The notes under the pieces: generated by a model
The model's input: only the letters and a program-made list of their open reading frames with translations
The model's database searches: none
What the model was told of the DNA's origin: nothing
In this document: piece by piece, positions 1 through 64,000 of the stretch
How positions within the stretch are numbered: position 1 is the stretch's first letter
How the letters are laid out: each line of letters begins with the position of its first letter
Made by a program: the position numbers and the translations under genes
Assembly (NCBI GenBank): GCA_003224525.1
Contig: QHZB01000195.1
Location: forward strand, 16,082 to 80,081
Reading direction: 5' to 3'
Source of the DNA: Acidobacteriota bacterium
Lineage (GTDB): Bacteria; Acidobacteriota; Terriglobia; Acidiferrales; UBA7541
Length of the DNA: 64,000 nt

Positions 1-396
1 TTCTTTAGCCAGCCGACGGGCCTTCGGTGACATTTGCGGAGCCGCTTCCACACGCTGTTCTGTCGCTCGCACCGCCGCAGCTGCGCTCGCGCGTTCCGGA
101 CTGCTGGATGCGCGCGCCGCAGGTGCTGCCGTCACGGCCATTGCAGGAGGTTTTTCGCCAGGAGCAACAAGCCACGCGATGGTTTGTCCCACCGGGATCA
201 CCGCTCCCACATCGGCTGTGATCCCCGCAAGAATCCCGTCGCCCGGCGCTTCCACTTCGACGACCGCCTTATCCGTCTCGATTTCGAGCAGCGGCTCTCC
301 CTTAATGACGCGTTCGCCTTCTTTTTTTCGCCAGGCCAGGAGCTTCCCGTTTTCCTGCGCCATTTCGAGCGCAGGCATTACCACACTGATCGCCAT
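1..396 (-). CDS. 2-oxoacid dehydrogenase E2 (dihydrolipoamide acyltransferase), N-terminal part
   Basis: Only the first 132 residues are present; the frame is still open at the left edge of the window. Residues 1-75 form a lipoyl domain with the lipoyl-lysine at Lys43 in the motif ETDKAVVEVEA. An Ala/Pro-rich flexible linker follows (about 85-120), and SPKARRLAKE at 123-132 looks like the start of the peripheral subunit-binding domain. E2 would carry acyl groups from E1 to CoA in a pyruvate, branched-chain or acetoin dehydrogenase complex. It lies 30 bp downstream of the M24 gene and is the last visible gene of the E1 alpha/E1 beta operon, which supports the assignment. The ATG at 396 is the obvious start because the lipoyl domain begins there, although no strong ribosome site precedes it. 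The substrate class cannot be told from this part. Confidence 0.9.
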   Translation of the reverse strand, partial: MAISVVMPALEMAQENGKLLAWRKKEGERVIKGEPLLEIETDKAVVEVEAPGDGILAGITADVGAVIPVGQTIAWLVAPGEKPPAMAVTAAPAARASSSPERASAAAAVRATEQRVEAAPQMSPKARRLAKE

Positions 397-426
397 AGTT
401 TTTTGTCAGGAGCGGGGGACGCGCCT

Positions 427-1773
427 TCAGTCCGTAGCCGCCACTCCTTCAACCTTCGCGCTCGCTGCTACCATCTCTTTCACTCGCCTGCTGGGCGGCG
501 CCTCATTCTCGCGCGTTGTGGAGAGCGGCCCATTCACCGTGAAATAGTGCGCCCCCGCCACCATCAACTGATCTGCCGGAAATCGCGTAATGACTTCATG
601 CCCGGTTTCCGTCACCACAATCTCTTCTTCAATCCGCGCGGCGCTCCATCCGTCCGTCGAGGGCCAGAACGTTTCCAGCGCGAATACCATCCCCGGCTTG
701 ATCTCATGCGAGTGCTCGAGCGACACCATGCGGCTAATCACCGGCTTCTCCCAAATCGCCAGCCCGATCCCGTGTCCGAATTGCAGCGCAAACGCCGCTT
801 CTTCATCCGGAAATCCAAACTCCTCTGCCTTCGGCCACACCGAAGCAATCTCCGCCGTCGTGCGCCCCGGCTGCACCAGCGAAATTGCCGCATCCAAATA
901 CTCGCGGCATCGTTTGTACGCATCGATCATGGCGTGCGGCGCATACCCAATCGTGAAGCACCGGTAGTAGCAAGTCCGGTAGCCCATGTAGGAATGCAAA
1001 ATGTCGTAATAAACCGGATCCCCCGGCCGCAGCACGCGATCGGAAAACACATGTGGATGCGGATTGCACCGCTCACCCGAAATCGCATTCACCGCTTCCA
1101 CATATTCCGAGCCCAGGTCATACAACACTTTGCTCGCCAGCCCCACTGCCTGGTTCTCGCTCATCCCCGGCTTCATCGCCCGATACAACTCGTCGTACGC
1201 CGCGTCCACCATCATCGCGGAGTGATTCAGCAGCGAAATTTCATCCTGCGTCTTGATGACCCGCGCGTCGGACATCAACTGCTGCCCGTCAACAATCTTG
1301 ATTCCCTCTTTTTGCAGCGCGAAAAGAATCGGCGGCTCGACAACGTCGATCCCCAGCGGCTCTTTGTGCAGTCCGCGCTTCTCGAGTTCTACTTTTATTT
1401 TGCGCGCCACGTTTTCCGCGCGCCCCATCTCCGGTGACATCGCCCCGCGCAGCAGCGGAATTCCCGGCCGCGATCGTTCTCCCAGCCACGGGCAATTTTG
1501 CTGATGATGTCTCGCCGCCGATCCAAAATCCCAAAGGATCGGCTCGTCATTCTGCGGCAGCAGCGAAAATCGGCTGATTTTGTCCTGCGCCCACGTCCCG
1601 ATGTGCGTCGCCGTGAGGTAGCGCACATTGTTCATGTCAAAGCACAGCAACGCTCCCATCTCCGATTTCGCCAGCAGCGCTTTCGCCCGCGCCAGGCGTT
1701 CGCGGCGCAAGCGGTCAAAATCAATGCGGTTTTCCCAATCCACCGCCATCGGCCCGTAAGTTTTCAGCGCCAT
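427..1773 (-). CDS. M24-family (Xaa-Pro peptidase/creatinase-like) protein with an altered metal ligand
   Basis: 448 residues, with an N-terminal creatinase-like domain (about 15-160) and a pita-bread M24 domain (about 180-420). Of the five usual metal ligands, Asp257 (YYDILHS), His334 (FGHGIGL), Glu367 (FALETFW) and Glu382 (RIEEE) are visible. The second Asp, expected 11 residues after the first, is Cys268 (GYRTCYYR). Loss of metal ligands is known in creatinase, so this may not be a true dinuclear peptidase. DMSP lyase DddP and creatinase-like C-N hydrolases are alternatives within the fold. I chose the ATG at 1773 over a TTG at 1812 because GAGAGG precedes it and it removes a 16-bp overlap with the E1 beta gene. 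It lies between E1 beta and E2, so it probably releases or processes a substrate for the same pathway (inference). Confidence 0.85.
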   Translation of the reverse strand: MALKTYGPMAVDWENRIDFDRLRRERLARAKALLAKSEMGALLCFDMNNVRYLTATHIGTWAQDKISRFSLLPQNDEPILWDFGSAARHHQQNCPWLGERSRPGIPLLRGAMSPEMGRAENVARKIKVELEKRGLHKEPLGIDVVEPPILFALQKEGIKIVDGQQLMSDARVIKTQDEISLLNHSAMMVDAAYDELYRAMKPGMSENQAVGLASKVLYDLGSEYVEAVNAISGERCNPHPHVFSDRVLRPGDPVYYDILHSYMGYRTCYYRCFTIGYAPHAMIDAYKRCREYLDAAISLVQPGRTTAEIASVWPKAEEFGFPDEEAAFALQFGHGIGLAIWEKPVISRMVSLEHSHEIKPGMVFALETFWPSTDGWSAARIEEEIVVTETGHEVITRFPADQLMVAGAHYFTVNGPLSTTRENEAPPSRRVKEMVAASAKVEGVAATD

Positions 1774-1796
1774 CTCAAACCTCTCATTCCGCGCAA

Positions 1797-2792
1797 TTAC
1801 GCCTTCCCGCAAAGCGCCCGCGCCGCCTCAAATACCGTCTGCTCCGTCGGCACCGTCACATCTTCCAGCGGCGGCGAAAACGGAATCGGCACGTGCATTG
1901 CGCCCATGCGCTTCACCGGAGCTTCCAGGCTGAAGAACGCGCCTTCTGCGATGACCGCTGCGATCTCTCCGGTCACGCCATACCGCCCATATCCTTCATC
2001 AACCACCATCGCTCGCGAAGTCTTCTTCGCCGATTCAATCAGCGTTCTCTCATCCAGCGGCCAGGTCGTCCGCGGATCGATCACTTCCGCGCTCACGCCA
2101 ATCTTTTCCAGCAACTCCGCCGCGCCCAGCGCCACTTGCACCATGCTGCTGGTCGCCACGATCGTAATGTCCTCTCCCTCTCGCTTCACGTCGGCCACAC
2201 CCAACGGAATCGTGTACTCCTCTTCCGGCACCGGCCCCTGCAACTTGTACATCATCTTGTCTTCGAAAAAGACCACCGGGTTCTCGTCGCGAATCGCCGT
2301 CTTCAAAAGCCCCTTCGCATCGTACGGCGTCGACGGCATCACCACTTTCAATCCCGGCACATGGCTCAGCCACGCGTGCAGCGACTGCGAATGCTGCGCC
2401 GCCGAACGCCGCGTCGCCCCCAGCGTCGTCCGCAGCACCATCGGCACTTTCCACGTCCCGCCAGACATGTAGTGCACCTTCGCCGCCTGATTCACCATCT
2501 GGTCCATCGTTAGAGTCAGGAAGTCGCCGAACATGATGTCCACCACTGGCCGCAACCCAGTCATCGCTGCCCCGACTCCCATGCCCGTGAAACCCGCCTC
2601 CGAAATCGGCGTATCCATCACGCGTTCCGCGCCGAATTCCTCCACCAGGCCCGACAACACTTTAAACGGCGTCCCCGCTTCCGCAACGTCCTCGCCGAAA
2701 ATGCACACGCGCGAATCGCGGCGCATCTCTTCCGCAAGCGCTTCGCGGACTGCTTGTGCAAACGTCAGCTCTCTCGTCGCCACTTCAGGCAT
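1797..2792 (-). CDS. 2-oxoacid dehydrogenase E1 component, beta subunit
   Basis: 331 residues, the usual length of PdhB/AcoB/BkdA2-type beta subunits. The N-terminal half has the transketolase pyrimidine-binding fold (IFGEDVAEAGTPFKV at about 31-45; TPISEAGFTGMGVGAAM at about 61-77). The C-terminal half is the transketolase C-terminal domain that binds E2 (DPRTTWPLDERTL near 240). With the alpha subunit it would form the thiamine-diphosphate-dependent heterotetramer that decarboxylates a 2-oxoacid and acylates the lipoyl group of E2. The gene overlaps the alpha gene by 8 bp, so translational coupling is likely. Sequence alone does not separate pyruvate, acetoin and branched-chain substrates; the adjacent hydroxyisobutyrate-dehydrogenase-like gene and aldehyde dehydrogenase hint at a special carbon source rather than central metabolism. 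Confidence 0.93.
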   Translation of the reverse strand: MPEVATRELTFAQAVREALAEEMRRDSRVCIFGEDVAEAGTPFKVLSGLVEEFGAERVMDTPISEAGFTGMGVGAAMTGLRPVVDIMFGDFLTLTMDQMVNQAAKVHYMSGGTWKVPMVLRTTLGATRRSAAQHSQSLHAWLSHVPGLKVVMPSTPYDAKGLLKTAIRDENPVVFFEDKMMYKLQGPVPEEEYTIPLGVADVKREGEDITIVATSSMVQVALGAAELLEKIGVSAEVIDPRTTWPLDERTLIESAKKTSRAMVVDEGYGRYGVTGEIAAVIAEGAFFSLEAPVKRMGAMHVPIPFSPPLEDVTVPTEQTVFEAARALCGKA

Positions 2793-3783
2793 AAACGTCC
2801 TGATCCACCTGGTCTACCGCCGGGTACGGCGCGGCAATCGCAAACTCCACCGCCGCCTTCATTTCCGCCCGCACTTCTTCCTGGATTTGCTTGAGCTTTC
2901 CTTGGTCCGAAAATTTTTGCTCAACCAGCCATTGCGAGAAGTTCTTGATGGGGTCCCGTTTCGTCTTCCATTCCTGCTCTTCTTGTTTCGAACGGTAATA
3001 TTCGCGGTTGATGTCCCCCACGTGGTGTCCCGTGTAGCGATACGTTTCGCAAACCAGAAACGCCGGCCCTTCGCCCTTCCGCGCCCGCTCCACCAGCCGG
3101 TGCGCCGTCGCGTACACCGCTCGCACATCTTGCCCGTCCACGCTTTCTGCCTGCACTCCAAACGCAGTTCCGCGCGCCAGGATGTCACCCGCCGTTGTCT
3201 CCGAATAATGCGTATATTCCGTATAAAGATTGTTCTCGCAGACGTAGATCACCGGCAATCTCCACAGCGCCGCCAGGTTCATCACCTCGTAAAGCACGCC
3301 CTGTCCGAGCGCTCCTTCGCCAAAAAAGCACACTGCTACTTTTCCCGTGCCCAGTCGCTTCGACGAAAGTGCCGCTCCCGTGGCGATTCCCGCGCTTCCT
3401 CCCACGATTGCATTCGCCCCCAGGTTGCCGGTCGCGGGATCGGCAATGTGCATGGATCCCCCTTTGCCACGGCAATACCCCGCTTCTTTTCCGAGCAGCT
3501 CCGCAAACATGCGGTCCGGTGAAGCGCCCTTCGCAACGCAGTGACCGTGCCCCCGGTGCGTGCTGGTAATGTAGTCGTCCCGGCGCAGCGCTTCGCAAAT
3601 CCCCACCGCCACCGCTTCTTCGCCAATGTAAAGGTGCGCCAGCCCCGGCATCAGCGCCCGCGTATAAAGTTCGTTCACCTGTTGTTCGAACTCCCGGATC
3701 ATCACCATCCGCCGGTACATGCGCATCCACTGCTCGGTTTTGACTTCCGCTTTGGTCTTGGATTGATCCGTTGCAATTGTCAT
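2785..3783 (-). CDS. 2-oxoacid dehydrogenase E1 component, alpha subunit
   Basis: 332 residues of the thiamine-diphosphate-dependent E1 alpha family (PdhA/AcoA-like). Visible hallmarks are STHRGHGHCVAKG (about 75-87), the AcoA/PdhA signature GKGGSMHI (about 105-112) and the cofactor loop GEGALGQG...VCENN (about 155-185). In this loop the usual GDG is GEG, so the Mg-binding Asp is a Glu, a conservative but uncommon change. The TGA of the upstream reductase gene overlaps this ATG (ATGA at 3780-3783), and this gene overlaps E1 beta by 8 bp; the operon is tightly coupled. Substrate specificity is unresolved. Family membership is clear from the sequence. Confidence 0.93.
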   Translation of the reverse strand: MTIATDQSKTKAEVKTEQWMRMYRRMVMIREFEQQVNELYTRALMPGLAHLYIGEEAVAVGICEALRRDDYITSTHRGHGHCVAKGASPDRMFAELLGKEAGYCRGKGGSMHIADPATGNLGANAIVGGSAGIATGAALSSKRLGTGKVAVCFFGEGALGQGVLYEVMNLAALWRLPVIYVCENNLYTEYTHYSETTAGDILARGTAFGVQAESVDGQDVRAVYATAHRLVERARKGEGPAFLVCETYRYTGHHVGDINREYYRSKQEEQEWKTKRDPIKNFSQWLVEQKFSDQGKLKQIQEEVRAEMKAAVEFAIAAPYPAVDQVDQDVYA

Positions 3784-4661
3784 GGCCTCACTCCGGACAT
3801 CTGCGCCAAAACATTGAACACCACGGCAAAATCCTTCTCCTCGAGCCCCAGTCCGCGCGCCGCCGTCAGGAACTCGTTCGTGACCGCCGTCGTCGGCATG
3901 GGCACATCCAGTTGCCGCCCCAGCTCCAATGCCAAGTTCATGTCTTTCTGCATCATGTTAACGTTGAACCACGCCTCTTCCGGCTTCTTCAAAATAAACG
4001 GGCCCCGATACTGGACCATCGGCGACGCAATCACGCTGTGCGTTAGCACATCCACGGCGATTTCCCGCGCAATCCCGCTCTTTTCCGCCAGCAGCACTCC
4101 CTCGGAAAACGCCAGCATCTGCACGGCGAGGCTCAGGTTCGTCCCGATCTTCATCACCAGCGCCAAACCGTTGTCCCCTACGTAGGTGACCTTCGGCCCG
4201 ATATCCAGCAGTAGCGGCTTCACTTTTTCAAATGTCTCTTTCCGCCCGCCCGCCATCACCGAAAGCTTTCCCTCTTGCAGCGTGATCACGCTCCCGGAAA
4301 CCGGCGAGTCCACCATGTCGCCGCCCTTTTCTCGCACCTTGCCGGCAATCTCCCGGCTGTATGCCGGGCTCACCGTGCTCATGTCCACGAAAATCTTGCC
4401 CGGCGTCACTCCTGCCAGCATTCCGTCAGGCCCATTCATTACCGCTCCCAGCGCCGCGGAATTCGTAACCATGGAAAAGGTAACCTCCGCCGCTGCCACC
4501 ACCGCGCGCGGCGAGTCCGCCCACTTCATCCCTTTCTTGATGAGCCACTCCGCTTTCGAACGCGTACGGTTGTAGCCCCTAACGCTGTGGCCCTTGCCGA
4601 GCAGCCGGTTCACCATTTCGCCGCCCATTACGCCAAGCCCGACAAATCCAAGATTCGCCAT
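3780..4661 (-). CDS. NAD(P)-dependent beta-hydroxyacid dehydrogenase (3-hydroxyisobutyrate dehydrogenase family)
   Basis: 293 residues, the normal family length. The N-terminal Rossmann fold starts immediately with GFVGLGVMGG (residues 5-14), a GxGxxG dinucleotide site. Family signatures are DSPVSGS (about 118-124) for substrate binding and KIGTNL (about 171-176), which holds the catalytic lysine. The C-terminal half is the all-helical domain. It would oxidise a 2- or 3-hydroxyacid, or reduce the matching semialdehyde, with NAD(P). It is the first gene of the reductase-E1 alpha-E1 beta-M24-E2 operon and overlaps E1 alpha by 4 bp. The exact substrate (3-hydroxyisobutyrate, tartronate semialdehyde, glyoxylate and others) cannot be read from these motifs. 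Confidence 0.88.
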   Translation of the reverse strand: MANLGFVGLGVMGGEMVNRLLGKGHSVRGYNRTRSKAEWLIKKGMKWADSPRAVVAAAEVTFSMVTNSAALGAVMNGPDGMLAGVTPGKIFVDMSTVSPAYSREIAGKVREKGGDMVDSPVSGSVITLQEGKLSVMAGGRKETFEKVKPLLLDIGPKVTYVGDNGLALVMKIGTNLSLAVQMLAFSEGVLLAEKSGIAREIAVDVLTHSVIASPMVQYRGPFILKKPEEAWFNVNMMQKDMNLALELGRQLDVPMPTTAVTNEFLTAARGLGLEEKDFAVVFNVLAQMSGVRP

Positions 4662-4959
4662 GAATCCTTTTTCTCCTCGCTACAGGCGGCTTCAAAATCC
4701 TTTCTACGCTTCTCTGCCCTTCTCGTGCCTTGCGCCGCGCTTGAGCGCGGCCTTCTCATGGACTCGGGCCAATCAAGCCCGGCATCTCAGAGAATGGAGA
4801 GAGAACTCAAGTTGGCACACTTCTTTTCTTCCCTGCCAAAAACTTAGATCTCACAATTGACAGCCCTGCCGGGACGCAAACTCGGCAAATAACCAATCAC
4901 CATTTGAATCTTTTTTCTTCTCCGACTAAAAATTCAAAACTAATGACTTACAACTGTTC
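4662..4959. other. Intergenic region between GntR gene and the operon, with two hairpins
   Basis: No gene is visible. Two short hairpins lie close together: a 7-bp perfect stem with a TTGA loop at 4734-4751 (GCCGCGC/GCGCGGC) and a 5-bp stem at 4765-4781 (CGGGC/GCCCG). They could form the 3' end of the GntR transcript or the leader of the operon that starts at 4661. Neither has a clear U-run on the minus strand, so I do not call an intrinsic terminator. No copy of the TGGTAC palindrome found upstream of the regulator is present here. Confidence 0.4.
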
Positions 4960-5691
4960 TTAGGATTCCTGCCCGCCCGTCGCCCGCCGCGAATCCTCTC
5001 GCACTTGCCGCAGGTGCGCCTTCATCGCGTCTCGCGCCCCTAGCGGATCGCGGTGCTCAATTGCCTCCAGGATCCTCTTGTGGTGATACTGCCCGCGCTC
5101 CGGGCCGCCTTCCACGTGGAAGATTCCCATCCGCTGTTCGCGCAGCAGCCCCACAATCGAATCGATCAACGAAAGAATTAGGGGATTGGCGGCGGCTTCC
5201 GCGAGAGCTAGGTGAAAATCCAGGTCGGCCTCAATGAATGCATCCGGGTCCTTGCGCGCGGTGTCCATCACCGCGATTTCTTCCCGCATCGAAACAAGAT
5301 CTTCGTCGTCGACGCGAGTTGCGGCCAGCGCGGCAATCTCGGGCTCCAGGATTTCGCGTACTTCTGCCAGAAACGCAGACCCCTCGGGCTGCCCAATCTT
5401 TAGCATGCGGTCCAGCGACTGCCGCATGGAATACGAAGTGCCATCGGTGACAAACGTTCCGCGGCCCGGATAGGCTTCCACCAGCCCCTTTTCATGCAGC
5501 GCCTTCACCGCTTCGCGAACCGCGGTCCGGCTGACGCCAAATTGTTGAGCCAACTCCCGTTCCGGGGGAAGTTGGTCCCCGGGTTTCATCGCTCCCTTGT
5601 GGATGGATTCCTCGACCTGCTGCACGATCTGTTCATACAAACGAGAAGAACGTACGATCTTGTACATGACATCCTCGTCGAAAGAAGTCAT
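4960..5691 (-). CDS. FadR/GntR-family transcriptional regulator
   Basis: 243 residues from the ATG at 5691. The N-terminal winged helix-turn-helix is clear: KPGDQLPPERELAQQFGVSR followed by AVREAVKALHEKGLV and the wing GRGTFV. A FadR C-terminal (FCD) all-helical ligand domain follows (about 95-235), with ADLDFHLALAEAAANP and a His pair (YHHKR) typical of metal/carboxylate-binding FCD domains. An alternative ATG at 5667 has GAGG upstream. FCD regulators usually sense small carboxylic acids, which fits the dehydrogenase genes on both sides. A perfect palindrome at 5698-5722 ends 7 bp before the start, so autoregulation is likely (inference). It is probably the local regulator of the aldehyde dehydrogenase and of the operon starting at 4661. 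Confidence 0.9.
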   Translation of the reverse strand: MTSFDEDVMYKIVRSSRLYEQIVQQVEESIHKGAMKPGDQLPPERELAQQFGVSRTAVREAVKALHEKGLVEAYPGRGTFVTDGTSYSMRQSLDRMLKIGQPEGSAFLAEVREILEPEIAALAATRVDDEDLVSMREEIAVMDTARKDPDAFIEADLDFHLALAEAAANPLILSLIDSIVGLLREQRMGIFHVEGGPERGQYHHKRILEAIEHRDPLGARDAMKAHLRQVREDSRRATGGQES

Positions 5692-5697
5692 TTCGCT

Positions 5698-5722
5698 CTT
5701 TGGTACGACCGCCGTACCAAAG
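5698..5722. promoter_or_regulatory. Perfect 25-bp palindrome, probable GntR operator
   Basis: CTTTGGTACG, a 5-bp spacer, then CGTACCAAAG: a perfect 10-bp inverted repeat. It covers the leader and ribosome-site region of the GntR gene (start 5691). FadR-family regulators bind short palindromes of TGGT...ACCA type, so this is the best operator candidate and suggests autorepression. A degenerate copy with the same half-site spacing lies at 7422-7439. Confidence 0.75.
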
Positions 5723-5822
5723 TAAACTCGCCTAAGTCCAGTTGTTTGACGTGGGGGACTCGTCACTGTCTGGTTGAGTTGTCGGACCAATCTACCACCC
5801 CATCCTCCATTTCGCAAACCAC

Positions 5823-7196
5823 TTAGGAGGCCTCCTCAATCCATACCGTCTTGATGTTCGCGAACTCGCGGATTCCATGGACCCCCAGTTCTCGCCCGTG
5901 TCCCGACCACTTAACTCCCCCGAAGGGCATACGAGGATCGGAAGCCACCATGCGGTTTATGAATACCATTCCGGATTCCAGATCGTTGACGAAGCGCTCG
6001 CGTTCATTCCTATCGTTCGTCCAGGCACTGGCCCCCAATCCAAACCGGCTGTCGTTCGCGATTCGAATCGCGTCATCCAGGTCTGTAGCCCGGAACACGC
6101 TCGCCACCGGACCAAATAGTTCTTCCTTGTGTGCCGGTGAGCCCTTCGGAATATTTGTCAGCACCGTGGGAGCATAAAAATTCCCTGGACGATCCAGCGG
6201 TTTGCCCCCGGTCAAGACCTTCGCACCTGCCTCGACCGTCTTCTTCACATCGCGGTCCAGATCGGCCAGGCCCTCCGCCGTTGAGAGTGGTCCGAGTTCC
6301 GTCATTTCGTCAAAAGGATCTCCTACTTTCAATGCGGTCATCTTTTCTGCGAATACCCGTTCGAATCGGTCCGCGATGGATTCGGCCACTATGAAGCGCT
6401 TGGCGGCGATGCAAGATTGTCCGTTGTTGAATATCCGCGCCTTCACCGCCGTGGCCGCCGCCACCTCCAGATTCGCGCTCGGCATTACGATAAAGGGATC
6501 GCTGCCTCCGAGCTCCAGCACCACCTTCTTGATTCTTTTCGCGGCGCCGATTCCCACCTCAATTCCTGCTCCTTCGCTCCCTGTCAATGTGGCCGCCATT
6601 ACGCGCGGATCTCCCAGGATTTTGTCCACTTTTTCTGAGCCCACCAGAAGTGTTTGGAAAGCTCCGTCGGGAAACCCGGCCCTCCGGAAGACGCCCTCAA
6701 TCGCTAACGCGCACTGCGGAACGATCGACGCGTGCTTCAGAAGGCCGACGTTCCCGGCCATCAACGCCGGCGCGGCGAATCGCAGCACTTGCCAAAACGG
6801 AAAATTCCAAGGCATGACCGCTAGAACGGCCCCAAGCGGCTGGTATCGGATGTAACTCCGGCTCGCGGTCGTCTCCACTATTTCGTCAGCCAGAAAACGC
6901 TCCGCGTTTTCCGCATAGTAGCGGCAGACCCACGCGCATTTCGCTGCTTCATCGACCGCGGAACGGAACGTCTTGCCCATTTCGGTCGTCATCATTTTGG
7001 CAAAAGTCTCTTTTTCGCCGTCCAGGATTGCTGCCGCCTTCAGCATCTTCTGGGCGCGTTCAGCGAATGGCACTCTTCGGTAGCTCAGAAACGTATCCGC
7101 TGCCTTTTGAAGTCTTACTTCAATCTGTGCATCCGATAGCGACTCGAATGTCTTCACCACTTGACCGGTCGCGGGATTGATAGTTGCAATTGCCAT
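5823..7196 (-). CDS. NAD(P)-dependent aldehyde dehydrogenase (succinate-semialdehyde dehydrogenase type)
   Basis: 457 residues, the length of the Sad/GabD-like short ALDH group. Visible are the substrate-tunnel motif MPWNFPFWQVLRFAAPAL, the general-base Glu in LELGGSDPF, the catalytic Cys in NNGQSCIAAKRF, and the C-terminal MPFGGVKWSGHGRELG. I chose the ATG at 7196 because AGGGAGA lies 6 bp upstream and the family begins with AIATINPATG; longer upstream starts lack homologous sequence. It would oxidise a semialdehyde to the acid. It is followed on the same strand by the GntR gene, and its promoter faces the plus-strand gene at 7509 across a region with a likely operator. The substrate is unknown. 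Confidence 0.9.
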   Translation of the reverse strand: MAIATINPATGQVVKTFESLSDAQIEVRLQKAADTFLSYRRVPFAERAQKMLKAAAILDGEKETFAKMMTTEMGKTFRSAVDEAAKCAWVCRYYAENAERFLADEIVETTASRSYIRYQPLGAVLAVMPWNFPFWQVLRFAAPALMAGNVGLLKHASIVPQCALAIEGVFRRAGFPDGAFQTLLVGSEKVDKILGDPRVMAATLTGSEGAGIEVGIGAAKRIKKVVLELGGSDPFIVMPSANLEVAAATAVKARIFNNGQSCIAAKRFIVAESIADRFERVFAEKMTALKVGDPFDEMTELGPLSTAEGLADLDRDVKKTVEAGAKVLTGGKPLDRPGNFYAPTVLTNIPKGSPAHKEELFGPVASVFRATDLDDAIRIANDSRFGLGASAWTNDRNERERFVNDLESGMVFINRMVASDPRMPFGGVKWSGHGRELGVHGIREFANIKTVWIEEAS

Positions 7197-7400
7197 TTCG
7201 GTTCTCCCTCTGAAATCCTTCTCTGGCCCTGTGCCTAGAGAGATCTCTGCCGGTGTACGGCTCTGCAGTTTGTCGTTCGAACGATTGCGAAGCGATGAGC
7301 GGCCATGGCCGAAAGTCTCTCGTTTTGGTCCAACCACTATACCCGAACACTTTTTCGCAAATCATACTAACTGCAACCATCTCCAATCCATAGAATATTC

Positions 7401-7441
7401 TTGACAGCCTTTGTTTACGAATGGTACAGCGGTCCTACCTT
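7401..7441 (+). promoter_or_regulatory. Putative promoter overlapped by a second GntR-like operator
   Basis: A consensus -35 element TTGACA is at 7401-7406. A TGGTAC-N8-TACC inverted repeat at 7422-7439 covers the expected -10 position (weak TACAGC at 7425-7430). The distance between the TGGTAC and TACC half-sites equals that in the perfect palindrome at 5698-5722, but outer bases differ. This would place the plus-strand genes from 7509, and perhaps the divergent aldehyde dehydrogenase, under the same regulator. The -10 match is poor, so the promoter call is tentative. Confidence 0.45.
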
Positions 7442-7508
7442 TTGGATGTCATGGCCTCGATCGCAAGCACTGCGAGCCAAGAGTTTATGGCCCAAGGAGC
7501 CGCCAAAG

Positions 7509-9113
7509 ATGAAGGACAAGACTGGCGCGAGGATGCCAAATTCCGGGAATACGAAGTTTCGAAACACGCTGGATGGAGCCGGACTACCGACTCGGCGCGA
7601 GTTCCTGCGAACCGCGGCCGGCGTTGGCTTGGCATTGGCCGGTTCTCCGATTGCGGCTTGGGCGGACCATCATGCCCACCCCACCCCGAACAGTATCTCG
7701 TATCTGGATCGCAGGATGTACATCCACAATATGGAGCTCCTCGGCCACTTCATGCCCGGCCGTGTCCGCAATGGCAAGATGCAGTTGATGTCCATTGGCG
7801 ATCGCCGCTACATGTTCCAGCAAGGCGATGTCATCGACGTCAGCGACGTTCGAAAGCCCACCTTTTACAACCAGGGTGGATTCGAAGGCGGCCAAGTCCA
7901 GGTGGCCTACAACAAAAATCTAAAGAAGTGGATTCTCATGACCGGGGCGCAGACGCCGATCACCGATTCGACTCCTGAAGCGCCCATGGGCAAATACGAC
8001 GACGCGCATCTCGATGACAAGCGCAAAAATTACAAAGGACTTCGTGGCGTACGCTTCTATGATGTCACCGCTCCGTCGAAAATTGTCAAACTTTCTGAGT
8101 TCAGCACCGGCGCCACCGGCCAGGGCACGCACCGAAACTATTACGACGGCGGCAAGTATGCTTACCTCGATACGGCGCCCGATGAAACTTTCATTCACCA
8201 GCCGGCCTACTTTCGGCAGTTGGTCAACGGCAACATGATTGTGGATACTTCCGATCCTTCCAGCGCGAAAGAAGTCTCGATGTGGTGGGTTCCCGGCTCA
8301 CGCAAGGGCGAGGAAGCCGATTACAACAAATGGATTTGGTCGAAGCTCGTTCCGCCGAAAGTCGTAGCAGACCAGACGCCTTTCGCGGGACTCCACGGCC
8401 CGGTGTATGTTCCCAAAAAACTGGAAGATGGCGGCAATCGTGGCTACGGCGCATTCGGCTGCAACGGATTCATTATTCTTGATCTTTCGGATCCTACGCA
8501 CCAAAAAGAAATTGGCCGGTTCGAGCCGCCGCCACAGTACTCGGGTATGGGCATCGCCTTTCACACAATTTATTGCGGCATCCTCGACCGCGGTTTTGTT
8601 CTCACCAACGGCGAAACAACCAATTCTGATTGCAATCAAATCTATTTGCCGAACTGGGTCATTGATATTCGCGACGAAGAGCACCCCATCGCAGTCGCGC
8701 AGTTGCCGCGCCCCGTGCCTCCTCCGGAAGCACCCTACCGCGATTTCTGTTTCAAGCGCGGGCGCTTCGGCGCGCATAATCCGCCGCACCTGAAAGCGCC
8801 CGGGAAACCGCGGCCGGAGTTTATTGCGTATTCGTACTTCATCGCGGGACTGCGTTGTTACGACATTGGAGACCTTTACAAGCCGGAAGAAGTTGCTTAC
8901 TTCATTCCTCCGCAGGGCGGCGATTTGAAACAATTTGGAAGCTACGACCGCACCGTGGACAACGTGTTCATCGAATGGGACCGCAACATCATCTGGACCG
9001 CGACGGATACGGGCCTCTACGCGTTGAGCTGTCCGAATCTCGGAAAGCCCATTCTCGATCCCCTGCCGGTCGCGGAATGGTCGCTCGACAAATTGAACAA
9101 GGGCGCACCGTAG
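7509..9113 (+). CDS. Tat-exported LVIVD-repeat (beta-propeller) protein
   Basis: 534 residues. A twin-arginine signal is clear (TRREFLRTAAGVGLALAGSP, about residues 28-47), so the protein is exported folded. The body holds repeated blocks in which a name-like stretch is followed by D-[IV]-[SR]-D and a short strand, for example DVIDVSDVRKP, VRFYDVTAPSK, MIVDTSDPSS, FIILDLSDPTH and WVIDIRDEEHP. These are typical of LVIVD beta-propeller proteins. I took the ATG at 7509 because AAGGAG lies 9 bp upstream; the open frame extends to 7401 but overlaps the promoter-like site. It starts a plus-strand set with a solute-binding protein and a hydrolase. No catalytic motif is recognised; a binding or scaffold role is possible. 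Confidence 0.75.
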   Translation: MKDKTGARMPNSGNTKFRNTLDGAGLPTRREFLRTAAGVGLALAGSPIAAWADHHAHPTPNSISYLDRRMYIHNMELLGHFMPGRVRNGKMQLMSIGDRRYMFQQGDVIDVSDVRKPTFYNQGGFEGGQVQVAYNKNLKKWILMTGAQTPITDSTPEAPMGKYDDAHLDDKRKNYKGLRGVRFYDVTAPSKIVKLSEFSTGATGQGTHRNYYDGGKYAYLDTAPDETFIHQPAYFRQLVNGNMIVDTSDPSSAKEVSMWWVPGSRKGEEADYNKWIWSKLVPPKVVADQTPFAGLHGPVYVPKKLEDGGNRGYGAFGCNGFIILDLSDPTHQKEIGRFEPPPQYSGMGIAFHTIYCGILDRGFVLTNGETTNSDCNQIYLPNWVIDIRDEEHPIAVAQLPRPVPPPEAPYRDFCFKRGRFGAHNPPHLKAPGKPRPEFIAYSYFIAGLRCYDIGDLYKPEEVAYFIPPQGGDLKQFGSYDRTVDNVFIEWDRNIIWTATDTGLYALSCPNLGKPILDPLPVAEWSLDKLNKGAP

Positions 9114-9149
9114 GCTCATTTCCCTGGACTACACAAGGAGCGAATCTCG

Positions 9150-10148
9150 ATGAACGCTAGAAGATGGGTTTGCCTGTCGATTCTCGTTGTTGGATTGTTG
9201 TGCAGCAGCAGTGCGCAGGAACGGAGCGCGCAAAAAATACGATTGACGAGTCTGCCGGGCCGTCCGCTGCCTGTAGTTGCGGCGGAAATGAACGGTACGT
9301 TCGTGAAGTTCGGAATCGAAGTGGAGGTCAACCCGGCGCCGAATTCGGATGCGATGCGGGCCGCCTTGGCGGAGGGACAGGCGGATGTTGCCCACGCGGC
9401 GGTGGACAACTCTGTCGCGATGGTGGAACTGACCGGCGCGGACGTGGCCATTGTGATGGGAGGGGAAGGCTCGTTGAACGAACTTTTCGTGCAACCGGAC
9501 ATTCATTCGGCCGCGGAATTGCGCGGGAAAACTCTGATCGTCGATGCGGTGAACACGGCGTACGCCCTTCAGATGAAAAAGATTTTGCTTCTGAATGGAC
9601 TGCAAGCCGGGCGGGACTACGAGATGAAGCCTTACGGGGCCACGCCGCAGCGATTGGTGGCCATGCGCGAACACAAAGAATTTGCTGGTTCGATGCTTGG
9701 TCCGCCGGCATCGATTGTTGCCAAGCGCGAAGGCTTCGTGAGCCTCGGCTCGACGCAGAAGCTCATCGGGCCGTATCAGAGTTATGGTGCTTTCGTGCAG
9801 CGTAGATGGGCGAGCGAACACAAGGATGCGCTGGTGCGTTATCTTGCCGCGTACATCGAGGCGCAGCGCTGGCTGATGGCCCCGGCCAACAAAGAGAAGG
9901 TGATTGCGTTGATGATGAAGGAATCGAAAATCCCCGAGGATGTTGCGGGGGAGACGTACGCGGTCTTGATTGAAGGTCACGGCGGATACGCGGACGGGGC
10001 GGGCTTCGATCTCGATGGTTTCAAAAACGTGTTGAAGCTGAGAGCGGAAGTGGAAGGTCAGTGGGGCGGGCATCCGCCTGCTCCTGAGAAATACTACGAT
10101 TCCTCGTATTACGTCGAGGCGCTTAGAAGACTGAAAGGGGCGAAGTGA
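9150..10148 (+). CDS. ABC-type solute-binding protein, SsuA/THI5-like (NMT1 family)
   Basis: 332 residues with a Sec signal peptide (MNARRWVCLSILVVGLLCSS). The order of motifs matches the nitrate/sulfonate/taurine/pyrimidine-precursor binding fold: GRPLPVVAAEMNGTFVKFGIEVE at the N-terminus, then ALAEGQADVAHA, and LRGKTLIVDAVNTAYAL near 125-145. Such proteins deliver small organic ligands to an ABC permease in the inner membrane. No permease or ATPase gene lies nearby, so the partner must be elsewhere or the protein is a sensor. It sits 36 bp after the LVIVD gene and directly abuts the hydrolase gene. The ligand cannot be deduced. Confidence 0.82.
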   Translation: MNARRWVCLSILVVGLLCSSSAQERSAQKIRLTSLPGRPLPVVAAEMNGTFVKFGIEVEVNPAPNSDAMRAALAEGQADVAHAAVDNSVAMVELTGADVAIVMGGEGSLNELFVQPDIHSAAELRGKTLIVDAVNTAYALQMKKILLLNGLQAGRDYEMKPYGATPQRLVAMREHKEFAGSMLGPPASIVAKREGFVSLGSTQKLIGPYQSYGAFVQRRWASEHKDALVRYLAAYIEAQRWLMAPANKEKVIALMMKESKIPEDVAGETYAVLIEGHGGYADGAGFDLDGFKNVLKLRAEVEGQWGGHPPAPEKYYDSSYYVEALRRLKGAK

Positions 10149-11387
10149 ATGGATTTCATGGCGAAGCAAGACCGAGTGAGAGCTCTGCGGATTGCGGGGA
10201 TGATTCTCAGCGCGCTTGCGTGGACGGGAAATGCCCTGGCGCAGCAGAAAGAACGAACGCTCGATGAAATCAAAGCCGAGGCGATCAAGCGCGCGGAAAA
10301 TGGAATGTATCCTCTGATCGGACTTGATGCCTCGGATGTGCGTGAGGCGTTTGCTGCGATCAAAACGTCCGACTACGACGAGTGGGCCGCCGCTTTCAGC
10401 ACCGTCGCGGACCGCTACATGACGCAGGCCAAAGCGATCGAGGGCACAGATGCCGCAAAGGCGAGTGCGCTGTACGTCAAAGCGTGGCGGCTGTATTCGT
10501 TTGGGCGGTGGCCGGTGCCTGCGACTCCCGGCAAGCAGCGCGCGTACGCGAAGGCTCTGGAAGCGTTTCTCGCACACGCGCGTTTGATGGATCCGCCGCT
10601 CGAAGTGGTGCGCATTCCGTTTGAAGGATCGGAGATCGTTGGCTATTTGCGGCTGCCGAAAAATGCGAAAGGCCCTGTGCCGTTGGTGATTGCGATCAGT
10701 GGACTCGATAGCCGGAAGGAAGATCTTTCTGAAAACTTCGGCGCCATTTTGCCTTACGGTATTGGATTTATAGGGCTGGATTCGCCGGGCACGGGGCAAG
10801 CGCCGATCAAAGCGAGCGAAACGGCGGAACGCGAATTCTCGCGGGTGATTGATTACCTGCAAACTCGGCCGGAAGTGGACAAGACGCGAATCGGCATGGA
10901 TGGGCAGAGTTTCGGCGCGTACTGGGCGACGAAGCTGGCGATCCTGGAGCACGCACGCTTGAAAGCAGTGGTGGCGCAATCGCCGCCGGCGGACGCGACG
11001 TTCCAAAAAGATTTTGTGATCAACAAGACGCTGGGAAATCGCGAATATCTCTTCGGACTGGGTCCCGCGCTGATGTCGATTTACGAAGGCGCGAAAACGG
11101 TGGATGACCTGGCGAACATTTTTCCGAAGATGTCGCTGGTTTCGCAGGGGCTGCTGGGGAAGCCGACGGCGCCGATGCTGATCATCGCGGGAGTTTTGGA
11201 TACGCAGGTGCCGATCTCGGATACGTATCTGCTTCTTAGCAACGGTGACGTACCGAAGGAGGCTTGGATCAATCCGCAGGGCGGGCATCTGGGAAGGCAA
11301 GTGAAAGTGTGGCCTGATCCGGTGATTTTCCGGCAGGTGATTATTCCGTATCTGGTGAGGAAGCTGGGCGTGGAGAGCGGAGGTTGA
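10149..11387 (+). CDS. Secreted alpha/beta hydrolase (FrsA/2,6-dihydroxypseudooxynicotine-hydrolase-like)
   Basis: 412 residues. A hydrophobic N-terminal segment (about 13-33, ending NALAQ) suggests export. A helical cap-like N-terminal half precedes the alpha/beta-hydrolase core, which starts near VPLVIAISGLDSRKE. The nucleophile elbow is GQSFG (about residue 258), the acid is probably Asp in GVLDTQVP, and the His is in GGHLG near 380. This arrangement resembles C-C or ester hydrolases such as dihydroxypseudooxynicotine hydrolase. The start abuts the TGA of the solute-binding gene; another ATG lies at 10158. It may cleave the ligand class recognised by its neighbour (inference). Substrate unknown. 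Confidence 0.8.
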   Translation: MDFMAKQDRVRALRIAGMILSALAWTGNALAQQKERTLDEIKAEAIKRAENGMYPLIGLDASDVREAFAAIKTSDYDEWAAAFSTVADRYMTQAKAIEGTDAAKASALYVKAWRLYSFGRWPVPATPGKQRAYAKALEAFLAHARLMDPPLEVVRIPFEGSEIVGYLRLPKNAKGPVPLVIAISGLDSRKEDLSENFGAILPYGIGFIGLDSPGTGQAPIKASETAEREFSRVIDYLQTRPEVDKTRIGMDGQSFGAYWATKLAILEHARLKAVVAQSPPADATFQKDFVINKTLGNREYLFGLGPALMSIYEGAKTVDDLANIFPKMSLVSQGLLGKPTAPMLIIAGVLDTQVPISDTYLLLSNGDVPKEAWINPQGGHLGRQVKVWPDPVIFRQVIIPYLVRKLGVESGG

Positions 11388-11941
11388 AGGTTCTTCCGCT
11401 TTCTCGACATGGCTCCCTCCTGGAGTTGATTTGCCATGCGAGGCGGCCCAAACTGTGCGGAACGGAGCACTCCCTTGAACGGGATCGACGTACTCCGATG
11501 AGGAGCCGCCGTCACCACTGTTTTGACCACAGAGTCTGAGGCCATGCTAAAGAACGGGCTCCCGAAGGATGCACCATTGATGCTTTCGGCCTACTTGCCG
11601 GCGCGCATGGGCCCGCTCATCGTATCGCAACGAAGCCCCAGGCTCAGTTCCTTACCTATTTGACCCACGCATCGCGGGTCCGTTGCTAAAGAGCTGCTTA
11701 ATCGCTTGAAAAAACATGGGAAGCAAAGTCGATTGATCGTGCGACATCAGGCGAAATCTGCGAACAGAGGAGTGGCTGGCGACTTTTTGGGGTTGATGGC
11801 GTCGAACTTAATTGCGAGGGAGTGCGTAATTGGAAGAGAGGAAAGAGCGGGTCTGAAGACCGGCCATTACGGGTCACTGGGCTTGAAGTCGCTGAATTAA
11901 AGGATAGATGGAAGCGGGGTCGACCGAACTGGGAGGTGCGC
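11388..11941. other. Intergenic region of 554 bp, no recognisable gene
   Basis: The stretch between the hydrolase and the ADOP permease holds only short open frames with no family I recognise. A plus-strand frame from 11822 reads without a stop into the permease, but the permease fold and a good ribosome site start at 11942. No intrinsic terminator with a U-run was seen. Degenerate remains of an older gene are possible but cannot be shown. Confidence 0.4.
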
Positions 11942-14263
11942 ATGGGAACGCTGGGGCAGGATATCCGGTATGCCTTGAGGAACCTGGGGAAGACGCCGGG
12001 ATTTGCGTCGATCGCGATACTTACGCTGGCACTGGGGATTGGGGCGGCCACCGCAATTTTCAGCGTGATCGATAACGTCATGATGGAGCCTTTCCCCTAC
12101 CCGGATGCGCAGCGGTTCTATTCGGTGCAAATCCATGACGCGGAACGGAGCGAGCCCGGGGGACGGGGAGGGTACACGGGGGCAGAGTTTTTGGATTATG
12201 TGGAGCAGAATTATAAAGGGTGCATCGTGACGCCGGGGACGTTTGAGTTTTTGGGGATGCCAGCGCTCGCGGGGAGAGTGATGCAGCCGGCGGATTACGA
12301 GCCGGGAGCGCCGCCAGTCTTTATGTTGCGCTACAAAGTGTGGGTAAAGGATTTCGGCGCCGATCCGGGAATCTTGAACAAGACGTTTGTGCTGAATGGG
12401 ATATCGAGAACGCTGATCGGAATTATGCCGCCGCGGTTTGGATGGGGCGACGCAGACATGTGGATTCCGGCGAAGCCGACTCGGGCGGCGACCGGAAAAG
12501 CCATCGCGGGGGCGTTTCAGCAGCGCTGGTTCCTGCTGGGGCATCTGAAGTCGGGGATCTCCGTGAAACAGGCGGAGGCGGACTTTACGGTGGTGGCGAA
12601 GCATCTTGCCACGGTGTACCCGACGGAGTACCCAAAACGCTTCACGGTATTCATGGATTCCCTTACGAACCTGGTGGTGGGCAGGTTTAAGACGACGCTT
12701 TACATCGTGCTGGCCGCGGTGGGGTTGCTGCTGCTGATCGGCTGCGGGAATGTGGCGAACCTGCTGCTGGCAAGGGCGACGACGCGGGAAAAAGAGTTTG
12801 CCATCCGATCGGCGCTGGGGGCCAGCCGGTGGAAACTGATCCGGCAACTTCTGGTGGAGAGCATGCTCCTGGCGATCGGCGGCGCGGCGATGGGCACGCT
12901 GCTGGCGTGGGGAGGGTTGAAGTCCCTGGTGGCGCTGATGCCGCAAAACATCATACCGGCGGAAGCAGTGATCCGGCTGAATACTCCGGTGCTGGCGTTC
13001 ACGTTGTCGATAGCCGTGCTGACGGCGCTGGTGTTTGGACTGGTGCCGGCGCTGAAGGCGGCGCGAAAGGATTTGAACGAACCTTTGCGGGATAGCGGCA
13101 AGGGGATCAGCGGCGGATTCCGGCACGGGCGGCTGCGCGACGCCGTTGTGGTGCTGGAAGTGGGGCTTTCATTGACGCTGTTGGTGGGCGCGGGACTGCT
13201 GATGAGAAGTTTTGTGGCGCTTCGGGATGTGAAGCTCGGGTTGCAACCGGATCATGTCTTGGTGGCAAGGCTTCCGCTGCCAGTGGATCGGTACAAGACG
13301 GCAGACCAGGTGACGGGATTCTACCGGCCGCTGTTACAGCGTCTGAAAGCGCTGCCGGGTGTGGTGGAAGCGACGGAAACCAGCACGCTGCCGCCGTACG
13401 GCGGGATTCCGAGCGACATCGAGATTCCCGGGAAGACGCACGCGGAAAAATGGAATTTCGTGGACGGAAGGGGTTTCACGGAAGCGGAAGTGAACGGAGC
13501 GAGGAAGCTGGCGATTGTGAACCAGACGTTTGTGCACAAATATTTGGGCAACGAGACTCCCATCGGGAAACAAGTAAGAATCGCGCAACTGGCCGAGTTT
13601 GAAGACGCGGTGAAAGAGCCCATGTTTGAAATTATTGGGCTTGTAGCGGACGCAAAGAACCGGGGATTGCAAGATCCGATCGAGCCGGAGATCTGGGTGC
13701 CGTACACGGTGACGGGTTCGGCGTTCCGCGGAATCCTGGTGCGGACAGCGAAAGAACCGATGACGATGATGAATGCGGTGCAGCGGGAGATCTGGGCCAC
13801 GGATAGCAACGTGGCGCTGACGTTTACAGGGACACTGGAAGGCTACATCAGCCAGTTTTCGTATGCGGGACCGCGGTTTGGATTTTTGTTGATGACGATC
13901 TTCAGTTCGATTGGGCTGGTGCTGGTGACGCTTGGCGTTTACAGCGTGCTGGCGTACACGACGGCGCGGAGAACACAAGAAATCGGGATACGCTTGGCAC
14001 TGGGAGCGAATGGCTCGGATGTTCTCGGATTGGTGATTCGAATGGGGCTGCGATTGGTGGGGATTGGCGTGGGCCTTGGCCTGATCGCTAGCCTGGCGCT
14101 AGGGAGGGTGATTGCGACACAGCTCTGGGGAGTGTCGGCGTACGACCCGTTGACGCTTACGTGTGTTCCGGCGCTGCTTATTACAACCGGGCTGCTGGCG
14201 TGCTGGATTCCCGCGCGGCGTGCCGCGAATGTCGATCCACTGGTGGCCCTGCGGTATGAGTAG
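11942..14263 (+). CDS. ADOP-type ABC permease (MacB_PCD/FtsX), with two apparent internal deletions
   Basis: 773 residues. The layout is two copies of a MacB-like periplasmic domain plus FtsX domain: TM1 near TLALGIGAATAIFSVID (about 29-45), three TM helices around 255-410, then a second copy from about 415 to the end (TARRTQEIGIRLALGA). The ADOP family (acidobacterial duplicated orphan permease) has no dedicated ATPase gene. Start ATG 11942 has GGGAGG 5 bp upstream. Compared with family members I know, about 35 residues seem missing where EFLDYVEQN joins YKGCIVTPGTFEFLG, and about 15-20 where EKWN joins FVDGRGFTEAEV; the frame is kept at both. The protein may be misfolded or a new variant. 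Role uncertain: lipoprotein, peptide or toxin export is typical of the superfamily. Confidence 0.85.
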   Translation: MGTLGQDIRYALRNLGKTPGFASIAILTLALGIGAATAIFSVIDNVMMEPFPYPDAQRFYSVQIHDAERSEPGGRGGYTGAEFLDYVEQNYKGCIVTPGTFEFLGMPALAGRVMQPADYEPGAPPVFMLRYKVWVKDFGADPGILNKTFVLNGISRTLIGIMPPRFGWGDADMWIPAKPTRAATGKAIAGAFQQRWFLLGHLKSGISVKQAEADFTVVAKHLATVYPTEYPKRFTVFMDSLTNLVVGRFKTTLYIVLAAVGLLLLIGCGNVANLLLARATTREKEFAIRSALGASRWKLIRQLLVESMLLAIGGAAMGTLLAWGGLKSLVALMPQNIIPAEAVIRLNTPVLAFTLSIAVLTALVFGLVPALKAARKDLNEPLRDSGKGISGGFRHGRLRDAVVVLEVGLSLTLLVGAGLLMRSFVALRDVKLGLQPDHVLVARLPLPVDRYKTADQVTGFYRPLLQRLKALPGVVEATETSTLPPYGGIPSDIEIPGKTHAEKWNFVDGRGFTEAEVNGARKLAIVNQTFVHKYLGNETPIGKQVRIAQLAEFEDAVKEPMFEIIGLVADAKNRGLQDPIEPEIWVPYTVTGSAFRGILVRTAKEPMTMMNAVQREIWATDSNVALTFTGTLEGYISQFSYAGPRFGFLLMTIFSSIGLVLVTLGVYSVLAYTTARRTQEIGIRLALGANGSDVLGLVIRMGLRLVGIGVGLGLIASLALGRVIATQLWGVSAYDPLTLTCVPALLITTGLLACWIPARRAANVDPLVALRYE

Positions 14264-14483
14264 AAAGCCTTTGCAACTCTGCTTAGATCCGCGTCGAGAT
14301 CGCCGTTGGTGGCCAGTCTTTAGTTCTTAGTTTTTAGTAGGAGAAGAAGGAACGCTCTATCGTTCTCTGCTCTCCAGGAGGCTACTGCAAGAACTTTGGG
14401 TTTGTCCGTCCAAATTATTGCCGTCACAATGCACAAAAGAATCTTGGAATCAGCTCCGGCTAGAGGCTAGAAGCCGCTGTGTT

Positions 14484-16703
14484 TTAGGCCCAGGAAAAGC
14501 CGTGTTTGGAGAGCGGGAGGGAGCGGATACGTTTGCCAGTGACGGCGAAGATGGCGTTGCAGACGGCGGGAAGAACCGGCGGGAGCGCTGGCTCGCCGAG
14601 GCCGGTGGGTGAATTGTCGGTCTTGAGGAAATGGACTTCGATTTCCGGGGGCACTTGGTTCATGCGGACCGGGGGATATTCGTGGAAATTGCTTTGGAGG
14701 GCGCGACCGCCGTCGATGGTGATTTCGTAGGACATGACGTGGCTTAGACCTTCGATGACGGCGCCACGTACCTGATTTTCAGCGCTGCTGGGATTGATGA
14801 TCTGGCTGCCGACGTCGCCTGCTACCCAAACTTTATTTACTTTTATTTTGCTGTTGGCGTCGACGCGCAGCTCCACGACTTCGGCAAAATAGCCGCGATG
14901 AGAAAATTGGAAGGCCACGCCCATGCCAGTGTCCTTCGGCGCCTTGCGCGAGCCCCAGCCGGATTTTTCCGCGACGAGTTTCACCACGCCGCTCATGCGG
15001 GCGGCTTCGAGATCGGCTTCCGCCGGATTCGTCGAGGGCGTTGAGGACGGGATGCGGGGCGAGCTCAGGAGATCCAGACGGAACTGGACGGCGTCCTTGC
15101 CCGCGGCGTGCGCTAGCTCGTCCGTGAAGGATTGAAAAACCCATGAGAAGGCGTTGCTGCGAGGAGCGCGCATGGCGTAGGTGGGAACGCCGAGCGGCAT
15201 GAGCGACGCCCCGAAGAAAAAGTTTGGGAGGAACGTGCCGGGAAATTCGTTGCTGGGAATGTTGGCTGAGGGGGCAAACTGCTGGCCCTCGCCAAAGCTG
15301 ACAAAATGATTGCGCCAGGCGACGAGTTTGCCGGAGGAATCGAGGCCGCCCTTGAGGAAATGAAAGCCGGCGGGGCGGTAGTGGTCGTGGTGGAAATCGT
15401 CTTCGCGGGTCCAGAGGAGCTTGACCGGAACGCCGACCTGCTTGGCGATGGCGGCGGCTTCGAGCATGTAGTCGTTGGTAAGGCGGCGGCCGAACCCGCC
15501 GCCGGCGCGCTTCAGGTGCACGATGATGTCGTCGTGAGGAATGTTGAAGACTTTTGCGACGAGCTGGCGACCGGATTCGGGTGTCTGGCTGGGCGACCAG
15601 AATTCCATTTTGCCGTCGTGGTAATGCGCAAGGCAGTTCTCTGGCTCCATGGGGGCGTGGGCGAGAAAGGGATAGGAGTATGCGCCCTCGACGATTTTTG
15701 CGGCGGACCGCAGAGATTTCTCCGCGTCGCCGTCGCTGCGGACGGTGATAGCAGGCGCTTGTTTCGAAAGTTCATCGGCACGGTTTGCGAAGCCTGCGCT
15801 GCTTTGCTGGGCGGTCGCGCCTTCGATCCATTTGGCTTGCAACTTTTTCCGCGCGGTGTTGGCTTGCCACCAGGTATCTGCGACGATGGCGACGCCGCAA
15901 TGCAAGCCGAGCAGATCGGAGGTCCCATCCACTGAAAAAGCATGACGGACGCCGGGCATGGCTTTGATTTCATCGAAATTGGCGCTGAGGAACTTGCCGG
16001 CGTAGACCGGGCATTTTTCGTAGACGGCGTACAACATCCCAGGAAGTTTGAAGTCGATGCTGTAGAGATTTTTTCCGGTGACGATGGAGGCGTTGTCCAC
16101 GCTGTGAATGGGCTGGCCGATGATCTTGTAGTCTTTGGGATCCTTGAGCTTGACGGACTTGAGATCGGGCGGCGTCAGCGTGGCGGCTTTTTCGGCAAGC
16201 ACTCCGTAAGCAAGGGTGCGTTTTGACGGCTGGTGGGTAACGCGGCCTGAAGAGGTTAGGCATTCGGATTCGGGGACCGACCAGGTTTGCGCGGCGGCGG
16301 TGACGAACATTTGGCGGCACGCGGCGCCGACGCGGCGCAGCGGATCCCAATTGATTGGAGTAGCAGTGCTGCCGCCGGCGCGTTGCGGACCATACTTTGC
16401 TTCATCGAGATCGGCTTGCTCGATGCGGACATCTTTCCAGTCGACGTCGAGTTCGTCGGCGATAATCATGGGGAGACTGGTTTTTACACCCTGGCCAATC
16501 TCTGGGTTCTTGCCCATGATGGTCACGATGCCATCCGCTGCGATGCGGATGAAGGCGGTGGGAACGAAAGCGGGGGGCGAGGGCTGAGGCGCTTGGGCAA
16601 GAAGTTCAGCGAATGGATCGAGATGGAGTGCAACGAGGATGCCTCCGCCGGCGACAGCGGAGACGCGGAGAAAACTGCGGCGATCGAGGAGCGTGGTTTG
16701 CAT
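14484..16703 (-). CDS. Molybdopterin-binding aldehyde/isoquinoline oxidoreductase large subunit (IorB-like), Tat-exported
   Basis: 739 residues of the xanthine-oxidase family. It starts with a Tat signal ([16 protein letters not shown], about 6-21). Molybdopterin-domain motifs include [25 protein letters not shown] and the active-site region GLGEPALPP, where the Glu is the catalytic base of the family. The ATG at 16703 is preceded by AAGGAGG at the right distance, and the Tat signal fits this start. IorB enzymes pair with a small 2Fe-2S subunit (IorA), and electrons leave through cytochromes; neither partner gene is nearby, so this is an orphan large subunit. Likely periplasmic oxidation of an N-heterocycle or aldehyde; substrate unknown. 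Confidence 0.9.
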
Positions 16704-16916
16704 AGGGCCTCCTTCTTGCTTTCGAGTTTGGTTGCGCGCGGGTGAGGCGGTTGGCATCGCTGGAATTGTAACGCGGTCTATCGGGTTTTGGTTTCACTGT
16801 TTTTGAGTGTGACGAAGCCGGGGCGCGCCACAGCGCCGATGATCGCCTGACGAACAAGACCAAGCATGCTTCGCTCCTGCGAATGCCGCGACGGAGGTTA
16901 CTCTAGAAGAAAGATT

Positions 16917-17786
16917 TTAGGAAGGTTTGGCTGGAGCAGCCTGAATCGTAGTTTGATAGCTGATGGACATGACCCAATGACCGTCGCGCTTAATCCACAG
17001 GCGGCTCACGTGAACCGGCTTACCAGAATAAGGCTGATGGAGGCAGGTCATCACCACGGCGTCTCCGAAATCAAACATCTGAGCTGATACCAGCGGGGCG
17101 GGCGCAGAACCATGGCCGGTCTGCTTCTGCAAATTGAGAGTTGCGATGCGATCGGCCTTGCTCAGTGGATGGTCATTGGTAGAGCCGAGCATGACGAATT
17201 CTCCCGCGATATGCGGCGACCAAGCGGAAGCGTCATGGTTCGTAACGCCGGTCTCCAAAGCCTGCCATGAAGCTATGATGGCCTGTTCTGCTTCGGTTTT
17301 CGGTTTGAATGGCAAAGTCTTGCACGGATTCTGGCAGTCATTCACGCCGGGCCCTGCCGCAGTCGCGGCCAGCTGGCCCAGAGCGACCTCGTGATAGACG
17401 AGCAAACGCCAACCTGCCGGACGCTTTACCCAGATGCGCAATACGTGGATTTTGTCGCGGCCGGACATCACCGCGCCGACCTGACCGTAGGTGCGCGGCT
17501 TAAGTTGCGCTCCGGTTTCGTTGCCAAGTGCGGGCGTGGGCAGGGACTTGAGGACGTCGGCCCGGGCTCGCGTCTTTCCGTCTGCATCCGTCCAAGTGAA
17601 ATCCGCGTCGAGCAGTTTGCCGACCGCCGCCTTGTCGTCTTTCGCGGCGGCCTGGACAAATTCGCTGTCGATCTGGAGAAGCGATGGTTCATCTGCGACA
17701 GCAATGGCGCGCTCGCCAGACTCCGCAGCCAGCATGACACCGAGCGCGACCCCGGCGGTCAGCACACTCGCGACAAGGCGTCTCAT
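16917..17786 (-). CDS. Exported protein with two NTF2-like (DUF4440) domains
   Basis: 289 residues from the ATG at 17786, which begins with MRRLVASVLTAGVALGVML, a Sec signal peptide; longer starts add no such sequence. Two NTF2-like cone-fold repeats are visible, about 35-140 (IDSEFVQAAAKDDKAAV...ADFTWTDADG) and about 165-280 (AIIASWQALETGVTNHDASAW...GEFVMLGSTND). Each ends with a W-rich strand pair (LRIWVKRPAGWRLLVYHEVAL; SRLWIKRDGHWVMSISYQT). Such domains bind small ligands or have no enzyme activity. It lies 104 bp downstream of the first TonB receptor on the same strand, perhaps in its transcript. The role is unknown. Confidence 0.78.
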   Translation of the reverse strand: MRRLVASVLTAGVALGVMLAAESGERAIAVADEPSLLQIDSEFVQAAAKDDKAAVGKLLDADFTWTDADGKTRARADVLKSLPTPALGNETGAQLKPRTYGQVGAVMSGRDKIHVLRIWVKRPAGWRLLVYHEVALGQLAATAAGPGVNDCQNPCKTLPFKPKTEAEQAIIASWQALETGVTNHDASAWSPHIAGEFVMLGSTNDHPLSKADRIATLNLQKQTGHGSAPAPLVSAQMFDFGDAVVMTCLHQPYSGKPVHVSRLWIKRDGHWVMSISYQTTIQAAPAKPS

Positions 17787-17889
17787 TGGTTTCAGTCCCC
17801 CCCTGGAATTCGTTCCCTCGGTTATACAGGGAAAAAGGGCCGGATGCGTGTCAGGGCCCCTTTGTTGTGTCCAAGTGTGCCCAAGCACG

Positions 17890-20800
17890 TTAGAAGGTGA
17901 ACTTCAAGCCCAACTGGATAGCGCGGGCGCTGCCCGAGCCAAGCACGGGGTTGAAAGAAGCGTTGTCGGGGGTAGCGCAGCCGCAACCGAAGGCGCCAGC
18001 CTGTGACGGATCGCCAGTTGCCCCCTGGCCGTAGCCACTCGTGCTGCCATAGGGATTCGCGAAATTGGGGTGGTTGAGAAAGTTGAAGGTCTCGACACGG
18101 ATTTGAGCTTTTACTTTCTCTCCAAACCTGAAGGATTTCGAGATCGAAAGGTCCACGTTATGGAAGCCAGTATCCCGGAAGATGTTGCGGCCCATGGTGC
18201 CAAACTGGCCGACAGCATTCGGGATCAGCAAAGAATTGCCCACCATATAACAATAGTTGGTCCCAATCTCGGGATCCGTAAGCGAAGTCACTGCACCAGG
18301 GCCGACGGAAGTGGCTGCGCTCAAGCAAGCGGCCGGGACGGGACCTGTGCAGGCACCGCCGCCACTCGGACCGAAGCACGGAATTCCATTGGGGCCGATT
18401 GACTTGAAGTCGGCCGGGTTGCCAAAGAAATTCCAACGGTCAGCGTTTTCGTTGGCTCCCGCAAAATTGTTCACCTGGTCGTTCACTCCCCAAGGTTGCC
18501 CGCTCTGCAGAGTGATGATGGTATTGAGCTGCCAGCCTTCGAGGAGTTGGCTCTTGGTTTTCTTTTCCGGGAGCGAATAGGTCACGGAAAGAGTAAAGCG
18601 GTGAGTGATGTCAAAGTCGCTGCTGCCACGATCCTGGCCGGGATGCTTGCTATCCTGGGGGAGGAACGCAACCCAGTTCGATGACAGGTCGTCAATGGCA
18701 TGAGCATAGGTATAGCCAGCCACGAAATCGAGACCATGGTAGTTGCGGGCCGTTAGCGTGGTCTGCAAACCGTGGTAGGTAGATCCATAGAAATTAGAGA
18801 GGTAGTTGATGTAGTTGAGGTAGGGATACTGAGCCGCGAATGGCTGCGCGGTGCTACCGTTTGCGATATCCGGCTGATTGAGATCCACAACTCCGATCAA
18901 TCTCACGCCATGGTTACCCACGTAAGTGGCCTCCAGGGAAAGCTTGCCGGAGAAGGCGTGCTGGATACCCAGAGTCCAATTCTCAACGTAGGGGGTGCGG
19001 AAATTGCGGTTCATGGAAAAGGTATCGCAAGGCCCCGGGTCGGTTCCGATGCCGTCACCGCACTGAACCGATGCGGTGACGCTGGAAGGATAAATTGCGG
19101 TAGTTTGATCCTGCCAGGTAAGGTTTGAGCCTGAGAGAGTAACGCCTGTGGCAAAAATGTTTCCGATGCCGCCGGTAGTAACGGGGGAGACGGGGCAATT
19201 GCCACCCACTGGAGCTGCAGGACATACAATGATGGTGGCGCCCGTGGGGACGGTACCAACACCCAACGTGACGGTGTTTTGTGTGTTCTGCTGAGAAAGG
19301 AACGCGTTCATGGAAAGAAGGCTGTAGATGATACTTCCTCCGGCGCGGACGATAGTGGTGCCCTTTCCGGTCACGTCCCAAGCGATCCCGAAGCGTGGGG
19401 AAAAATTCTTGTGGTCGCCTTTATAAATCGAGCCGATGTTCTTGCCCACCTGTTCAAAACCGACAGAAGGCTCCCAATTTCCGAACAGGTTGTTTGCTTC
19501 CTTAGGAACACCCTGGAGCTCGTAGCGGAATCCGAGATTCATAGTGACCCTTGGAGTGATGCGCCAGTCGTCCTGGGCGTAACCGGCGTAAAGCCACTGG
19601 GTAATATTACGGGTGGGATCTCCAGCCAAAAAGGTGGTATTCCCCGGTATTCCAGCGAGAAAGTCTTCGAGTGGAGAGGAGCCAGCGGCAACTCCGTCGC
19701 CTTGGAATCGGATCCGCCCTCTCCCTGCACGGAATGTGGCCTGATGGACCTGGTCTTTGCGGAGTTCGCCACCGAACTTAAAGGCGTGCTTGCCACGTAA
19801 GTACGACAGCTGATCAATAACGTCATAGACTTTGTCCGGCCCGACAATTTTGGGGAAATTGTGGAAGGAACCCAGTTGCGAAAAGGGACTGATTCTGATG
19901 TCGGGGATACCGCTCAACAAGGGAATGGAGAGGCCGGTGTTAATCTTGTAAGGGAAACCAATGTCGTCGGGGAGGATTTGTAGAACGTAGTGTGTGAACC
20001 CGCCACGAAGCTCGTTGGCCCAAGTGGAACTTGGAGTCCAAGCCCAGTGGGCGGAGACGTCTTGCGCTCGGGAATGAACTTTGGTGCGGAATTGCGGCAG
20101 GAGCTCGAAGAAGTCCATTCCCACGATGGTGTCGTTGCCGAAGAAATAGGAGCCGCTCAGAGCATTATGGTCGTTGATATGGTAATCCACTTTCCCTATC
20201 GCATTCTTTGAGCTATTAACGTTGGGATAGTTGAGCGATACAAACGTCCCCTGCCCGGTGTTCGGCGCGGGAGAGTATAATCCCAATAAATAATTGCTGA
20301 GCGGATTAACCACGAAACTCGCGTTCTGCGCCAGCAGGTCTTGAGTGGCATCGGCGACGCTGATGGAGCAGTCGCCCGTGGTGATCACCACACACCCGTT
20401 GCCGCCGCCACCGACAATGGAAGCCGTCGTCGGGACGTGTCCGGGCAGGGAGTTGCCGACGGTATACATCTGGCCTTCGTAAGCACCAAAATAAAAGAGC
20501 TTGTCCTTAATGATGTGCCCGCCGGCGCTCCCGCCGTACTGCTCTAGTTCTACAGGAGTCTTGTCTGAACCGACAGGGTTGAAGTAGTTGCGAGCATCGA
20601 ATTTGTCAGAGCGGCCAAAACCATAAGCAGTGCCATGGATGTCGTTGGTGCCCGATTTCAATCCGACGCTAGTGACTGCGCCGGGCTTCCAGCCGAACTC
20701 GGCCCTAGGATTGACCTGCGTATTGAACTCCTGAATCGCATCTATCGGTATAAGGGTGGCGGCATCACCGATGACAGCGGCGGCGTTAGTGACGCTCAGG

Positions 20801-21441
20801 CCCATGAAGGCTTCGTCGTTGGTAATGCCGTCGACGATGTAGCTGGTGTCCTCGGGACGAATACCGTTGGTGCTCTGGGTCCAGGGTCCGCCGCCAGGGT
20901 AGATCATGGTGCCGGGACGGAGAGAAACAAGATTCTGGTAATTGCGGCCGTTCAATGGCAAATCATTAATAATCTCGTTGCTTATCGTGCCGCCGAGAGT
21001 GGTGGAGGTGGTGTCCACCATCGGGACTTCTTCGGTGATAGTGATCGTTTCGGTTGTCGAGCCGGGCTGGAGGACGGCGTCGATGCGCGCGTCCTTGCCA
21101 ACTTCTACCAGGATATTCTTGCGCTCAAAAATCTTGAAACCCTTGAATTCGGCGCGCACGGTATAAGTGCCGGGCTGAAGGTTCAAAGCAACATAGGCTC
21201 CATCTGAGTCCGTAGTCAGAGTTTGTGAGACGCCGCGTGCCACGTCCGTAATGGTTACTGTCGCGCCCCCGACGTTGCCGCCAGACTGGTCGGTGACGAC
21301 ACCCAGAATTCGGCCGCTACTGCCTTGTGGATGAGCTGCAACACTAGCAAATAGCGCTGCGCAAACCGCCGCCAGAACTCGAAGGAGCTTGGCCAGGCTG
21401 GCACACCCCTGCATGACGTTCCGCTGAACATTGGACTGCAT
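17890..21441 (-). CDS. TonB-dependent receptor, Oar-like with carboxypeptidase-regulatory N-domain
   Basis: 1183 residues. A signal peptide ends near residue 38 (SVAAHPQG). Residues about 43-125 form a carboxypeptidase-regulatory-like beta-sandwich (GRILGVVTDQSGGNVGGATV...GTYTVRAEFKGF). A plug domain follows (about 130-260, with NDLPLNGRNYQNLVSLRPG and SYIVDGITNDEAFMG), then a 22-strand-type barrel that ends in an aromatic residue (LGLKFTF), the signal for outer-membrane insertion. Many Acidobacteriota have dozens of such receptors, presumed to import large or polymeric nutrients. The start has GGGAGG 5 bp upstream. No TonB box or substrate signature is visible. An NTF2-like gene follows it. 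Confidence 0.93.
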   Translation of the reverse strand: MQSNVQRNVMQGCASLAKLLRVLAAVCAALFASVAAHPQGSSGRILGVVTDQSGGNVGGATVTITDVARGVSQTLTTDSDGAYVALNLQPGTYTVRAEFKGFKIFERKNILVEVGKDARIDAVLQPGSTTETITITEEVPMVDTTSTTLGGTISNEIINDLPLNGRNYQNLVSLRPGTMIYPGGGPWTQSTNGIRPEDTSYIVDGITNDEAFMGLSVTNAAAVIGDAATLIPIDAIQEFNTQVNPRAEFGWKPGAVTSVGLKSGTNDIHGTAYGFGRSDKFDARNYFNPVGSDKTPVELEQYGGSAGGHIIKDKLFYFGAYEGQMYTVGNSLPGHVPTTASIVGGGGNGCVVITTGDCSISVADATQDLLAQNASFVVNPLSNYLLGLYSPAPNTGQGTFVSLNYPNVNSSKNAIGKVDYHINDHNALSGSYFFGNDTIVGMDFFELLPQFRTKVHSRAQDVSAHWAWTPSSTWANELRGGFTHYVLQILPDDIGFPYKINTGLSIPLLSGIPDIRISPFSQLGSFHNFPKIVGPDKVYDVIDQLSYLRGKHAFKFGGELRKDQVHQATFRAGRGRIRFQGDGVAAGSSPLEDFLAGIPGNTTFLAGDPTRNITQWLYAGYAQDDWRITPRVTMNLGFRYELQGVPKEANNLFGNWEPSVGFEQVGKNIGSIYKGDHKNFSPRFGIAWDVTGKGTTIVRAGGSIIYSLLSMNAFLSQQNTQNTVTLGVGTVPTGATIIVCPAAPVGGNCPVSPVTTGGIGNIFATGVTLSGSNLTWQDQTTAIYPSSVTASVQCGDGIGTDPGPCDTFSMNRNFRTPYVENWTLGIQHAFSGKLSLEATYVGNHGVRLIGVVDLNQPDIANGSTAQPFAAQYPYLNYINYLSNFYGSTYHGLQTTLTARNYHGLDFVAGYTYAHAIDDLSSNWVAFLPQDSKHPGQDRGSSDFDITHRFTLSVTYSLPEKKTKSQLLEGWQLNTIITLQSGQPWGVNDQVNNFAGANENADRWNFFGNPADFKSIGPNGIPCFGPSGGGACTGPVPAACLSAATSVGPGAVTSLTDPEIGTNYCYMVGNSLLIPNAVGQFGTMGRNIFRDTGFHNVDLSISKSFRFGEKVKAQIRVETFNFLNHPNFANPYGSTSGYGQGATGDPSQAGAFGCGCATPDNASFNPVLGSGSARAIQLGLKFTF

Positions 21442-21776
21442 GAGGACCTCCCCATGCGAGCATCTAAAATAGTGATATGGCCAGGAAGGAGAGGATACTG
21501 GTACAGAGGTTGGACCACGATTGTGACCCGGTACTGAATGACCGGATCTTCTTTCATACTGCCCCCTGCCAGATCAGGTCAATTTCGGCGAAATCGCAAG
21601 ACTAGTCTGCCCACATCACGTCCGCTTGACGCGCCGATTTGGGTTTGCAGAAGCAGCCTGGTGAATTGGGCTAAGTTCAAAAACCAGTCTTGCCGGGGTG
21701 GGCGCATGCAGGCGGCGCACCCGCTTTCTTTTTTGAAAGGTGCCGATTACGATTCCTCGATACAATAAGGCTGATA
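21442..21776. promoter_or_regulatory. Divergent intergenic region with promoter-like and palindromic sites
   Basis: For the minus-strand TonB receptor there is a possible sigma70 promoter: TTGACC (21577-21582) and TATGAA (21553-21558), 18 bp apart. Between it and the gene lies an inverted repeat at 21528-21545, CCGGT-N8-ACCGG, which could be a regulator site. The other side precedes the plus-strand gene at 21777. All of these calls are by eye. Confidence 0.35.
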
Positions 21777-22346
21777 ATGTTCCATCTCCTGCTTTCCTTG
21801 CTGATGTCGGCGTCCGTAGCTGTACCTCACCAAAACACGGGGGCGAGCGTCGTCGCCAGGCCGTGCGCGGAAGGGTGGGACGGCGCTGGACCGAGGACCA
21901 AGAAAAAGCCGCGGAAGCATGCAAAGGGAGAGCCGCAAAATAAAGCGGGGGCTTGCATAGAACTGTCATTTCCCCCGCTGGAGATTCAAGAATACTTGCA
22001 GTCGTACGCCCGGAGTCAGCAATGGAAAATCAGTCAGGAACAAGTGACCGAAGACTCCTGGACGGTCTCGCGGGAGCTCAGCAAAGAGGAACTGCTGGGC
22101 GCTACCAAGAGGAACTCAGGTATGGCCAGAGTAACCTGGACGGCAGGAGTAGTCCGTTTGCACATCAGTACGGCGCAAGTGGCAGAAGGGTACGCACGCA
22201 CCATGATTCGTGCCAGCTTCCGCGGCTACGGCCAAAACGCGGATCAGTTTGCGCTGCCGCGGGAATACTGGGATTTGGAATCCAACAACAACCTCGAGAC
22301 GTCCATCACTTCTGCCCTGCAGGCCCATTTCAAGGCTTCGCAATAG
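21777..22346 (+). CDS. Hypothetical exported protein
   Basis: 189 residues from the ATG at 21777, starting with MFHLLLSLLMSASVAVP, a likely signal peptide; an upstream in-frame ATG at 21690 gives a poor N-terminus. The lysine-rich stretch near 45 (TKKKPRKHAKG) is followed by a conserved-looking domain: PPLEIQEYLQSYARSQQWKI, then ARVTWTAGVVRLHI and ARTMIRASFRGYGQNADQFA. The domain looks like a small alpha/beta protein that may bind another surface protein. No catalytic motif is recognised. It sits alone between the TonB receptor and the TPR gene, and its function is unknown. Confidence 0.6.
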   Translation: MFHLLLSLLMSASVAVPHQNTGASVVARPCAEGWDGAGPRTKKKPRKHAKGEPQNKAGACIELSFPPLEIQEYLQSYARSQQWKISQEQVTEDSWTVSRELSKEELLGATKRNSGMARVTWTAGVVRLHISTAQVAEGYARTMIRASFRGYGQNADQFALPREYWDLESNNNLETSITSALQAHFKASQ

Positions 22347-22587
22347 GAGTTGGACGGCGCAGCGTCAAGAGCTTGGGCACGCAGAAAACCTGCTATTATC
22401 CTGCGGGCTTCTCCGGCGATGTGGGGCGGTTTGTTTTCGTTTTGCAGCCAGCCGCGGGTCTGCCACTTTTACATCCGCCAATGGATCCTGCCACAGAACT
22501 GCTCGGGAAGCACCGGCGGGCTGAAATAGTACCCTTGCGCCTCGTCACATTGGTGAGCCTGAAGAAACACTAGGCAAAAGAGCAGGC

Positions 22588-22617
22588 ACAAAAAGAAAAA
22601 CGGGAGCAGAGCTCCCG
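22588..22617 (-). terminator. Candidate intrinsic terminator on the minus strand
   Basis: A perfect 7-bp stem with 3-nt loop (CGGGAGC/AGA/GCTCCCG, 22601-22617). On the minus strand it is followed by TTTTTCTTTTT, the layout of a Rho-independent terminator. No minus-strand gene ends just upstream of it, so it is an orphan or could block antisense transcription. Confidence 0.45.
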
Positions 22618-22629
22618 CACTCCAAACTT

Positions 22630-22661
22630 AGTTTTCTATAACGTCAGTTATAGCGGAAACT
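22630..22661. repeat. Inverted repeat CTATAAC-GTCA-GTTATAG with flanking arms
   Basis: A perfect 7-bp AT-rich palindrome (22636-22653) with outer complementary arms AGTTT/AAACT at 22630-22634 and 22657-22661. It lies 13 bp beyond the hairpin at 22601. AT-rich symmetry of this kind is often an operator; the purpose here is unknown. Confidence 0.4.
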
Positions 22662-22798
22662 GAGGGAAAGTCAGGAGAGACTTCGGAGTTTCGGAGTTCC
22701 GTCAACCCTCACTAGAAGTGTGCCCTTTCCTACCCGAGTAGCAGCGTCCCTTCGCGAGCTGGGAAGGGGCGTTGCGTGGTAACAACGTGGGGGATAGA

Positions 22799-24400
22799 AT
22801 GCCGGGAAGGCCGGAAATCAGGCGTGGGATTGACAGTCAAGACGCGAAATTGGTTCCCATGATGAATTGTTCGCCTAGACTCCCCCTCGCGACCGTACCA
22901 ATCAAGGATCATTCTCGCTTGGTGTTCATCGCCCTGACGGTTCTGCTGCTGAGTTTGCCTAGCGCGACTGCGTTAGGACAGGGCACGTCGCCGCAGCGGC
23001 GGGATGCCATGACGGTCGAGGGCACCGTACGGAACTCGGCGGGTGAGCCCGTTGCAGATGCAACTGTGCTCCTTGAAGGGAAAGATCATTCCAATTTCGC
23101 GGAAATGAAGACCAGAGCGGACGGGATATTCGTCTTTTCCGTTTTTGATCCTGGCACATACATCTTGAGGGTGGAAAAATCTGGATGGCGCAATAGCGTT
23201 TCGAGTTCCCTGGCTATGTCGGAAGGAGCCAAGAAGCATGTCGATTTGGTTCTCGAATCTTTGGCTCATCCCGATTCTTCGGGCGAATCTCGCGCTTCCG
23301 GCTCCGCGCCCGCGGCGATGGAATTTGATGACAAACCGAATTTCACGGTGGCGGGTGTCACCGATTGGAACAATACGGGCATCCATGGGTCGGACGCTAG
23401 TCAACGAACAAGCGAGGCACTGGTCAAGGAAACACTTGCGCTGAAATCTGGCGAGCACGCTGAAACGTCAGCGGGCGCTTCGAATGCAGGCATTACGCCC
23501 GTTAACTCGAGCGAGACTGAAGAGGAACTGCGCGAAGCGCGCGAGCATGCCAAGAAAATGCTTGCGATCGCGGACAAAGCGGATGCGCATCGATTGTTGG
23601 GGGAGCTGGACGAGCGATTGGGCGATCCGTTGGAAGCCGTTCAGGAATATGAACGGGCAGCCCGCCTGGACCCGAGCGAACAGAATTATTTCGAATGGGG
23701 TACGGAGCTGCTTCTGCACCGCGCGGACCAACCGGCGGTGGAAGTATTTACGAAAGGATCCCGCGCGCATCCAGATTCGGCGAGAATGCTGGCAGGCCTT
23801 GGCGCTGCGCTTTACGCTGACGGCAAATCCGAGGACGCGGCTCGCAGGCTCTGCGAAGCCGCTGACTTGAAACCGGCTGACCCCGCTCCGTACCTGTTCC
23901 TCGGAAAAATGGAGAAGGCCGCGCCGGCGCTGCTCCCCTGCAGCGAGCAAAAGCTGGCGCAGTTTGTGCGTGACCAGCCCGGGAATGCGCTGGGCAACTA
24001 TTATTACGGAATCGTTTTGTGGAAGCGCGACCGCGGATCGGAGAATTCAGCAGGTTTGCAACAGGCCGAAGCGCTGCTTGAAAAAGCCGTGGCCATCGAT
24101 CCCAAGTTCGGCGAGGCTTATTTGCAGCTAGGGATTTTGCATTCCGGGCGGGGCGGATTCACGCAAGCTATTCGCGAGTACAAAAAGGCTATTGAAGTGA
24201 GTCCACAGCTCGGCGAACCTCATTACCGGCTGGGTTTGGCCTACCGACGGATGGGCGAAGAATCGAAAGCCGAGCAGGAATTTCAGGAGTACGAGCAGAT
24301 GGAGAAAGCCGAAACTGCCGCAATCGAAAGTCGGCGGCGTGAACTTCGACAATTCCTGATTATTCTACAGGACCAGCCGGCAGGCCCTGCGCCGCGTTGA
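22799..24400 (+). CDS. Secreted TPR protein with N-terminal carboxypeptidase-regulatory domain
   Basis: 533 residues from the ATG at 22799 (GGGGGAT just upstream); another ATG at 22859 starts nearer to the signal segment (LVFIALTVLLLSLPSATALGQ). Residues about 70-145 form a CarboxypepD_reg beta-sandwich (VEGTVRNSAGEPVADATVLL), and the C-terminal half has several TPR units. One block, DPSEQNYFEWGTELLLHR, is matched in the TPR gene at 40424 by DPSEGNLFDWGSELLLHR; the two share one domain architecture over about 270 residues. The protein probably acts as a periplasmic scaffold. It is transcribed away from the CRTAC1 genes, ending 13 bp from the last one. Confidence 0.78.
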   Translation: MPGRPEIRRGIDSQDAKLVPMMNCSPRLPLATVPIKDHSRLVFIALTVLLLSLPSATALGQGTSPQRRDAMTVEGTVRNSAGEPVADATVLLEGKDHSNFAEMKTRADGIFVFSVFDPGTYILRVEKSGWRNSVSSSLAMSEGAKKHVDLVLESLAHPDSSGESRASGSAPAAMEFDDKPNFTVAGVTDWNNTGIHGSDASQRTSEALVKETLALKSGEHAETSAGASNAGITPVNSSETEEELREAREHAKKMLAIADKADAHRLLGELDERLGDPLEAVQEYERAARLDPSEQNYFEWGTELLLHRADQPAVEVFTKGSRAHPDSARMLAGLGAALYADGKSEDAARRLCEAADLKPADPAPYLFLGKMEKAAPALLPCSEQKLAQFVRDQPGNALGNYYYGIVLWKRDRGSENSAGLQQAEALLEKAVAIDPKFGEAYLQLGILHSGRGGFTQAIREYKKAIEVSPQLGEPHYRLGLAYRRMGEESKAEQEFQEYEQMEKAETAAIESRRRELRQFLIILQDQPAGPAPR

Positions 24401-24413
24401 TCGCCAGAACAAT

Positions 24414-26171
24414 TCATTTGGGCTTCGGGCTGACGGGCGCGACCATTCCGCTGCCCTCGCGAATGGTCAGTATCTGGTTGGCCTTTACCTGCCTGAACTG
24501 TTCCACCTTTTGCGTGGTCGGCCATTTCACTTCGATGAGATCCACGATTTGCGCTTTCCCGAGGCCGAAGTGCAAGCGTAAGTCGCTTTGCGACATGACG
24601 CTTGTGCCACTGTGGACTTCATCCATCTGGGCATGCTTGGCGGTGACCACGCGGACGCGGGCGCCGATGGCAGTGCGATTGCACTTTGTTCCGATCAGTT
24701 TGATCTTGATCCAATTCTGCTGGTTACCGCCGTCGTTGCGCAGAAGAGAAGGCGGGTCGTTCATATTTAGAACCAGCGCGTCGATGTCGCCGTCGTTATC
24801 ATAATCGCCGAACGCAGCGCCGCGGCTGGAGAAACGCTCGCTGATGCCGGGTCCCATCTCAGACGAAACGTCTTTGAATCGCCCATCACCCAGGTTCTTG
24901 TACACCAGACGCGGGTTCTTGTAGGTCTGGCCGGTATCGTGCCCCTCAATCTCCGGGTAGACATGTCCATTGATCTGCAGGATATCCGGCCAGCCATCGT
25001 TATCGAAATCAATAGACGAGAACGTCACATCGCTGAATGTTCCATCTCTGTTGTTGTGGTAGAGGTTGCAAGTATCGTCCGCGAAGTTCGTCTTGAAAAT
25101 GTCAAACGAGCCGTCACAGTCGTAATCGGCCACCGCCACGCCCATCCCTGCTTGCTCGTGGCCATTCTCGCTATAGGCGCAGCCGGCTATCACCGCGACA
25201 TCGGTGAAAGTGCCGTCGTGGTTGTTGTGGAACAGGATGCTGGGTTGCGAGTCCACGGCCACATAAATATCCGGCCATCCGTCGTTATCGAAATCATAAG
25301 AGACCGCGGTAATGGAATACCGGGGACCGGGCTTCAGGATGCCCGACTTCTCGGAGACGTCAGTAAAAGTTCCATCTCCGTTGTTGTGATAAAGAACGTT
25401 TGTATCGCCTGGTAAACCGCGCGGGCCGCACATTACGGGGATCCCTTTCCACTGGCACTGGGGGGGATCACTCTTGGAGGGAGTTTTTTCCGGATCGAGC
25501 TTTATGTAGTTGCATACGAAAAGATCCAAGCGCCCATCACGGTCGTAGTCGAGCCAAGTGCAGCCGGCCCCCCAGCGGATCTGTTCGTCGTAGACGCCGG
25601 CTTTGCGAGTGACCTCCGTAAACGTGCCGTCGGCGTTGTTGTGAAACAGAATGTTGTGCCCCCAAAAGCAGCAGAAGAGATCGTCCCAGCCGTCGTTGTC
25701 GTAGTCGCCCACGCAGACGCCCGTCTGCCAGCCAGTGCGACCTAAGCCGGATTTTTCCGTGACATCGGTGAAGGTCCCGTCGCGGTTGTTTTTATACAGG
25801 TGCGAGGTTGGAGGTTTCCCGGGGGGCCAATTAGCATCGAAGCGCGTTCCGTTCGTTAAATAAATGTCTAGCCATCCGTCGTGGTCATAATCGAAAAAAG
25901 CCAGCCCGCTTCCCTTCGCTTCAATGATGTACTTCTTGTGGTCGGCACCGCCCCACACATTGGGGGCGACTAGGCCGGCCTCGCGGGCGGCGTCCACGAA
26001 CACGACTGGAGAGGCCGCCGTTGGATTCGAGATAGACGGATTCGAAACGGGCGCCGCTTCGAGCAGCGCCGAACTCCTCCATTTCCAGAGCGGAATTGTG
26101 AGCGCGTCCAAGAGCGTGCTGCCGAGAACGACGAGGGATGAGCCGAGGAAACGCCGCCGCAGGAGATTCAT
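24414..26171 (-). CDS. CRTAC1-family FG-GAP/ASPIC-UnbV protein with apparent internal deletion
   Basis: 585 residues. It starts with a Tat-like signal (LRRRFLGSSLVVLGSTLL). The body has repeated FG-GAP blades with Ca-binding-like D-x-D-x-D-G motifs (FDYDHDGWLD, GDYDNDGWDD, LDYDRDGRLD, YDFDNDGWPD), and the C-terminus is the ASPIC/UnbV domain (NWIKIKLIGTKCNRTAIGARV). Such proteins are exported beta-propellers of unknown role. Where GTFSDVTFSS meets IDFDNDGWPD the usual intervening strand pair (about 16-20 residues) is missing compared with family members I know, with the frame kept. It is the last gene of the minus-strand CRTAC1/TPR operon. Reading confidence is high; function unknown. Confidence 0.85.
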   Translation of the reverse strand: MNLLRRRFLGSSLVVLGSTLLDALTIPLWKWRSSALLEAAPVSNPSISNPTAASPVVFVDAAREAGLVAPNVWGGADHKKYIIEAKGSGLAFFDYDHDGWLDIYLTNGTRFDANWPPGKPPTSHLYKNNRDGTFTDVTEKSGLGRTGWQTGVCVGDYDNDGWDDLFCCFWGHNILFHNNADGTFTEVTRKAGVYDEQIRWGAGCTWLDYDRDGRLDLFVCNYIKLDPEKTPSKSDPPQCQWKGIPVMCGPRGLPGDTNVLYHNNGDGTFTDVSEKSGILKPGPRYSITAVSYDFDNDGWPDIYVAVDSQPSILFHNNHDGTFTDVAVIAGCAYSENGHEQAGMGVAVADYDCDGSFDIFKTNFADDTCNLYHNNRDGTFSDVTFSSIDFDNDGWPDILQINGHVYPEIEGHDTGQTYKNPRLVYKNLGDGRFKDVSSEMGPGISERFSSRGAAFGDYDNDGDIDALVLNMNDPPSLLRNDGGNQQNWIKIKLIGTKCNRTAIGARVRVVTAKHAQMDEVHSGTSVMSQSDLRLHFGLGKAQIVDLIEVKWPTTQKVEQFRQVKANQILTIREGSGMVAPVSPKPK

Positions 26172-26260
26172 AGCCTATGATCGCCGAGAACGAAGTTCGC
26201 CACGCTGGAAATTCGCGAGTGAACCGATCCGTTTGTCACGTGTGCGGCTCCATTTCTCTT

Positions 26261-28030
26261 TCATCGGCTCGGTACCTTTGGAAAGTTGCGCGGCACAATT
26301 CCGGTGCCCTCCTTGACGGCGATAATCCGGTCGATTGGCACATTCGTTAGCCGATCCACCTGCCCGCTCGGCCAAGTGATTTCCAGAGACTCGATCTTGG
26401 TGCGTTTCCCCAAACCAAAATGAATCCGGGGATCACTCGCCGACATATAGCTCATGCCGCCCTTTGACTGTTCAACGTGCGCGACCCCTTCGGAGGTTAG
26501 CTTCAGCGAAGAGCCGATCCCATCGCGGTTGGAGCGTGCACCGATCAGCAGGACTTCCAGCCAGTGATTGGCGTTCCCGCCATCGTTGCGCAGAAGCTCC
26601 GGATAGTCCCCGCGATTATTGATGGCGACGTCGATGTCGCCGTCATTGTCGAAATCAGCGGTGGCCAGGCCGCGGCCGGCGATGGGGCGCATGAAATCCG
26701 GACCCAAAGAGTCTGACACTTTTTCGAACTGGCCTTTTCCCAAATTCCTGAACATCAGCAAGAGTTCCTTGTAAGACACTTCGCTGTGATAGAGATGAAT
26801 GTTGTCCAGCATGGCGCCGTTCAATTGCAGGATATCGGGCCAGCCGTCATTGTCATAGTCCAGGAACTTCATGGAGACGCCGCTCAGCAGGATGGCCTTG
26901 TTCCCTATCCCGGAGCGATAGGTGTAGTCATCGAAGGTTCCATCCCGGTTGTTGTGGTAAAGGCGATTCAATTCGAAATCAAGGTGCGTGACGTACACAT
27001 CCTGCCAGCCGTCGCCGTCCACGTCCGCGGCATCGATGCCCATTCCCGCCTCATAGCGGCCGTCCTCGCTGGCCGCCAAACCGGAAACGAAGGAAACATC
27101 CTGAAAGGTGTCGTCATGCTTATTGATGAAAAGAAAATTCGGCCAAGTGTCGTTGGCGATAGCGATGTCCGGCCAGCCGTCGTTATTGAAATCTGCCAGG
27201 ACCACACCCATGCCCTTCGATTCGGGCTTGCCAACACCGGACGCATCGCTGACGTCGGTGAAAGTGCCGTCATGATTGTTGTGGTAGAGCTTGGTCTTCT
27301 GCCCTTTGTAGTTGCCCGGATTGCAGTAAGAACGATAGCCTGGCCGGCGTTCGCCGCACCACAGGTTCGTCTTCGGCGTCCACTCGATGTAATCGGTGAC
27401 GACCAGGTCGAGCCAGCCATCCTTATCGTAGTCAAACCATCCTGCGCTGGTTGACCATCCGCCTTCGTCCGCGACACCGGCCTTGGTGGTGACGTCGGTG
27501 AACGTTCCATCGCTGTTATTGTGATAAAGGATGGCGCGGCCATAGCCGGTCACGTACATATCGGGGTAGCCGTCATTGTCGAAGTCCGCGATGGCAACAC
27601 CCTGGCCGTAATGCCCCTCTCCGCCCACGCCAGCTTTTTCGGTGACGTCGGTAAACGTTCCGTCACCATTATTGTGGTAAAGCGCCGAGCGCAAGGGATG
27701 CGCTGGTTTGTAAATGTCAGTAGCGGCCGATTGGACAAAGTAGAGATCCATCAGGCCGTCCTGGTCATAGTCGATCCAGCCGACGCCGGTGCCCATGGTT
27801 TCGAGGTAATACTTTTCTTCTGTTTGCGTGGCATCCTGACGAAATGTGATTCCGGCCGATTGTCGAACGTCGGTGTAACGGACGGTTATCCGGGAATCCT
27901 GCGCTTTGGGAGTCTGCCGAGCGAGGGTCTTCTGATGAACGGTTATACCAATCACGGTGCTTAACGTCAGGATTGCGCTGCACGCGGCTCTGAGATGGAG
28001 TCCTCTACCCAGGTTCGATTTTTTTTCCAT
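26261..28030 (-). CDS. CRTAC1-family FG-GAP/ASPIC-UnbV protein
   Basis: 589 residues. A signal-like N-terminus (ILTLSTVIGITV, residues about 16-30) is followed by FG-GAP repeats containing WIDYDQDGLMD, ADFDNDGYPD, FDYDKDGWLD, ADFNNDGWPD and LDYDNDGWPD, each usually followed by LYHNN-DGTF. The C-terminus is the ASPIC/UnbV domain (HWLEVLLIGARSNRDGIG). This copy keeps the blade that appears to be missing in the downstream paralogue. It likely folds as a calcium-stabilised propeller on the cell surface or in the periplasm. It is 90 bp upstream of that paralogue and 8 bp after the small membrane-protein gene, so the operon continues. Function unknown. Confidence 0.88.
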   Translation of the reverse strand: MEKKSNLGRGLHLRAACSAILTLSTVIGITVHQKTLARQTPKAQDSRITVRYTDVRQSAGITFRQDATQTEEKYYLETMGTGVGWIDYDQDGLMDLYFVQSAATDIYKPAHPLRSALYHNNGDGTFTDVTEKAGVGGEGHYGQGVAIADFDNDGYPDMYVTGYGRAILYHNNSDGTFTDVTTKAGVADEGGWSTSAGWFDYDKDGWLDLVVTDYIEWTPKTNLWCGERRPGYRSYCNPGNYKGQKTKLYHNNHDGTFTDVSDASGVGKPESKGMGVVLADFNNDGWPDIAIANDTWPNFLFINKHDDTFQDVSFVSGLAASEDGRYEAGMGIDAADVDGDGWQDVYVTHLDFELNRLYHNNRDGTFDDYTYRSGIGNKAILLSGVSMKFLDYDNDGWPDILQLNGAMLDNIHLYHSEVSYKELLLMFRNLGKGQFEKVSDSLGPDFMRPIAGRGLATADFDNDGDIDVAINNRGDYPELLRNDGGNANHWLEVLLIGARSNRDGIGSSLKLTSEGVAHVEQSKGGMSYMSASDPRIHFGLGKRTKIESLEITWPSGQVDRLTNVPIDRIIAVKEGTGIVPRNFPKVPSR

Positions 28031-28037
28031 TCGCCGA

Positions 28038-28502
28038 TTACCGATGTGCGATTGCAGGTAAGAAGCTGATGCGGAAGCACGTATATTGCGCTACTGCGGT
28101 TACCACGAATGCCGTTACCGCCATCGCGGGAGACAGAGAGGACTTGAGTCGAGTGAATATTGCAATGCCGGTCACCGACGCCGCTCCCACGATGATGGTC
28201 ATTGCAATTTCGAAAGGTGAGAAATGTCCGCTAATGATGCTAGAGATACCGAGCACGTATAGCCAAATGAACACCATTAAGGTCAACCAGAATAGAAAAA
28301 GCGGGAGCCCGATCCAGCCAGCCAAACGGGCACGGCGGAGGCCAAACACAATACCTATCCAGAGCGGAAGGGTCTGCACGACGTAGCACAACACTAGGCC
28401 GGCGGGAAAACCCACGCCCGCCACTAGAGAAACAATGATGGCAAAGCAGCAGAGCGCGATTGCAATTGATTCTTTCCCGAGGGGATGTGCTTCGGAACTC
28501 AT
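28038..28502 (-). CDS. Small integral membrane protein of unknown function
   Basis: 154 residues from the ATG at 28502. Four to five hydrophobic helices are visible: SIAIALCCFAIIVSLVAGVG, LVLCYVVQTLPLWIGIVFG, IGLPLFLFWLTLMVFIWLYV, AMTIIVGAASVTGIAIF and AMAVTAFVVTAVAQYT. No motif of an enzyme, transporter or known family was recognised. It lies 8 bp upstream of the CRTAC1 gene and 75 bp downstream of the 851-residue TPR gene on the same strand, so it is probably co-transcribed. It could anchor or help export the surrounding secreted proteins (inference). Confidence 0.65.
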   Translation of the reverse strand: MSSEAHPLGKESIAIALCCFAIIVSLVAGVGFPAGLVLCYVVQTLPLWIGIVFGLRRARLAGWIGLPLFLFWLTLMVFIWLYVLGISSIISGHFSPFEIAMTIIVGAASVTGIAIFTRLKSSLSPAMAVTAFVVTAVAQYTCFRISFLPAIAHR

Positions 28503-28576
28503 CGAAAATATTTCAGTCGGCCCGCACATTCTAACGCGGGCAATCAAGCTGCTCAACCAGAAGTTTTCTTATCCGC

Positions 28577-31132
28577 TCAGAGTGTGCGGTCAGCAAGCGA
28601 CAGCGCCAGTTGAAGTAACTGCTGCCTGGCAACCATGGGCATGGGTTCACGAAGCGAAGACGGCGCCGCCGGGGCTTTGGCCAGGGCTTCTTCAATTCGA
28701 TGCACATCCAGTCCACCGGCTGCGTTGCTGCCCTTGAAGCGATTCAGCACTTCCCGGGCTTTGGTGATTTCTCCTGTTTGATAATAAAAAGCGCCCAAGG
28801 TGGAATAACTACCGGGCCACTCCGGCAAAAGGTCCACGGCGCGCTCGAGGTTCTGCGCAGCTTGCGGGGTCTTCCCTTCCAGGGCCGAGACGATTCCCAA
28901 TCCCCAGAGGATTTTTCCGGAGCTGGGAATTCGCGCCAGCCCCTTGCGCAGCGTTTCTTCGGCTCCGCTGATGTTATTTTCGCGGAGCTCGACGAGAGTA
29001 AGGGAGAGGTAATATTGGTCATTGTCAGGATTGCGTTTGATGGCTTCACGGAAAATTTCTTCAGCCCGGGCTGTGTCACCAAGATGGGCCTGGATGTCAC
29101 CGAGCAGCGCCAGGAAAGCATCGTCCTGCTGGCCCGTCGCCGAAACTTGCCGCGAAGCTTCGAGCGCTTGGGAATAGAGGCCGCGGCGGAAGTAAGCATC
29201 GGTCAAATCAAATTTCACGTCGTCGGAATCGGGATTGGCGCGCAGGGCTGTCTGGAAATGCTGGATGGCGTCGTCGTACAAACGGAAACGCGCCAGCAGT
29301 ACACCGACGCCGGTCTGGGTGCGGTAGTCGCCCGCGCTGAGCTGGTCAAGTTGCGCGATGACCTTTCGGCCTTCGTCGGGCTTGCCCAGTTTCAGATAAG
29401 CTTCGGCCAGCAGGTAGAGGTCTTGCGGTTGGTCCGGATGTTTCTGGATCTGCTCCGTCAGCTCGGTCAAATCCAGCTGCGTCCGGTCCTGAGGCGAGAG
29501 ATTGGAACGATTATCAAGATAATCGAAAAGATGTTGATAGGGATACGGACCCGCCGAAGCATCTTTGGAGAGAGTCTGAAAGACATTCAAATCCCTCTGT
29601 GCGGCGTTCATTTGATGGAGGCCCCTCTCGACCATGGCAAGTTTGTAGTAGCCTGAAGCGGCATTGCGGCTGACTTTGACGTATCTTCTGAGCAATTGCG
29701 CGGCTTCCTCCAATCTCTTGTTCGTGATTCGTAAATTAGCCAATTCCAACAGCGCTTCGGAAAAATCAGGGTTCGCCCGAAGCGCCCGCTGAAACAGCTC
29801 CTCGGCCCGTGCGTGATTTCCCTGGTGCTCTTCAATATAGCCCATGTTAAAAAGGCAGGAAGCGTTGTGTGGATCTTGCTTGAGACCTTCCTGAAAATAT
29901 TTCCTGGCTTCATCGAACCGCCCCAGATGGCGGTAAGAGAGTCCCAAGAAAGTGTAAGATCGTGCTGAGGGGTCCAATTGGATCAGGTTCTTGAACTCTT
30001 CGATGGCCTTTTCCGCCTTGCCCGACATGAAATAGCTCTCACCCAGCGCGGCGTGGAGATCAGCGCGTTGCGGCGCGATTTTCAAGCCTGATTCGAGGAG
30101 CTGAATGGCATCTTCGAAATAATTCTGGGACATGCTTACCCGGGCCAAGAGAAAAATGATGTCCGTATTCTGAGGGGCCAGCTTGTGAGCACGCACCAGC
30201 AAATCCAGAGCATCTACAGCCCTAGTCTGATCCGCATTGACCTGCGCCAGCAAGTAGAGGGTTTCCGGTGAATCAGGTTTCAGTTTCAGAGCTCGATTCA
30301 GCGCCGGTTCGGCTTTCGTGTATTCGCCGCCGCGAAGATAGGCCTGTCCAAGGTTGAAGAGAATCTCGAAAGTTTCTGGCCGTAGTGCGTTGGCCTTTTC
30401 CAGTTCAAGTTGGGCTGCACGGTACTGCTTCTCAGAAGCCAGCAACACACCCAGAGTGAAATGCAGCTGGACGTCATCCTTATTTTGAGCGGAAAGCTCC
30501 GTTGCCACCTTTAGCCCGTCGGCGGGCCTGCGGGCCTGGAGGCAGGCGCGAATGAGGTTGAATCGCGTTTCGACGTTCGAAGGGCGCACACGCTGAAAGT
30601 GGATGATGGCTTCGGCAGGCCTACCCTTGGCCATCAAGACCAGGCCCAGGTTGTAGTTTCCATCGCGATTCCCGGGGTCGAGCCGCAAGACTGTCCCGAA
30701 CTCTTTCTCCGCGAGGTTGAGCTTTTCCTGGGCAACATATACGTTCCCGAGATTGTTACGAGTTCTGGTTGAGTTTGGTTCGAGCTTCAGCGCATGCTGG
30801 AACGCCTCCAGTGCTGTCGCATAGTCCTTTTGGTCGCTGTAGATAATCCCCAATAAATTGTAACCTTCCACGCTTGAGGGATTCCGTTTGAGCTCTTCCT
30901 CAATTTTCTCTTTGGCCTGATCGACCAAACCTCGGCGAATCAGTTCCTCCGCTTCCCGGAATTGCGGCTGGATCTTCGAAGATTGCTGAGAATTTTTCTT
31001 ACTGGGGACAGATTGCTGCGCTGCAGATACTCTTGGAAATAGGAGAATCAAGGCCAGCGCAAAGATTCCGCGCAACTTCGGCCGGCTGCCCGCGATCCTG
31101 GATGGATGCTGAAATGAAGAGCCGATATTCAT
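28577..31132 (-). CDS. Large secreted TPR-repeat protein
   Basis: 851 residues. A hydrophobic signal-like stretch (GIFALALILLFPRVSAAQQ, about 23-41) is followed by about 20 TPR-like helix pairs from about residue 55 to the C-terminus. Examples are EGYNLLGIIYSDQKDYATAL, ETLYLLAQVNADQTRAVDAL and RSYTFLGLSYRHLGRFDEAR. There is no catalytic domain. It lies between the CRTAC1-redoxin-TPR fusion (45 bp upstream) and the small membrane protein. TPR solenoids assemble complexes, so it may hold the CRTAC1 proteins together (inference). Start chosen as the ATG at 31132, which leaves the signal segment near the N-terminus. Confidence 0.85.
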   Translation of the reverse strand: MNIGSSFQHPSRIAGSRPKLRGIFALALILLFPRVSAAQQSVPSKKNSQQSSKIQPQFREAEELIRRGLVDQAKEKIEEELKRNPSSVEGYNLLGIIYSDQKDYATALEAFQHALKLEPNSTRTRNNLGNVYVAQEKLNLAEKEFGTVLRLDPGNRDGNYNLGLVLMAKGRPAEAIIHFQRVRPSNVETRFNLIRACLQARRPADGLKVATELSAQNKDDVQLHFTLGVLLASEKQYRAAQLELEKANALRPETFEILFNLGQAYLRGGEYTKAEPALNRALKLKPDSPETLYLLAQVNADQTRAVDALDLLVRAHKLAPQNTDIIFLLARVSMSQNYFEDAIQLLESGLKIAPQRADLHAALGESYFMSGKAEKAIEEFKNLIQLDPSARSYTFLGLSYRHLGRFDEARKYFQEGLKQDPHNASCLFNMGYIEEHQGNHARAEELFQRALRANPDFSEALLELANLRITNKRLEEAAQLLRRYVKVSRNAASGYYKLAMVERGLHQMNAAQRDLNVFQTLSKDASAGPYPYQHLFDYLDNRSNLSPQDRTQLDLTELTEQIQKHPDQPQDLYLLAEAYLKLGKPDEGRKVIAQLDQLSAGDYRTQTGVGVLLARFRLYDDAIQHFQTALRANPDSDDVKFDLTDAYFRRGLYSQALEASRQVSATGQQDDAFLALLGDIQAHLGDTARAEEIFREAIKRNPDNDQYYLSLTLVELRENNISGAEETLRKGLARIPSSGKILWGLGIVSALEGKTPQAAQNLERAVDLLPEWPGSYSTLGAFYYQTGEITKAREVLNRFKGSNAAGGLDVHRIEEALAKAPAAPSSLREPMPMVARQQLLQLALSLADRTL

Positions 31133-31177
31133 CCCCTGTCTGCCTCCGCGTGCGCTCTCATCGCAGGTCTCGCAAAG

Positions 31178-34100
31178 TCACTGTAGCATTTCCAGTTCTT
31201 TCTGGGCCACCGCGTGCTGCGGTTGTTTGTGCAGCAGTGCCAGCAACACCTCTTTGGCTTTTTGCTTTTCCTCCAAAATCACGTACAGACGGGCCAGATT
31301 GAGATAGGCCTGGTCAAAGTTCGGGGCAACGCGGATGCAGGTCTTGAATCTCTCCTCTGCGTCGGAGTTTCGCCGCTCACGCACAAAGAGCACACCCAGG
31401 TTGTTGAGCGCGTCGGGATAGTCAGGGCGCAAATTCACCGCTCTTTCCAAATAGTGCGCGGCCTGTTCGAGCTTCTCCTGCCGGGCGTAGAGCATGCCGA
31501 GGCTGTAGTTGACCTCCGGATCATCCGGTGTAATTTCAAGCGCACGACCCAACAGTTTTTTCGCTTCTTCAAAGTCTCCCTGTCGCCGGTAGATGTTTCC
31601 GAGGTTCGCGAGCGCGATGGCATAGCTCGGCCTTAAGAGCAGAGACTGTTTGAAATTGCGAACGGCCTGGTCCGTCTGACCTTCCTGGGCGGCCACCATT
31701 CCAAGATTGTTCCACGCTTCAGGATAGTTCGGACGGAGCTTCACCGCCTGCTCGAGGTATTGGCGGGCGTCCTGGGAAGCGTTTCTCCGGAGATAGAGCG
31801 TTCCCAGATTGTAATAGGCCTCGGGATCTTGCGGCTTGGCGGCGATAACCTGTTTGAAGGACGCCGCCGCCTGCTCCAGATAGCCGCGCTGAAACATCGC
31901 CACCCCGTAAGTGAAGTCGTTCCGTTGGAACACGTCCTGGTAGAGCACTCCGCCCAAAGGAAGCGCTCTCCGTATCTGCTCGGCTTGCGTACCCGGGACC
32001 GATCTCAGGTCTTCCACCAGCCGTTCGGGATGCACCGGCCCCTGGTAAACCTTTATGATCATGCCGTCCTTATCGAGGAGGAGAGAAACCGGAATGGGCA
32101 GATCCCGGCGACGGTCGAACAGGTAACGATAAATGATGTTGTAGATGCCGGCCACATCCTGGGAGGCGAGAAGGTTGGGGAAGGAGAGCCCTTCTTTGGC
32201 AGCGAATGATCTCACAGTTTGTGCATCGCCAGGGTCATCGACGTTTATGCCAAGGATCCGAAGGCCGCCGGCGGTGAGAGTTACCTGGTATTGCTGAAGA
32301 AGTCGCAATTGTTTCCGGCAGGACGGCAAAGCAGTCGCCCAAAAGCCGAGAAGCAATGCGCTGCCTCGGAACGACTGCAAATCCCGCATCTTGCCAGCGA
32401 GGTCGGGCAAGGAAAACTCCGGCGCGCTCAGAGGCTCGATAAGCCATGTCTCCACAGACGAGGGCAAGAGTTCTGGCTTCAGAGGTTCGCCCGCCCGCGC
32501 ATAAGAAGGAGGTGAAGCCGCAAATGGCTTGGCCAGAAAATCTTCGGAGCCTTCCTGAAGTTCGATTCGGTGGTTCAGAGGTAAGTGCCCGAAGACCTGC
32601 GTTAGGCCGCTGGGCCAGCGGATCGAAGCGTGGACCGTTCCTTGGGCTTTCCCAACACCAAAGAAAAGTTCCTTGCTGTGCTGCGATAGAAATCCGGAAC
32701 CGGCCTGTAGATATTTCGTCTGGCGATGTGCTTCGGCTTCGACGGTTATCGCGGCCCCGATCGCGTCGCGATTACTTTTCCGCCCGCGCAAGCGGAATGC
32801 GATCGAATTGCCAAGATCCTTCATCGCGTTGCGCAAAATCCGGAGTTGCGGCGCGTTTCGATTTTTCAGGACGACTTCCAATCGCCCGTCCTGGTCCAGG
32901 TCGGCGAGTGCAAACGAGCGGCCGTCCTCAAGAAAGTCCAATCCAACTGTGCCAGAGACTTCCGAGAACGTGCCGTCGTGATTATTCAGGTAGAAAACAT
33001 TTCTTTCGCGGCCGCTCCAGGAGTTGTCCGACCGGATCAGCTCATTGATGGCGTTCCATCCCTGCTCATACTTCAACAACGGAGTTGCATTCTGGGGCGA
33101 TTTCGCCACCAGTTGTCGCCAAAAGAAGCTCGAAAGGTCGCCCTTCTCGCTCCCTGAAGTGTCGGGCCCAGAAATATAGCCGTTCGCAACGTAAAGGTCC
33201 GAGTAGCCGTCGTGGTCGAAATCCCAGGCGTCCGAGCACCAGGCCCAGCGACCCATCTCTACCCCCGCTTGGCTGCTTACGTTTTGAAACTTGCCATTTC
33301 CCTGATTTCGATACAGCGAATTGCCACGCGCGTGATGACGATAAAGCGCGCGGATATTTTCAGGATCTTTTTCATGAAAGCGATCTTCATCTGAAACTCG
33401 AAGTCCAGCGGCGGACCACATAGCAGCACTGTAGATATCCAGTCTTCCGTCGTTGTCGAAATCGAACCAGCAGGCGCTCATTCCCGCGCCAACCTCCTCG
33501 ACGCCCACTTCGGTAGAGACGACGGTAAATTTTCCGTTGCCATTGTTGCGGTAGAGATTGTTTCGCCCAAAGTCGTTGGCCACATAAAGGTTCGGGGAAC
33601 CGTCAGAGTTGTAGTCGCCCCAGGCGCACGCAAAGCTGTAACGGTCGTTATCCACGTTCAGTCCCGCCGTCTCAGTTCGATCCTGGAAGGTTCCGTTCCC
33701 TTCGTTGTGAAGCAGAAAGTTCGGCGGGCCATTGCGCGCGTCAAAATAAGGAGTGGGATAGTGATATTGATCGAGGCCCACATAATAGCTGTAGAGGCAA
33801 AAATAAATGTCCAGAAGTCCATCGCCATCATAGTCAGCGATGGCAGCGTGCGTGAAAGTTCCCTGGGGAGGCCGTAGAAAGTTGAAGGCATCGCGTTTGA
33901 GTAGGAACTTTCCGTTCCCTTGGTTCAAGAAGAGCAGCGGGCCGCTGCCGCAAACCACCAGGAGGTCCTGAAGCCCCTTATTTTCGAAATCCGCGAACAG
34001 AGCGCAAGCCGTGCCGTCCAGCACGCCCACTCCGGACTCTTCAGTCACATCTTCGAATGTCCCATCACCGCGATTGCGATAGAGCCGGTTGGGAAGTCCC

Positions 34101-34972
34101 GGAGGTTGGCAGACATATATGTCATCCAGTCCATCGTTGTCGAAATCTCCCGCCGCCAAGCCATTGTTGCCGTAAACGTCGATCCCGCACGCCCCGTCGA
34201 GAACCGTGCGCCAATAATCGACTCCGTGAAGCAACTGATTCTTGTACGATTCCGTTTGGCCTAGAGCCTGGGAAGTAATGTCGATGAAAACCGGCTCGCG
34301 AGCCCGGCTGAGAGTTTCCTCCGCCGCCGCCCATCGGAGAACTCGCCATGCGTTTGATTCATCGCACGCCCACTGAGTCAGCCAATGTCCGATACGCTCC
34401 TCGCGCCCATTGTCCGTCCGCTTGCCGACAAAATCATACCGGATGTCGATGTGGACTGTCGGCGGAGAGCCTGAGGTTTCCTCAATCCCCACGATTTCGA
34501 ATTCAGCCGTTTCCACCCGCGAGATTGGAGTCAGGTAGGTTTTGATCTCCTGAAGAAATCGCTCGCGGCCCGATACCACATTGGTCGAAAATTGCCTTCG
34601 AATGACCTCGATGCCATTCCCCGAACGGACCGTGTTTTCTTGGGTTGGAACCAGCGGAGTGACTTCGATCGATGGGTCCAGGAATTTCGCCAATACGGCA
34701 AGAGCGGGCGGCGTTGCCTTAAGAGCTTGGGTCCATTCGTTGAGAAGCCGCACGATTTCAAATGCGTACTTCTCCGCGATGTACTCATCCGCGCCGGGAG
34801 CAACGAGCCGAAGAACATCATCAAGCGGAGACTTCGCGGGATAGTGGGGCGTTAGACGAAAATCAGCAAAGGGGAAAGTGGAGGTCCCATCCCCGGTGGT
34901 CTCTGGGAGTATCGACGGAAAGGGCGACGCATGAAGAGGAGCCCGAAGAAAAAGCAGAGGCGCCCACCGCAT
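31178..34972 (-). CDS. CRTAC1 propeller - redoxin-like - TPR fusion protein
   Basis: 1264 residues from the ATG at 34972 (AGAAGG directly upstream; a TTG at 34981 is the alternative). Order: an N-terminal NTF2-like segment (about 40-220), an FG-GAP/CRTAC1 propeller with ASPIC/UnbV region (about 240-790), a thioredoxin-fold AhpC/TlpA-type redoxin (about 835-990), then about six TPR units to the end. In the redoxin the usual WCxxC is replaced: FWATALPSCRKQLRLL keeps only the second Cys, so disulfide reductase chemistry is doubtful. It is the first gene of the operon, 125 bp downstream of the LacI gene. Such a three-part fusion is unusual. Likely an exported scaffold; function unknown. Confidence 0.85.
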   Translation of the reverse strand: MRWAPLLFLRAPLHASPFPSILPETTGDGTSTFPFADFRLTPHYPAKSPLDDVLRLVAPGADEYIAEKYAFEIVRLLNEWTQALKATPPALAVLAKFLDPSIEVTPLVPTQENTVRSGNGIEVIRRQFSTNVVSGRERFLQEIKTYLTPISRVETAEFEIVGIEETSGSPPTVHIDIRYDFVGKRTDNGREERIGHWLTQWACDESNAWRVLRWAAAEETLSRAREPVFIDITSQALGQTESYKNQLLHGVDYWRTVLDGACGIDVYGNNGLAAGDFDNDGLDDIYVCQPPGLPNRLYRNRGDGTFEDVTEESGVGVLDGTACALFADFENKGLQDLLVVCGSGPLLFLNQGNGKFLLKRDAFNFLRPPQGTFTHAAIADYDGDGLLDIYFCLYSYYVGLDQYHYPTPYFDARNGPPNFLLHNEGNGTFQDRTETAGLNVDNDRYSFACAWGDYNSDGSPNLYVANDFGRNNLYRNNGNGKFTVVSTEVGVEEVGAGMSACWFDFDNDGRLDIYSAAMWSAAGLRVSDEDRFHEKDPENIRALYRHHARGNSLYRNQGNGKFQNVSSQAGVEMGRWAWCSDAWDFDHDGYSDLYVANGYISGPDTSGSEKGDLSSFFWRQLVAKSPQNATPLLKYEQGWNAINELIRSDNSWSGRERNVFYLNNHDGTFSEVSGTVGLDFLEDGRSFALADLDQDGRLEVVLKNRNAPQLRILRNAMKDLGNSIAFRLRGRKSNRDAIGAAITVEAEAHRQTKYLQAGSGFLSQHSKELFFGVGKAQGTVHASIRWPSGLTQVFGHLPLNHRIELQEGSEDFLAKPFAASPPSYARAGEPLKPELLPSSVETWLIEPLSAPEFSLPDLAGKMRDLQSFRGSALLLGFWATALPSCRKQLRLLQQYQVTLTAGGLRILGINVDDPGDAQTVRSFAAKEGLSFPNLLASQDVAGIYNIIYRYLFDRRRDLPIPVSLLLDKDGMIIKVYQGPVHPERLVEDLRSVPGTQAEQIRRALPLGGVLYQDVFQRNDFTYGVAMFQRGYLEQAAASFKQVIAAKPQDPEAYYNLGTLYLRRNASQDARQYLEQAVKLRPNYPEAWNNLGMVAAQEGQTDQAVRNFKQSLLLRPSYAIALANLGNIYRRQGDFEEAKKLLGRALEITPDDPEVNYSLGMLYARQEKLEQAAHYLERAVNLRPDYPDALNNLGVLFVRERRNSDAEERFKTCIRVAPNFDQAYLNLARLYVILEEKQKAKEVLLALLHKQPQHAVAQKELEMLQ

Positions 34973-35097
34973 CCTTCTCAAGAAGGTTCGACGTGAAAAA
35001 ATGTGGTCCTCGTCTTTGTGACGGGTCGTCCTCTAGCGTCCGCGCAGCGATGGCCCGTCGTTCGCATGCTAGCACTCACGTGAGGTCACTCCAAACA

Positions 35098-36111
35098 TTA
35101 AGGCATTTGTTCAGAGGGAGCGGGTCCCGAGGAATCTCCCAAAATCAGTTCGGCGGGAATCTGATATTCCCTGCCCTGAGGATTCGGTGAGCGAGAGAGT
35201 TCATGAAGGGCGTCGGCCGCCATCTGGCCCAGCATGTCTCGGTGCACGTCCACAGTGGTGAGCGAGGGATTGCTATATTCGGCCAGGCGCGTGTTGTCGA
35301 ATCCCGTAACGGAAACATCCTGCGGGACACGGCAGCCGGCTTTCAATAAACCCTTGATGACGCCTACGGCAGTGAGATCGTTGACGGCCACAACCGCGGT
35401 GGGCCTGGGAGAAAGCTTTGCGATGGCCAAACCGGCCGCCAAGCCACCTTCGAAGCGCAAGTCCCCGCGCAGTATCGGTCCCGGCTCGAGTCCCAATTCC
35501 AGCATGCACTTCTCGTACGCTTCTAGCCGGGCGTTGTTTGATTTGAGCCTGGGTCTCCCTGCGATGAAGGCGATTCGCCGATGTCCATTCTTATAGAGGT
35601 ATTTGACGATTTGCTCGACTCCAGAGAAATAGTCAATTCTCAGGTTGCTCATATAGCCCCGAACGGGCGCGAGGTCGAGGAAAGTCACGGCAATCCTTCT
35701 TCGGGCGAGTTCGTGGATCAATCGCAAAGTGATTTCGGAGGTCATCACCGCAACGCCGCGGACGTTGTGCTCCATCATTCGCTCGGCGGCCTCCCGCGTC
35801 CTCCGCGGATTATAGTTGGTATCGCTCAGAATGGCGTCATAACCCAGCTGCCGGGCGCGGACTTCAAAACTCTTGATCACTTCCGGGAAGAACGGGTTTT
35901 CGATGTCGGACACGATGATTCCAAGTGTGCGACTGTCGCGCGAAGCAAGGTGCCGCGCATGAACGTTCGGGAAGTATCCGAGACGCTTGACGGTCGAGAG
36001 CACCAGCAGGTGCGTGCGCCGGCCAACTTTGCCCGTCTTGTTTAAGACGTTCGAGACGGTGGCGGTGGAAACACCTGCAGCTTTCGCGACGTCACGAATG
36101 GTTAGACCCAT
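35098..36111 (-). CDS. LacI-family transcriptional regulator
   Basis: 337 residues from the ATG at 36111. The N-terminal helix-turn-helix is LTIRDVAKAAGVSTATVSNV, with the hinge PNVHARHLAS that contains the DNA-intercalating Leu. The periplasmic-binding-protein-like core follows (TLGIIVSDIENPFF, GVAVMTSEI, GHRRIAFIAGRPR, PTAVVAVNDLTAVGV, GFDNTRLAEYSNPSLTTVD), typical of sugar-responsive repressors. It stands between the TonB receptor gene (divergent) and the CRTAC1/TPR operon (same strand, 125 bp downstream). A CG-centred LacI-like box is in the divergent promoter. Its effector is probably a sugar or glycan product (inference). Confidence 0.93.
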   Translation of the reverse strand: MGLTIRDVAKAAGVSTATVSNVLNKTGKVGRRTHLLVLSTVKRLGYFPNVHARHLASRDSRTLGIIVSDIENPFFPEVIKSFEVRARQLGYDAILSDTNYNPRRTREAAERMMEHNVRGVAVMTSEITLRLIHELARRRIAVTFLDLAPVRGYMSNLRIDYFSGVEQIVKYLYKNGHRRIAFIAGRPRLKSNNARLEAYEKCMLELGLEPGPILRGDLRFEGGLAAGLAIAKLSPRPTAVVAVNDLTAVGVIKGLLKAGCRVPQDVSVTGFDNTRLAEYSNPSLTTVDVHRDMLGQMAADALHELSRSPNPQGREYQIPAELILGDSSGPAPSEQMP

Positions 36112-36206
36112 AGTTCGATTACTCAGCCCTTCGCGGGCGTTTCTGGTCTGTCTTCGCACTTCTCGAGCATGCCCGCGACACGCGAAGTATAGATGAAAAA
36201 AACTGC

Positions 36207-36259
36207 TTGACAAGATACAAGGGACGGTGTAATACCTCGCACACAGGTTAAGCGTTTAA
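36207..36259 (+). promoter_or_regulatory. Sigma70-like promoter with LacI-type operator for the second TonB receptor
   Basis: TTGACA at 36207-36212 and TAATAC at 36230-36235 are separated by 17 bp, a near-consensus promoter. Just downstream of the expected start site lies TTAAGCGTTTAA (36248-36259), a CG-centred imperfect palindrome like LacI/PurR-family operators. A repressor bound there would block initiation. A leader of about 290 nt then runs to the start codon at 36530. Confidence 0.65.
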
Positions 36260-36529
36260 GTGGTTTGGGGGCCCGATTCGGATCGCGGTTGCATCCATTC
36301 TGTGGCTCAGGGGTCTCAAGTAAAAAACGTTGGTGCCGTGAAGCGCAATGCGGTTTTGCTTCGCGAGTTAGGTCAGGCGCTCAATCAGGCCACTGACCGC
36401 AAAAACTGTATGCGCAGGGCTTGGCGAGCGGGTTTTTGGTTCCTTTGCAATGGTCGAGGGGATGGCCTGAATCACAGACCTTGCGCGGCTTGCTCAGTAT
36501 TGGTGCAGAGCGCCTTAGGAGGATCGGTT

Positions 36530-39500
36530 ATGAATCGAAAGCCTATCTCGACTTGGATCCTGCGGGCATCCTTGGAGATGACTGCCGTAGTGTTGTTTAT
36601 ATTCTTGAGCGCGCAGCGTCTCCACGCCCAAGTTGACGCCGGTACCATCCTGGGGACCGTCGCGGACACCTCGGGGGCGCCGATCAACGGCGCCAAAGTT
36701 ACGCTGACGAATGAAGGCACGAGCGCCTCGCTCTCGACCATCACCGGACCGGATGGTTCGTACAAGTTCACGCCGGTCAGAATCGGGAGTTACAAGCTCA
36801 CCGCATCCTTCCAGGGATTCCAGACCACCACGCAAACGAATGTCGCGGTCAACGTGGGTGCGGATGTGGTGATCAATTTCTCGCTCAAGCCGGGCGAAGT
36901 GACACAGATCGTCGAAGTATCCGCAAGCACTCCTGTCCTCGAAACCCAAAGTGGTTCCGTCGGCCAAGTGGTAGACACGCGCAGCGTCAATGATCTTCCC
37001 CTAAACGGGCGGAATTTCACATTCCTGGCCCAGCTCGCCGCGGGCGTGAACACTCCTCAGGCCGACACGCGTGGCAATGCCGCCACCGGCGCCTTCGCTG
37101 CCAATGGCCTCCGGCCAGCGCAGAACAATTATTTGCTCGATGGTATTGACAACAATTCGGACACCGTGGACTTCTTGAACGGTACGAACTTTGTCGTTCT
37201 TCCCCCGGTCGATGCGATTCAAGAATTCAAGGTTCAGACCACGGGCTTCAGCGCGCAGTTCGGCCGTTCCGGGGCTGCCATTCTCAATGCCACCATCAAA
37301 TCTGGTACCAACGAGTTGCATGGCACCCTCTGGGAGTTTCTCCGGAACGACAAATTGGATGCCGCGGACTTCTTTGAAAACGCGAATGGCGTCAAGAAGG
37401 GTGAATATCGCCAGAACCAATTCGGACTTTCGGCCGGCGGACCTGTCAGAATCCCGCACCTGTTTGATGGCCGCAACAAAGTGTTCTTCTTCGGCGACTA
37501 CGAAGGTCTGCGCAGGATTCAGGGGACAGTTCACCAGGGATCCGTACCCAGCCTCGCCGAGCGGCAGAGTGGATACACCGATTTCTCGGACCTGATTCTC
37601 GCTCAAGCGTCGCGCCCTGCAAGGCCCGACGCCTTGGGTCGCAAGATCCCCGTCGGGACGATTCTGGACCCCGCCACAACCCGAGCGGTCCCCGGTGGGT
37701 TTGTCCGCGATCCTTTCTTCACCCCAAGCGCCGCTTGCCCCGCCAATACGACTGACTTTTCAGGTGCAAACATCGCTGCCTGCAAACTGAACCAGATTCC
37801 AGCCGGACGTTTGGATGCGAACGCCATCAAGCTTTTGAATCTCTATCCGAACCCAACCAACAACGCCGCCTCCGCGCTTCTCTCTAATTTCGCGGATTCT
37901 CCGGCCTTGAGGGAACACCGCAACGCCTTTGACGCCAGGCTGGACATCAATTTTAGCCAAAAGGACACGCTCTTCTTCCGGTTCAGCTACGTGGATGATC
38001 CAAATTTGATTCCCGGTATTTTCGGAGGCATCCCCGATGGCGGCGGCTTCCAGGAGGGCAGTCAGACCGCGAACGCTCAGCAGAGCGCACTGGGCTGGAC
38101 CCATACGATTTCTCCGACCCTGATTAACGAAGCTCGTGCGGGTTTGAGCTACCTTCACACCACGCGCGTTTCGCCCGCAGCCAATGATCTCAGCAACCTT
38201 CCTCTCACCAATGGCGGCGTCATGGGCATACCCCAACTGTCGGAAAATGGCGGACTTCCCGCCTTCGGAGTCAACGGTCTGGCAACGCTGGGCAGTAATG
38301 CCTTCCTGCCTTCGGATGAAGTCAGTTCCACGTTCCAGGTTACAGATGATGTCACCAAAATCTACAGCAAGCATACCTTCAAAATGGGTTTCGAGTTTCA
38401 GCACGTCAAGTTCTCGACGCTGCAGCCGCCCTGGTCACGCGGACAATTCAACTTCGACGGCGTCTATACGGATATCCCCAATGTGGGAGGGGGCAACACG
38501 GGCCGCGCACAAATGTTGTTGACTCCGATCGCATCAACTGTGCTGGGTGGAGTTGATTACGTCGGCGGCCCCAACGAAGTATTCGTCTCCAACATCTCCT
38601 TGACCGATAACGGAAAGAACTACTACGGCACTTACATCAACGATGACTGGAAGATTACTCCCAAGCTGACCCTCAACCTGGGTGTGCGTTGGGACTTCTT
38701 CGGGCTGGTTCTGGAGCACCATGGGAACCAAGCCAACTTCATCCCGTCCGGCGGTCCCCTCAACGGTCCGACTTACTTAATGCCAGGGGGTAAGAACTCC
38801 TGCAACAACACTTTCGTCTCGGTAAGCTTCACTACTTTGCTTGCTGCGGACGGCATCAAGTGCCTTGCCACGAATGCTTACGGAAGCGGGCTTGGTAATT
38901 CCCAGAAGACGAATTTTGCGCCGCGTTTCGGATTTGCCTACCAGGTTAACCCCAAGCTCGTGGCCCGCGGCGGCTTTGGCATTTTTTACAACGGCTTTGA
39001 GAACCGCGGTTTTTCACCCAACATCGGGGAAAACTATCCTTTTCAGTTTAATTTCCATTTCAACAAACCTGACGAAACTCACCCCATCAACAACTTTGCA
39101 GGCTGCGCCACTGCAACACCCGCCGGAGGCCCAACCATCGCGACGGGCTTCAGTTGTACACCGCTTAGCCCGCTTGTGGTCAACGCCAGTGGGTTGGAGT
39201 TGCGCGGAATCCAATTTAATTACCTCACTCCCTACTCCATGGGTGGCAATTTGACCGTCCAGTATCAACTTACTCCCTCAATGTCCGTCCAGGCTGGTTA
39301 CGTGACATCGCTGGCACGTCATTTGGAGTCGTTCCCGGGCGCTAACCGCGTCACCCAAATCTTGGATCGAACCTTGAGTTCTTCCAATTTCAAGCCCTTT
39401 AAGGATTTCGGGGAAGGTTCGAGTTATGCGGCGACGGAGGGGAGCAGTGCCTACCACGCCCTTCAGACCAAGGTTGAAAAGCAATTTAGTGGCGGGTTGA

Positions 39501-40297
39501 ATTTTCTGGCTACTTACACGTGGTCCAAGACGCGATCGGACGCTGGCGACTTGCTCAACGGAGGTAGCCTGCGGGGCTACCGTGCTCCGTACGTTCCCGG
39601 ATTCGGAATCCAGGGTGATTACGGCTTGGCTTCCTTCGATATCCGCAATGTCTTCCACTTCAGCGGGGGTTACGAACTTCCCTTCGGCAAGAACAAGCGC
39701 TTCATGTCACAGGCCAGCGGCGTGACGAACAAGGTGGTTGGAGGCTGGAGCGTCAACTGGATCGCCACTCTTCAGGGTGGCCAGCCCATTACCCTCCCTT
39801 GCCCTTCGGACACGACCTCGGGAACGGGGTGCTATGCCCTCCTCGTTAAAGGGCAGGACCCGAAACTTGGACTGTACACCGACACCGCTCACGGGAGATT
39901 GAACTGGATTGGGAACCCGGCGGCATTTGCCCAGCCTTGCGTCTTGGGTGCCGGCGGGGTCGCCACCGCTTCTCCGACAGGATGCGTTCCTCTGACGGGC
40001 CTTGCCGCCTTGGGTGGCCCCCCTGGGCAGATACCAGGACCGGGATTCCACAGGCTGGACTTTTCGATCTTCAAGGACATTCCGTTCAACGAGCGCGTCC
40101 GTCTGCAATTCCGTGCGGAAATGTTCAACATTCTCAACCACCCGAATTTCAACTCTCCCGGATTCGGCGGCAACGGTGTTGTCGCTATCTCCGACTCGAA
40201 CCATTTCAACAGTTCGACCTTCGGCGAAATCGGTTCAACTCGTGACGCTCCTAACGATCCGAGACAGATCCAATTCGCTCTGAAGCTTTACTATTAG
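36530..40297 (+). CDS. TonB-dependent receptor, Oar-like with carboxypeptidase-regulatory N-domain
   Basis: 1255 residues from the ATG at 36530, which has AGGAGG 8 bp upstream. A signal peptide ends near RLHAQ (about 33). A CarboxypepD_reg domain (about 38-115; GTILGTVADTSGAPINGAKV) leads to the plug (about 125-270; NDLPLNGRNFTFLAQLAAGV, NYLLDGIDNNSDTVD) and a long barrel ending in an aromatic pair (FALKLYY). It probably imports a large or polymeric substrate across the outer membrane. Upstream in-frame codons back to 36260 are open but lack a signal and ribosome site. It is likely regulated by the divergent LacI protein. An intrinsic terminator follows. Confidence 0.93.
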   Translation: MNRKPISTWILRASLEMTAVVLFIFLSAQRLHAQVDAGTILGTVADTSGAPINGAKVTLTNEGTSASLSTITGPDGSYKFTPVRIGSYKLTASFQGFQTTTQTNVAVNVGADVVINFSLKPGEVTQIVEVSASTPVLETQSGSVGQVVDTRSVNDLPLNGRNFTFLAQLAAGVNTPQADTRGNAATGAFAANGLRPAQNNYLLDGIDNNSDTVDFLNGTNFVVLPPVDAIQEFKVQTTGFSAQFGRSGAAILNATIKSGTNELHGTLWEFLRNDKLDAADFFENANGVKKGEYRQNQFGLSAGGPVRIPHLFDGRNKVFFFGDYEGLRRIQGTVHQGSVPSLAERQSGYTDFSDLILAQASRPARPDALGRKIPVGTILDPATTRAVPGGFVRDPFFTPSAACPANTTDFSGANIAACKLNQIPAGRLDANAIKLLNLYPNPTNNAASALLSNFADSPALREHRNAFDARLDINFSQKDTLFFRFSYVDDPNLIPGIFGGIPDGGGFQEGSQTANAQQSALGWTHTISPTLINEARAGLSYLHTTRVSPAANDLSNLPLTNGGVMGIPQLSENGGLPAFGVNGLATLGSNAFLPSDEVSSTFQVTDDVTKIYSKHTFKMGFEFQHVKFSTLQPPWSRGQFNFDGVYTDIPNVGGGNTGRAQMLLTPIASTVLGGVDYVGGPNEVFVSNISLTDNGKNYYGTYINDDWKITPKLTLNLGVRWDFFGLVLEHHGNQANFIPSGGPLNGPTYLMPGGKNSCNNTFVSVSFTTLLAADGIKCLATNAYGSGLGNSQKTNFAPRFGFAYQVNPKLVARGGFGIFYNGFENRGFSPNIGENYPFQFNFHFNKPDETHPINNFAGCATATPAGGPTIATGFSCTPLSPLVVNASGLELRGIQFNYLTPYSMGGNLTVQYQLTPSMSVQAGYVTSLARHLESFPGANRVTQILDRTLSSSNFKPFKDFGEGSSYAATEGSSAYHALQTKVEKQFSGGLNFLATYTWSKTRSDAGDLLNGGSLRGYRAPYVPGFGIQGDYGLASFDIRNVFHFSGGYELPFGKNKRFMSQASGVTNKVVGGWSVNWIATLQGGQPITLPCPSDTTSGTGCYALLVKGQDPKLGLYTDTAHGRLNWIGNPAAFAQPCVLGAGGVATASPTGCVPLTGLAALGGPPGQIPGPGFHRLDFSIFKDIPFNERVRLQFRAEMFNILNHPNFNSPGFGGNGVVAISDSNHFNSSTFGEIGSTRDAPNDPRQIQFALKLYY

Positions 40298-40315
40298 GCC
40301 CAAGTGACACCCCGC

Positions 40316-40356
40316 AAAGGGCGCCCCAACCACCGGGTCGGGGCGCCCTTTGTTCT
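40316..40356 (+). terminator. Intrinsic terminator of the TonB receptor gene
   Basis: A perfect 12-bp stem, AAAGGGCGCCCC and GGGGCGCCCTTT, with a 12-nt loop, lies 18 bp after the stop. A TTTGTTCT tail follows on the plus strand. The next gene starts at 40424, so it needs its own promoter or read-through. Confidence 0.82.
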
Positions 40357-40423
40357 CACTCTGGCTTTCTCTGAATCCCCTACCCCCGCCGGCCACGGCG
40401 CGGTGGTAATCTGCAATATCGTG

Positions 40424-41836
40424 ATGACGAGAAACCTGTCGATTTGGTCTGTTTTCGCGGCTCTTCTGGCGTGCCTGGCAGCGGCCGCTGCCGGCCCCCA
40501 GCAAAGCCAGGATTTGGATCGCGAGTTCAAGGCGGCCGTCGCTCAATATGACTCTGGCCGGTATGCGGAAGCCGCCACGCAACTGGAGAACTTAGTGCGC
40601 GAAGCTCCGGAAAGTTTTGAAGTCCGTGAACTCCTGGGGTTGGTCTATTCCGCGCAATCGCAGGACGCCAGAGCCACCCAACACTTACAGAAGGCGGTCC
40701 TCCTCAAGCCGAACTCGACGCCTGCCAGAACGAACCTCGCCGCCAATCTGGCCCGCCTGGGAAAGTTCGATCTCGCCGCCGAGCAATTCAAGAAAGCCGT
40801 CGAGCTTGAGCCGCGGAGCTTTGATACCAACCACAACCTGGGTGAATCCTACGTTCGCGCTGGGAAAGTCGCCGAGGCCGCTCCGTTCCTCGAAAAGGCT
40901 CAGCAAATCGATCCTGCTTCCTACGATAACGGCTACGACTTGTCCCTGGCTTACATTCAAACCGGCCGGCTCGCCGACGCCCGGCAACTGCTCCAGCATC
41001 TCCTGAAGCGAAAAAACACTGCGGAATTGCACAACTTGCTGGGAGAAGTGGAAGAGAAAGACGGCAAATTCGTGCCTGCCGCAAATGAATACGAAATCGC
41101 CGCGCACATGGATCCCAGCGAGGGCAACCTGTTCGACTGGGGAAGTGAGCTCCTTCTCCACCGCACGCTCGGACCCGCCGTCGAAGTCTTTCAGCAAGCT
41201 TCCGATCGTTATCCCGCATCGCAGCGCATTATGATCGGCCTAGGGATGGCTCTCTACGCGCGCGGTAACTATGACGACGCGGTCAAATCCTTGCTGAGGG
41301 CCGCCGATCTGAATCCCTCCGACCCCGGCTGCTATCTTTTTCTGTCCAAAGCCTACGACAGTTCCCCAAGCCAGGCTGCGGAAGTCATCGAGCGTTTCCG
41401 CCGTTTCGCGGAACTTCAGCCGCGCAATGCGCGGGCCCTCTACTACTACGCGATGAGTTTGTGGAAGGGCAAGCGGGCGCAAGATCCTGGCCTGGATCTC
41501 CATCAAATCGAATCGCTGCTGAAGAATTCGCTCGCGCTCGATCCCAAGCTCGCGGAAGTCCACCTGCAGTTGGGCAATCTCTACTCCGACCAGAACAAAT
41601 ATACCGAGGCCGTCCCGGAGTATGGACGCGCGCTTGAACTCAATCCCGATCTCGCCGACGCTCACTATCGCCTGGGCCAAGCGTACGTTCGAACCGGCGA
41701 AAAAGACCGCGCCCAGGAGCAGTTCCAGGTTTATCAACGAATCCGCGAACAGCACTTGGCCGATCTCGACAAACAAAGAGCGGAAATTCGGCAATTTGTT
41801 TATTCAGCGAAGGATTCCCCGTCCGCGAAACCGTGA
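40424..41836 (+). CDS. Secreted TPR protein, paralogue of the TPR gene at 22799
   Basis: 470 residues from the ATG at 40424 (a GTG lies one codon earlier). The N-terminus is a signal peptide (NLSIWSVFAALLACLAAAAAG). About ten TPR units follow, with the block DPSEGNLFDWGSELLLHR near 225-242, which closely matches one in the protein encoded at 22799. A shared C-terminal sequence (HYRLGQAYVRTGEKDRAQEQF) and domain order support a paralogue pair. Unlike that paralogue it lacks the CarboxypepD_reg domain. It lies between the TonB receptor and the Tat-exported sulfatase-fold gene. Probably a periplasmic scaffold; function unknown. Confidence 0.8.
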   Translation: MTRNLSIWSVFAALLACLAAAAAGPQQSQDLDREFKAAVAQYDSGRYAEAATQLENLVREAPESFEVRELLGLVYSAQSQDARATQHLQKAVLLKPNSTPARTNLAANLARLGKFDLAAEQFKKAVELEPRSFDTNHNLGESYVRAGKVAEAAPFLEKAQQIDPASYDNGYDLSLAYIQTGRLADARQLLQHLLKRKNTAELHNLLGEVEEKDGKFVPAANEYEIAAHMDPSEGNLFDWGSELLLHRTLGPAVEVFQQASDRYPASQRIMIGLGMALYARGNYDDAVKSLLRAADLNPSDPGCYLFLSKAYDSSPSQAAEVIERFRRFAELQPRNARALYYYAMSLWKGKRAQDPGLDLHQIESLLKNSLALDPKLAEVHLQLGNLYSDQNKYTEAVPEYGRALELNPDLADAHYRLGQAYVRTGEKDRAQEQFQVYQRIREQHLADLDKQRAEIRQFVYSAKDSPSAKP

Positions 41837-41899
41837 TTCAGTCCGGCTTTTGCGACGCGGACAGGGGAAAATTAAGATGCCGCGCTTCTGATGGATGTC

Positions 41900-41928
41900 T
41901 TGACACCGGTTCTGCCGCGTCGTAGTTT
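41900..41928 (+). promoter_or_regulatory. Putative sigma70 promoter for the gene at 41952
   Basis: TTGACA at 41900-41905 and a weak TAGTTT at 41923-41928, spaced 17 bp. The distance to the ATG at 41952 leaves a short leader. The -35 match is strong and the -10 weak. Confidence 0.45.
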
Positions 41929-41951
41929 TTACGGAAAGCGTTCCATTTGCA

Positions 41952-43160
41952 ATGAGTTCCCACTGTTCACTGCAGACCGCCAAGGACCGGGCTCGCCTGG
42001 CCGCCACGAGAGCATCCGCTCCCCAAGAACTCGCACGGCAACTCGCCTGCAGCCGCCGCGAATTTTTGCGTAGAGCCGCGGGGGTGGCGCTGGGCAGTTC
42101 CCTGCTGCCCTCCAGCCTGATCGCTCGAGCGGGTATCTCTACCAATAAGCGGAAGGTAGTAGTCATCACCTTCGGCGGCGGCGCGCGGGACCAGGAAACG
42201 TTCGCCCCTGAAGGGCAGGAAAACATCCCGCATCTGATACGCGAACTCATCCCGCAGTCAACCTTCTTCACGCAAGTGGTGAATCGCGGAATCCTGGGCC
42301 ACTACGTGGCAACCGCAAGCCTGGCAACCGGCGTCTATGAAACGATCAACAACTTTGCTTCCCTTCCCCCGGAACACCCCACAGTGTTTGAGTACTTCCG
42401 CAAGGACTTGAAGCGTCCCGCCTCCGACGCGTGGGTCGTTGCTCCCAGCAACGGGTTCAATCGCATTGGAGAAAGCAGCCACCGTTCCTACGGTCCAGGC
42501 TTGGGAGCAAGAGTGATTCTGCCAAAGCATCTCTTGACGGCGGCAACTTCCGGCGGCGGCACGGACTACGAACATTTGCTGCGTGACAACTATGAAACGC
42601 CGTTCTACACCCCGGAACTCGGCGGCGGCGAATTTGCATTGCAGCAATTGGGAATGATGCTGAAACTCTCGGTCGATGACTTCAAGACCCACGCGCGGAC
42701 GTTGTCGAGCCCCGACGAGCTCTCGGTGTATATCGTGCGCCAGTTGATGCGCCAACAGGCGCCCAGCCTCCTGTGGATCACCATGCACGATATCGATATC
42801 GCCCACGCCGGAGCCTTTTCCCTCTACGTTGACGGTATTCGGCGCACCGACCGCCTCTGCGCGGACATCTGGAAAACCATCCAGAGCGAGCCGGAATACG
42901 CCGGTAAGACGACTCTCTTTATTCTGCCGGACTTTGGCCGCGACTCGGACGACGATTCCGGTGGCAACGGATTCCAGCATCATCGCACCGGCGATGCGCC
43001 CTCCCGCACCACCTGGATGATGGCGCTGGGCGCCGGCGTGCGCGAGGGAGTGGTTTTCGACCGCCCGATGGAATCGACCGATCTCGTGCCAACCCTCGGC
43101 TCGATGCTGGGATTTTCTCCCGCGCTCGCACAGGGCAAGCCGATACCGGAGCTCTTGTAG
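41952..43160 (+). CDS. Tat-exported sulfatase-fold (DUF1501-like) protein
   Basis: 402 residues with an N-terminal twin-arginine signal (CSRREFLRRAAGVALGSSLL, about 33-52). The core resembles the alkaline-phosphatase/sulfatase fold: VVVITFGGGARDQETFAPEG (about 69-88), then LWITMHDIDIAHAG and FILPDFGRDSDDDSGGNGFQHH. The last region is typical of DUF1501-like proteins, with Asp/His residues that could bind metal. No Cys or Ser motif of an active arylsulfatase (CxPxR) was seen, so a sulfatase activity is not supported. The following unknown gene begins 5 bp after the stop, suggesting a co-transcribed pair. Function unknown; it may act on a surface polymer. Confidence 0.7.
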   Translation: MSSHCSLQTAKDRARLAATRASAPQELARQLACSRREFLRRAAGVALGSSLLPSSLIARAGISTNKRKVVVITFGGGARDQETFAPEGQENIPHLIRELIPQSTFFTQVVNRGILGHYVATASLATGVYETINNFASLPPEHPTVFEYFRKDLKRPASDAWVVAPSNGFNRIGESSHRSYGPGLGARVILPKHLLTAATSGGGTDYEHLLRDNYETPFYTPELGGGEFALQQLGMMLKLSVDDFKTHARTLSSPDELSVYIVRQLMRQQAPSLLWITMHDIDIAHAGAFSLYVDGIRRTDRLCADIWKTIQSEPEYAGKTTLFILPDFGRDSDDDSGGNGFQHHRTGDAPSRTTWMMALGAGVREGVVFDRPMESTDLVPTLGSMLGFSPALAQGKPIPELL

Positions 43161-43165
43161 ATTCT

Positions 43166-44371
43166 ATGCTCCCAGCCGACCTCAAACCGGAGCAGTTCAA
43201 TGGCTATCCGCCGGAAGCAAGAAAACTGGTCACCGGCCACGTCGCCGCGCTGCAGCAGCTGCCACTGAGCTTCTTGCCGAGCCTATTGCGAGAGGTTATT
43301 GAATACGATTTCAAATTCCCCGCCGAGCGCCGGGCGCTGGAAAACGAACTTGCGAATCTGAAGTCTCTTTCTGCGGAACAGATAAAGGACTGGTTTCAAG
43401 GATTCGCGCAAATCCTTCTTTCCTCCCAGCTCGAACATTCTGATTGGGTCAATGCGCCCGGCCAGTTCGTGGAACAACTGTCGTCATACCTTTGGACTAC
43501 CCACCAACTGGATGCCTTTCGGACCGCGGCGCTTGCCTACGCCGATCGTTTGCGGGCTGTTGCGCCGCCGGAACTGCCTCCGGCGCGGCGTCTCGGAATC
43601 ACCGTCATCGGCCAGGGAGTTGCCACACATGACGAGCCCCTCTTTCGCAAACTCCGTGCGCATGGCGCGTATTTCAGCGGCGTCAAGCCGGAGAACGGGC
43701 TGGAACTTCTTCTGAATCTGGTAGCCGCTCGAGCCAAGGCGCATCCCGTTCCCTATGGCCACTGGTACATCGATGGCGGGCAAGCAGCCCCTTACGACCC
43801 CGTGCTTACGTGCGTCTCCTATCACGCCCTGGAATCAGTGCGCGCGGCTTTGTCAGGCAAAATTCGCGCCGAAATCGAGCGGCCCGGGATGGGACCGGAG
43901 GCGCTGCGCACGATTCTCGCGCAGATGCGTCCCGCGGATCTCGGTCTGGGCAAGGCCGGCGAAGCAGTGCTGGATCGCTTTCAGGTCAAGCTGCTGACCG
44001 AAGGCTCCGGTACGCAGGTTTTCAGCACCACCTTCGCCCAATGGGCGGCGCGCGAAGCCCTGCGGCGAGCCCAGCCGCTCACCTTGCTAGTCCGCTTCGC
44101 TCCGCGCCAAAGGCAGAAGCCGATGAACGAAATGCTCTCCGCGAGCCATGACGTTGCTGAACTTGATCCCCTCGGCTCCCTGATCGATGCGGACATGGGG
44201 GCTTATTACAACTGGCTGAACCTGCAACGGCTCCCAGGAGCCGAGCAATCTTCGTTCCTCGTCTGGTTCGAAGGTCACCACGAAGCGATTGCCATCGGAC
44301 CTTCCTTGCCGCGCGGCACCGAATCCAATGCTGCCGCCGGGTTGGACCAGTTATTGGCCTGGGCAAGCTAG
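43166..44371 (+). CDS. Conserved-looking protein of unknown function, partner of the sulfatase-fold gene
   Basis: 401 residues with no signal peptide or membrane segment. I do not recognise the family. Features include an N-terminal helical part (AEQIKDWFQGFAQILLSSQL), a Rossmann-like segment ARRLGITVIGQGVATHD (about 141-157) and a stretch rich in conserved-looking residues (HWYIDGGQAAPYDP near 195-208). The C-terminal end has LVWFEGHHEAIAIG. It starts 5 bp after the upstream stop, so it is likely to be translated with it. An acidobacterial protein that works with the exported sulfatase-fold protein is plausible, but the activity is not shown. Confidence 0.65.
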   Translation: MLPADLKPEQFNGYPPEARKLVTGHVAALQQLPLSFLPSLLREVIEYDFKFPAERRALENELANLKSLSAEQIKDWFQGFAQILLSSQLEHSDWVNAPGQFVEQLSSYLWTTHQLDAFRTAALAYADRLRAVAPPELPPARRLGITVIGQGVATHDEPLFRKLRAHGAYFSGVKPENGLELLLNLVAARAKAHPVPYGHWYIDGGQAAPYDPVLTCVSYHALESVRAALSGKIRAEIERPGMGPEALRTILAQMRPADLGLGKAGEAVLDRFQVKLLTEGSGTQVFSTTFAQWAAREALRRAQPLTLLVRFAPRQRQKPMNEMLSASHDVAELDPLGSLIDADMGAYYNWLNLQRLPGAEQSSFLVWFEGHHEAIAIGPSLPRGTESNAAAGLDQLLAWAS

Positions 44372-44409
44372 CGGCAGTACACATTTTTTATTCGATCGAA
44401 AGGAAGGCT

Positions 44410-44496
44410 ATGGACAGACGCGACTTTCTGAAGACGACGAGCCCGGGCAGCCCATTGCCGATAGCCAGCGCCGAATGTAAACGGCACCGATTGTAG
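44410..44496 (+). pseudogene. Truncated Tat-signal gene start
   Basis: ATG at 44410 with AGGAAGG upstream starts MDRRDFLKTTSPGS, a typical Tat signal. The frame soon enters unrelated sequence and stops at 44496. The break falls where the IS3-family remnant on the other strand begins, so the gene was probably cut by that insertion or a later deletion. It would have followed the unknown gene ending at 44371. Confidence 0.5.
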
Positions 44497-44745
44497 TACT
44501 GTTCGATGAAGGCCTCGATGAGCAAGTGTTCTAAGTCTCAGTAGTGGTTCGCATAAATCTCCTCCCGTTTGAGCGTCTTCATGAAGCAACTGGCGTTGTC
44601 ATAGGGGTTCGCCGGCCGACTCATGCTCGGGATCATCTGGTGCTTTCGCAAGATCTTCACGTAGTCTCCAGAAGCGTACTGCACACCACGGTCGGACGGA
44701 CGCTCGCGAGCCGGTTGCCGATCGCGGCTCTGCTGTAATTCTCGA
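44440..44745 (-). pseudogene. IS3-family transposase remnant (OrfB C-terminal part)
   Basis: On the minus strand the C-terminal catalytic part of an IS3-family DDE transposase is readable in pieces: SDRGVQYASGDYVKILRKH, then MSRPANPYDNASC and FMKTLKREEIYANHY, a stop, DLEHLLIEAFIEQYYNRCRLHSAL, and after a frameshift GYR. Two codons (usually ES before FMK) are missing. The element lacks its N-terminal part and clear ends. It lies between the unknown gene at 43166 and the ADOP permease and is inactive. Confidence 0.8.
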
Positions 44746-44831
44746 CGCGTTTTTCATGCGACTGGGGAGATTCAGATACTGCTTGGAAGAAATCATGGCC
44801 GTCATTGGTGCAGAACGAGGTGATGCCAAAT

Positions 44832-47327
44832 CTACTCCGCCCTGAGAGCCTCGATGGGGTCCGTGGTGGCGGCGCGCAGCGCAGGCACCATTGCCGCCAG
44901 AATCGTTACGATCACCAGAGTTCCAGCCACGCCGGCGATCGTCGAAGGATCGTAAGCCGAAACTCCGTAGAGCATCGCGGATACGAACCGCACTGTGAAG
45001 AGCAGCGCAATCGCCCCCAACAGCAGTCCCAAGGCCAGCAATCCGAAGGCTTCCCTTAAGACCATCCGCAGCACCATCCCGCGCGTCGCGCCCAGTGCCA
45101 TGCGTACGCCAAGCTCGCTGGTCCTTTGCGCCAGGCCCGCCGAGAGCAGGCCATATAGCCCGAGCGCGCTCAAGAGCAATGCCAGCACGCCAAAGAAATT
45201 CGCCAGTAGGGTGATCAATTCTTGACTCCCCAACGCAGCGTCCATTTGTTCGCGCAGCGTAACGAAGATCACCAACGGCACCGTCGGCGCAATCTCCGCA
45301 ATCGTTTTGCGAAAAGCCGCAATCGCCTGCGCCTTTGTTCGCGAATGTATCAAGAACACCAGGTTCCCCAGATTATCGATCCGTTGCGCCGATAAGGGCA
45401 GGTAGATAGTCCGCGGCGGCCCTTCCCGGATGTCGGAAAACTTAGCGTCTTCCGCCAATCCAATCACCCGGCATGCCACCGGTTCGGGAAACTCCTTGGC
45501 ATCCTTGCTGCGCATATATCTTCCCAACGCCTGCTCATGCGGAAAGAAAAACGCGGCGGCCGACTGGTTCAAGATACACACGTTGAGTTGACGCTCATTT
45601 TTCTCAAACTCGCGGCCCGCCAGGATGCGCGTCTTCATCGCCCGGAAGTATCCGGGGCCAACATCGTTATAAGCCAACTTGGTATCCTCGGGCGGATTGG
45701 GCCCGTCGGCCACGGCCTGAAAATCGGCAACAATCTTTTCTCCGGTCATCGGCGTCTGCGACGTGGCGGCCGCCGCATCCACAGCCGGCATCTCCATCAG
45801 CCGGTCCACGATGCGCTGATAGAGGTTCAGCCTGGCGTCGCCTTTTTGATGCAGGAGGTACAGCGGAGAGGTTTGTATCGTGACGTGGTCCAAGTCGAAA
45901 CCCGTGTTCTCGCTGCGGAGCTTGATCACGCTTTGTGACAGCAGCACTGCCAGCACCACCAACACCATCGACATCGCCACCTGAATCGGAACAAACATGC
46001 GCCCGGCGATCTGCCGGCGCCCGCCCAAGGTGTTGCGGGCTTTCAACAGCAAACCTGGGTCGGTGTGCGCGGCTCGCCACGCTGGCACTGTGCCGGAGAT
46101 CAGAGTGGTCAACACCGCGAACAGCGCCGTCATCCAGAAAATCGCCTTGTCGGGATGCACAGACATCGATTCGAACATCATCGGGTCGCGGAAGAAATGC
46201 AGTAAGAAGCTGCTGCCGTACCAGGCCGCGATGGCACCCAAGCCGCTGCCGGCGATGGCGATCACAAAACCCTCCGTCAGATACTGACGCACCAGCCGAA
46301 CGGACGAAGCCCCTACCGCCGTACGCACCGCAAACTCACGCTGCCGCGCGGCGACACGCGATAGCATCAGGCCGCCAATGTTGACGCAGCACAGCAGCAA
46401 CACCGCTCCCACCAGGCCCTGCATCAAATACAAAGGCTTGGCGTACGTCCGGCTCACGTAGGTCGGCAATCCACTCCGCGCGGAGCTGACCTTCAGGTAG
46501 GCCTTCTCGACGTACGGATCATGCTGAAACCGGGGAGGAATAAACCGGTCGAACAAACTTTTCTGCAGGAGCGCCAACTCGGCATTTGCCTGCGCCAGCG
46601 AAACTCCCGGTTTCAGCCGCCCGATCACCGAACAGCCAAAAGCGGAATCCGGATCGTCCAGCACATCCTTATTCGCCAGAACCGATGCGAACTGGAAAGG
46701 CAGGTACATCTTCGGCTCTTCGCCTGGCCACACCCCATGGAAGTCGGGCGGCGTAATACCCACTACTGTTACTGGCACGTCTGAAATCTTGATCTGCTTG
46801 CCCACGATATCCGAGGCACGGCCGTAGAAATCGCTCCAGAAGCCGTAGCTCAAGACGACCGGCCAGCCTCCGCTGGGTCCGCCCCGCACATCGTCATACC
46901 CGGCGATCAAACGGCCCCGGTATGGTTGAACTCCCAGCAGATCGAAGGCGTTGCCGCTGACCATTACTGCAAAATATCCTCGGACCGATCCTTCCTTGTC
47001 TTTGATCAGAACTTGGCCGCCATCCCAGGCGGAAAGGTCTCGGAACGAGGACTGTTGCTCGCGCAGCCCTTGCAGCATTCGGTACGGCATGAAGGCGTTG
47101 TTCTCTTCCGAATCGGGCTCCGCCGCGCTGGGTATCCCCACCTTCACCAGATGAAACGCGTCGGGCGTTGGCAAACTCCGCAGCACCAGCCCATAGAGCA
47201 GCGTAAAGATGGCGGTGTTTGCGCCGATGCCGAGCGCCAATGTGAGGACCGCCGTAAGGGACAGGACAGGGTTTTTGCGGAGCGACCGCAGGGCCAACAC
47301 GACATCGCGATACCAGCTGCTCAGCAT
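44832..47327 (-). CDS. ADOP-type ABC permease (MacB_PCD/FtsX)
   Basis: 831 residues from the ATG at 47327. Duplicated MacB_PCD-FtsX layout: TM1 near LTLALGIGANTAIFTLLYG (about 27-45), three TM helices around 290-430, then the second copy, ending with TAGLAQRTSELGVRMALGA-type sequence and a final TM pair (LLALGLLLGAIALLFTVRFV). Unlike the ADOP at 11942 both periplasmic domains are full-length. No ATPase gene lies nearby. It follows the IS3 remnant and is followed upstream by IS91/IS30 debris, so it probably stands alone. Likely an export or envelope function; substrate unknown. Confidence 0.88.
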   Translation of the reverse strand: MLSSWYRDVVLALRSLRKNPVLSLTAVLTLALGIGANTAIFTLLYGLVLRSLPTPDAFHLVKVGIPSAAEPDSEENNAFMPYRMLQGLREQQSSFRDLSAWDGGQVLIKDKEGSVRGYFAVMVSGNAFDLLGVQPYRGRLIAGYDDVRGGPSGGWPVVLSYGFWSDFYGRASDIVGKQIKISDVPVTVVGITPPDFHGVWPGEEPKMYLPFQFASVLANKDVLDDPDSAFGCSVIGRLKPGVSLAQANAELALLQKSLFDRFIPPRFQHDPYVEKAYLKVSSARSGLPTYVSRTYAKPLYLMQGLVGAVLLLCCVNIGGLMLSRVAARQREFAVRTAVGASSVRLVRQYLTEGFVIAIAGSGLGAIAAWYGSSFLLHFFRDPMMFESMSVHPDKAIFWMTALFAVLTTLISGTVPAWRAAHTDPGLLLKARNTLGGRRQIAGRMFVPIQVAMSMVLVVLAVLLSQSVIKLRSENTGFDLDHVTIQTSPLYLLHQKGDARLNLYQRIVDRLMEMPAVDAAAATSQTPMTGEKIVADFQAVADGPNPPEDTKLAYNDVGPGYFRAMKTRILAGREFEKNERQLNVCILNQSAAAFFFPHEQALGRYMRSKDAKEFPEPVACRVIGLAEDAKFSDIREGPPRTIYLPLSAQRIDNLGNLVFLIHSRTKAQAIAAFRKTIAEIAPTVPLVIFVTLREQMDAALGSQELITLLANFFGVLALLLSALGLYGLLSAGLAQRTSELGVRMALGATRGMVLRMVLREAFGLLALGLLLGAIALLFTVRFVSAMLYGVSAYDPSTIAGVAGTLVIVTILAAMVPALRAATTDPIEALRAE

Positions 47328-47729
47328 GGGTTGAGTGTACTCCGAAAGTGACCTTCTGTTGGAGGCCCGGCGCTCGGCTTGCTGGCTAGGGGTTGCTCGG
47401 GGAAAAAAAACCACGGCGCGTGTCGGGCGCTGATATTAACTGAAATCTTCCCGTTCTGAGAGTTGCCATTTTCCCAACTATCTTAAGTCCCGCTAAGTCT
47501 TAGAGCTTTAACGGAAGCGCGCTTCGCGAAGTAGGTGACGGGAGTAAGGTGCTGTGGCGCGCCCTCGGTAAAGCGACTTGGAGGGAGCCGCGCGGGTTTG
47601 CGGCGGACGCGGAACCTATGCAAGTTGAAGCCGGAAAAAGAGATTTGTTCGGCGACAAGGCGAACGGCAACGGACCGTGCCAAAGCACGCAGAGTTTTCT
47701 TGATGGAAAGAGTTGTTTCATGCGGCGGC
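47328..47729. other. Intergenic sequence between ADOP permease and IS91 remnant
   Basis: No supported gene. Short frames overlap on both strands and may include the degraded end of the IS91-like element to the right. No promoter or terminator was recognised. Confidence 0.3.
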
Positions 47730-48185
47730 AGTGACCAGGGGTGGAGAGCGAGGCTGTACTTCGGCGGCCGTGAGTCTCTGGACGACCACCATTGGGTCCA
47801 GCGCACTTGGGGCAGAGCCAAAGATCACTGGAGTCCTTGGTGCGTGACGTGTGTTGCTCTGTCCGCAGTGATCCAGCCGAGCAACTGAAAGCAAAGAGGC
47901 AAGAGCGTGGCATGCCGTCGGTTGGCCAGGAAGCTGAAATGCCGGATGTGCACGAAGCTGTCTGGAAGCAGATGCAAGAGGAAGCGAGGCAAGAACTCAT
48001 TGATAGATAGAGTCAGCAACTTCTGCTCCTTGTTGTGAGCGCAGTCCTGCCACCGAAAAGTGACTCTCTGGTCCGCGAAGGAGACCAATCGGTGGTTGGA
48101 AATGGCTACGCGATGGGTGTAACGACTCAGATAACGGAGCACATGCTCTGGACCTCCGACCACATGCACGTAAGGGTGTCGGAAG
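47730..48185 (-). pseudogene. IS91-family (Y2) transposase remnant
   Basis: On the minus strand the C-terminal half of an IS91-type transposase is readable: GGPEHVLRYLSRYTHRVAIS, DQRVTFRWQDCAHNKEQKLL, then LPDSFVHIRHFSFLANR. A frameshift near 47830 precedes DLWLCPKCAGPN, a zinc-binding-like tail seen in the family. The N-terminal catalytic part is gone and the sequence joins the IS30 remnant at about 48190. Inactive. Confidence 0.8.
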
Positions 48186-48199
48186 ACCATGGATGGCAA

Positions 48200-48475
48200 G
48201 AAGGCACTGCTTTGGCCGCAAGGCCGACTCCCAGGCTTCTTAATCAGCTTCATTGGCTCGATACTCAGGACGGCCAGCATGACGTGCGACCTCCCGGCTC
48301 ACCGTTGACACAGCTCGGTCCGAGCGTTTGGCTATCTCACGAATCGACGAACCGGAAGCGATCCCTCGAGAGATGTCTTCTCGCTCCGTCGGTGTAAGTG
48401 CTTGGGGCCAGCGCCGAGGGCTGCCTGAACAATCCCACCTTGATTCGATAACAGAAGGTGTATTGACGAATGATC
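48200..48475 (-). pseudogene. IS30-family transposase N-terminal remnant
   Basis: On the minus strand: LTPTEREDISRGIASGSSIR, EIAKRSDRAVSTVSREVARH, YRANEAD, an in-frame TAA at 48240-48242, then EAWESALRPKQCLLA. This is the helix-turn-helix start of IS30-type transposases; the DDE catalytic domain is missing. It ends where the IS91 sequence begins, so the two elements form a mosaic. It lies 100 bp downstream of the RND pump gene. Confidence 0.78.
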
Positions 48476-48576
48476 AAACACGACCGAGCAAAAAGACTAT
48501 TTCATCGACGATGGCTGCTTCAGAGATGATGTCGCGACGCGGTTGATAAGTGAACTGCGCAAACAGGGGATGGAGA

Positions 48577-51500
48577 CTAACGAAAAACCTGGTCGGGAGG
48601 GTCGTGGTCGGAGGGGCGTACGGAATTGCGTGCACGTTGAGTGAGGCGGGTTGCCCATTCAACCCACGGTACGGCCTCCAACTCTGCCAGGTAGGAATAC
48701 GCTACAGGCACGACCAGCAAGGTCAGCAGCAAACAGAGCGTTTGCCCTCCGATAATCGTTACGGCAATGGAGGCGCGCTGTTCCGAGCCCGCGCCGATGC
48801 CAATCGCCACGGGGATCAGCCCGGCAATGATGGAAAGCGTGGTCATCAGAATGGGCCGCAAGCGTACGCGATTTGCTTCCAAGATCGCTTCTCCCACCGG
48901 CATCCCTTCGGCTCGCAATCGATTCGTGTAGTCCACTTGCAGAATGCCATTCTTTTTCACGATGCCGAGCAGGAGAAACATCCCCAACGCGCTCCAAAGG
49001 CTGAGCGCGCGTCCCGTGATCCACAGTGAGAAGAGCGCGAAAGGCACACTCAGCGGGAGCGTGAGCATGATGATGAAAGGATGAGAAAAGCTCTCAAATT
49101 GCGCTGCGAGAACCATATACATGAAGATGGAAGCGAGGAGCATGGCCAGCAGGAGATTCACGGTTGTCTCTTCGAGGATTTTCACTTGCCCGGAAAATAC
49201 GTACGAATAGCCGACCGGCAGCCCTGCTTCCTTGATGGATTGCACAGTGTGAGCAGCGGCGAGGTCGAGCGGATAGCCGGCAGCGACGTTGGCAAAGACG
49301 CTGACTTGAAATTCACGGTTGTAGCGCTGGAGCGACGCCGGCCCGGCGCCGCGCCCGATGCTGGCGACATTTTCGAGGCGCACCTGACCCAATTTCGTTG
49401 AAGGCACCATCATGCGCGCCAGAACATCGGGATTGTCCCGCTGCTCCGGCAGCAATTGCATCGTGACGGGATACTGTTCCGAGCCTTCCTTGAATCGGGT
49501 AATTTCGTCTTCGCCGGAATAGAAAAGTCTGACGGCATCGCTGACATCCGTCATGCGCACGCCGATGTCTGCGGCCCGCTGTCGGTCCACCTTCACCTGT
49601 AGCTCCGGCGTGTTCAGGTTCAGGCTGGGGTTGACGTCAACAAGTTCCGGATAATTCATCATCCGGCCGGCGGCTTGCTTGCTGATTTCCGCAAGTTGCG
49701 TTAGTTCCGGCCCGCGGATGACCGCGGCGATGGGAAAATAGATTTCGCCACCCAAGACAGAAGGCAAACGCACGTTGTAGGTCATGTTCCGGTAAGCGGC
49801 GAGGACGCTACGAACGGCTGTGGCCAACTGCGTGTGACTGCGCTTTCGCTCGCTGCGCGGCACTAGCACGATGAAGAGGTGCGCGTGATTCGTCGGTCCG
49901 TGCGTAAACGATTGGATGAGCGCCACCTCCGGCAAGGCAATCACGCGCTCGGCGATTTCCTGCGCGCGCTGGGTGGTTTTCTCGAGTGAAGTGCCTTCGG
50001 GAAGCGTATAGGAGCTGATCAGTTCGGACTGGTCATCGGCGGGAATCCAATCGCGCCCGACCAGGTGATAGAAACCGAAGGTGGAGAGGAAAGTCGCGAC
50101 GCAAATCAGGATGATCGCGCGCCGGTGCGCCAGCGACCAGCGCAGCATCCTCAGATACATCTCTTCCACAGAGTGCAGCACTCCTCCGGAGTGCGCCTTC
50201 TTTTCGCCACCGCCCAATTTCAAGAAACGCGAGCTCATCATCGGCGTCAGCGTGAAGGCCACCAGCAGCGAAACGAGGATCGCCATCGCCATGGTCCACC
50301 CGAAGGAATTCACGTACTTCCTGGCGTAGCCGCTCATGAAGGCAATCGGCAGAAAAATGATCACCAACGAGAGAGTTGTGGCCGTCACCGCCAGCCCGAT
50401 CTCCTTCGTGGCTTCAATCGCCGCTTGAATGCGGTTTCTTCCCTTCTCTTCCATGAACCGAAAAATGTTTTCGAGGACGATGATGGCGTCGTCAATCACG
50501 ATGCCCACGGCCAGCGTCAGTGCCAGGAGCGTTATGTTGTTCAGAGAGAAGTCCATTCCCCGCATCAACGTGAACGTGGCAATTATGGACGCCGGGATGG
50601 CCACCGCGGCAATCAAGACCGCGCGCCAGTTTCGGATGAAGAGCCAGACCACCAGGCTGGCGAGAATACTACCCAGAATCAGATGCTCGATCAGCGAGTG
50701 GACGGAAGCCTTGATGAAGTTAGAAATGTCGTGAACCACTTGGAGTTGAACACCGGGCGGCATCTGCGCGCGCAAATCGTTGAGCTTGCTCCTCACGTCG
50801 TCCGCGACGCGTACGGTGTTGACACCCGATTGGCGCAGCACCTGAATGGAGACCACGTCTTGCCCGGGAAGACCCTTGCGAAATAGGGCCGACCATGTGC
50901 GAAGTTCCTGGGCGCCATCCTCCACTCGCGCCACATCGCGGATGCGCACCGGCGTGCCTCCGCGCGTACCGATTACGACCTCACCGAATTGCTCCGCGGA
51001 AGTGACGCGCCCCAGCGTCCGGAGCCCCAGTTCCTGCGGCCCAGTGATCATGCGTCCGCCCGGAGCTTCGATGTTCTCGCGCTGCAAGGCCGAGCGCACG
51101 TCCAGGACCGTGAAGTTGTGAGACGTAAGCTTCTGCGCATCCAGCAGTACGCGGACTTGCCGGCCTTGCCCTCCATTGAGCTCGACGCTGCCTACCCCAT
51201 CCACCGTTTGAATGGCGCGACGCACCTGCTTGTCCGCAATTTCGGTCAGCTCGCGGCGGCTCATCGGACCGCTAACAAGGAGCGTCATGATGGGATCAGA
51301 CTGCGGATCCTGCTTGGTGATGATTGGCGGAAGCGTGTCGCGCGGTAGCCGGTCGATGGCGCCCGAAACTTTTTCACGAATATCCTGAGCGGCGCCCTCG
51401 ATGTCGCGCTCCAACACAAAAGTGCACGTAATTTCAGCGAAGCCTTCAAACGACCAAACGTTGATTTCATCGATGCCGCTGACGGAGGAAATAGCGTCCT

Positions 51501-51702
51501 CGAGCGGCAAGACCACCCCGGTGACAACTTCTTCGGGAGTTGCCCCGGGCAGGCGTACTTCCACGTTCACCGTGGCGGGGTCCGCTTTGGGAAAAAGATC
51601 AACGGCCAAGCCCCGGTAGGAAAACACCCCGAGCGTGACTAGGAATGCAATCAGCATCACCGTGAAGACGGGATACTTTACGCAGGTTTCGGAGAGCTTC
51701 AT
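48577..51702 (-). CDS. RND-family multidrug efflux pump, inner-membrane subunit (HAE1 type)
   Basis: 1041 residues, the normal RND length, with 12 TM helices and two large periplasmic loops. TM4 has the proton-relay pair in AVGIVIDDAIIVLENI (about 400-415), and TM10 has the conserved Lys in GIVKKNGILQVDY, matching AcrB/MdtB-like pumps. The presence of DD and K fits HAE1 drug efflux rather than heavy-metal CzcA types, but substrates are not fixed by sequence. It is 33 bp downstream of the adaptor gene on the same strand, so both form an operon. No outer-membrane TolC-like gene is in the window. Confidence 0.93.
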   Translation of the reverse strand: MKLSETCVKYPVFTVMLIAFLVTLGVFSYRGLAVDLFPKADPATVNVEVRLPGATPEEVVTGVVLPLEDAISSVSGIDEINVWSFEGFAEITCTFVLERDIEGAAQDIREKVSGAIDRLPRDTLPPIITKQDPQSDPIMTLLVSGPMSRRELTEIADKQVRRAIQTVDGVGSVELNGGQGRQVRVLLDAQKLTSHNFTVLDVRSALQRENIEAPGGRMITGPQELGLRTLGRVTSAEQFGEVVIGTRGGTPVRIRDVARVEDGAQELRTWSALFRKGLPGQDVVSIQVLRQSGVNTVRVADDVRSKLNDLRAQMPPGVQLQVVHDISNFIKASVHSLIEHLILGSILASLVVWLFIRNWRAVLIAAVAIPASIIATFTLMRGMDFSLNNITLLALTLAVGIVIDDAIIVLENIFRFMEEKGRNRIQAAIEATKEIGLAVTATTLSLVIIFLPIAFMSGYARKYVNSFGWTMAMAILVSLLVAFTLTPMMSSRFLKLGGGEKKAHSGGVLHSVEEMYLRMLRWSLAHRRAIILICVATFLSTFGFYHLVGRDWIPADDQSELISSYTLPEGTSLEKTTQRAQEIAERVIALPEVALIQSFTHGPTNHAHLFIVLVPRSERKRSHTQLATAVRSVLAAYRNMTYNVRLPSVLGGEIYFPIAAVIRGPELTQLAEISKQAAGRMMNYPELVDVNPSLNLNTPELQVKVDRQRAADIGVRMTDVSDAVRLFYSGEDEITRFKEGSEQYPVTMQLLPEQRDNPDVLARMMVPSTKLGQVRLENVASIGRGAGPASLQRYNREFQVSVFANVAAGYPLDLAAAHTVQSIKEAGLPVGYSYVFSGQVKILEETTVNLLLAMLLASIFMYMVLAAQFESFSHPFIIMLTLPLSVPFALFSLWITGRALSLWSALGMFLLLGIVKKNGILQVDYTNRLRAEGMPVGEAILEANRVRLRPILMTTLSIIAGLIPVAIGIGAGSEQRASIAVTIIGGQTLCLLLTLLVVPVAYSYLAELEAVPWVEWATRLTQRARNSVRPSDHDPPDQVFR

Positions 51703-51735
51703 CGGCGAATGCGCTGCTTGCTCACGGCATCCTCT

Positions 51736-53028
51736 TTATCTCACCGCAGGCACGTTGCCTTCGGATCGTTCTTGTACCGTGGCGCCATCGTGCAATTCGC
51801 CGGAAATGGCCACCGCCACACGGTCGCCCGGCTTCAGTCCCTCAGCCACTTCGAAACGCCGCCCGTGTTCGTCTTCTGTCTGCCCGGCCGGCCGAATCTG
51901 GTGCTCCGAGACGCGATTGCCGTTCAGCAGAAACACTTTGTAAACGCCATAACGGTAGTTCACGGCACGCTCGGGGAGAAAGATCGCTTTCTCTTCTTTC
52001 TCGCTGGGTATGGATGCTTGTACGAAGAAACCTGGTTTCAGCCGCCCATCCGAATTGGTGATCAAAGCTTCCGCTTCAAACGTGCGCGAATCCTGCGCCA
52101 CAGAGGGATTGATCCGCGAAATCTTCCCTTGAAAAGTCTCACTCGGAAAAGCCTCCACGTGCAGATCCACAATCTCGCCGTCCTTGACCCATCCCGCCCA
52201 CCGTTCCGGCACTGCCAGGCGCGCGCGCAAGTGGTCCGTTCGCACCAAAACCATCACTGGACTCTGCACCCGGAGGTATTCGCCGGGATGCACGTCGCGC
52301 GTCTTGATGGCGCCGGGAAATGGCGCGCGAAGGATCGCGTCGCCCAGCTTCTTCTCGGCCAGTTTCTCGCTGGCTTCACTGGAAATCAGCAGCGCTTTCA
52401 GCCGGTCGATTTCTTGCAGCGCTACGGTGTACGTCGCCCTCGTACTCTGATAGCGGCTCGCCGCCTCATCCAGCTGCTGCTGCGAGATTAGATTGTCCTT
52501 GAACATTTGCTGCGCACGGCCGTATTTGTGGTCCGCATCAAAGAGGTCCGCCTCCGCCCGCTGCACGGAAGCGAGTTTCTTCGGGTCCGTGGGCGCTGGG
52601 TCATTTGGGCCGATCCCCAGCTGTGCCCGCACTTGTGTAACCAAGCCTCGTTGGCGGTCCACTTCGAATTGCAATTCCTGGGGATCGATCGTGATCAGCG
52701 GCTGACCTTCCTTGACGTTATCCCCAACATCAGATAACACCTCGGCCACGCGGCCTTCCACCTGCGAACTCAAAGTGCTCTCTTCCAGCGCGTAAAGTGA
52801 GCCAACAGCCTGGATGCGCCGCCGGGCTGTTTCCTCGGCAACGGCGTAAAAATGCACAGGAGTCGGGTGAGCCGCATCTCCCAAGACGCTGCTCGGTTGG
52901 CTCCTCGAACACCCAGTAGCAAGCACCATGGCCAAGGCCACGGAAGGGACGAGACAGTTCACGCCTCGCCGGCAATCGCGCTTTCGGTAAATTTCTTGAC
53001 GCACTTTGACTGGCAAGTTCCCGTCCAT
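51736..53028 (-). CDS. RND efflux periplasmic adaptor (membrane fusion lipoprotein)
   Basis: 430 residues from the ATG at 53028. A lipobox (MVLATGC, Cys at about 39) after a hydrophobic stretch indicates a lipoprotein. The order of domains is beta-barrel/lipoyl (VEGRVAEVLSDVGDNVKEGQPL), alpha-helical hairpin (AEADLFDADHKYGRAQQMFKDNLIS), second lipoyl half (APFPGAIKTRDVHPGEYLRVQ) and beta-barrel/membrane-proximal domains. It would link the RND pump to an outer-membrane channel. It starts the operon with the pump gene. The outer-membrane component is missing here. Confidence 0.92.
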   Translation of the reverse strand: MDGNLPVKVRQEIYRKRDCRRGVNCLVPSVALAMVLATGCSRSQPSSVLGDAAHPTPVHFYAVAEETARRRIQAVGSLYALEESTLSSQVEGRVAEVLSDVGDNVKEGQPLITIDPQELQFEVDRQRGLVTQVRAQLGIGPNDPAPTDPKKLASVQRAEADLFDADHKYGRAQQMFKDNLISQQQLDEAASRYQSTRATYTVALQEIDRLKALLISSEASEKLAEKKLGDAILRAPFPGAIKTRDVHPGEYLRVQSPVMVLVRTDHLRARLAVPERWAGWVKDGEIVDLHVEAFPSETFQGKISRINPSVAQDSRTFEAEALITNSDGRLKPGFFVQASIPSEKEEKAIFLPERAVNYRYGVYKVFLLNGNRVSEHQIRPAGQTEDEHGRRFEVAEGLKPGDRVAVAISGELHDGATVQERSEGNVPAVR

Positions 53029-53139
53029 GTTTTTCGACGCATGTGATAGCCAAGGGTTTCGCCTGTGGCTCGAACCCAAGGATTGTACCAACGCCGGGGC
53101 GGGAATCTACAACACAATAGTAAATTGGCAGCTGAACAC

Positions 53140-53395
53140 CGTTTTAAAATGGCAGCGTCGGCTCAAAAAGCTATTTGGACTCGCGGGCGTCGATGGTGGC
53201 CATGCCCATCGGTTCCATGACACTTTTTCGATTTAGCTGTTGCGGGCCGGGGTGCCGGTGGACCGCGTGAGTGTGTTGCTCGGACATCACAACATCCGTA
53301 TTGCGGAGCGACAATATTCGGCGTGGGTGGAGAACGGCAAGAACAACTCGAATCCGACGCGCAGCGGCCGTGGAGCGAAGATCCCATTGCCCTAA
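53140..53395 (+). pseudogene. Tyrosine recombinase C-terminal remnant
   Basis: On the plus strand the catalytic C-terminal part of a phage-type integrase is readable: WQRRLKKLFGLAGVDGGHAH, RFHDTFSI (Arg of the R-H-x-x-R set), a TAG at 53234-53236, LLRAGVPVDRVSVLLGHHNI (His) and AERQYSAWV (nucleophile Tyr). It has no N-terminal domain and one internal stop. It marks the left part of an accessory region that ends at the tRNA-Pro. Confidence 0.78.
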
Positions 53396-53397
53396 TT

Positions 53398-53721
53398 CAA
53401 GGTACGCCGCCGGTACATGAAAAAGCGGAGCGTCTCAATTGATTTACTTGAATTCGCCACTGGTGCGCTTGTTGACGACCCGTCGGTCTGTGTTTGGCAT
53501 GGGAAGTCTATAACCCAGGCTAAAGTGGCCGAAGAATAGCGAAATTAAGACATGGCCGGCAGTCACTTGTCCGATAAGCTCGGGATCAATCGAGGAACTT
53601 CTCTCGCGTGCACGCGAGCCCCTGTACAAATCTGAAAGAATCTTCTGGACTTTTCACAAATTTCGGCTGATAACGATTGTACTAAGCCCATCCCAAACAT
53701 CCCAATCTAGGAGGATAGATC
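53398..53721. other. Intergenic region of 324 bp with no recognised gene
   Basis: No gene or RNA was recognised between the recombinase remnant and the exported protein at 53722. The right end has a good ribosome site (AGGAGG) belonging to that gene. No terminator with a U-run was seen. Confidence 0.35.
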
Positions 53722-54201
53722 ATGCGAATCAAGAGGTTTGCCGTTTTTGCGACGACACTGCTCTTCGTAGCACTTGCTCTGAGCCTTGTAGCCAGGGCTG
53801 CCGATCAGCACTCTGGCACCTGGAAGATGAACCCTGCAAAGTCAAAGTACAGTCCCGGACCAACACCGAAGAGTATCACGGTAAAGATCGACTCTGACGG
53901 AGATAACATCAAGCTCAGTTCAGAGGGAATCGACGCCGCTGGGAATCCGACTCATGTCGAGTACACCGCAAAATACGACGGCAAAGACTACCCGATTACT
54001 GGCGTGCCGAACGCTGATACAGTAGCGTTAGAACGGCTCGACGCCAGCACGATCCGTTCCACCATAAAGAAAGGTGACCAGGTTGTGATGACCGTGACGT
54101 CGGTGATCTCTAAAGCCGGAAAAACGAGGACCTCGACATTCAAGGGCAAGGACACGCAGGGGCAGGATGTAAATAACGTCGTCGTTTACGACAAACAGTA
54201 A
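53722..54201 (+). CDS. Small exported protein of unknown function (beta-rich)
   Basis: 159 residues. The start has AGGAGG 8 bp upstream and the N-terminus is a signal peptide (MRIKRFAVFATTLLFVALAL, ending RAAD near 28). The mature part starts HSGTWKMNPAKSKYSPGPTP and continues with alternating beta strands (ITVKIDSDGDNIKLSSEG, VEYTAKYDGKDYPITGVPNA). This is a small secreted beta-sandwich or lipocalin-like protein seen often in Acidobacteriota; no function is known to me. It stands alone in the accessory region. Confidence 0.7.
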   Translation: MRIKRFAVFATTLLFVALALSLVARAADQHSGTWKMNPAKSKYSPGPTPKSITVKIDSDGDNIKLSSEGIDAAGNPTHVEYTAKYDGKDYPITGVPNADTVALERLDASTIRSTIKKGDQVVMTVTSVISKAGKTRTSTFKGKDTQGQDVNNVVVYDKQ

Positions 54202-54391
54202 AACGATTTCTTCAACTTTTTTCGCTGATGCGGACGTGCGAGGTGCTCGCAGGGCCGTTGGCGAGCCTGCGCTGAGTTTTGCCCCGCACGGTGAGCTATT
54301 GCCTGAAAATTCGTCCCGCTGGTTGCGGAACCCCGGCAATGTCTACGCCCGGGGAAATCGATTTACATTATTCTGCGACGTCTGAACAGAG

Positions 54392-54811
54392 TCAAGGGCG
54401 TGCCTTCGGCTCTGGTTCCGCCTTCGGAGCCGGCGCGGCGTGCTGTTTCGGCGCCTCGCACACATATTTCTTGATTGTTACTTGTGCGACCAGAAAAATA
54501 GGCTTTTGTTCGCGCTTCTCAGGATGATCTTTTATGTACTGAAGAACTAGGTCAAGCGTGGTTCTCACTGTCGCGCTATCGGGAATACAAATCCTCTGAC
54601 CGGTGTCTGCCCAATTGAGCGCGAGCGTCCCGACCACCCCGGCAACGTACGCCAAGCAAACATCAGGCGGATGATCGTTATCGTATTGGCAGACCGCCAA
54701 GAAGTCATCGCCCCGGTTTATAATGTCCGAAGTTTTCTGGGCCTTCGCTACGCTTAAAATCGTCAAAGCCAAAACTGCAATGATTAGCGTTTTTATATAG
54801 GGTGCCTTCAT
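54392..54811 (-). CDS. Rap1a/Tai-family immunity-like protein
   Basis: 139 residues with a signal peptide (TLIIAVLALTILSVAKAQ, about 8-25). The pattern NRGDDFLAVCQYDND, then CLAYVAGVVGTLALNW and RICIPDSATVRTTLDLV, followed by LQYIKDHPEK and KKYVCEAP, matches the Rap1a/Tai immunity fold with four conserved cysteines. These proteins normally protect against Ssp-type amidase or T6SS-linked toxins in the periplasm. No T6SS or effector gene is near, so this looks like an orphan immunity gene, or it has another role. An Ala/Pro-rich tail (PAPKAEPEPKARP) ends the protein. Confidence 0.72.
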   Translation of the reverse strand: MKAPYIKTLIIAVLALTILSVAKAQKTSDIINRGDDFLAVCQYDNDHPPDVCLAYVAGVVGTLALNWADTGQRICIPDSATVRTTLDLVLQYIKDHPEKREQKPIFLVAQVTIKKYVCEAPKQHAAPAPKAEPEPKARP

Positions 54812-55444
54812 GACTGTGACTCCGAAAATGCATTGACCGGCGCGAGTTCAAATTCCGCCATCGAACGGGGTGCCTATTTCTTGACGCCCCTGACATACGA
54901 AACCCCACCGGGACGCTTATTGACGAGCAATAAGATGAAGATTTCGAACTTCATTCAGGCACGTCCGTTCCCGCTGGAAAGGCTTCGGGAGAAGAATGCA
55001 GAATCCTTCCGTAGCCAGCAATGGAACGAAAGTAGGAGAGGATGAAACTTAAGTCCTAGCGGGTTACCGAGAAGCCTTGTGTTTACCTATCGACTTGGGA
55101 GCCGCATTCCGATTCCCCCTGAGAAAATTGCGATGGCAGGCGCTGGCTTGGGACCGCTTGAATTGAACGAGAATTGGTTTCGCCATTGGCGCGCAATGTG
55201 CCCTCCAATAATTGCGTAGGAAGAACGGGAAAGGCTATGAGCGCGCGTTACTGAGAGTTTTTCGGCGAATGCTGAACGTGGCAGTCCGAAAAAAACTACT
55301 ACCACCCGGGGGTAGTCCAATTCCCGGCTCCGGGGCATGGCCTGCTGTTAACCAATCAGGACGAGTGCGTCCGCCACACCAATTAATGCATGTATGTCCG
55401 AATGATTCGCTGTCGCGGGCCTTTGTTCCGGGAGCGGCAAGGGA
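54812..55444. other. Intergenic region of 633 bp with a hairpin
   Basis: No supported gene. A short plus-strand frame near 55212-55310 contains RVFRRMLNVAVRKKLLPP, which resembles the core-binding part of a tyrosine recombinase but is too short to call. A hairpin at 55298-55316 is listed separately. It lies between the orphan immunity gene and the VapBC-like pair. Confidence 0.35.
55287..55316 (-). terminator. Candidate intrinsic terminator on the minus strand
   Basis: An inverted repeat ACTACC...GGTAGT at 55298-55303 and 55311-55316, with a CCC/GGG core, is followed on the minus strand by AGTTTTTTT. This is the layout of a Rho-independent terminator, but no minus-strand gene ends here. It could be the remains of a lost gene, or an operator for the VapBC-like pair. 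Confidence 0.4.
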
Positions 55445-55672
55445 GTGAAGCCCCAAGAGTCCGCAGCATTGACACGAACAAATCGCTTACTCGAGGTCGG
55501 AAAAGTGCAACGACTTCGCAAGGCCCTCCAGTCGCGCAGCAACTCTGAGGCGGTCAGACGTGTAATCGATGAGCGCCTGGCAGTGGAAGCAGGTCTCCAG
55601 GTCCTGCAGAACCTGCGAAGGCCCGGAGGTCCAGAGGACGTCTTCGGGCGCGCTCGAACGAAGAAGAGATGA
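55445..55672 (+). CDS. Ribbon-helix-helix antitoxin (VapB-like)
   Basis: 75 residues starting with GTG (AAGGGA directly upstream). A short basic protein with TNRLLEVGKVQRLRKALQSRS followed by SEAVRRVIDERLA, the look of a ribbon-helix-helix DNA-binding antitoxin. Its stop overlaps the start of the PIN-domain toxin by 4 bp, the usual arrangement of VapBC. It would bind and neutralise the toxin and repress its own promoter. The family assignment rests mainly on the context. Confidence 0.65.
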   Translation: MKPQESAALTRTNRLLEVGKVQRLRKALQSRSNSEAVRRVIDERLAVEAGLQVLQNLRRPGGPEDVFGRARTKKR

Positions 55673-56088
55673 TTCCTCTGCCAGCGGGCCCGCTGGTGTT
55701 CGATACCGGCATTTACATCCGCTCCAGCAGGGGAGAGAGCTTTCTCTGGCTGGGCGAGGACACCCGGGTCTTCCAGCGTACCATCCTGACCGCGGTCGTC
55801 GCCGCCGAACTCTACGCCGGTACCCGGGACCATCGGGGGAAGCGCGCCCAGGGCCATTTCTCGCCACCCAACGCAGCAGCGTGGATTGACACCGGCATTC
55901 TGTTACGTCGCGCTCGAAGGGCCTTCGGGCGAATGGACTTTGTCCATCAGTTTCGTGATCTCCTGATAGCGATGGAAACGGTACGGACAGGTGCCACACT
56001 CGCGACCGAGAACCTCGGAGACTTCGAGCGCTGGAAATCTCTACTCGCGTCCGCGAAGAAGACTCTGAACCTGTTCGAGCCATCCTAA
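55669..56088 (+). CDS. vapC: PIN-domain ribonuclease toxin (VapC-like)
   Basis: 139 residues of the PIN fold: the first acidic residue is in VFDTGIYIRS (about 10-19), then Glu in VVAAELYAG, and the C-terminal acidic set in ATENLGDFERW. VapC toxins cleave tRNA or rRNA and need these Asp/Glu residues for Mg. The internal sequence DLLIAMETVRTGATLATENL is typical. The 4-bp overlap with the antitoxin gene (55669-55672) supports a TA operon. Accessory region location fits a selfish-stabilising gene. The specific RNA target is not known. Confidence 0.85.
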   Translation: MIPLPAGPLVFDTGIYIRSSRGESFLWLGEDTRVFQRTILTAVVAAELYAGTRDHRGKRAQGHFSPPNAAAWIDTGILLRRARRAFGRMDFVHQFRDLLIAMETVRTGATLATENLGDFERWKSLLASAKKTLNLFEPS

Positions 56089-56354
56089 AATTAGGCAGTG
56101 TAAGGCAAGCCCTGCAGAACGCGGGATGGCACCTCCAACCGGACGAGTCGAATTCCCTGACGCTAGGTTTCCAATTTTGATGAGCCGCGCTCCTTACTGC
56201 CGTTCGTTACCCGCCCGACCTTGAGTTCGGTTTCAACACGCATGTCCGCGATGGTCGCCAACTTCTGCGCAAGTTCAGCGCGCTTCCCTGCTTTGAGTGC
56301 GCGGAAGCCATCCTTAGATTGGCATCGACTGTTTGATGTGCCGGCATGCAAATT
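56089..56354. other. Intergenic region after VapC
   Basis: No supported gene. A short minus-strand frame (about 56163-56351) contains KAGKRAELAQKLATIADMRV and could be a leftover of a mobile-element protein, but I do not recognise it. Confidence 0.3.
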
Positions 56355-56945
56355 TTAGACCCTTAGCGAGCCACGGAACGCCCTAGCGGCATAGTAAGAT
56401 TCCGCACCGTTGTGATACACGAAAACAGTGTCGTAGCGGCGATCACAAAAGAGGGCGCCGCCGAGTTTTCTGATATCAGAAGGTGTTTTCACCCAGCTCG
56501 ACGTTTTCGTATCGAAATCTCCAAGTTTCTGCAACTCTCGATATTGTTCTTCCGTTAAAAGCTCAATGCCCATGGCAGCTGCCATATCAATAGCGTTATC
56601 TTCTGGTTTGTATTCTTTCCTTGACTCCAGCGCTTCACGGTCGTAGCAAACACTTCTGCGGCCTTTAGGACTTTCCGCTGAACTATCATAAAAAATGTAT
56701 TCGCCCGTCTTTTTATCATGACCAACAACATCCGGTTCACCGCCAGTTCTTTCCATTTCATTGAGTGACCACAGTTTTTCGGCACTAGCTTCCAGCTTTG
56801 CTTGCACTTTATCCCATTCAAGACCTTTATGGCGGTTCATGTTTTTCTCAAAACGGGCTTTCAATGCTCTGAGTAGTTCTTTACGTTGTTCTGGTGACAA
56901 GTCCTTTTTGTTGCTATTAATGTTTCGCGCTTTTGTTGCTCTCAT
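56355..56945 (-). CDS. DUF4256-family protein, AT-richer than its neighbours
   Basis: 196 residues. Sequence features of DUF4256 are LSPEQRKELLRALKARFEKN near the start, ASAEKLWSLNEMERTGGEPD, then KTGEYIFYDSSAESPKGRRS and the C-terminal ALFCDRRYDTVFVYHNGAES. Function of the family is unknown. The gene looks visibly AT-richer, with more A/T-ending codons than the flanking genes, so it may have been acquired by transfer; base composition was judged by eye. It lies 18 bp downstream of the YjbR-like gene on the same strand. Confidence 0.8.
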   Translation of the reverse strand: MRATKARNINSNKKDLSPEQRKELLRALKARFEKNMNRHKGLEWDKVQAKLEASAEKLWSLNEMERTGGEPDVVGHDKKTGEYIFYDSSAESPKGRRSVCYDREALESRKEYKPEDNAIDMAAAMGIELLTEEQYRELQKLGDFDTKTSSWVKTPSDIRKLGGALFCDRRYDTVFVYHNGAESYYAARAFRGSLRV

Positions 56946-56963
56946 AATCGCTTCCCGCGTTTC

Positions 56964-57329
56964 TTATCTGTTACTCCGCTGCGCTCCGCCACCTGTTTTT
57001 TTTCGGCTTGTCTTTGCGTTCCTATCAATTCGCGGTCTCCACGCCGTTCGGAGTGCACCCGTCAGTACATCCTCGCTCGCCGCCAGGCGAATATACGGGT
57101 GTCCCACCTTTCCCCAGCCGCCAGGAATCGGCAGGAAACTCTCGGGCGCCTCCTCCACAAACGCCGCCTGCCGCTCCAGAGTAAGCATCAGATTTCCGTA
57201 CCCCCTTGCTTGCGAGGCCAGCGAAGCAAATTTCCTGCCTGCTACACGAAAAGCCGGCAATCGTGCGTGGGAGTATTCTTCCACCCCCTTCAGGCTCAGT
57301 GCAATCCTGCGAAAGTCTGCTGCGGTCAT
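56964..57329 (-). CDS. MmcQ/YjbR-family protein
   Basis: 121 residues from the ATG at 57329, preceded by GGAG. The sequence MTAADFRRIALSLKGVEEYS, then HARLPAFRVAGRKFASLAS and GGWGKVGHPYIRLAA, fits the YjbR/MmcQ family of small proteins with a CyaY-like fold that may bind DNA. The C-terminal tail is basic (RPRIDRNAKTSRKKTGG). The function of the family is poorly known. An upstream extension (to 57533) has no matching sequence, so it was left out. It may form a pair with the DUF4256 gene. Confidence 0.78.
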   Translation of the reverse strand: MTAADFRRIALSLKGVEEYSHARLPAFRVAGRKFASLASQARGYGNLMLTLERQAAFVEEAPESFLPIPGGWGKVGHPYIRLAASEDVLTGALRTAWRPRIDRNAKTSRKKTGGGAQRSNR

Positions 57330-57598
57330 CGGGTGACTCCGTAGATTGCGGAGTATCTGACCATCACCGGACGGTATATGTCTACTGCTCCGGGCCGAAT
57401 CATGGGCAAACCTTCCGTTAAGGCTTTGAGGAAGAGGCTTTCGGGAAGAGTTGCCGACTATACGCCAAGAGCCTCGTATTTCGCGTCTCGCAACCACGTT
57501 CCCGGCCAGCGAGGGCACTTGATTCCGTGACAATGTCCGGTTATATCCAGCGTGATAACGAGGTGTCGTTCAAAGCAAGGGCCTGCAACCGTTCGAGT

Positions 57599-57970
57599 TT
57601 ATTGCTTCTGCCATTTCGCTTCGATCTGACCCCGCGAGGCGGTTTGTTCCCCTGAGTATTGGATTGCATCGAACCAGGACTGCGCCTTTTTTACCTGCTC
57701 CCAGTTCGTCGCGACCCAATCTACTAAGGCCTGCATTGGAAGGAGCAAGCTTTTTCCGAGGCTCGTAAGTTCGTATTCGACGCGTGAGGGAACCTCGGGA
57801 AACACTTCTCTTGTAATCAATCCGTCGCGCTCTAGATTTCGCAGGGCTAGCGTGAACATTCTTTGGGAGATTCCAGGGATTGTTCTTTCGAGCTCAGAAA
57901 ACCAGGCGCGGTTCCCAAGTAGCTTGGCAAGGGAGAGAATCAGAAAGATACTCCACTTGTCTCCGACCAT
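57599..57970 (-). pseudogene. HxlR-family regulator, N-terminally truncated
   Basis: 123 residues of a winged-helix HxlR/MarR-like regulator: MVGDKWSIFLILSL, then FSELERTIPGISQRMFTLAL, RNLERDGLITREVFPEVPSR and VEYELTSLGKSL. HxlR proteins normally have about 20 more residues at the front, including a conserved Cys-Pro, which are missing. Upstream the frame continues only 9 codons to a stop. It sits tail-to-tail in reverse with an azoreductase remnant, its typical target. Both starts are lost in one place, so I treat it as damaged although the wing is intact. Confidence 0.7.
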
Positions 57971-57971
57971 T

Positions 57972-58400
57972 TCAACAAAGGATGCGGCTGAAGCTCAGAA
58001 ATTAAAGTGGTCGGTAAGTCTTTCTAAGCTGACCGACGAACTCTTGGGGTCGGATCTTTTGGTCATTGCAACGCCAACGTGGAATTTCAGCATTCCTTCC
58101 TCGCTTAAAGCGTGGATTGATCTTGTTGTTCGTCCCGGCAAGACCTTTTCATATACGAATGATGGTGTGTTGGGACTGGCAAAGGGCAAAAAGGCGATTT
58201 TGGTGTTGGCATCAGGCGGCGTGTTCACCGAAGGCCCATGGAAGTCATGGGACTTCGTGGAGCCCTATTTGCGCAAAATCTTAAGTTTCATCGGCATTGA
58301 CACCGTCCAGACTGTGCGACCTGAGGGCATGAATATCCCGCCCCTTGCAGATAGTGCCGTGCCGAACGCAGAAAGGGCCGTTGAGAACCTTGCCCTTTAG
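57972..58400 (+). pseudogene. azoR: FMN-dependent NADH-azoreductase, N-terminally truncated
   Basis: About 142 residues remain of a flavodoxin-fold azoreductase. The C-terminal part is clear: LLVIATPTWNFSIPSSLKAW (FMN site), IDLVVRPGKTFSYTNDGVLG, LVLASGGVFTEGP and LSFIGIDTVQTVRPEGM. The first 65-75 residues, with the phosphate-binding start, are absent, and no good start codon is present. Upstream sequence is the reverse-oriented HxlR gene. Enzyme function is probably lost. It precedes a SnoaL-like gene. Confidence 0.78.
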
Positions 58401-58484
58401 GCGAAAAGGCGTGCCTTTCAAGATGCGGAAAGAGCCAAGAGTTGCTTCGTGTCGACGCTCACGTCGGGCGCCAAGGAGTTGATG

Positions 58485-58916
58485 ATGTCGAAAGCCGAGT
58501 ACGAGGTTTTTGAAGCTCTCAATCCTTTCTTCGAAGTCGTCATGGAAGGCTTACGTGGACTCGTTGATGGCGACGATTATTTCGACACGATTGCCGAAGA
58601 CGCATTCTTCGAGTTCCGATATCACTTTCCTGGTTGGCCTCTGACGATTCGCGGACGAGCCAATCTGATGGCTAGCTTCTCGGGATACGGCAAGACGATC
58701 AAGCTTCACTCCGGCGACGCACTTGTTGTGCATCGCTCTCAGGATAGTCGCGTCGTGATCCTCGAATACGAAGTGCACGGCAGGATTCTTTCGAGCGGTG
58801 CGCCCTATGACAACAGACTCATCTCGGTCATCACGATTGAGAACAGAAAAATCGTTCATTGGAGAGACTACGTGGACTCTTTAACTGCCTGGAGGGCGCT
58901 GAATAGCTCCTCTTAA
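58485..58916 (+). CDS. SnoaL/NTF2-like protein
   Basis: 143 residues from the ATG at 58485, which has AAGGAG 6 bp upstream. The NTF2-like fold is suggested by ALNPFFEVVMEGLRGLVDGD, FFEFRYHFPGWPLTIRGRAN, VVILEYEVHGRIL and the final WRDYVDSLTAWRALN. Such proteins bind or convert small ligands; no catalytic residues can be assigned with confidence. It is 84 bp after the truncated azoreductase and could have belonged to its operon. Function unknown. Confidence 0.75.
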   Translation: MSKAEYEVFEALNPFFEVVMEGLRGLVDGDDYFDTIAEDAFFEFRYHFPGWPLTIRGRANLMASFSGYGKTIKLHSGDALVVHRSQDSRVVILEYEVHGRILSSGAPYDNRLISVITIENRKIVHWRDYVDSLTAWRALNSSS

Positions 58917-58979
58917 CATTTTTAGCTCACCGGCACGGCGCCTGATCACGTTCCCTCCCCGCTTACACCTACTGTCGCC

Positions 58980-59271
58980 GCGCCGCCAAGCTAAAAATGC
59001 TCTGCATTGGAGCAAAACGCTTCGCCGAGCAAAGGTCCTCTATTCCCGCATCTACGACCTTCGATCCACTTATGCTACGCGGCTAAGTGCTGGGGGAGTG
59101 GCGGATGAATGGGTGACTCAAAGGCTGCGCCAGGGAGACGCGCAAGTCTTCAAGAAGTACTCTCAAATGAAGTTGCAGATGAAGCGGGAAGCCCTGGAGA
59201 AGCTCAACCGCCGAGCCGGCGAAATAGCTCCGGTGACTGCAGAACGAATGTGCACGGTCATAGTTCAATAA
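58980..59271 (+). pseudogene. Tyrosine recombinase (integrase) C-terminal remnant
   Basis: On the plus strand: HWSKTLRRAKVLYSRI, YDLRSTYATRLSAGGVADEW, VTQRLRQGDAQVFKKYSQMK, LQMKREALEKLNRRAGEIA. YDLRSTYATRL holds the conserved Arg, and FKKYSQM resembles the catalytic Tyr region of this acidobacterial integrase type. The N-terminal part is missing. It lies 111 bp upstream of the tRNA-Pro, and repeats of TGCACGGT occur between them. Probably the relic of an element that used this tRNA. Confidence 0.72.
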
Positions 59272-59311
59272 GCAATTTGTGGGAATAAATGCACGGTAAG
59301 TGCACGGTCAA
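59251..59311. repeat. Three direct repeats TGCACGGTMA between integrase relic and tRNA
   Basis: TGCACGGTCA (59251), TGCACGGTAA (59290) and TGCACGGTCA (59301) lie within 60 bp. They could be arm-type binding sites of the integrase or the leftovers of attachment. No duplicate of the tRNA end was found nearby. Confidence 0.45.
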
Positions 59312-59382
59312 GGCCAAGAGACCATGAGTAGGAGCGGGCAGAAAATCGGAAAGTGCTTTAGAATGAGTAGTGCAGTTCATGT

Positions 59383-59459
59383 CGGGGCGTAGCGCAGCCT
59401 GGTAGCGCGCCTGCCTTGGGCGCAGGAGGTCCCGAGTTCAAATCTCGGCGCCCCGACCA
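59383..59459 (+). tRNA. tRNA-Pro (TGG)
   Basis: A complete cloverleaf is visible. Acceptor arms CGGGGCG and CGCCCCG pair perfectly. The D stem is GCGC/GCGC. The anticodon stem CCTGC/GCAGG encloses loop CTTGGGC, giving anticodon TGG. The T stem CCGAG/CTCGG encloses TTCAAAT. A genomically encoded ACCA end is present (59456-59459). It is the likely integration site for the integrase relic upstream. Confidence 0.97.
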
Positions 59460-59978
59460 AAAATATGTCGCGTGTTTTCTTCTACTTATTGAAAGCGCCG
59501 TTCACCTCAACCCCCATCTGTGGAATTCTGGCAGACAGGAGGTCTGGATTCGCAAGTCATTTAGTTTCTGAGAGTTCGCCACATGACGAAGTTTCAAAAA
59601 CATGAGGAGGCAGGCGTGCTATACAGAAAGGATTGAACGGAGGGAAGTTAAGCGCGCTATATTTGGCAAGTATGGTGAAAATTCAGGGGACCCTGTGCAT
59701 TTCTTATCTCATTGATCATCGGAAATGCGATTCAGTAATCACGCGCCAGGCTCAGCTCGCGCTTCGCCGTGTGCCTCTCAATTGTCTCCGCACTAGTTGG
59801 TTGAATTTGGGAAGCGCGAGATCTTGGCGGCGGATTGCTAATTCACTCTGACCCGTTCGCACTGATCGATTTTCGTTTGTTTTGTTAGCGTTACAACCTT
59901 CTCATTCTCCCTCGTTTGCAGTCAAATGCTTACCAAGTGCTTACCAACTTTCTTTCCGTGCTATTGTTCGACCCCTAT
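59460..59978. other. Intergenic region of 519 bp, no recognised gene
   Basis: No gene is supported. A short plus-strand frame at 59633-59851 has no recognisable motif. A short hairpin (CAGAC/GTCTG) near 59535 is not a terminator. Confidence 0.35.
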
Positions 59979-61742
59979 TCACAAATCGATGACGACATCG
60001 CGGGCCGGTTGCGAGCAGCAAATGAGAAGGTTGCCGGTGGCAGGCTTTTCGAGTGGCTCGGGTCCGTAGACGACTGTCCCGGAAACCAAGCCGCTCTCAC
60101 AGTTGTGACAAACGCCAGTGCGGCAGGACCAAAGAGCGGGGACGTCGCACGCTTCGGCCAACTCCAAAATGCTTTGATATTTAGAGGCGTTCCAATGTGC
60201 GGCGATGCCGCTGCGGGCAAATGACACAAGGGGGCCGGCGTGGTTTTCGTCCGCGGGAAGATGGGGAGCCTTGTGCGTGGCGCGGATACCTCCAGGGGTC
60301 CTGGAATTGTCGCCGCTGAAAATTTCGGCGTGAATTCGCTGCGGTGCGACACCGACCGCCGCGAGGGTTTCTTTCATGTCCTCCATGAACTGGTATGGGC
60401 CGCAGAGATAAGCGTCGGCGTCTCGCGGGATGCCGATTTCGTCGAAGACGGAGCGAGACAGGCGACCGGCAAAGTCGAAATGCTCTCCCATTTTGTCGTC
60501 CGCGCTTGGTCTGCTGTAGCAGACATGCGCGCGAGCATTCGGGAGCTTCCCCACCAGGCTGCGGGCTTCGCTGGCGAACGGATGATGCTGGCGATCGCGA
60601 GCCGAATGGAGCCAGAAGATTTGACGTGTTGAGCGATTGCCCGCCAGCGCGTGCAGCATGGCCAAGACCGGAGTCGCGCCGATTCCTGCGCTGAGCAGCA
60701 CGGCGGGTTGATCTCCCGGTTCCAGAATGAAGGTCCCGCGGGGCGAACTGATATCGAGAATATCGCCCTCGCGGGCTTGCTCTTTCAAATAGGTTCCGGC
60801 TGCGCCATGCGGTTCGATCTTTACGCTGATGCGGTAGCGCTCGGTTGAAGCGGGACCCGAAAGTGAGTAGCTGCGAAAAAGTGGAGGGCGATCTGCGCCA
60901 GGCTGGAGACGCAGGACTACGTATTGACCTGGCAAAGCCATCGGCAACTGTTGTCCATCATTGCTCAGCATGGAAAACGAGAGGACGTCCGCGGACTCGT
61001 GATCGATTGCCGAAATTTGGAGCGGGCGAAATCCCGGCGCGACCGGATGTGCCGCGGTGGCGGGCGCGAGGCCTGCGTTGCCGCTCGCCGATCCCGTTGT
61101 TTGGCTCTTCAGCAGGGCTTCAAAGGACCAGCGCCATCCGGAGGGTAGCGCTTCGATTCGCAGAGCGCGCTCAAGCAGTTCGCGAGGGTGACTCGAGGAA
61201 TAGAGAAGCGCGTTGATTTCAGCGACGGTCATGCGCTCACTCGCCTCTCCAACTTTGGTGATTTCGTCACCGGCGCCGACGTCACCTTCCTGCAAAACGC
61301 GAAAGTAGAACCCAGGCCGGCCGCTCCCCGTTAGCAGTGCTGGCATGCGAGACTCATTCATCCGGATGCCAACGCGATAACAGGTAACGCGGGGCTGAGA
61401 AACCTCGAACATCGCGCTGCCAATCTGGAAACGGTCCCCGATGCAGACAGCGTCGTCGGGCAAGCCGGTGACGGTGAAGTTTTCGCCGAACTGCCCGTGG
61501 ATGAAGTCGCTCCGACTCAGCTGCTCCTGCCAATAGCGGTACGATTCGATTTGATAGACAAAGACAGCACGGTTCTCGCCGCCGTGCCCTGCCAAGTCCG
61601 CTTGGCCATCCCCATCAAGATTGAGTCGGCGGACGCGACAGCGACCCTGGACTGGATATTTCCAAATCGCGCTGCGCACGATGCGACCTTTCCACTCGAC
61701 TTCGTGCGGTAAACCGACGTTCACTGATAGAAGCTGAGCCAT
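59979..61742 (-). CDS. MOSC - ferredoxin reductase - 2Fe-2S ferredoxin fusion protein
   Basis: 587 residues. The N-terminal MOSC domain (about 1-215) has the sulfur-carrier region with Cys in QPRVTCYRVGIRMNE. A linker leads to a flavodoxin-reductase module (about 235-460): FRSYSLSG for FAD, GTYLKEQAREGDI, and LLSAGIGATPVLAMLHAL for NADH. The C-terminal plant-type 2Fe-2S domain shows SCRTGVCHNCESG and ICCSQP, four Cys ligands. MOSC proteins bind molybdenum-cofactor-linked sulfur, so this chain can bring electrons to a Mo enzyme (YiiM/mARC-like reductive detoxification). The IorB-like orphan at 14484 is not near, so no partner is assigned. The fusion is known elsewhere. Confidence 0.88.
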   Translation of the reverse strand: MAQLLSVNVGLPHEVEWKGRIVRSAIWKYPVQGRCRVRRLNLDGDGQADLAGHGGENRAVFVYQIESYRYWQEQLSRSDFIHGQFGENFTVTGLPDDAVCIGDRFQIGSAMFEVSQPRVTCYRVGIRMNESRMPALLTGSGRPGFYFRVLQEGDVGAGDEITKVGEASERMTVAEINALLYSSSHPRELLERALRIEALPSGWRWSFEALLKSQTTGSASGNAGLAPATAAHPVAPGFRPLQISAIDHESADVLSFSMLSNDGQQLPMALPGQYVVLRLQPGADRPPLFRSYSLSGPASTERYRISVKIEPHGAAGTYLKEQAREGDILDISSPRGTFILEPGDQPAVLLSAGIGATPVLAMLHALAGNRSTRQIFWLHSARDRQHHPFASEARSLVGKLPNARAHVCYSRPSADDKMGEHFDFAGRLSRSVFDEIGIPRDADAYLCGPYQFMEDMKETLAAVGVAPQRIHAEIFSGDNSRTPGGIRATHKAPHLPADENHAGPLVSFARSGIAAHWNASKYQSILELAEACDVPALWSCRTGVCHNCESGLVSGTVVYGPEPLEKPATGNLLICCSQPARDVVIDL

Positions 61743-61793
61743 GATGCGTGGAAATCACTCGTGGAACGAGGTTCGCAAGAGACGCTACCAATG

Positions 61794-62234
61794 TCACGCG
61801 TTGCGGTAGCCGCGTTCCTGCAGCACCCAGCTATTGCCATCCGGATCGGAGAAGCTGGCGAAGCTGGCATAGTCGCCGCGCGCGGGATCAAGTCCGGGCG
61901 CGAAACCTCCGTCCCAAGCGCCGATGGGCGTCTTGTGGCGGATCTCGCTGACCGCGGTGCCGCGCTCAAGGAGTTGGATGCGCGTGGCATCCAGGTCGGT
62001 AACCACTAGATAGACGTTGCGGAGTGAACCGACGCGTGCGTCGGTGAGTCCTTTGCCAATCTGGATGGAGCAGGCGGAGCCCGACGGAGTGAGCTGAACG
62101 ACGCGAAAGGCGTGGTTGGGCGAATAGTCCACGTCGAGGTGGAAGCCGAGCTGATCCTTGTAGAACCGCAACGCGCGATCAACGTCGCTTACCGGTATGG
62201 TAATCACTTCGACGGAAAAGCTTAGTGCTGTCAT
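61794..62234 (-). CDS. VOC (glyoxalase-fold) family protein
   Basis: 146 residues with one vicinal-oxygen-chelate module: EVITIPVSDVDRALRFYKDQ at the start, LRNVYLVVTDLDATRIQLLE in the middle, and FSDPDGNSWVLQER at the end. The pattern matches the glyoxalase/bleomycin-resistance superfamily, with a Glu near the C-terminus for metal binding. The ATG at 62234 has AGAAGGAA nearby. It lies 27 bp downstream of the DUF427 gene and 52 bp upstream of the MOSC fusion gene, possibly one transcript. The substrate is unknown. Confidence 0.85.
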   Translation of the reverse strand: MTALSFSVEVITIPVSDVDRALRFYKDQLGFHLDVDYSPNHAFRVVQLTPSGSACSIQIGKGLTDARVGSLRNVYLVVTDLDATRIQLLERGTAVSEIRHKTPIGAWDGGFAPGLDPARGDYASFASFSDPDGNSWVLQERGYRNA

Positions 62235-62260
62235 GGAGGATTTCCTTCTGGCGGAGCTTT

Positions 62261-63124
62261 CTATTGTCGAGGTGTCGCCTCGACAATGCTGAGCTCGCGG
62301 TCGGGGCCATGTGGAATCACCGCCTGGCCCGGCTCAAGGTGGAGTTGGGTGCCGTCCAGAAAGACCGAAACAACGTCCGGTTCGAACGAGATCAAGCCGG
62401 AAATCCGACCAACTTCAGGATAGGCTTCGCGATACGACCATCCCGCAAACCGCGCGTCGCCGATGTCGTAGTAGCTGCAGAGGCCTTTGTAGGGACAAAA
62501 GGTTTGATGTTCCACGAAGGTAAGAGCGGACTCATCGATGTCGGCACGCGGAACGTACCAGCGCGGAGCAAAACCGGACTCGTAGAGGACCAGAGGCCGC
62601 TTACTGTCCGCGACGACGCGGTCGCGATCACGAACCACGAGATGGCGCGAAGTTTGGCGGATGTCAATTCGATGGTAACTGTCGGCAGCATGGCCCAAGA
62701 TCCGTTCCTCTTCCTCGTAGAAGGCATCCATGGCCCGCCAAGCAAACGCGATCCGCGCACCAAGATCGCTCGCAAAGGGGGGGAGGTCCACATGTTGCCA
62801 CGCTCCACGTAGTGCACGCTGACCACCGGCTTTAACGAGATACCAGGAAGTGTGCCCAAGATCAGGGTGCTTTGTGGTGTGCTCGCTGCGCTCTAGAACT
62901 TCTGGAGACACATCGGCTTCTGGAAAATAAGCAACGGGATAACGGCCAGGTTCAAACAATAGAAGAACGTCTTCACTGTCGGCGATCCAAGCTCCGCCGA
63001 ACCGCACCCGCATGCGCCGGCGCAACGGCTCGATGTACAGCAGTCGTTCAGGTAGCGGCTCGGGCACCAGGAAACGGCCGATGGCTCCCGGTGCGAGTGG
63101 ACCTTGTTGCCAAGACAGTCCCAT
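62261..63124 (-). CDS. Protein with two DUF427 domains
   Basis: 287 residues from the ATG at 63124. Two DUF427 modules are apparent. The first (about 25-125) has RRMRVRFGGAWIADSEDVLL, LFEPGRYPVAYFPEADVSPE and TSWYLVKAGG. The second (about 165-265) has SRHLVVRDRDRVVADSKRPL, LVLYESGFAPRWYVPRADID and QTFCPYKGLCSYYDIGD. The second carries the characteristic T-x-C-P-Y-K-G motif. DUF427 proteins are beta-tent folds of unknown function. It may share a transcript with the VOC and MOSC genes downstream. Confidence 0.82.
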   Translation of the reverse strand: MGLSWQQGPLAPGAIGRFLVPEPLPERLLYIEPLRRRMRVRFGGAWIADSEDVLLLFEPGRYPVAYFPEADVSPEVLERSEHTTKHPDLGHTSWYLVKAGGQRALRGAWQHVDLPPFASDLGARIAFAWRAMDAFYEEEERILGHAADSYHRIDIRQTSRHLVVRDRDRVVADSKRPLVLYESGFAPRWYVPRADIDESALTFVEHQTFCPYKGLCSYYDIGDARFAGWSYREAYPEVGRISGLISFEPDVVSVFLDGTQLHLEPGQAVIPHGPDRELSIVEATPRQ

Positions 63125-63256
63125 GATTTTTTTCAGCCTGCTTTCTTTGCAAAGTCGGTCTCGAGTTCCGTAAGAATTCGTTTGTAATTCTTGATGACGC
63201 GCGTCAATTTTCTTCAACCACTTCCGCCGAAGGACTCGGGATGCTCGGCGAGCATT

Positions 63257-64000
<744 letters not shown>

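Follow-up and report, generated by a model that had tools for sequence, protein, structure and literature searches.

The locus examined here lies in a stretch of 64,000 nucleotides from an Acidobacteriota contig (the window, meaning that whole stretch) and holds, on opposite strands, what is left of a gene for an HxlR-type regulator (hxlR) and of a gene for an FMN-dependent NADH-azoreductase (azoR), which abut each other with both 5' ends missing. The question it raises is how both ends were lost, and whether either gene still serves a function. The answer that we consider highly probable is that these are a pair of pseudogenes, left from an acquired divergent hxlR/azoR unit in which about 371 bp around the shared promoter were lost by illegitimate joining.

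Close homologues of both genes were found in Acidobacteriaceae dw_441 (L034, the same genome as G129), in a genome of the same class (G168) and in two drafts labelled Gammaproteobacteria (L035) and Alphaproteobacteria (L033). The earlier note had presumed that the intact homologues lie divergently side by side; all four relatives have the two genes in divergent orientation, and the adjacent hxlR/azoR-family pairs, taking all listed hits paired within 3 kb, are divergent in 8 of 8 cases, window included. The codons that flank the joint of the window sit exactly 371 bp apart in L034, L035 and G168. Both genes are intact in two of these three relatives, L034 and G168, where the 371 bp are contiguous, though at lower identity to the window, and divide into 90 bp from hxlR, 107 bp of intergenic DNA and 174 bp from azoR. 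In L033 a SnoaL-like gene lies between hxlR and azoR.

Alignment to the intact relatives showed that hxlR homology ends at the Val codon of VGDKW (57965-57967) and that azoR homology begins at the Ile codon of ISTKD (57969-57971), the joint reading CTCCACTTGTCTCCGACC/ATTTCAACAAAGGATGC in the window and the base between them (C, 57968) being compatible with the hxlR side; the remnants thus meet where the earlier note had placed them, near 57970. Past GAC(C) the relatives' hxlR runs into TT.GT, and in their azoR a GC(A/G/C) codon precedes AT(T/C)TC.AC. Because the two sides do not continue into each other, the comparison for short repeats that the note had proposed, with L034, L035, L033 and G168 as proxy ancestors, turned up no repeat of at least 3 bp at the joint, while microhomology of 2 bp or less is compatible with it if the bases of the relatives held in the ancestor. 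Being free of such repeats, the joint would fit illegitimate joining and not recombination between repeats, and the former looks like the mechanism of the deletion. HxlR residues 1-30, the intergenic region and azoreductase residues 1-58 were removed together; both genes are indeed truncated at the 5' end as first noted, at sizes other than those given then (about 20 and 65-75 residues). The single joint and the presence of the 371 bp in three relatives support the proposal that one deletion would account for the loss of both 5' ends.

Table 1. Features at and around the hxlR/azoR joint (window positions; a slash within a sequence marks the joint).
Feature	Position	Strand	Basis or remark
DUF4256/YjbR block	56301..57466 (right end 57456/57466)		Same-genus G014 and G018 carry it at 93-94% identity; left border of hxlR segment
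Block shared with G041:C321:14578-15044	57477..57941		94.7% identity
hxlR remnant, without residues 1-30	57599..57967	-	Val codon of VGDKW (residue 31 of L034 homologue) to stop
Deletion junction CCGACC/ATTTCAACAAAGG	57967..57969		Comparison with relatives' hxlR and azoR
Non-native ATG at joint, opening an apparent 123-aa HxlR ORF	57968..57970	-	ORF list and sequence
azoR remnant (FMN-dependent NADH-azoreductase), without residues 1-58	57969..58400	+	143 codons = residues 59-202 of homologues, one internal codon lost
SnoaL_2-like ORF	58449..58916	+	Directly after azoR in window; 51% identical to L033 copy between hxlR and azoR
Tyrosine-recombinase-like integrase stump, last ~92 residues	59008..59271	+	tblastn with intact G003 protein
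tRNA-Pro (TGG), presumed attachment site	59383..59459	+	Beside integrase stump

In the course of events that we propose, a divergent unit would have been acquired, consisting of an HxlR-family regulator and an FMN-dependent azoreductase/quinone reductase probably under its control; illegitimate joining would then have deleted about 371 bp centred on the shared promoter, stripping both genes of their 5' ends and promoters, the regulator of its first 30 residues, N-terminal Cys included, and the reductase of its flavin-phosphate loop, and the remnants have presumably lost their function. Pseudogenes formed when an illegitimate deletion crosses a divergent promoter are likewise marked by one joint and by loss of the promoter region and the two 5' ends, and this pair shows no categorical difference from them; it would be a clean example of a regulator and its presumed target being killed at once by a single short deletion of this kind.

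The HxlR remnant still contains the winged-helix domain (Pfam PF01638, E = 6.5e-25 on 57599-57994 of the minus strand, profile positions 1-89 of 91). The sole N-terminal Cys of its homologues, seen as VCGHED or VCRSSD in L034, L035, G168 and L033, lay in the deleted part (SVCGHEDPAAVRELLTK), and the window protein thus has no N-terminal Cys of the kind that marks redox sensors of the YodB/HypR/CatR type. Residues invariant in the homologues are replaced in the remnant (R to W, L to F and T to A), although replacements at invariant sites, taken as a test of decay, gave no clear excess for hxlR. The azoR remnant represents two thirds of an FMN-dependent azoreductase, the C-terminal part, and covers only positions 72-196 of 198 of the Pfam profile Flavodoxin_2 (E = 5e-33); the first strand and the flavin-phosphate loop (SPRGxxSAS; SSPRGxESASR) fall within the lost residues, and the PM(W/Y)NF motif reads PTWNF, its Met replaced. 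A leave-one-out count found replacements at 7 of 75 otherwise invariant azoR sites against 3-6 in the homologues, no clear excess. The promoter scan returned one site, about as many as in shuffles, and promoter and terminator scans together gave nothing clearly above shuffles; elsewhere in the genome no second azoR of this family was found.

Apparent azoR ORFs of 182 and 256 aa extend through the antisense of hxlR; since these cross antisense hxlR and the HxlR ATG sits at the joint, neither ORF start is native, and caution is needed as gene callers may report two plausible non-native ORFs here (a 123-aa HxlR and a 182-aa azoreductase). Some points speak against a pseudogene pair: both remnants are open frames with no stops, the HxlR domain is nearly whole, an ATG is available at the joint, decay of azoR is not evident, and the estimate of selection given below comes from 14 substitutions.

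That estimate was obtained with the nearest copy of the hxlR remnant, in G041, a genome of the same family as that of the window and, by its labels, of a different genus. There the match stops abruptly inside hxlR, which is broken off at the position equivalent to 57941, and a Fic-like ORF (called by sequence motif) abuts it beyond the break. The truncated proteins do not recur as conserved forms in other genomes, which the note had named as a refutation; this nearest copy is broken at a different base. Over 113 shared codons the two remnants differ by 10 nonsynonymous and 4 synonymous changes (dN/dS 0.77), and a neutral rate is not rejected (p = 0.43, with 14 substitutions only), whereas over the same part the intact pair of L034 and G168 has a dN/dS of 0.05 (Fisher p = 0.0003 versus the remnants). 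Purifying selection on the hxlR remnant since the split from G041 is not detectable in this small set of substitutions, and by this measure hxlR is a pseudogene; no copy of azoR that close was found.

Because the remnant evolved neutrally in both lineages, hxlR was probably already dead at or before the split between the window and G041 copies, so that the 371-bp deletion may have been preceded by another inactivating event; the earlier statement that the unit was lost in one step holds for the present junction and perhaps not for the first loss. To the alternative that follows we give an even chance: the whole unit was dead in the common ancestor of both copies, by the 371-bp deletion or by another lesion, and G041 subsequently lost a further part. 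In that case the deletion in the window would be one stage in the decay of a mobile region rich in fragments, not necessarily the inactivating one, which refines the explanation proposed above. Both hxlR remnants diverged neutrally throughout their separation despite different visible breakpoints, which speaks for this alternative; on the other side, the substitutions are few and two independent early inactivations would yield the same pattern. The simplest reading is that hxlR was dead at the split, perhaps by the window's own deletion, and that G041 was trimmed further later.

Returning to the pseudogene pair, its setting in this soil-type acidobacterium is a mobile stretch next to a tRNA gene and full of fragments, and the decay of the two genes there is of an ordinary kind. 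The DUF4256/YjbR block has sharp ends, is flanked by other genes in G014 and G018, and behaves like a mobile gene block; its right border coincides with a dispersed intergenic palindromic repeat (GTTGCCGACTATACGCC...CGCAACC, window 57443-57520), which also occurs in L073, L074 and L075 and at other places in the genus. An integron cassette with attC was considered at this border (GTTGCCG at 57449-57456, imperfect palindrome AACCTTCC...GGGAAGAGTT) and rejected, as there is no GTTRRRY core and the candidate overlaps the dispersed repeat. On the other side, intact homologues of the integrase directly adjoin tRNA-Pro(TGG) in G003 and G035, and the stump is placed likewise in the window. With a mobile block to the left and an integrase stump beside tRNA-Pro to the right, the hxlR/azoR remains appear to sit in a decayed integration site; a literature search on the decay of acidobacterial islands found nothing specific.

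An integrase gene or stump stands beside tRNA-Pro(TGG) in several genomes of the genus (G003:C4, G035:C58, G032:C116 and G018:C224). A second fragment of the same integrase type (residues ~155-193) was seen at window 55251-55379, 3.6 kb left of the C-terminal stump, and either insertions have split one integrase or this is a second relic. Where the stump is broken it is bordered by a hairpin-forming repeat of ~92 bp (58917-59008; terminal inverted repeats CATTTTTAGCT...AGCTAAAAATG; DNA fold z = -3.1), which recurs within the genome and has copies up to 98% identical in six genomes of the genus, including G000:C12:26516-26606 and G029:C600:4240-4328; it has the appearance of a small element, mobile or MITE-like.

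In a draft genome of 516 contigs, and with dispersed repeats in a mosaic neighbourhood, an assembly or binning fault could be suspected of having united two fragments at the joint, but the joint offers no repeat to mislead an assembler and its two sides are the same two neighbouring genes in correct orientation, which makes such a fault improbable. A still smaller chance is left to a 123-aa HxlR whose translation starts at the joint's ATG and which still acts as a DNA-binding regulator without a redox Cys; the open frame and nearly complete domain would allow it, and against this stand the near-neutral dN/dS, the changes at residues invariant in homologues and the removal of the native promoter and first residues. 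Least credible are two separate truncations, one per gene, meeting by chance, for although single-gene truncation is known in relatives (L035, L036), two events would have to end at the same base where one deletion is enough.

The close azoR copies (n = 9: the window, L033 to L038, G168 and L042) are full length in four cases and truncated or frameshifted in five. The N-terminal residues missing number 36 in L036, 58 in the window, 111 in L042 and about 143, with a change of frame, in L038, and the L037 copy is frameshifted; in drafts such shifts may stem from sequencing errors, and the truncations fall within contigs. The hxlR gene is cut at differing places in L035 (after 51 residues), G041 and the window. 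On the basis of azoR broken in 5 of 9 close copies and hxlR broken at three different points, it is conceivable, if rather doubtful, that this subfamily moves laterally as an accessory unit and, once it has reached soil acidobacteria, is inactivated time and again; if true, this would suggest that the unit carries a cost or is of use for a short time only. Only in this recurrent breakage across several draft genomes would the locus have a wider reach.

Regarding the former role of the pair, the N-terminal Cys of the intact relatives lies about 15 residues before GDKW, the usual spacing in the HxlR family being 9-10 residues, and in sequence the intact homologue of the regulator matches HypR better (4A5N, 1.2e-16) and YodB weakly (5HS7, 1.8e-8). 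HypR, YodB and CatR sense via conserved N-terminal Cys residues, AzoR1 is a detoxification enzyme in the YodB/HypR/CatR regulon group, and YodB/azoR1 of B. subtilis is the precedent for a quinone/diamide response (PMC6943732). As with B. subtilis YodB, azoR1 and yodC (MarR/DUF24, i.e. HxlR, family), an HxlR regulator is here linked to an FMN-dependent azoreductase and its homologues carry an N-terminal Cys; unlike that system, both window genes are 5'-truncated, the relatives' genes are divergent neighbours and the Cys spacing differs. By this analogy azoR was probably regulated by the neighbouring HxlR, while a YodB-like quinone/diamide response of the ancestral pair, as the earlier note had it, is plausible but a guess, because of the closer match to HypR and the unusual spacing. 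The intact L034 enzyme resembles AzoR-type FMN-dependent NADH:quinone oxidoreductases (1.3e-35 against 4C0W over residues 4-184, and 1.5e-33 against 1V4B), whereas residues 1-58 of such enzymes, SPR...SAS loop included, are missing from the window copy. Directly after azoR, a glyoxalase/VOC-like ORF (assigned by motif; start like MIDHVILTVSDVKRSLAFYEA) was seen in L034, L035, L036 and L037, the SnoaL-like ORF occupying that place in the window.
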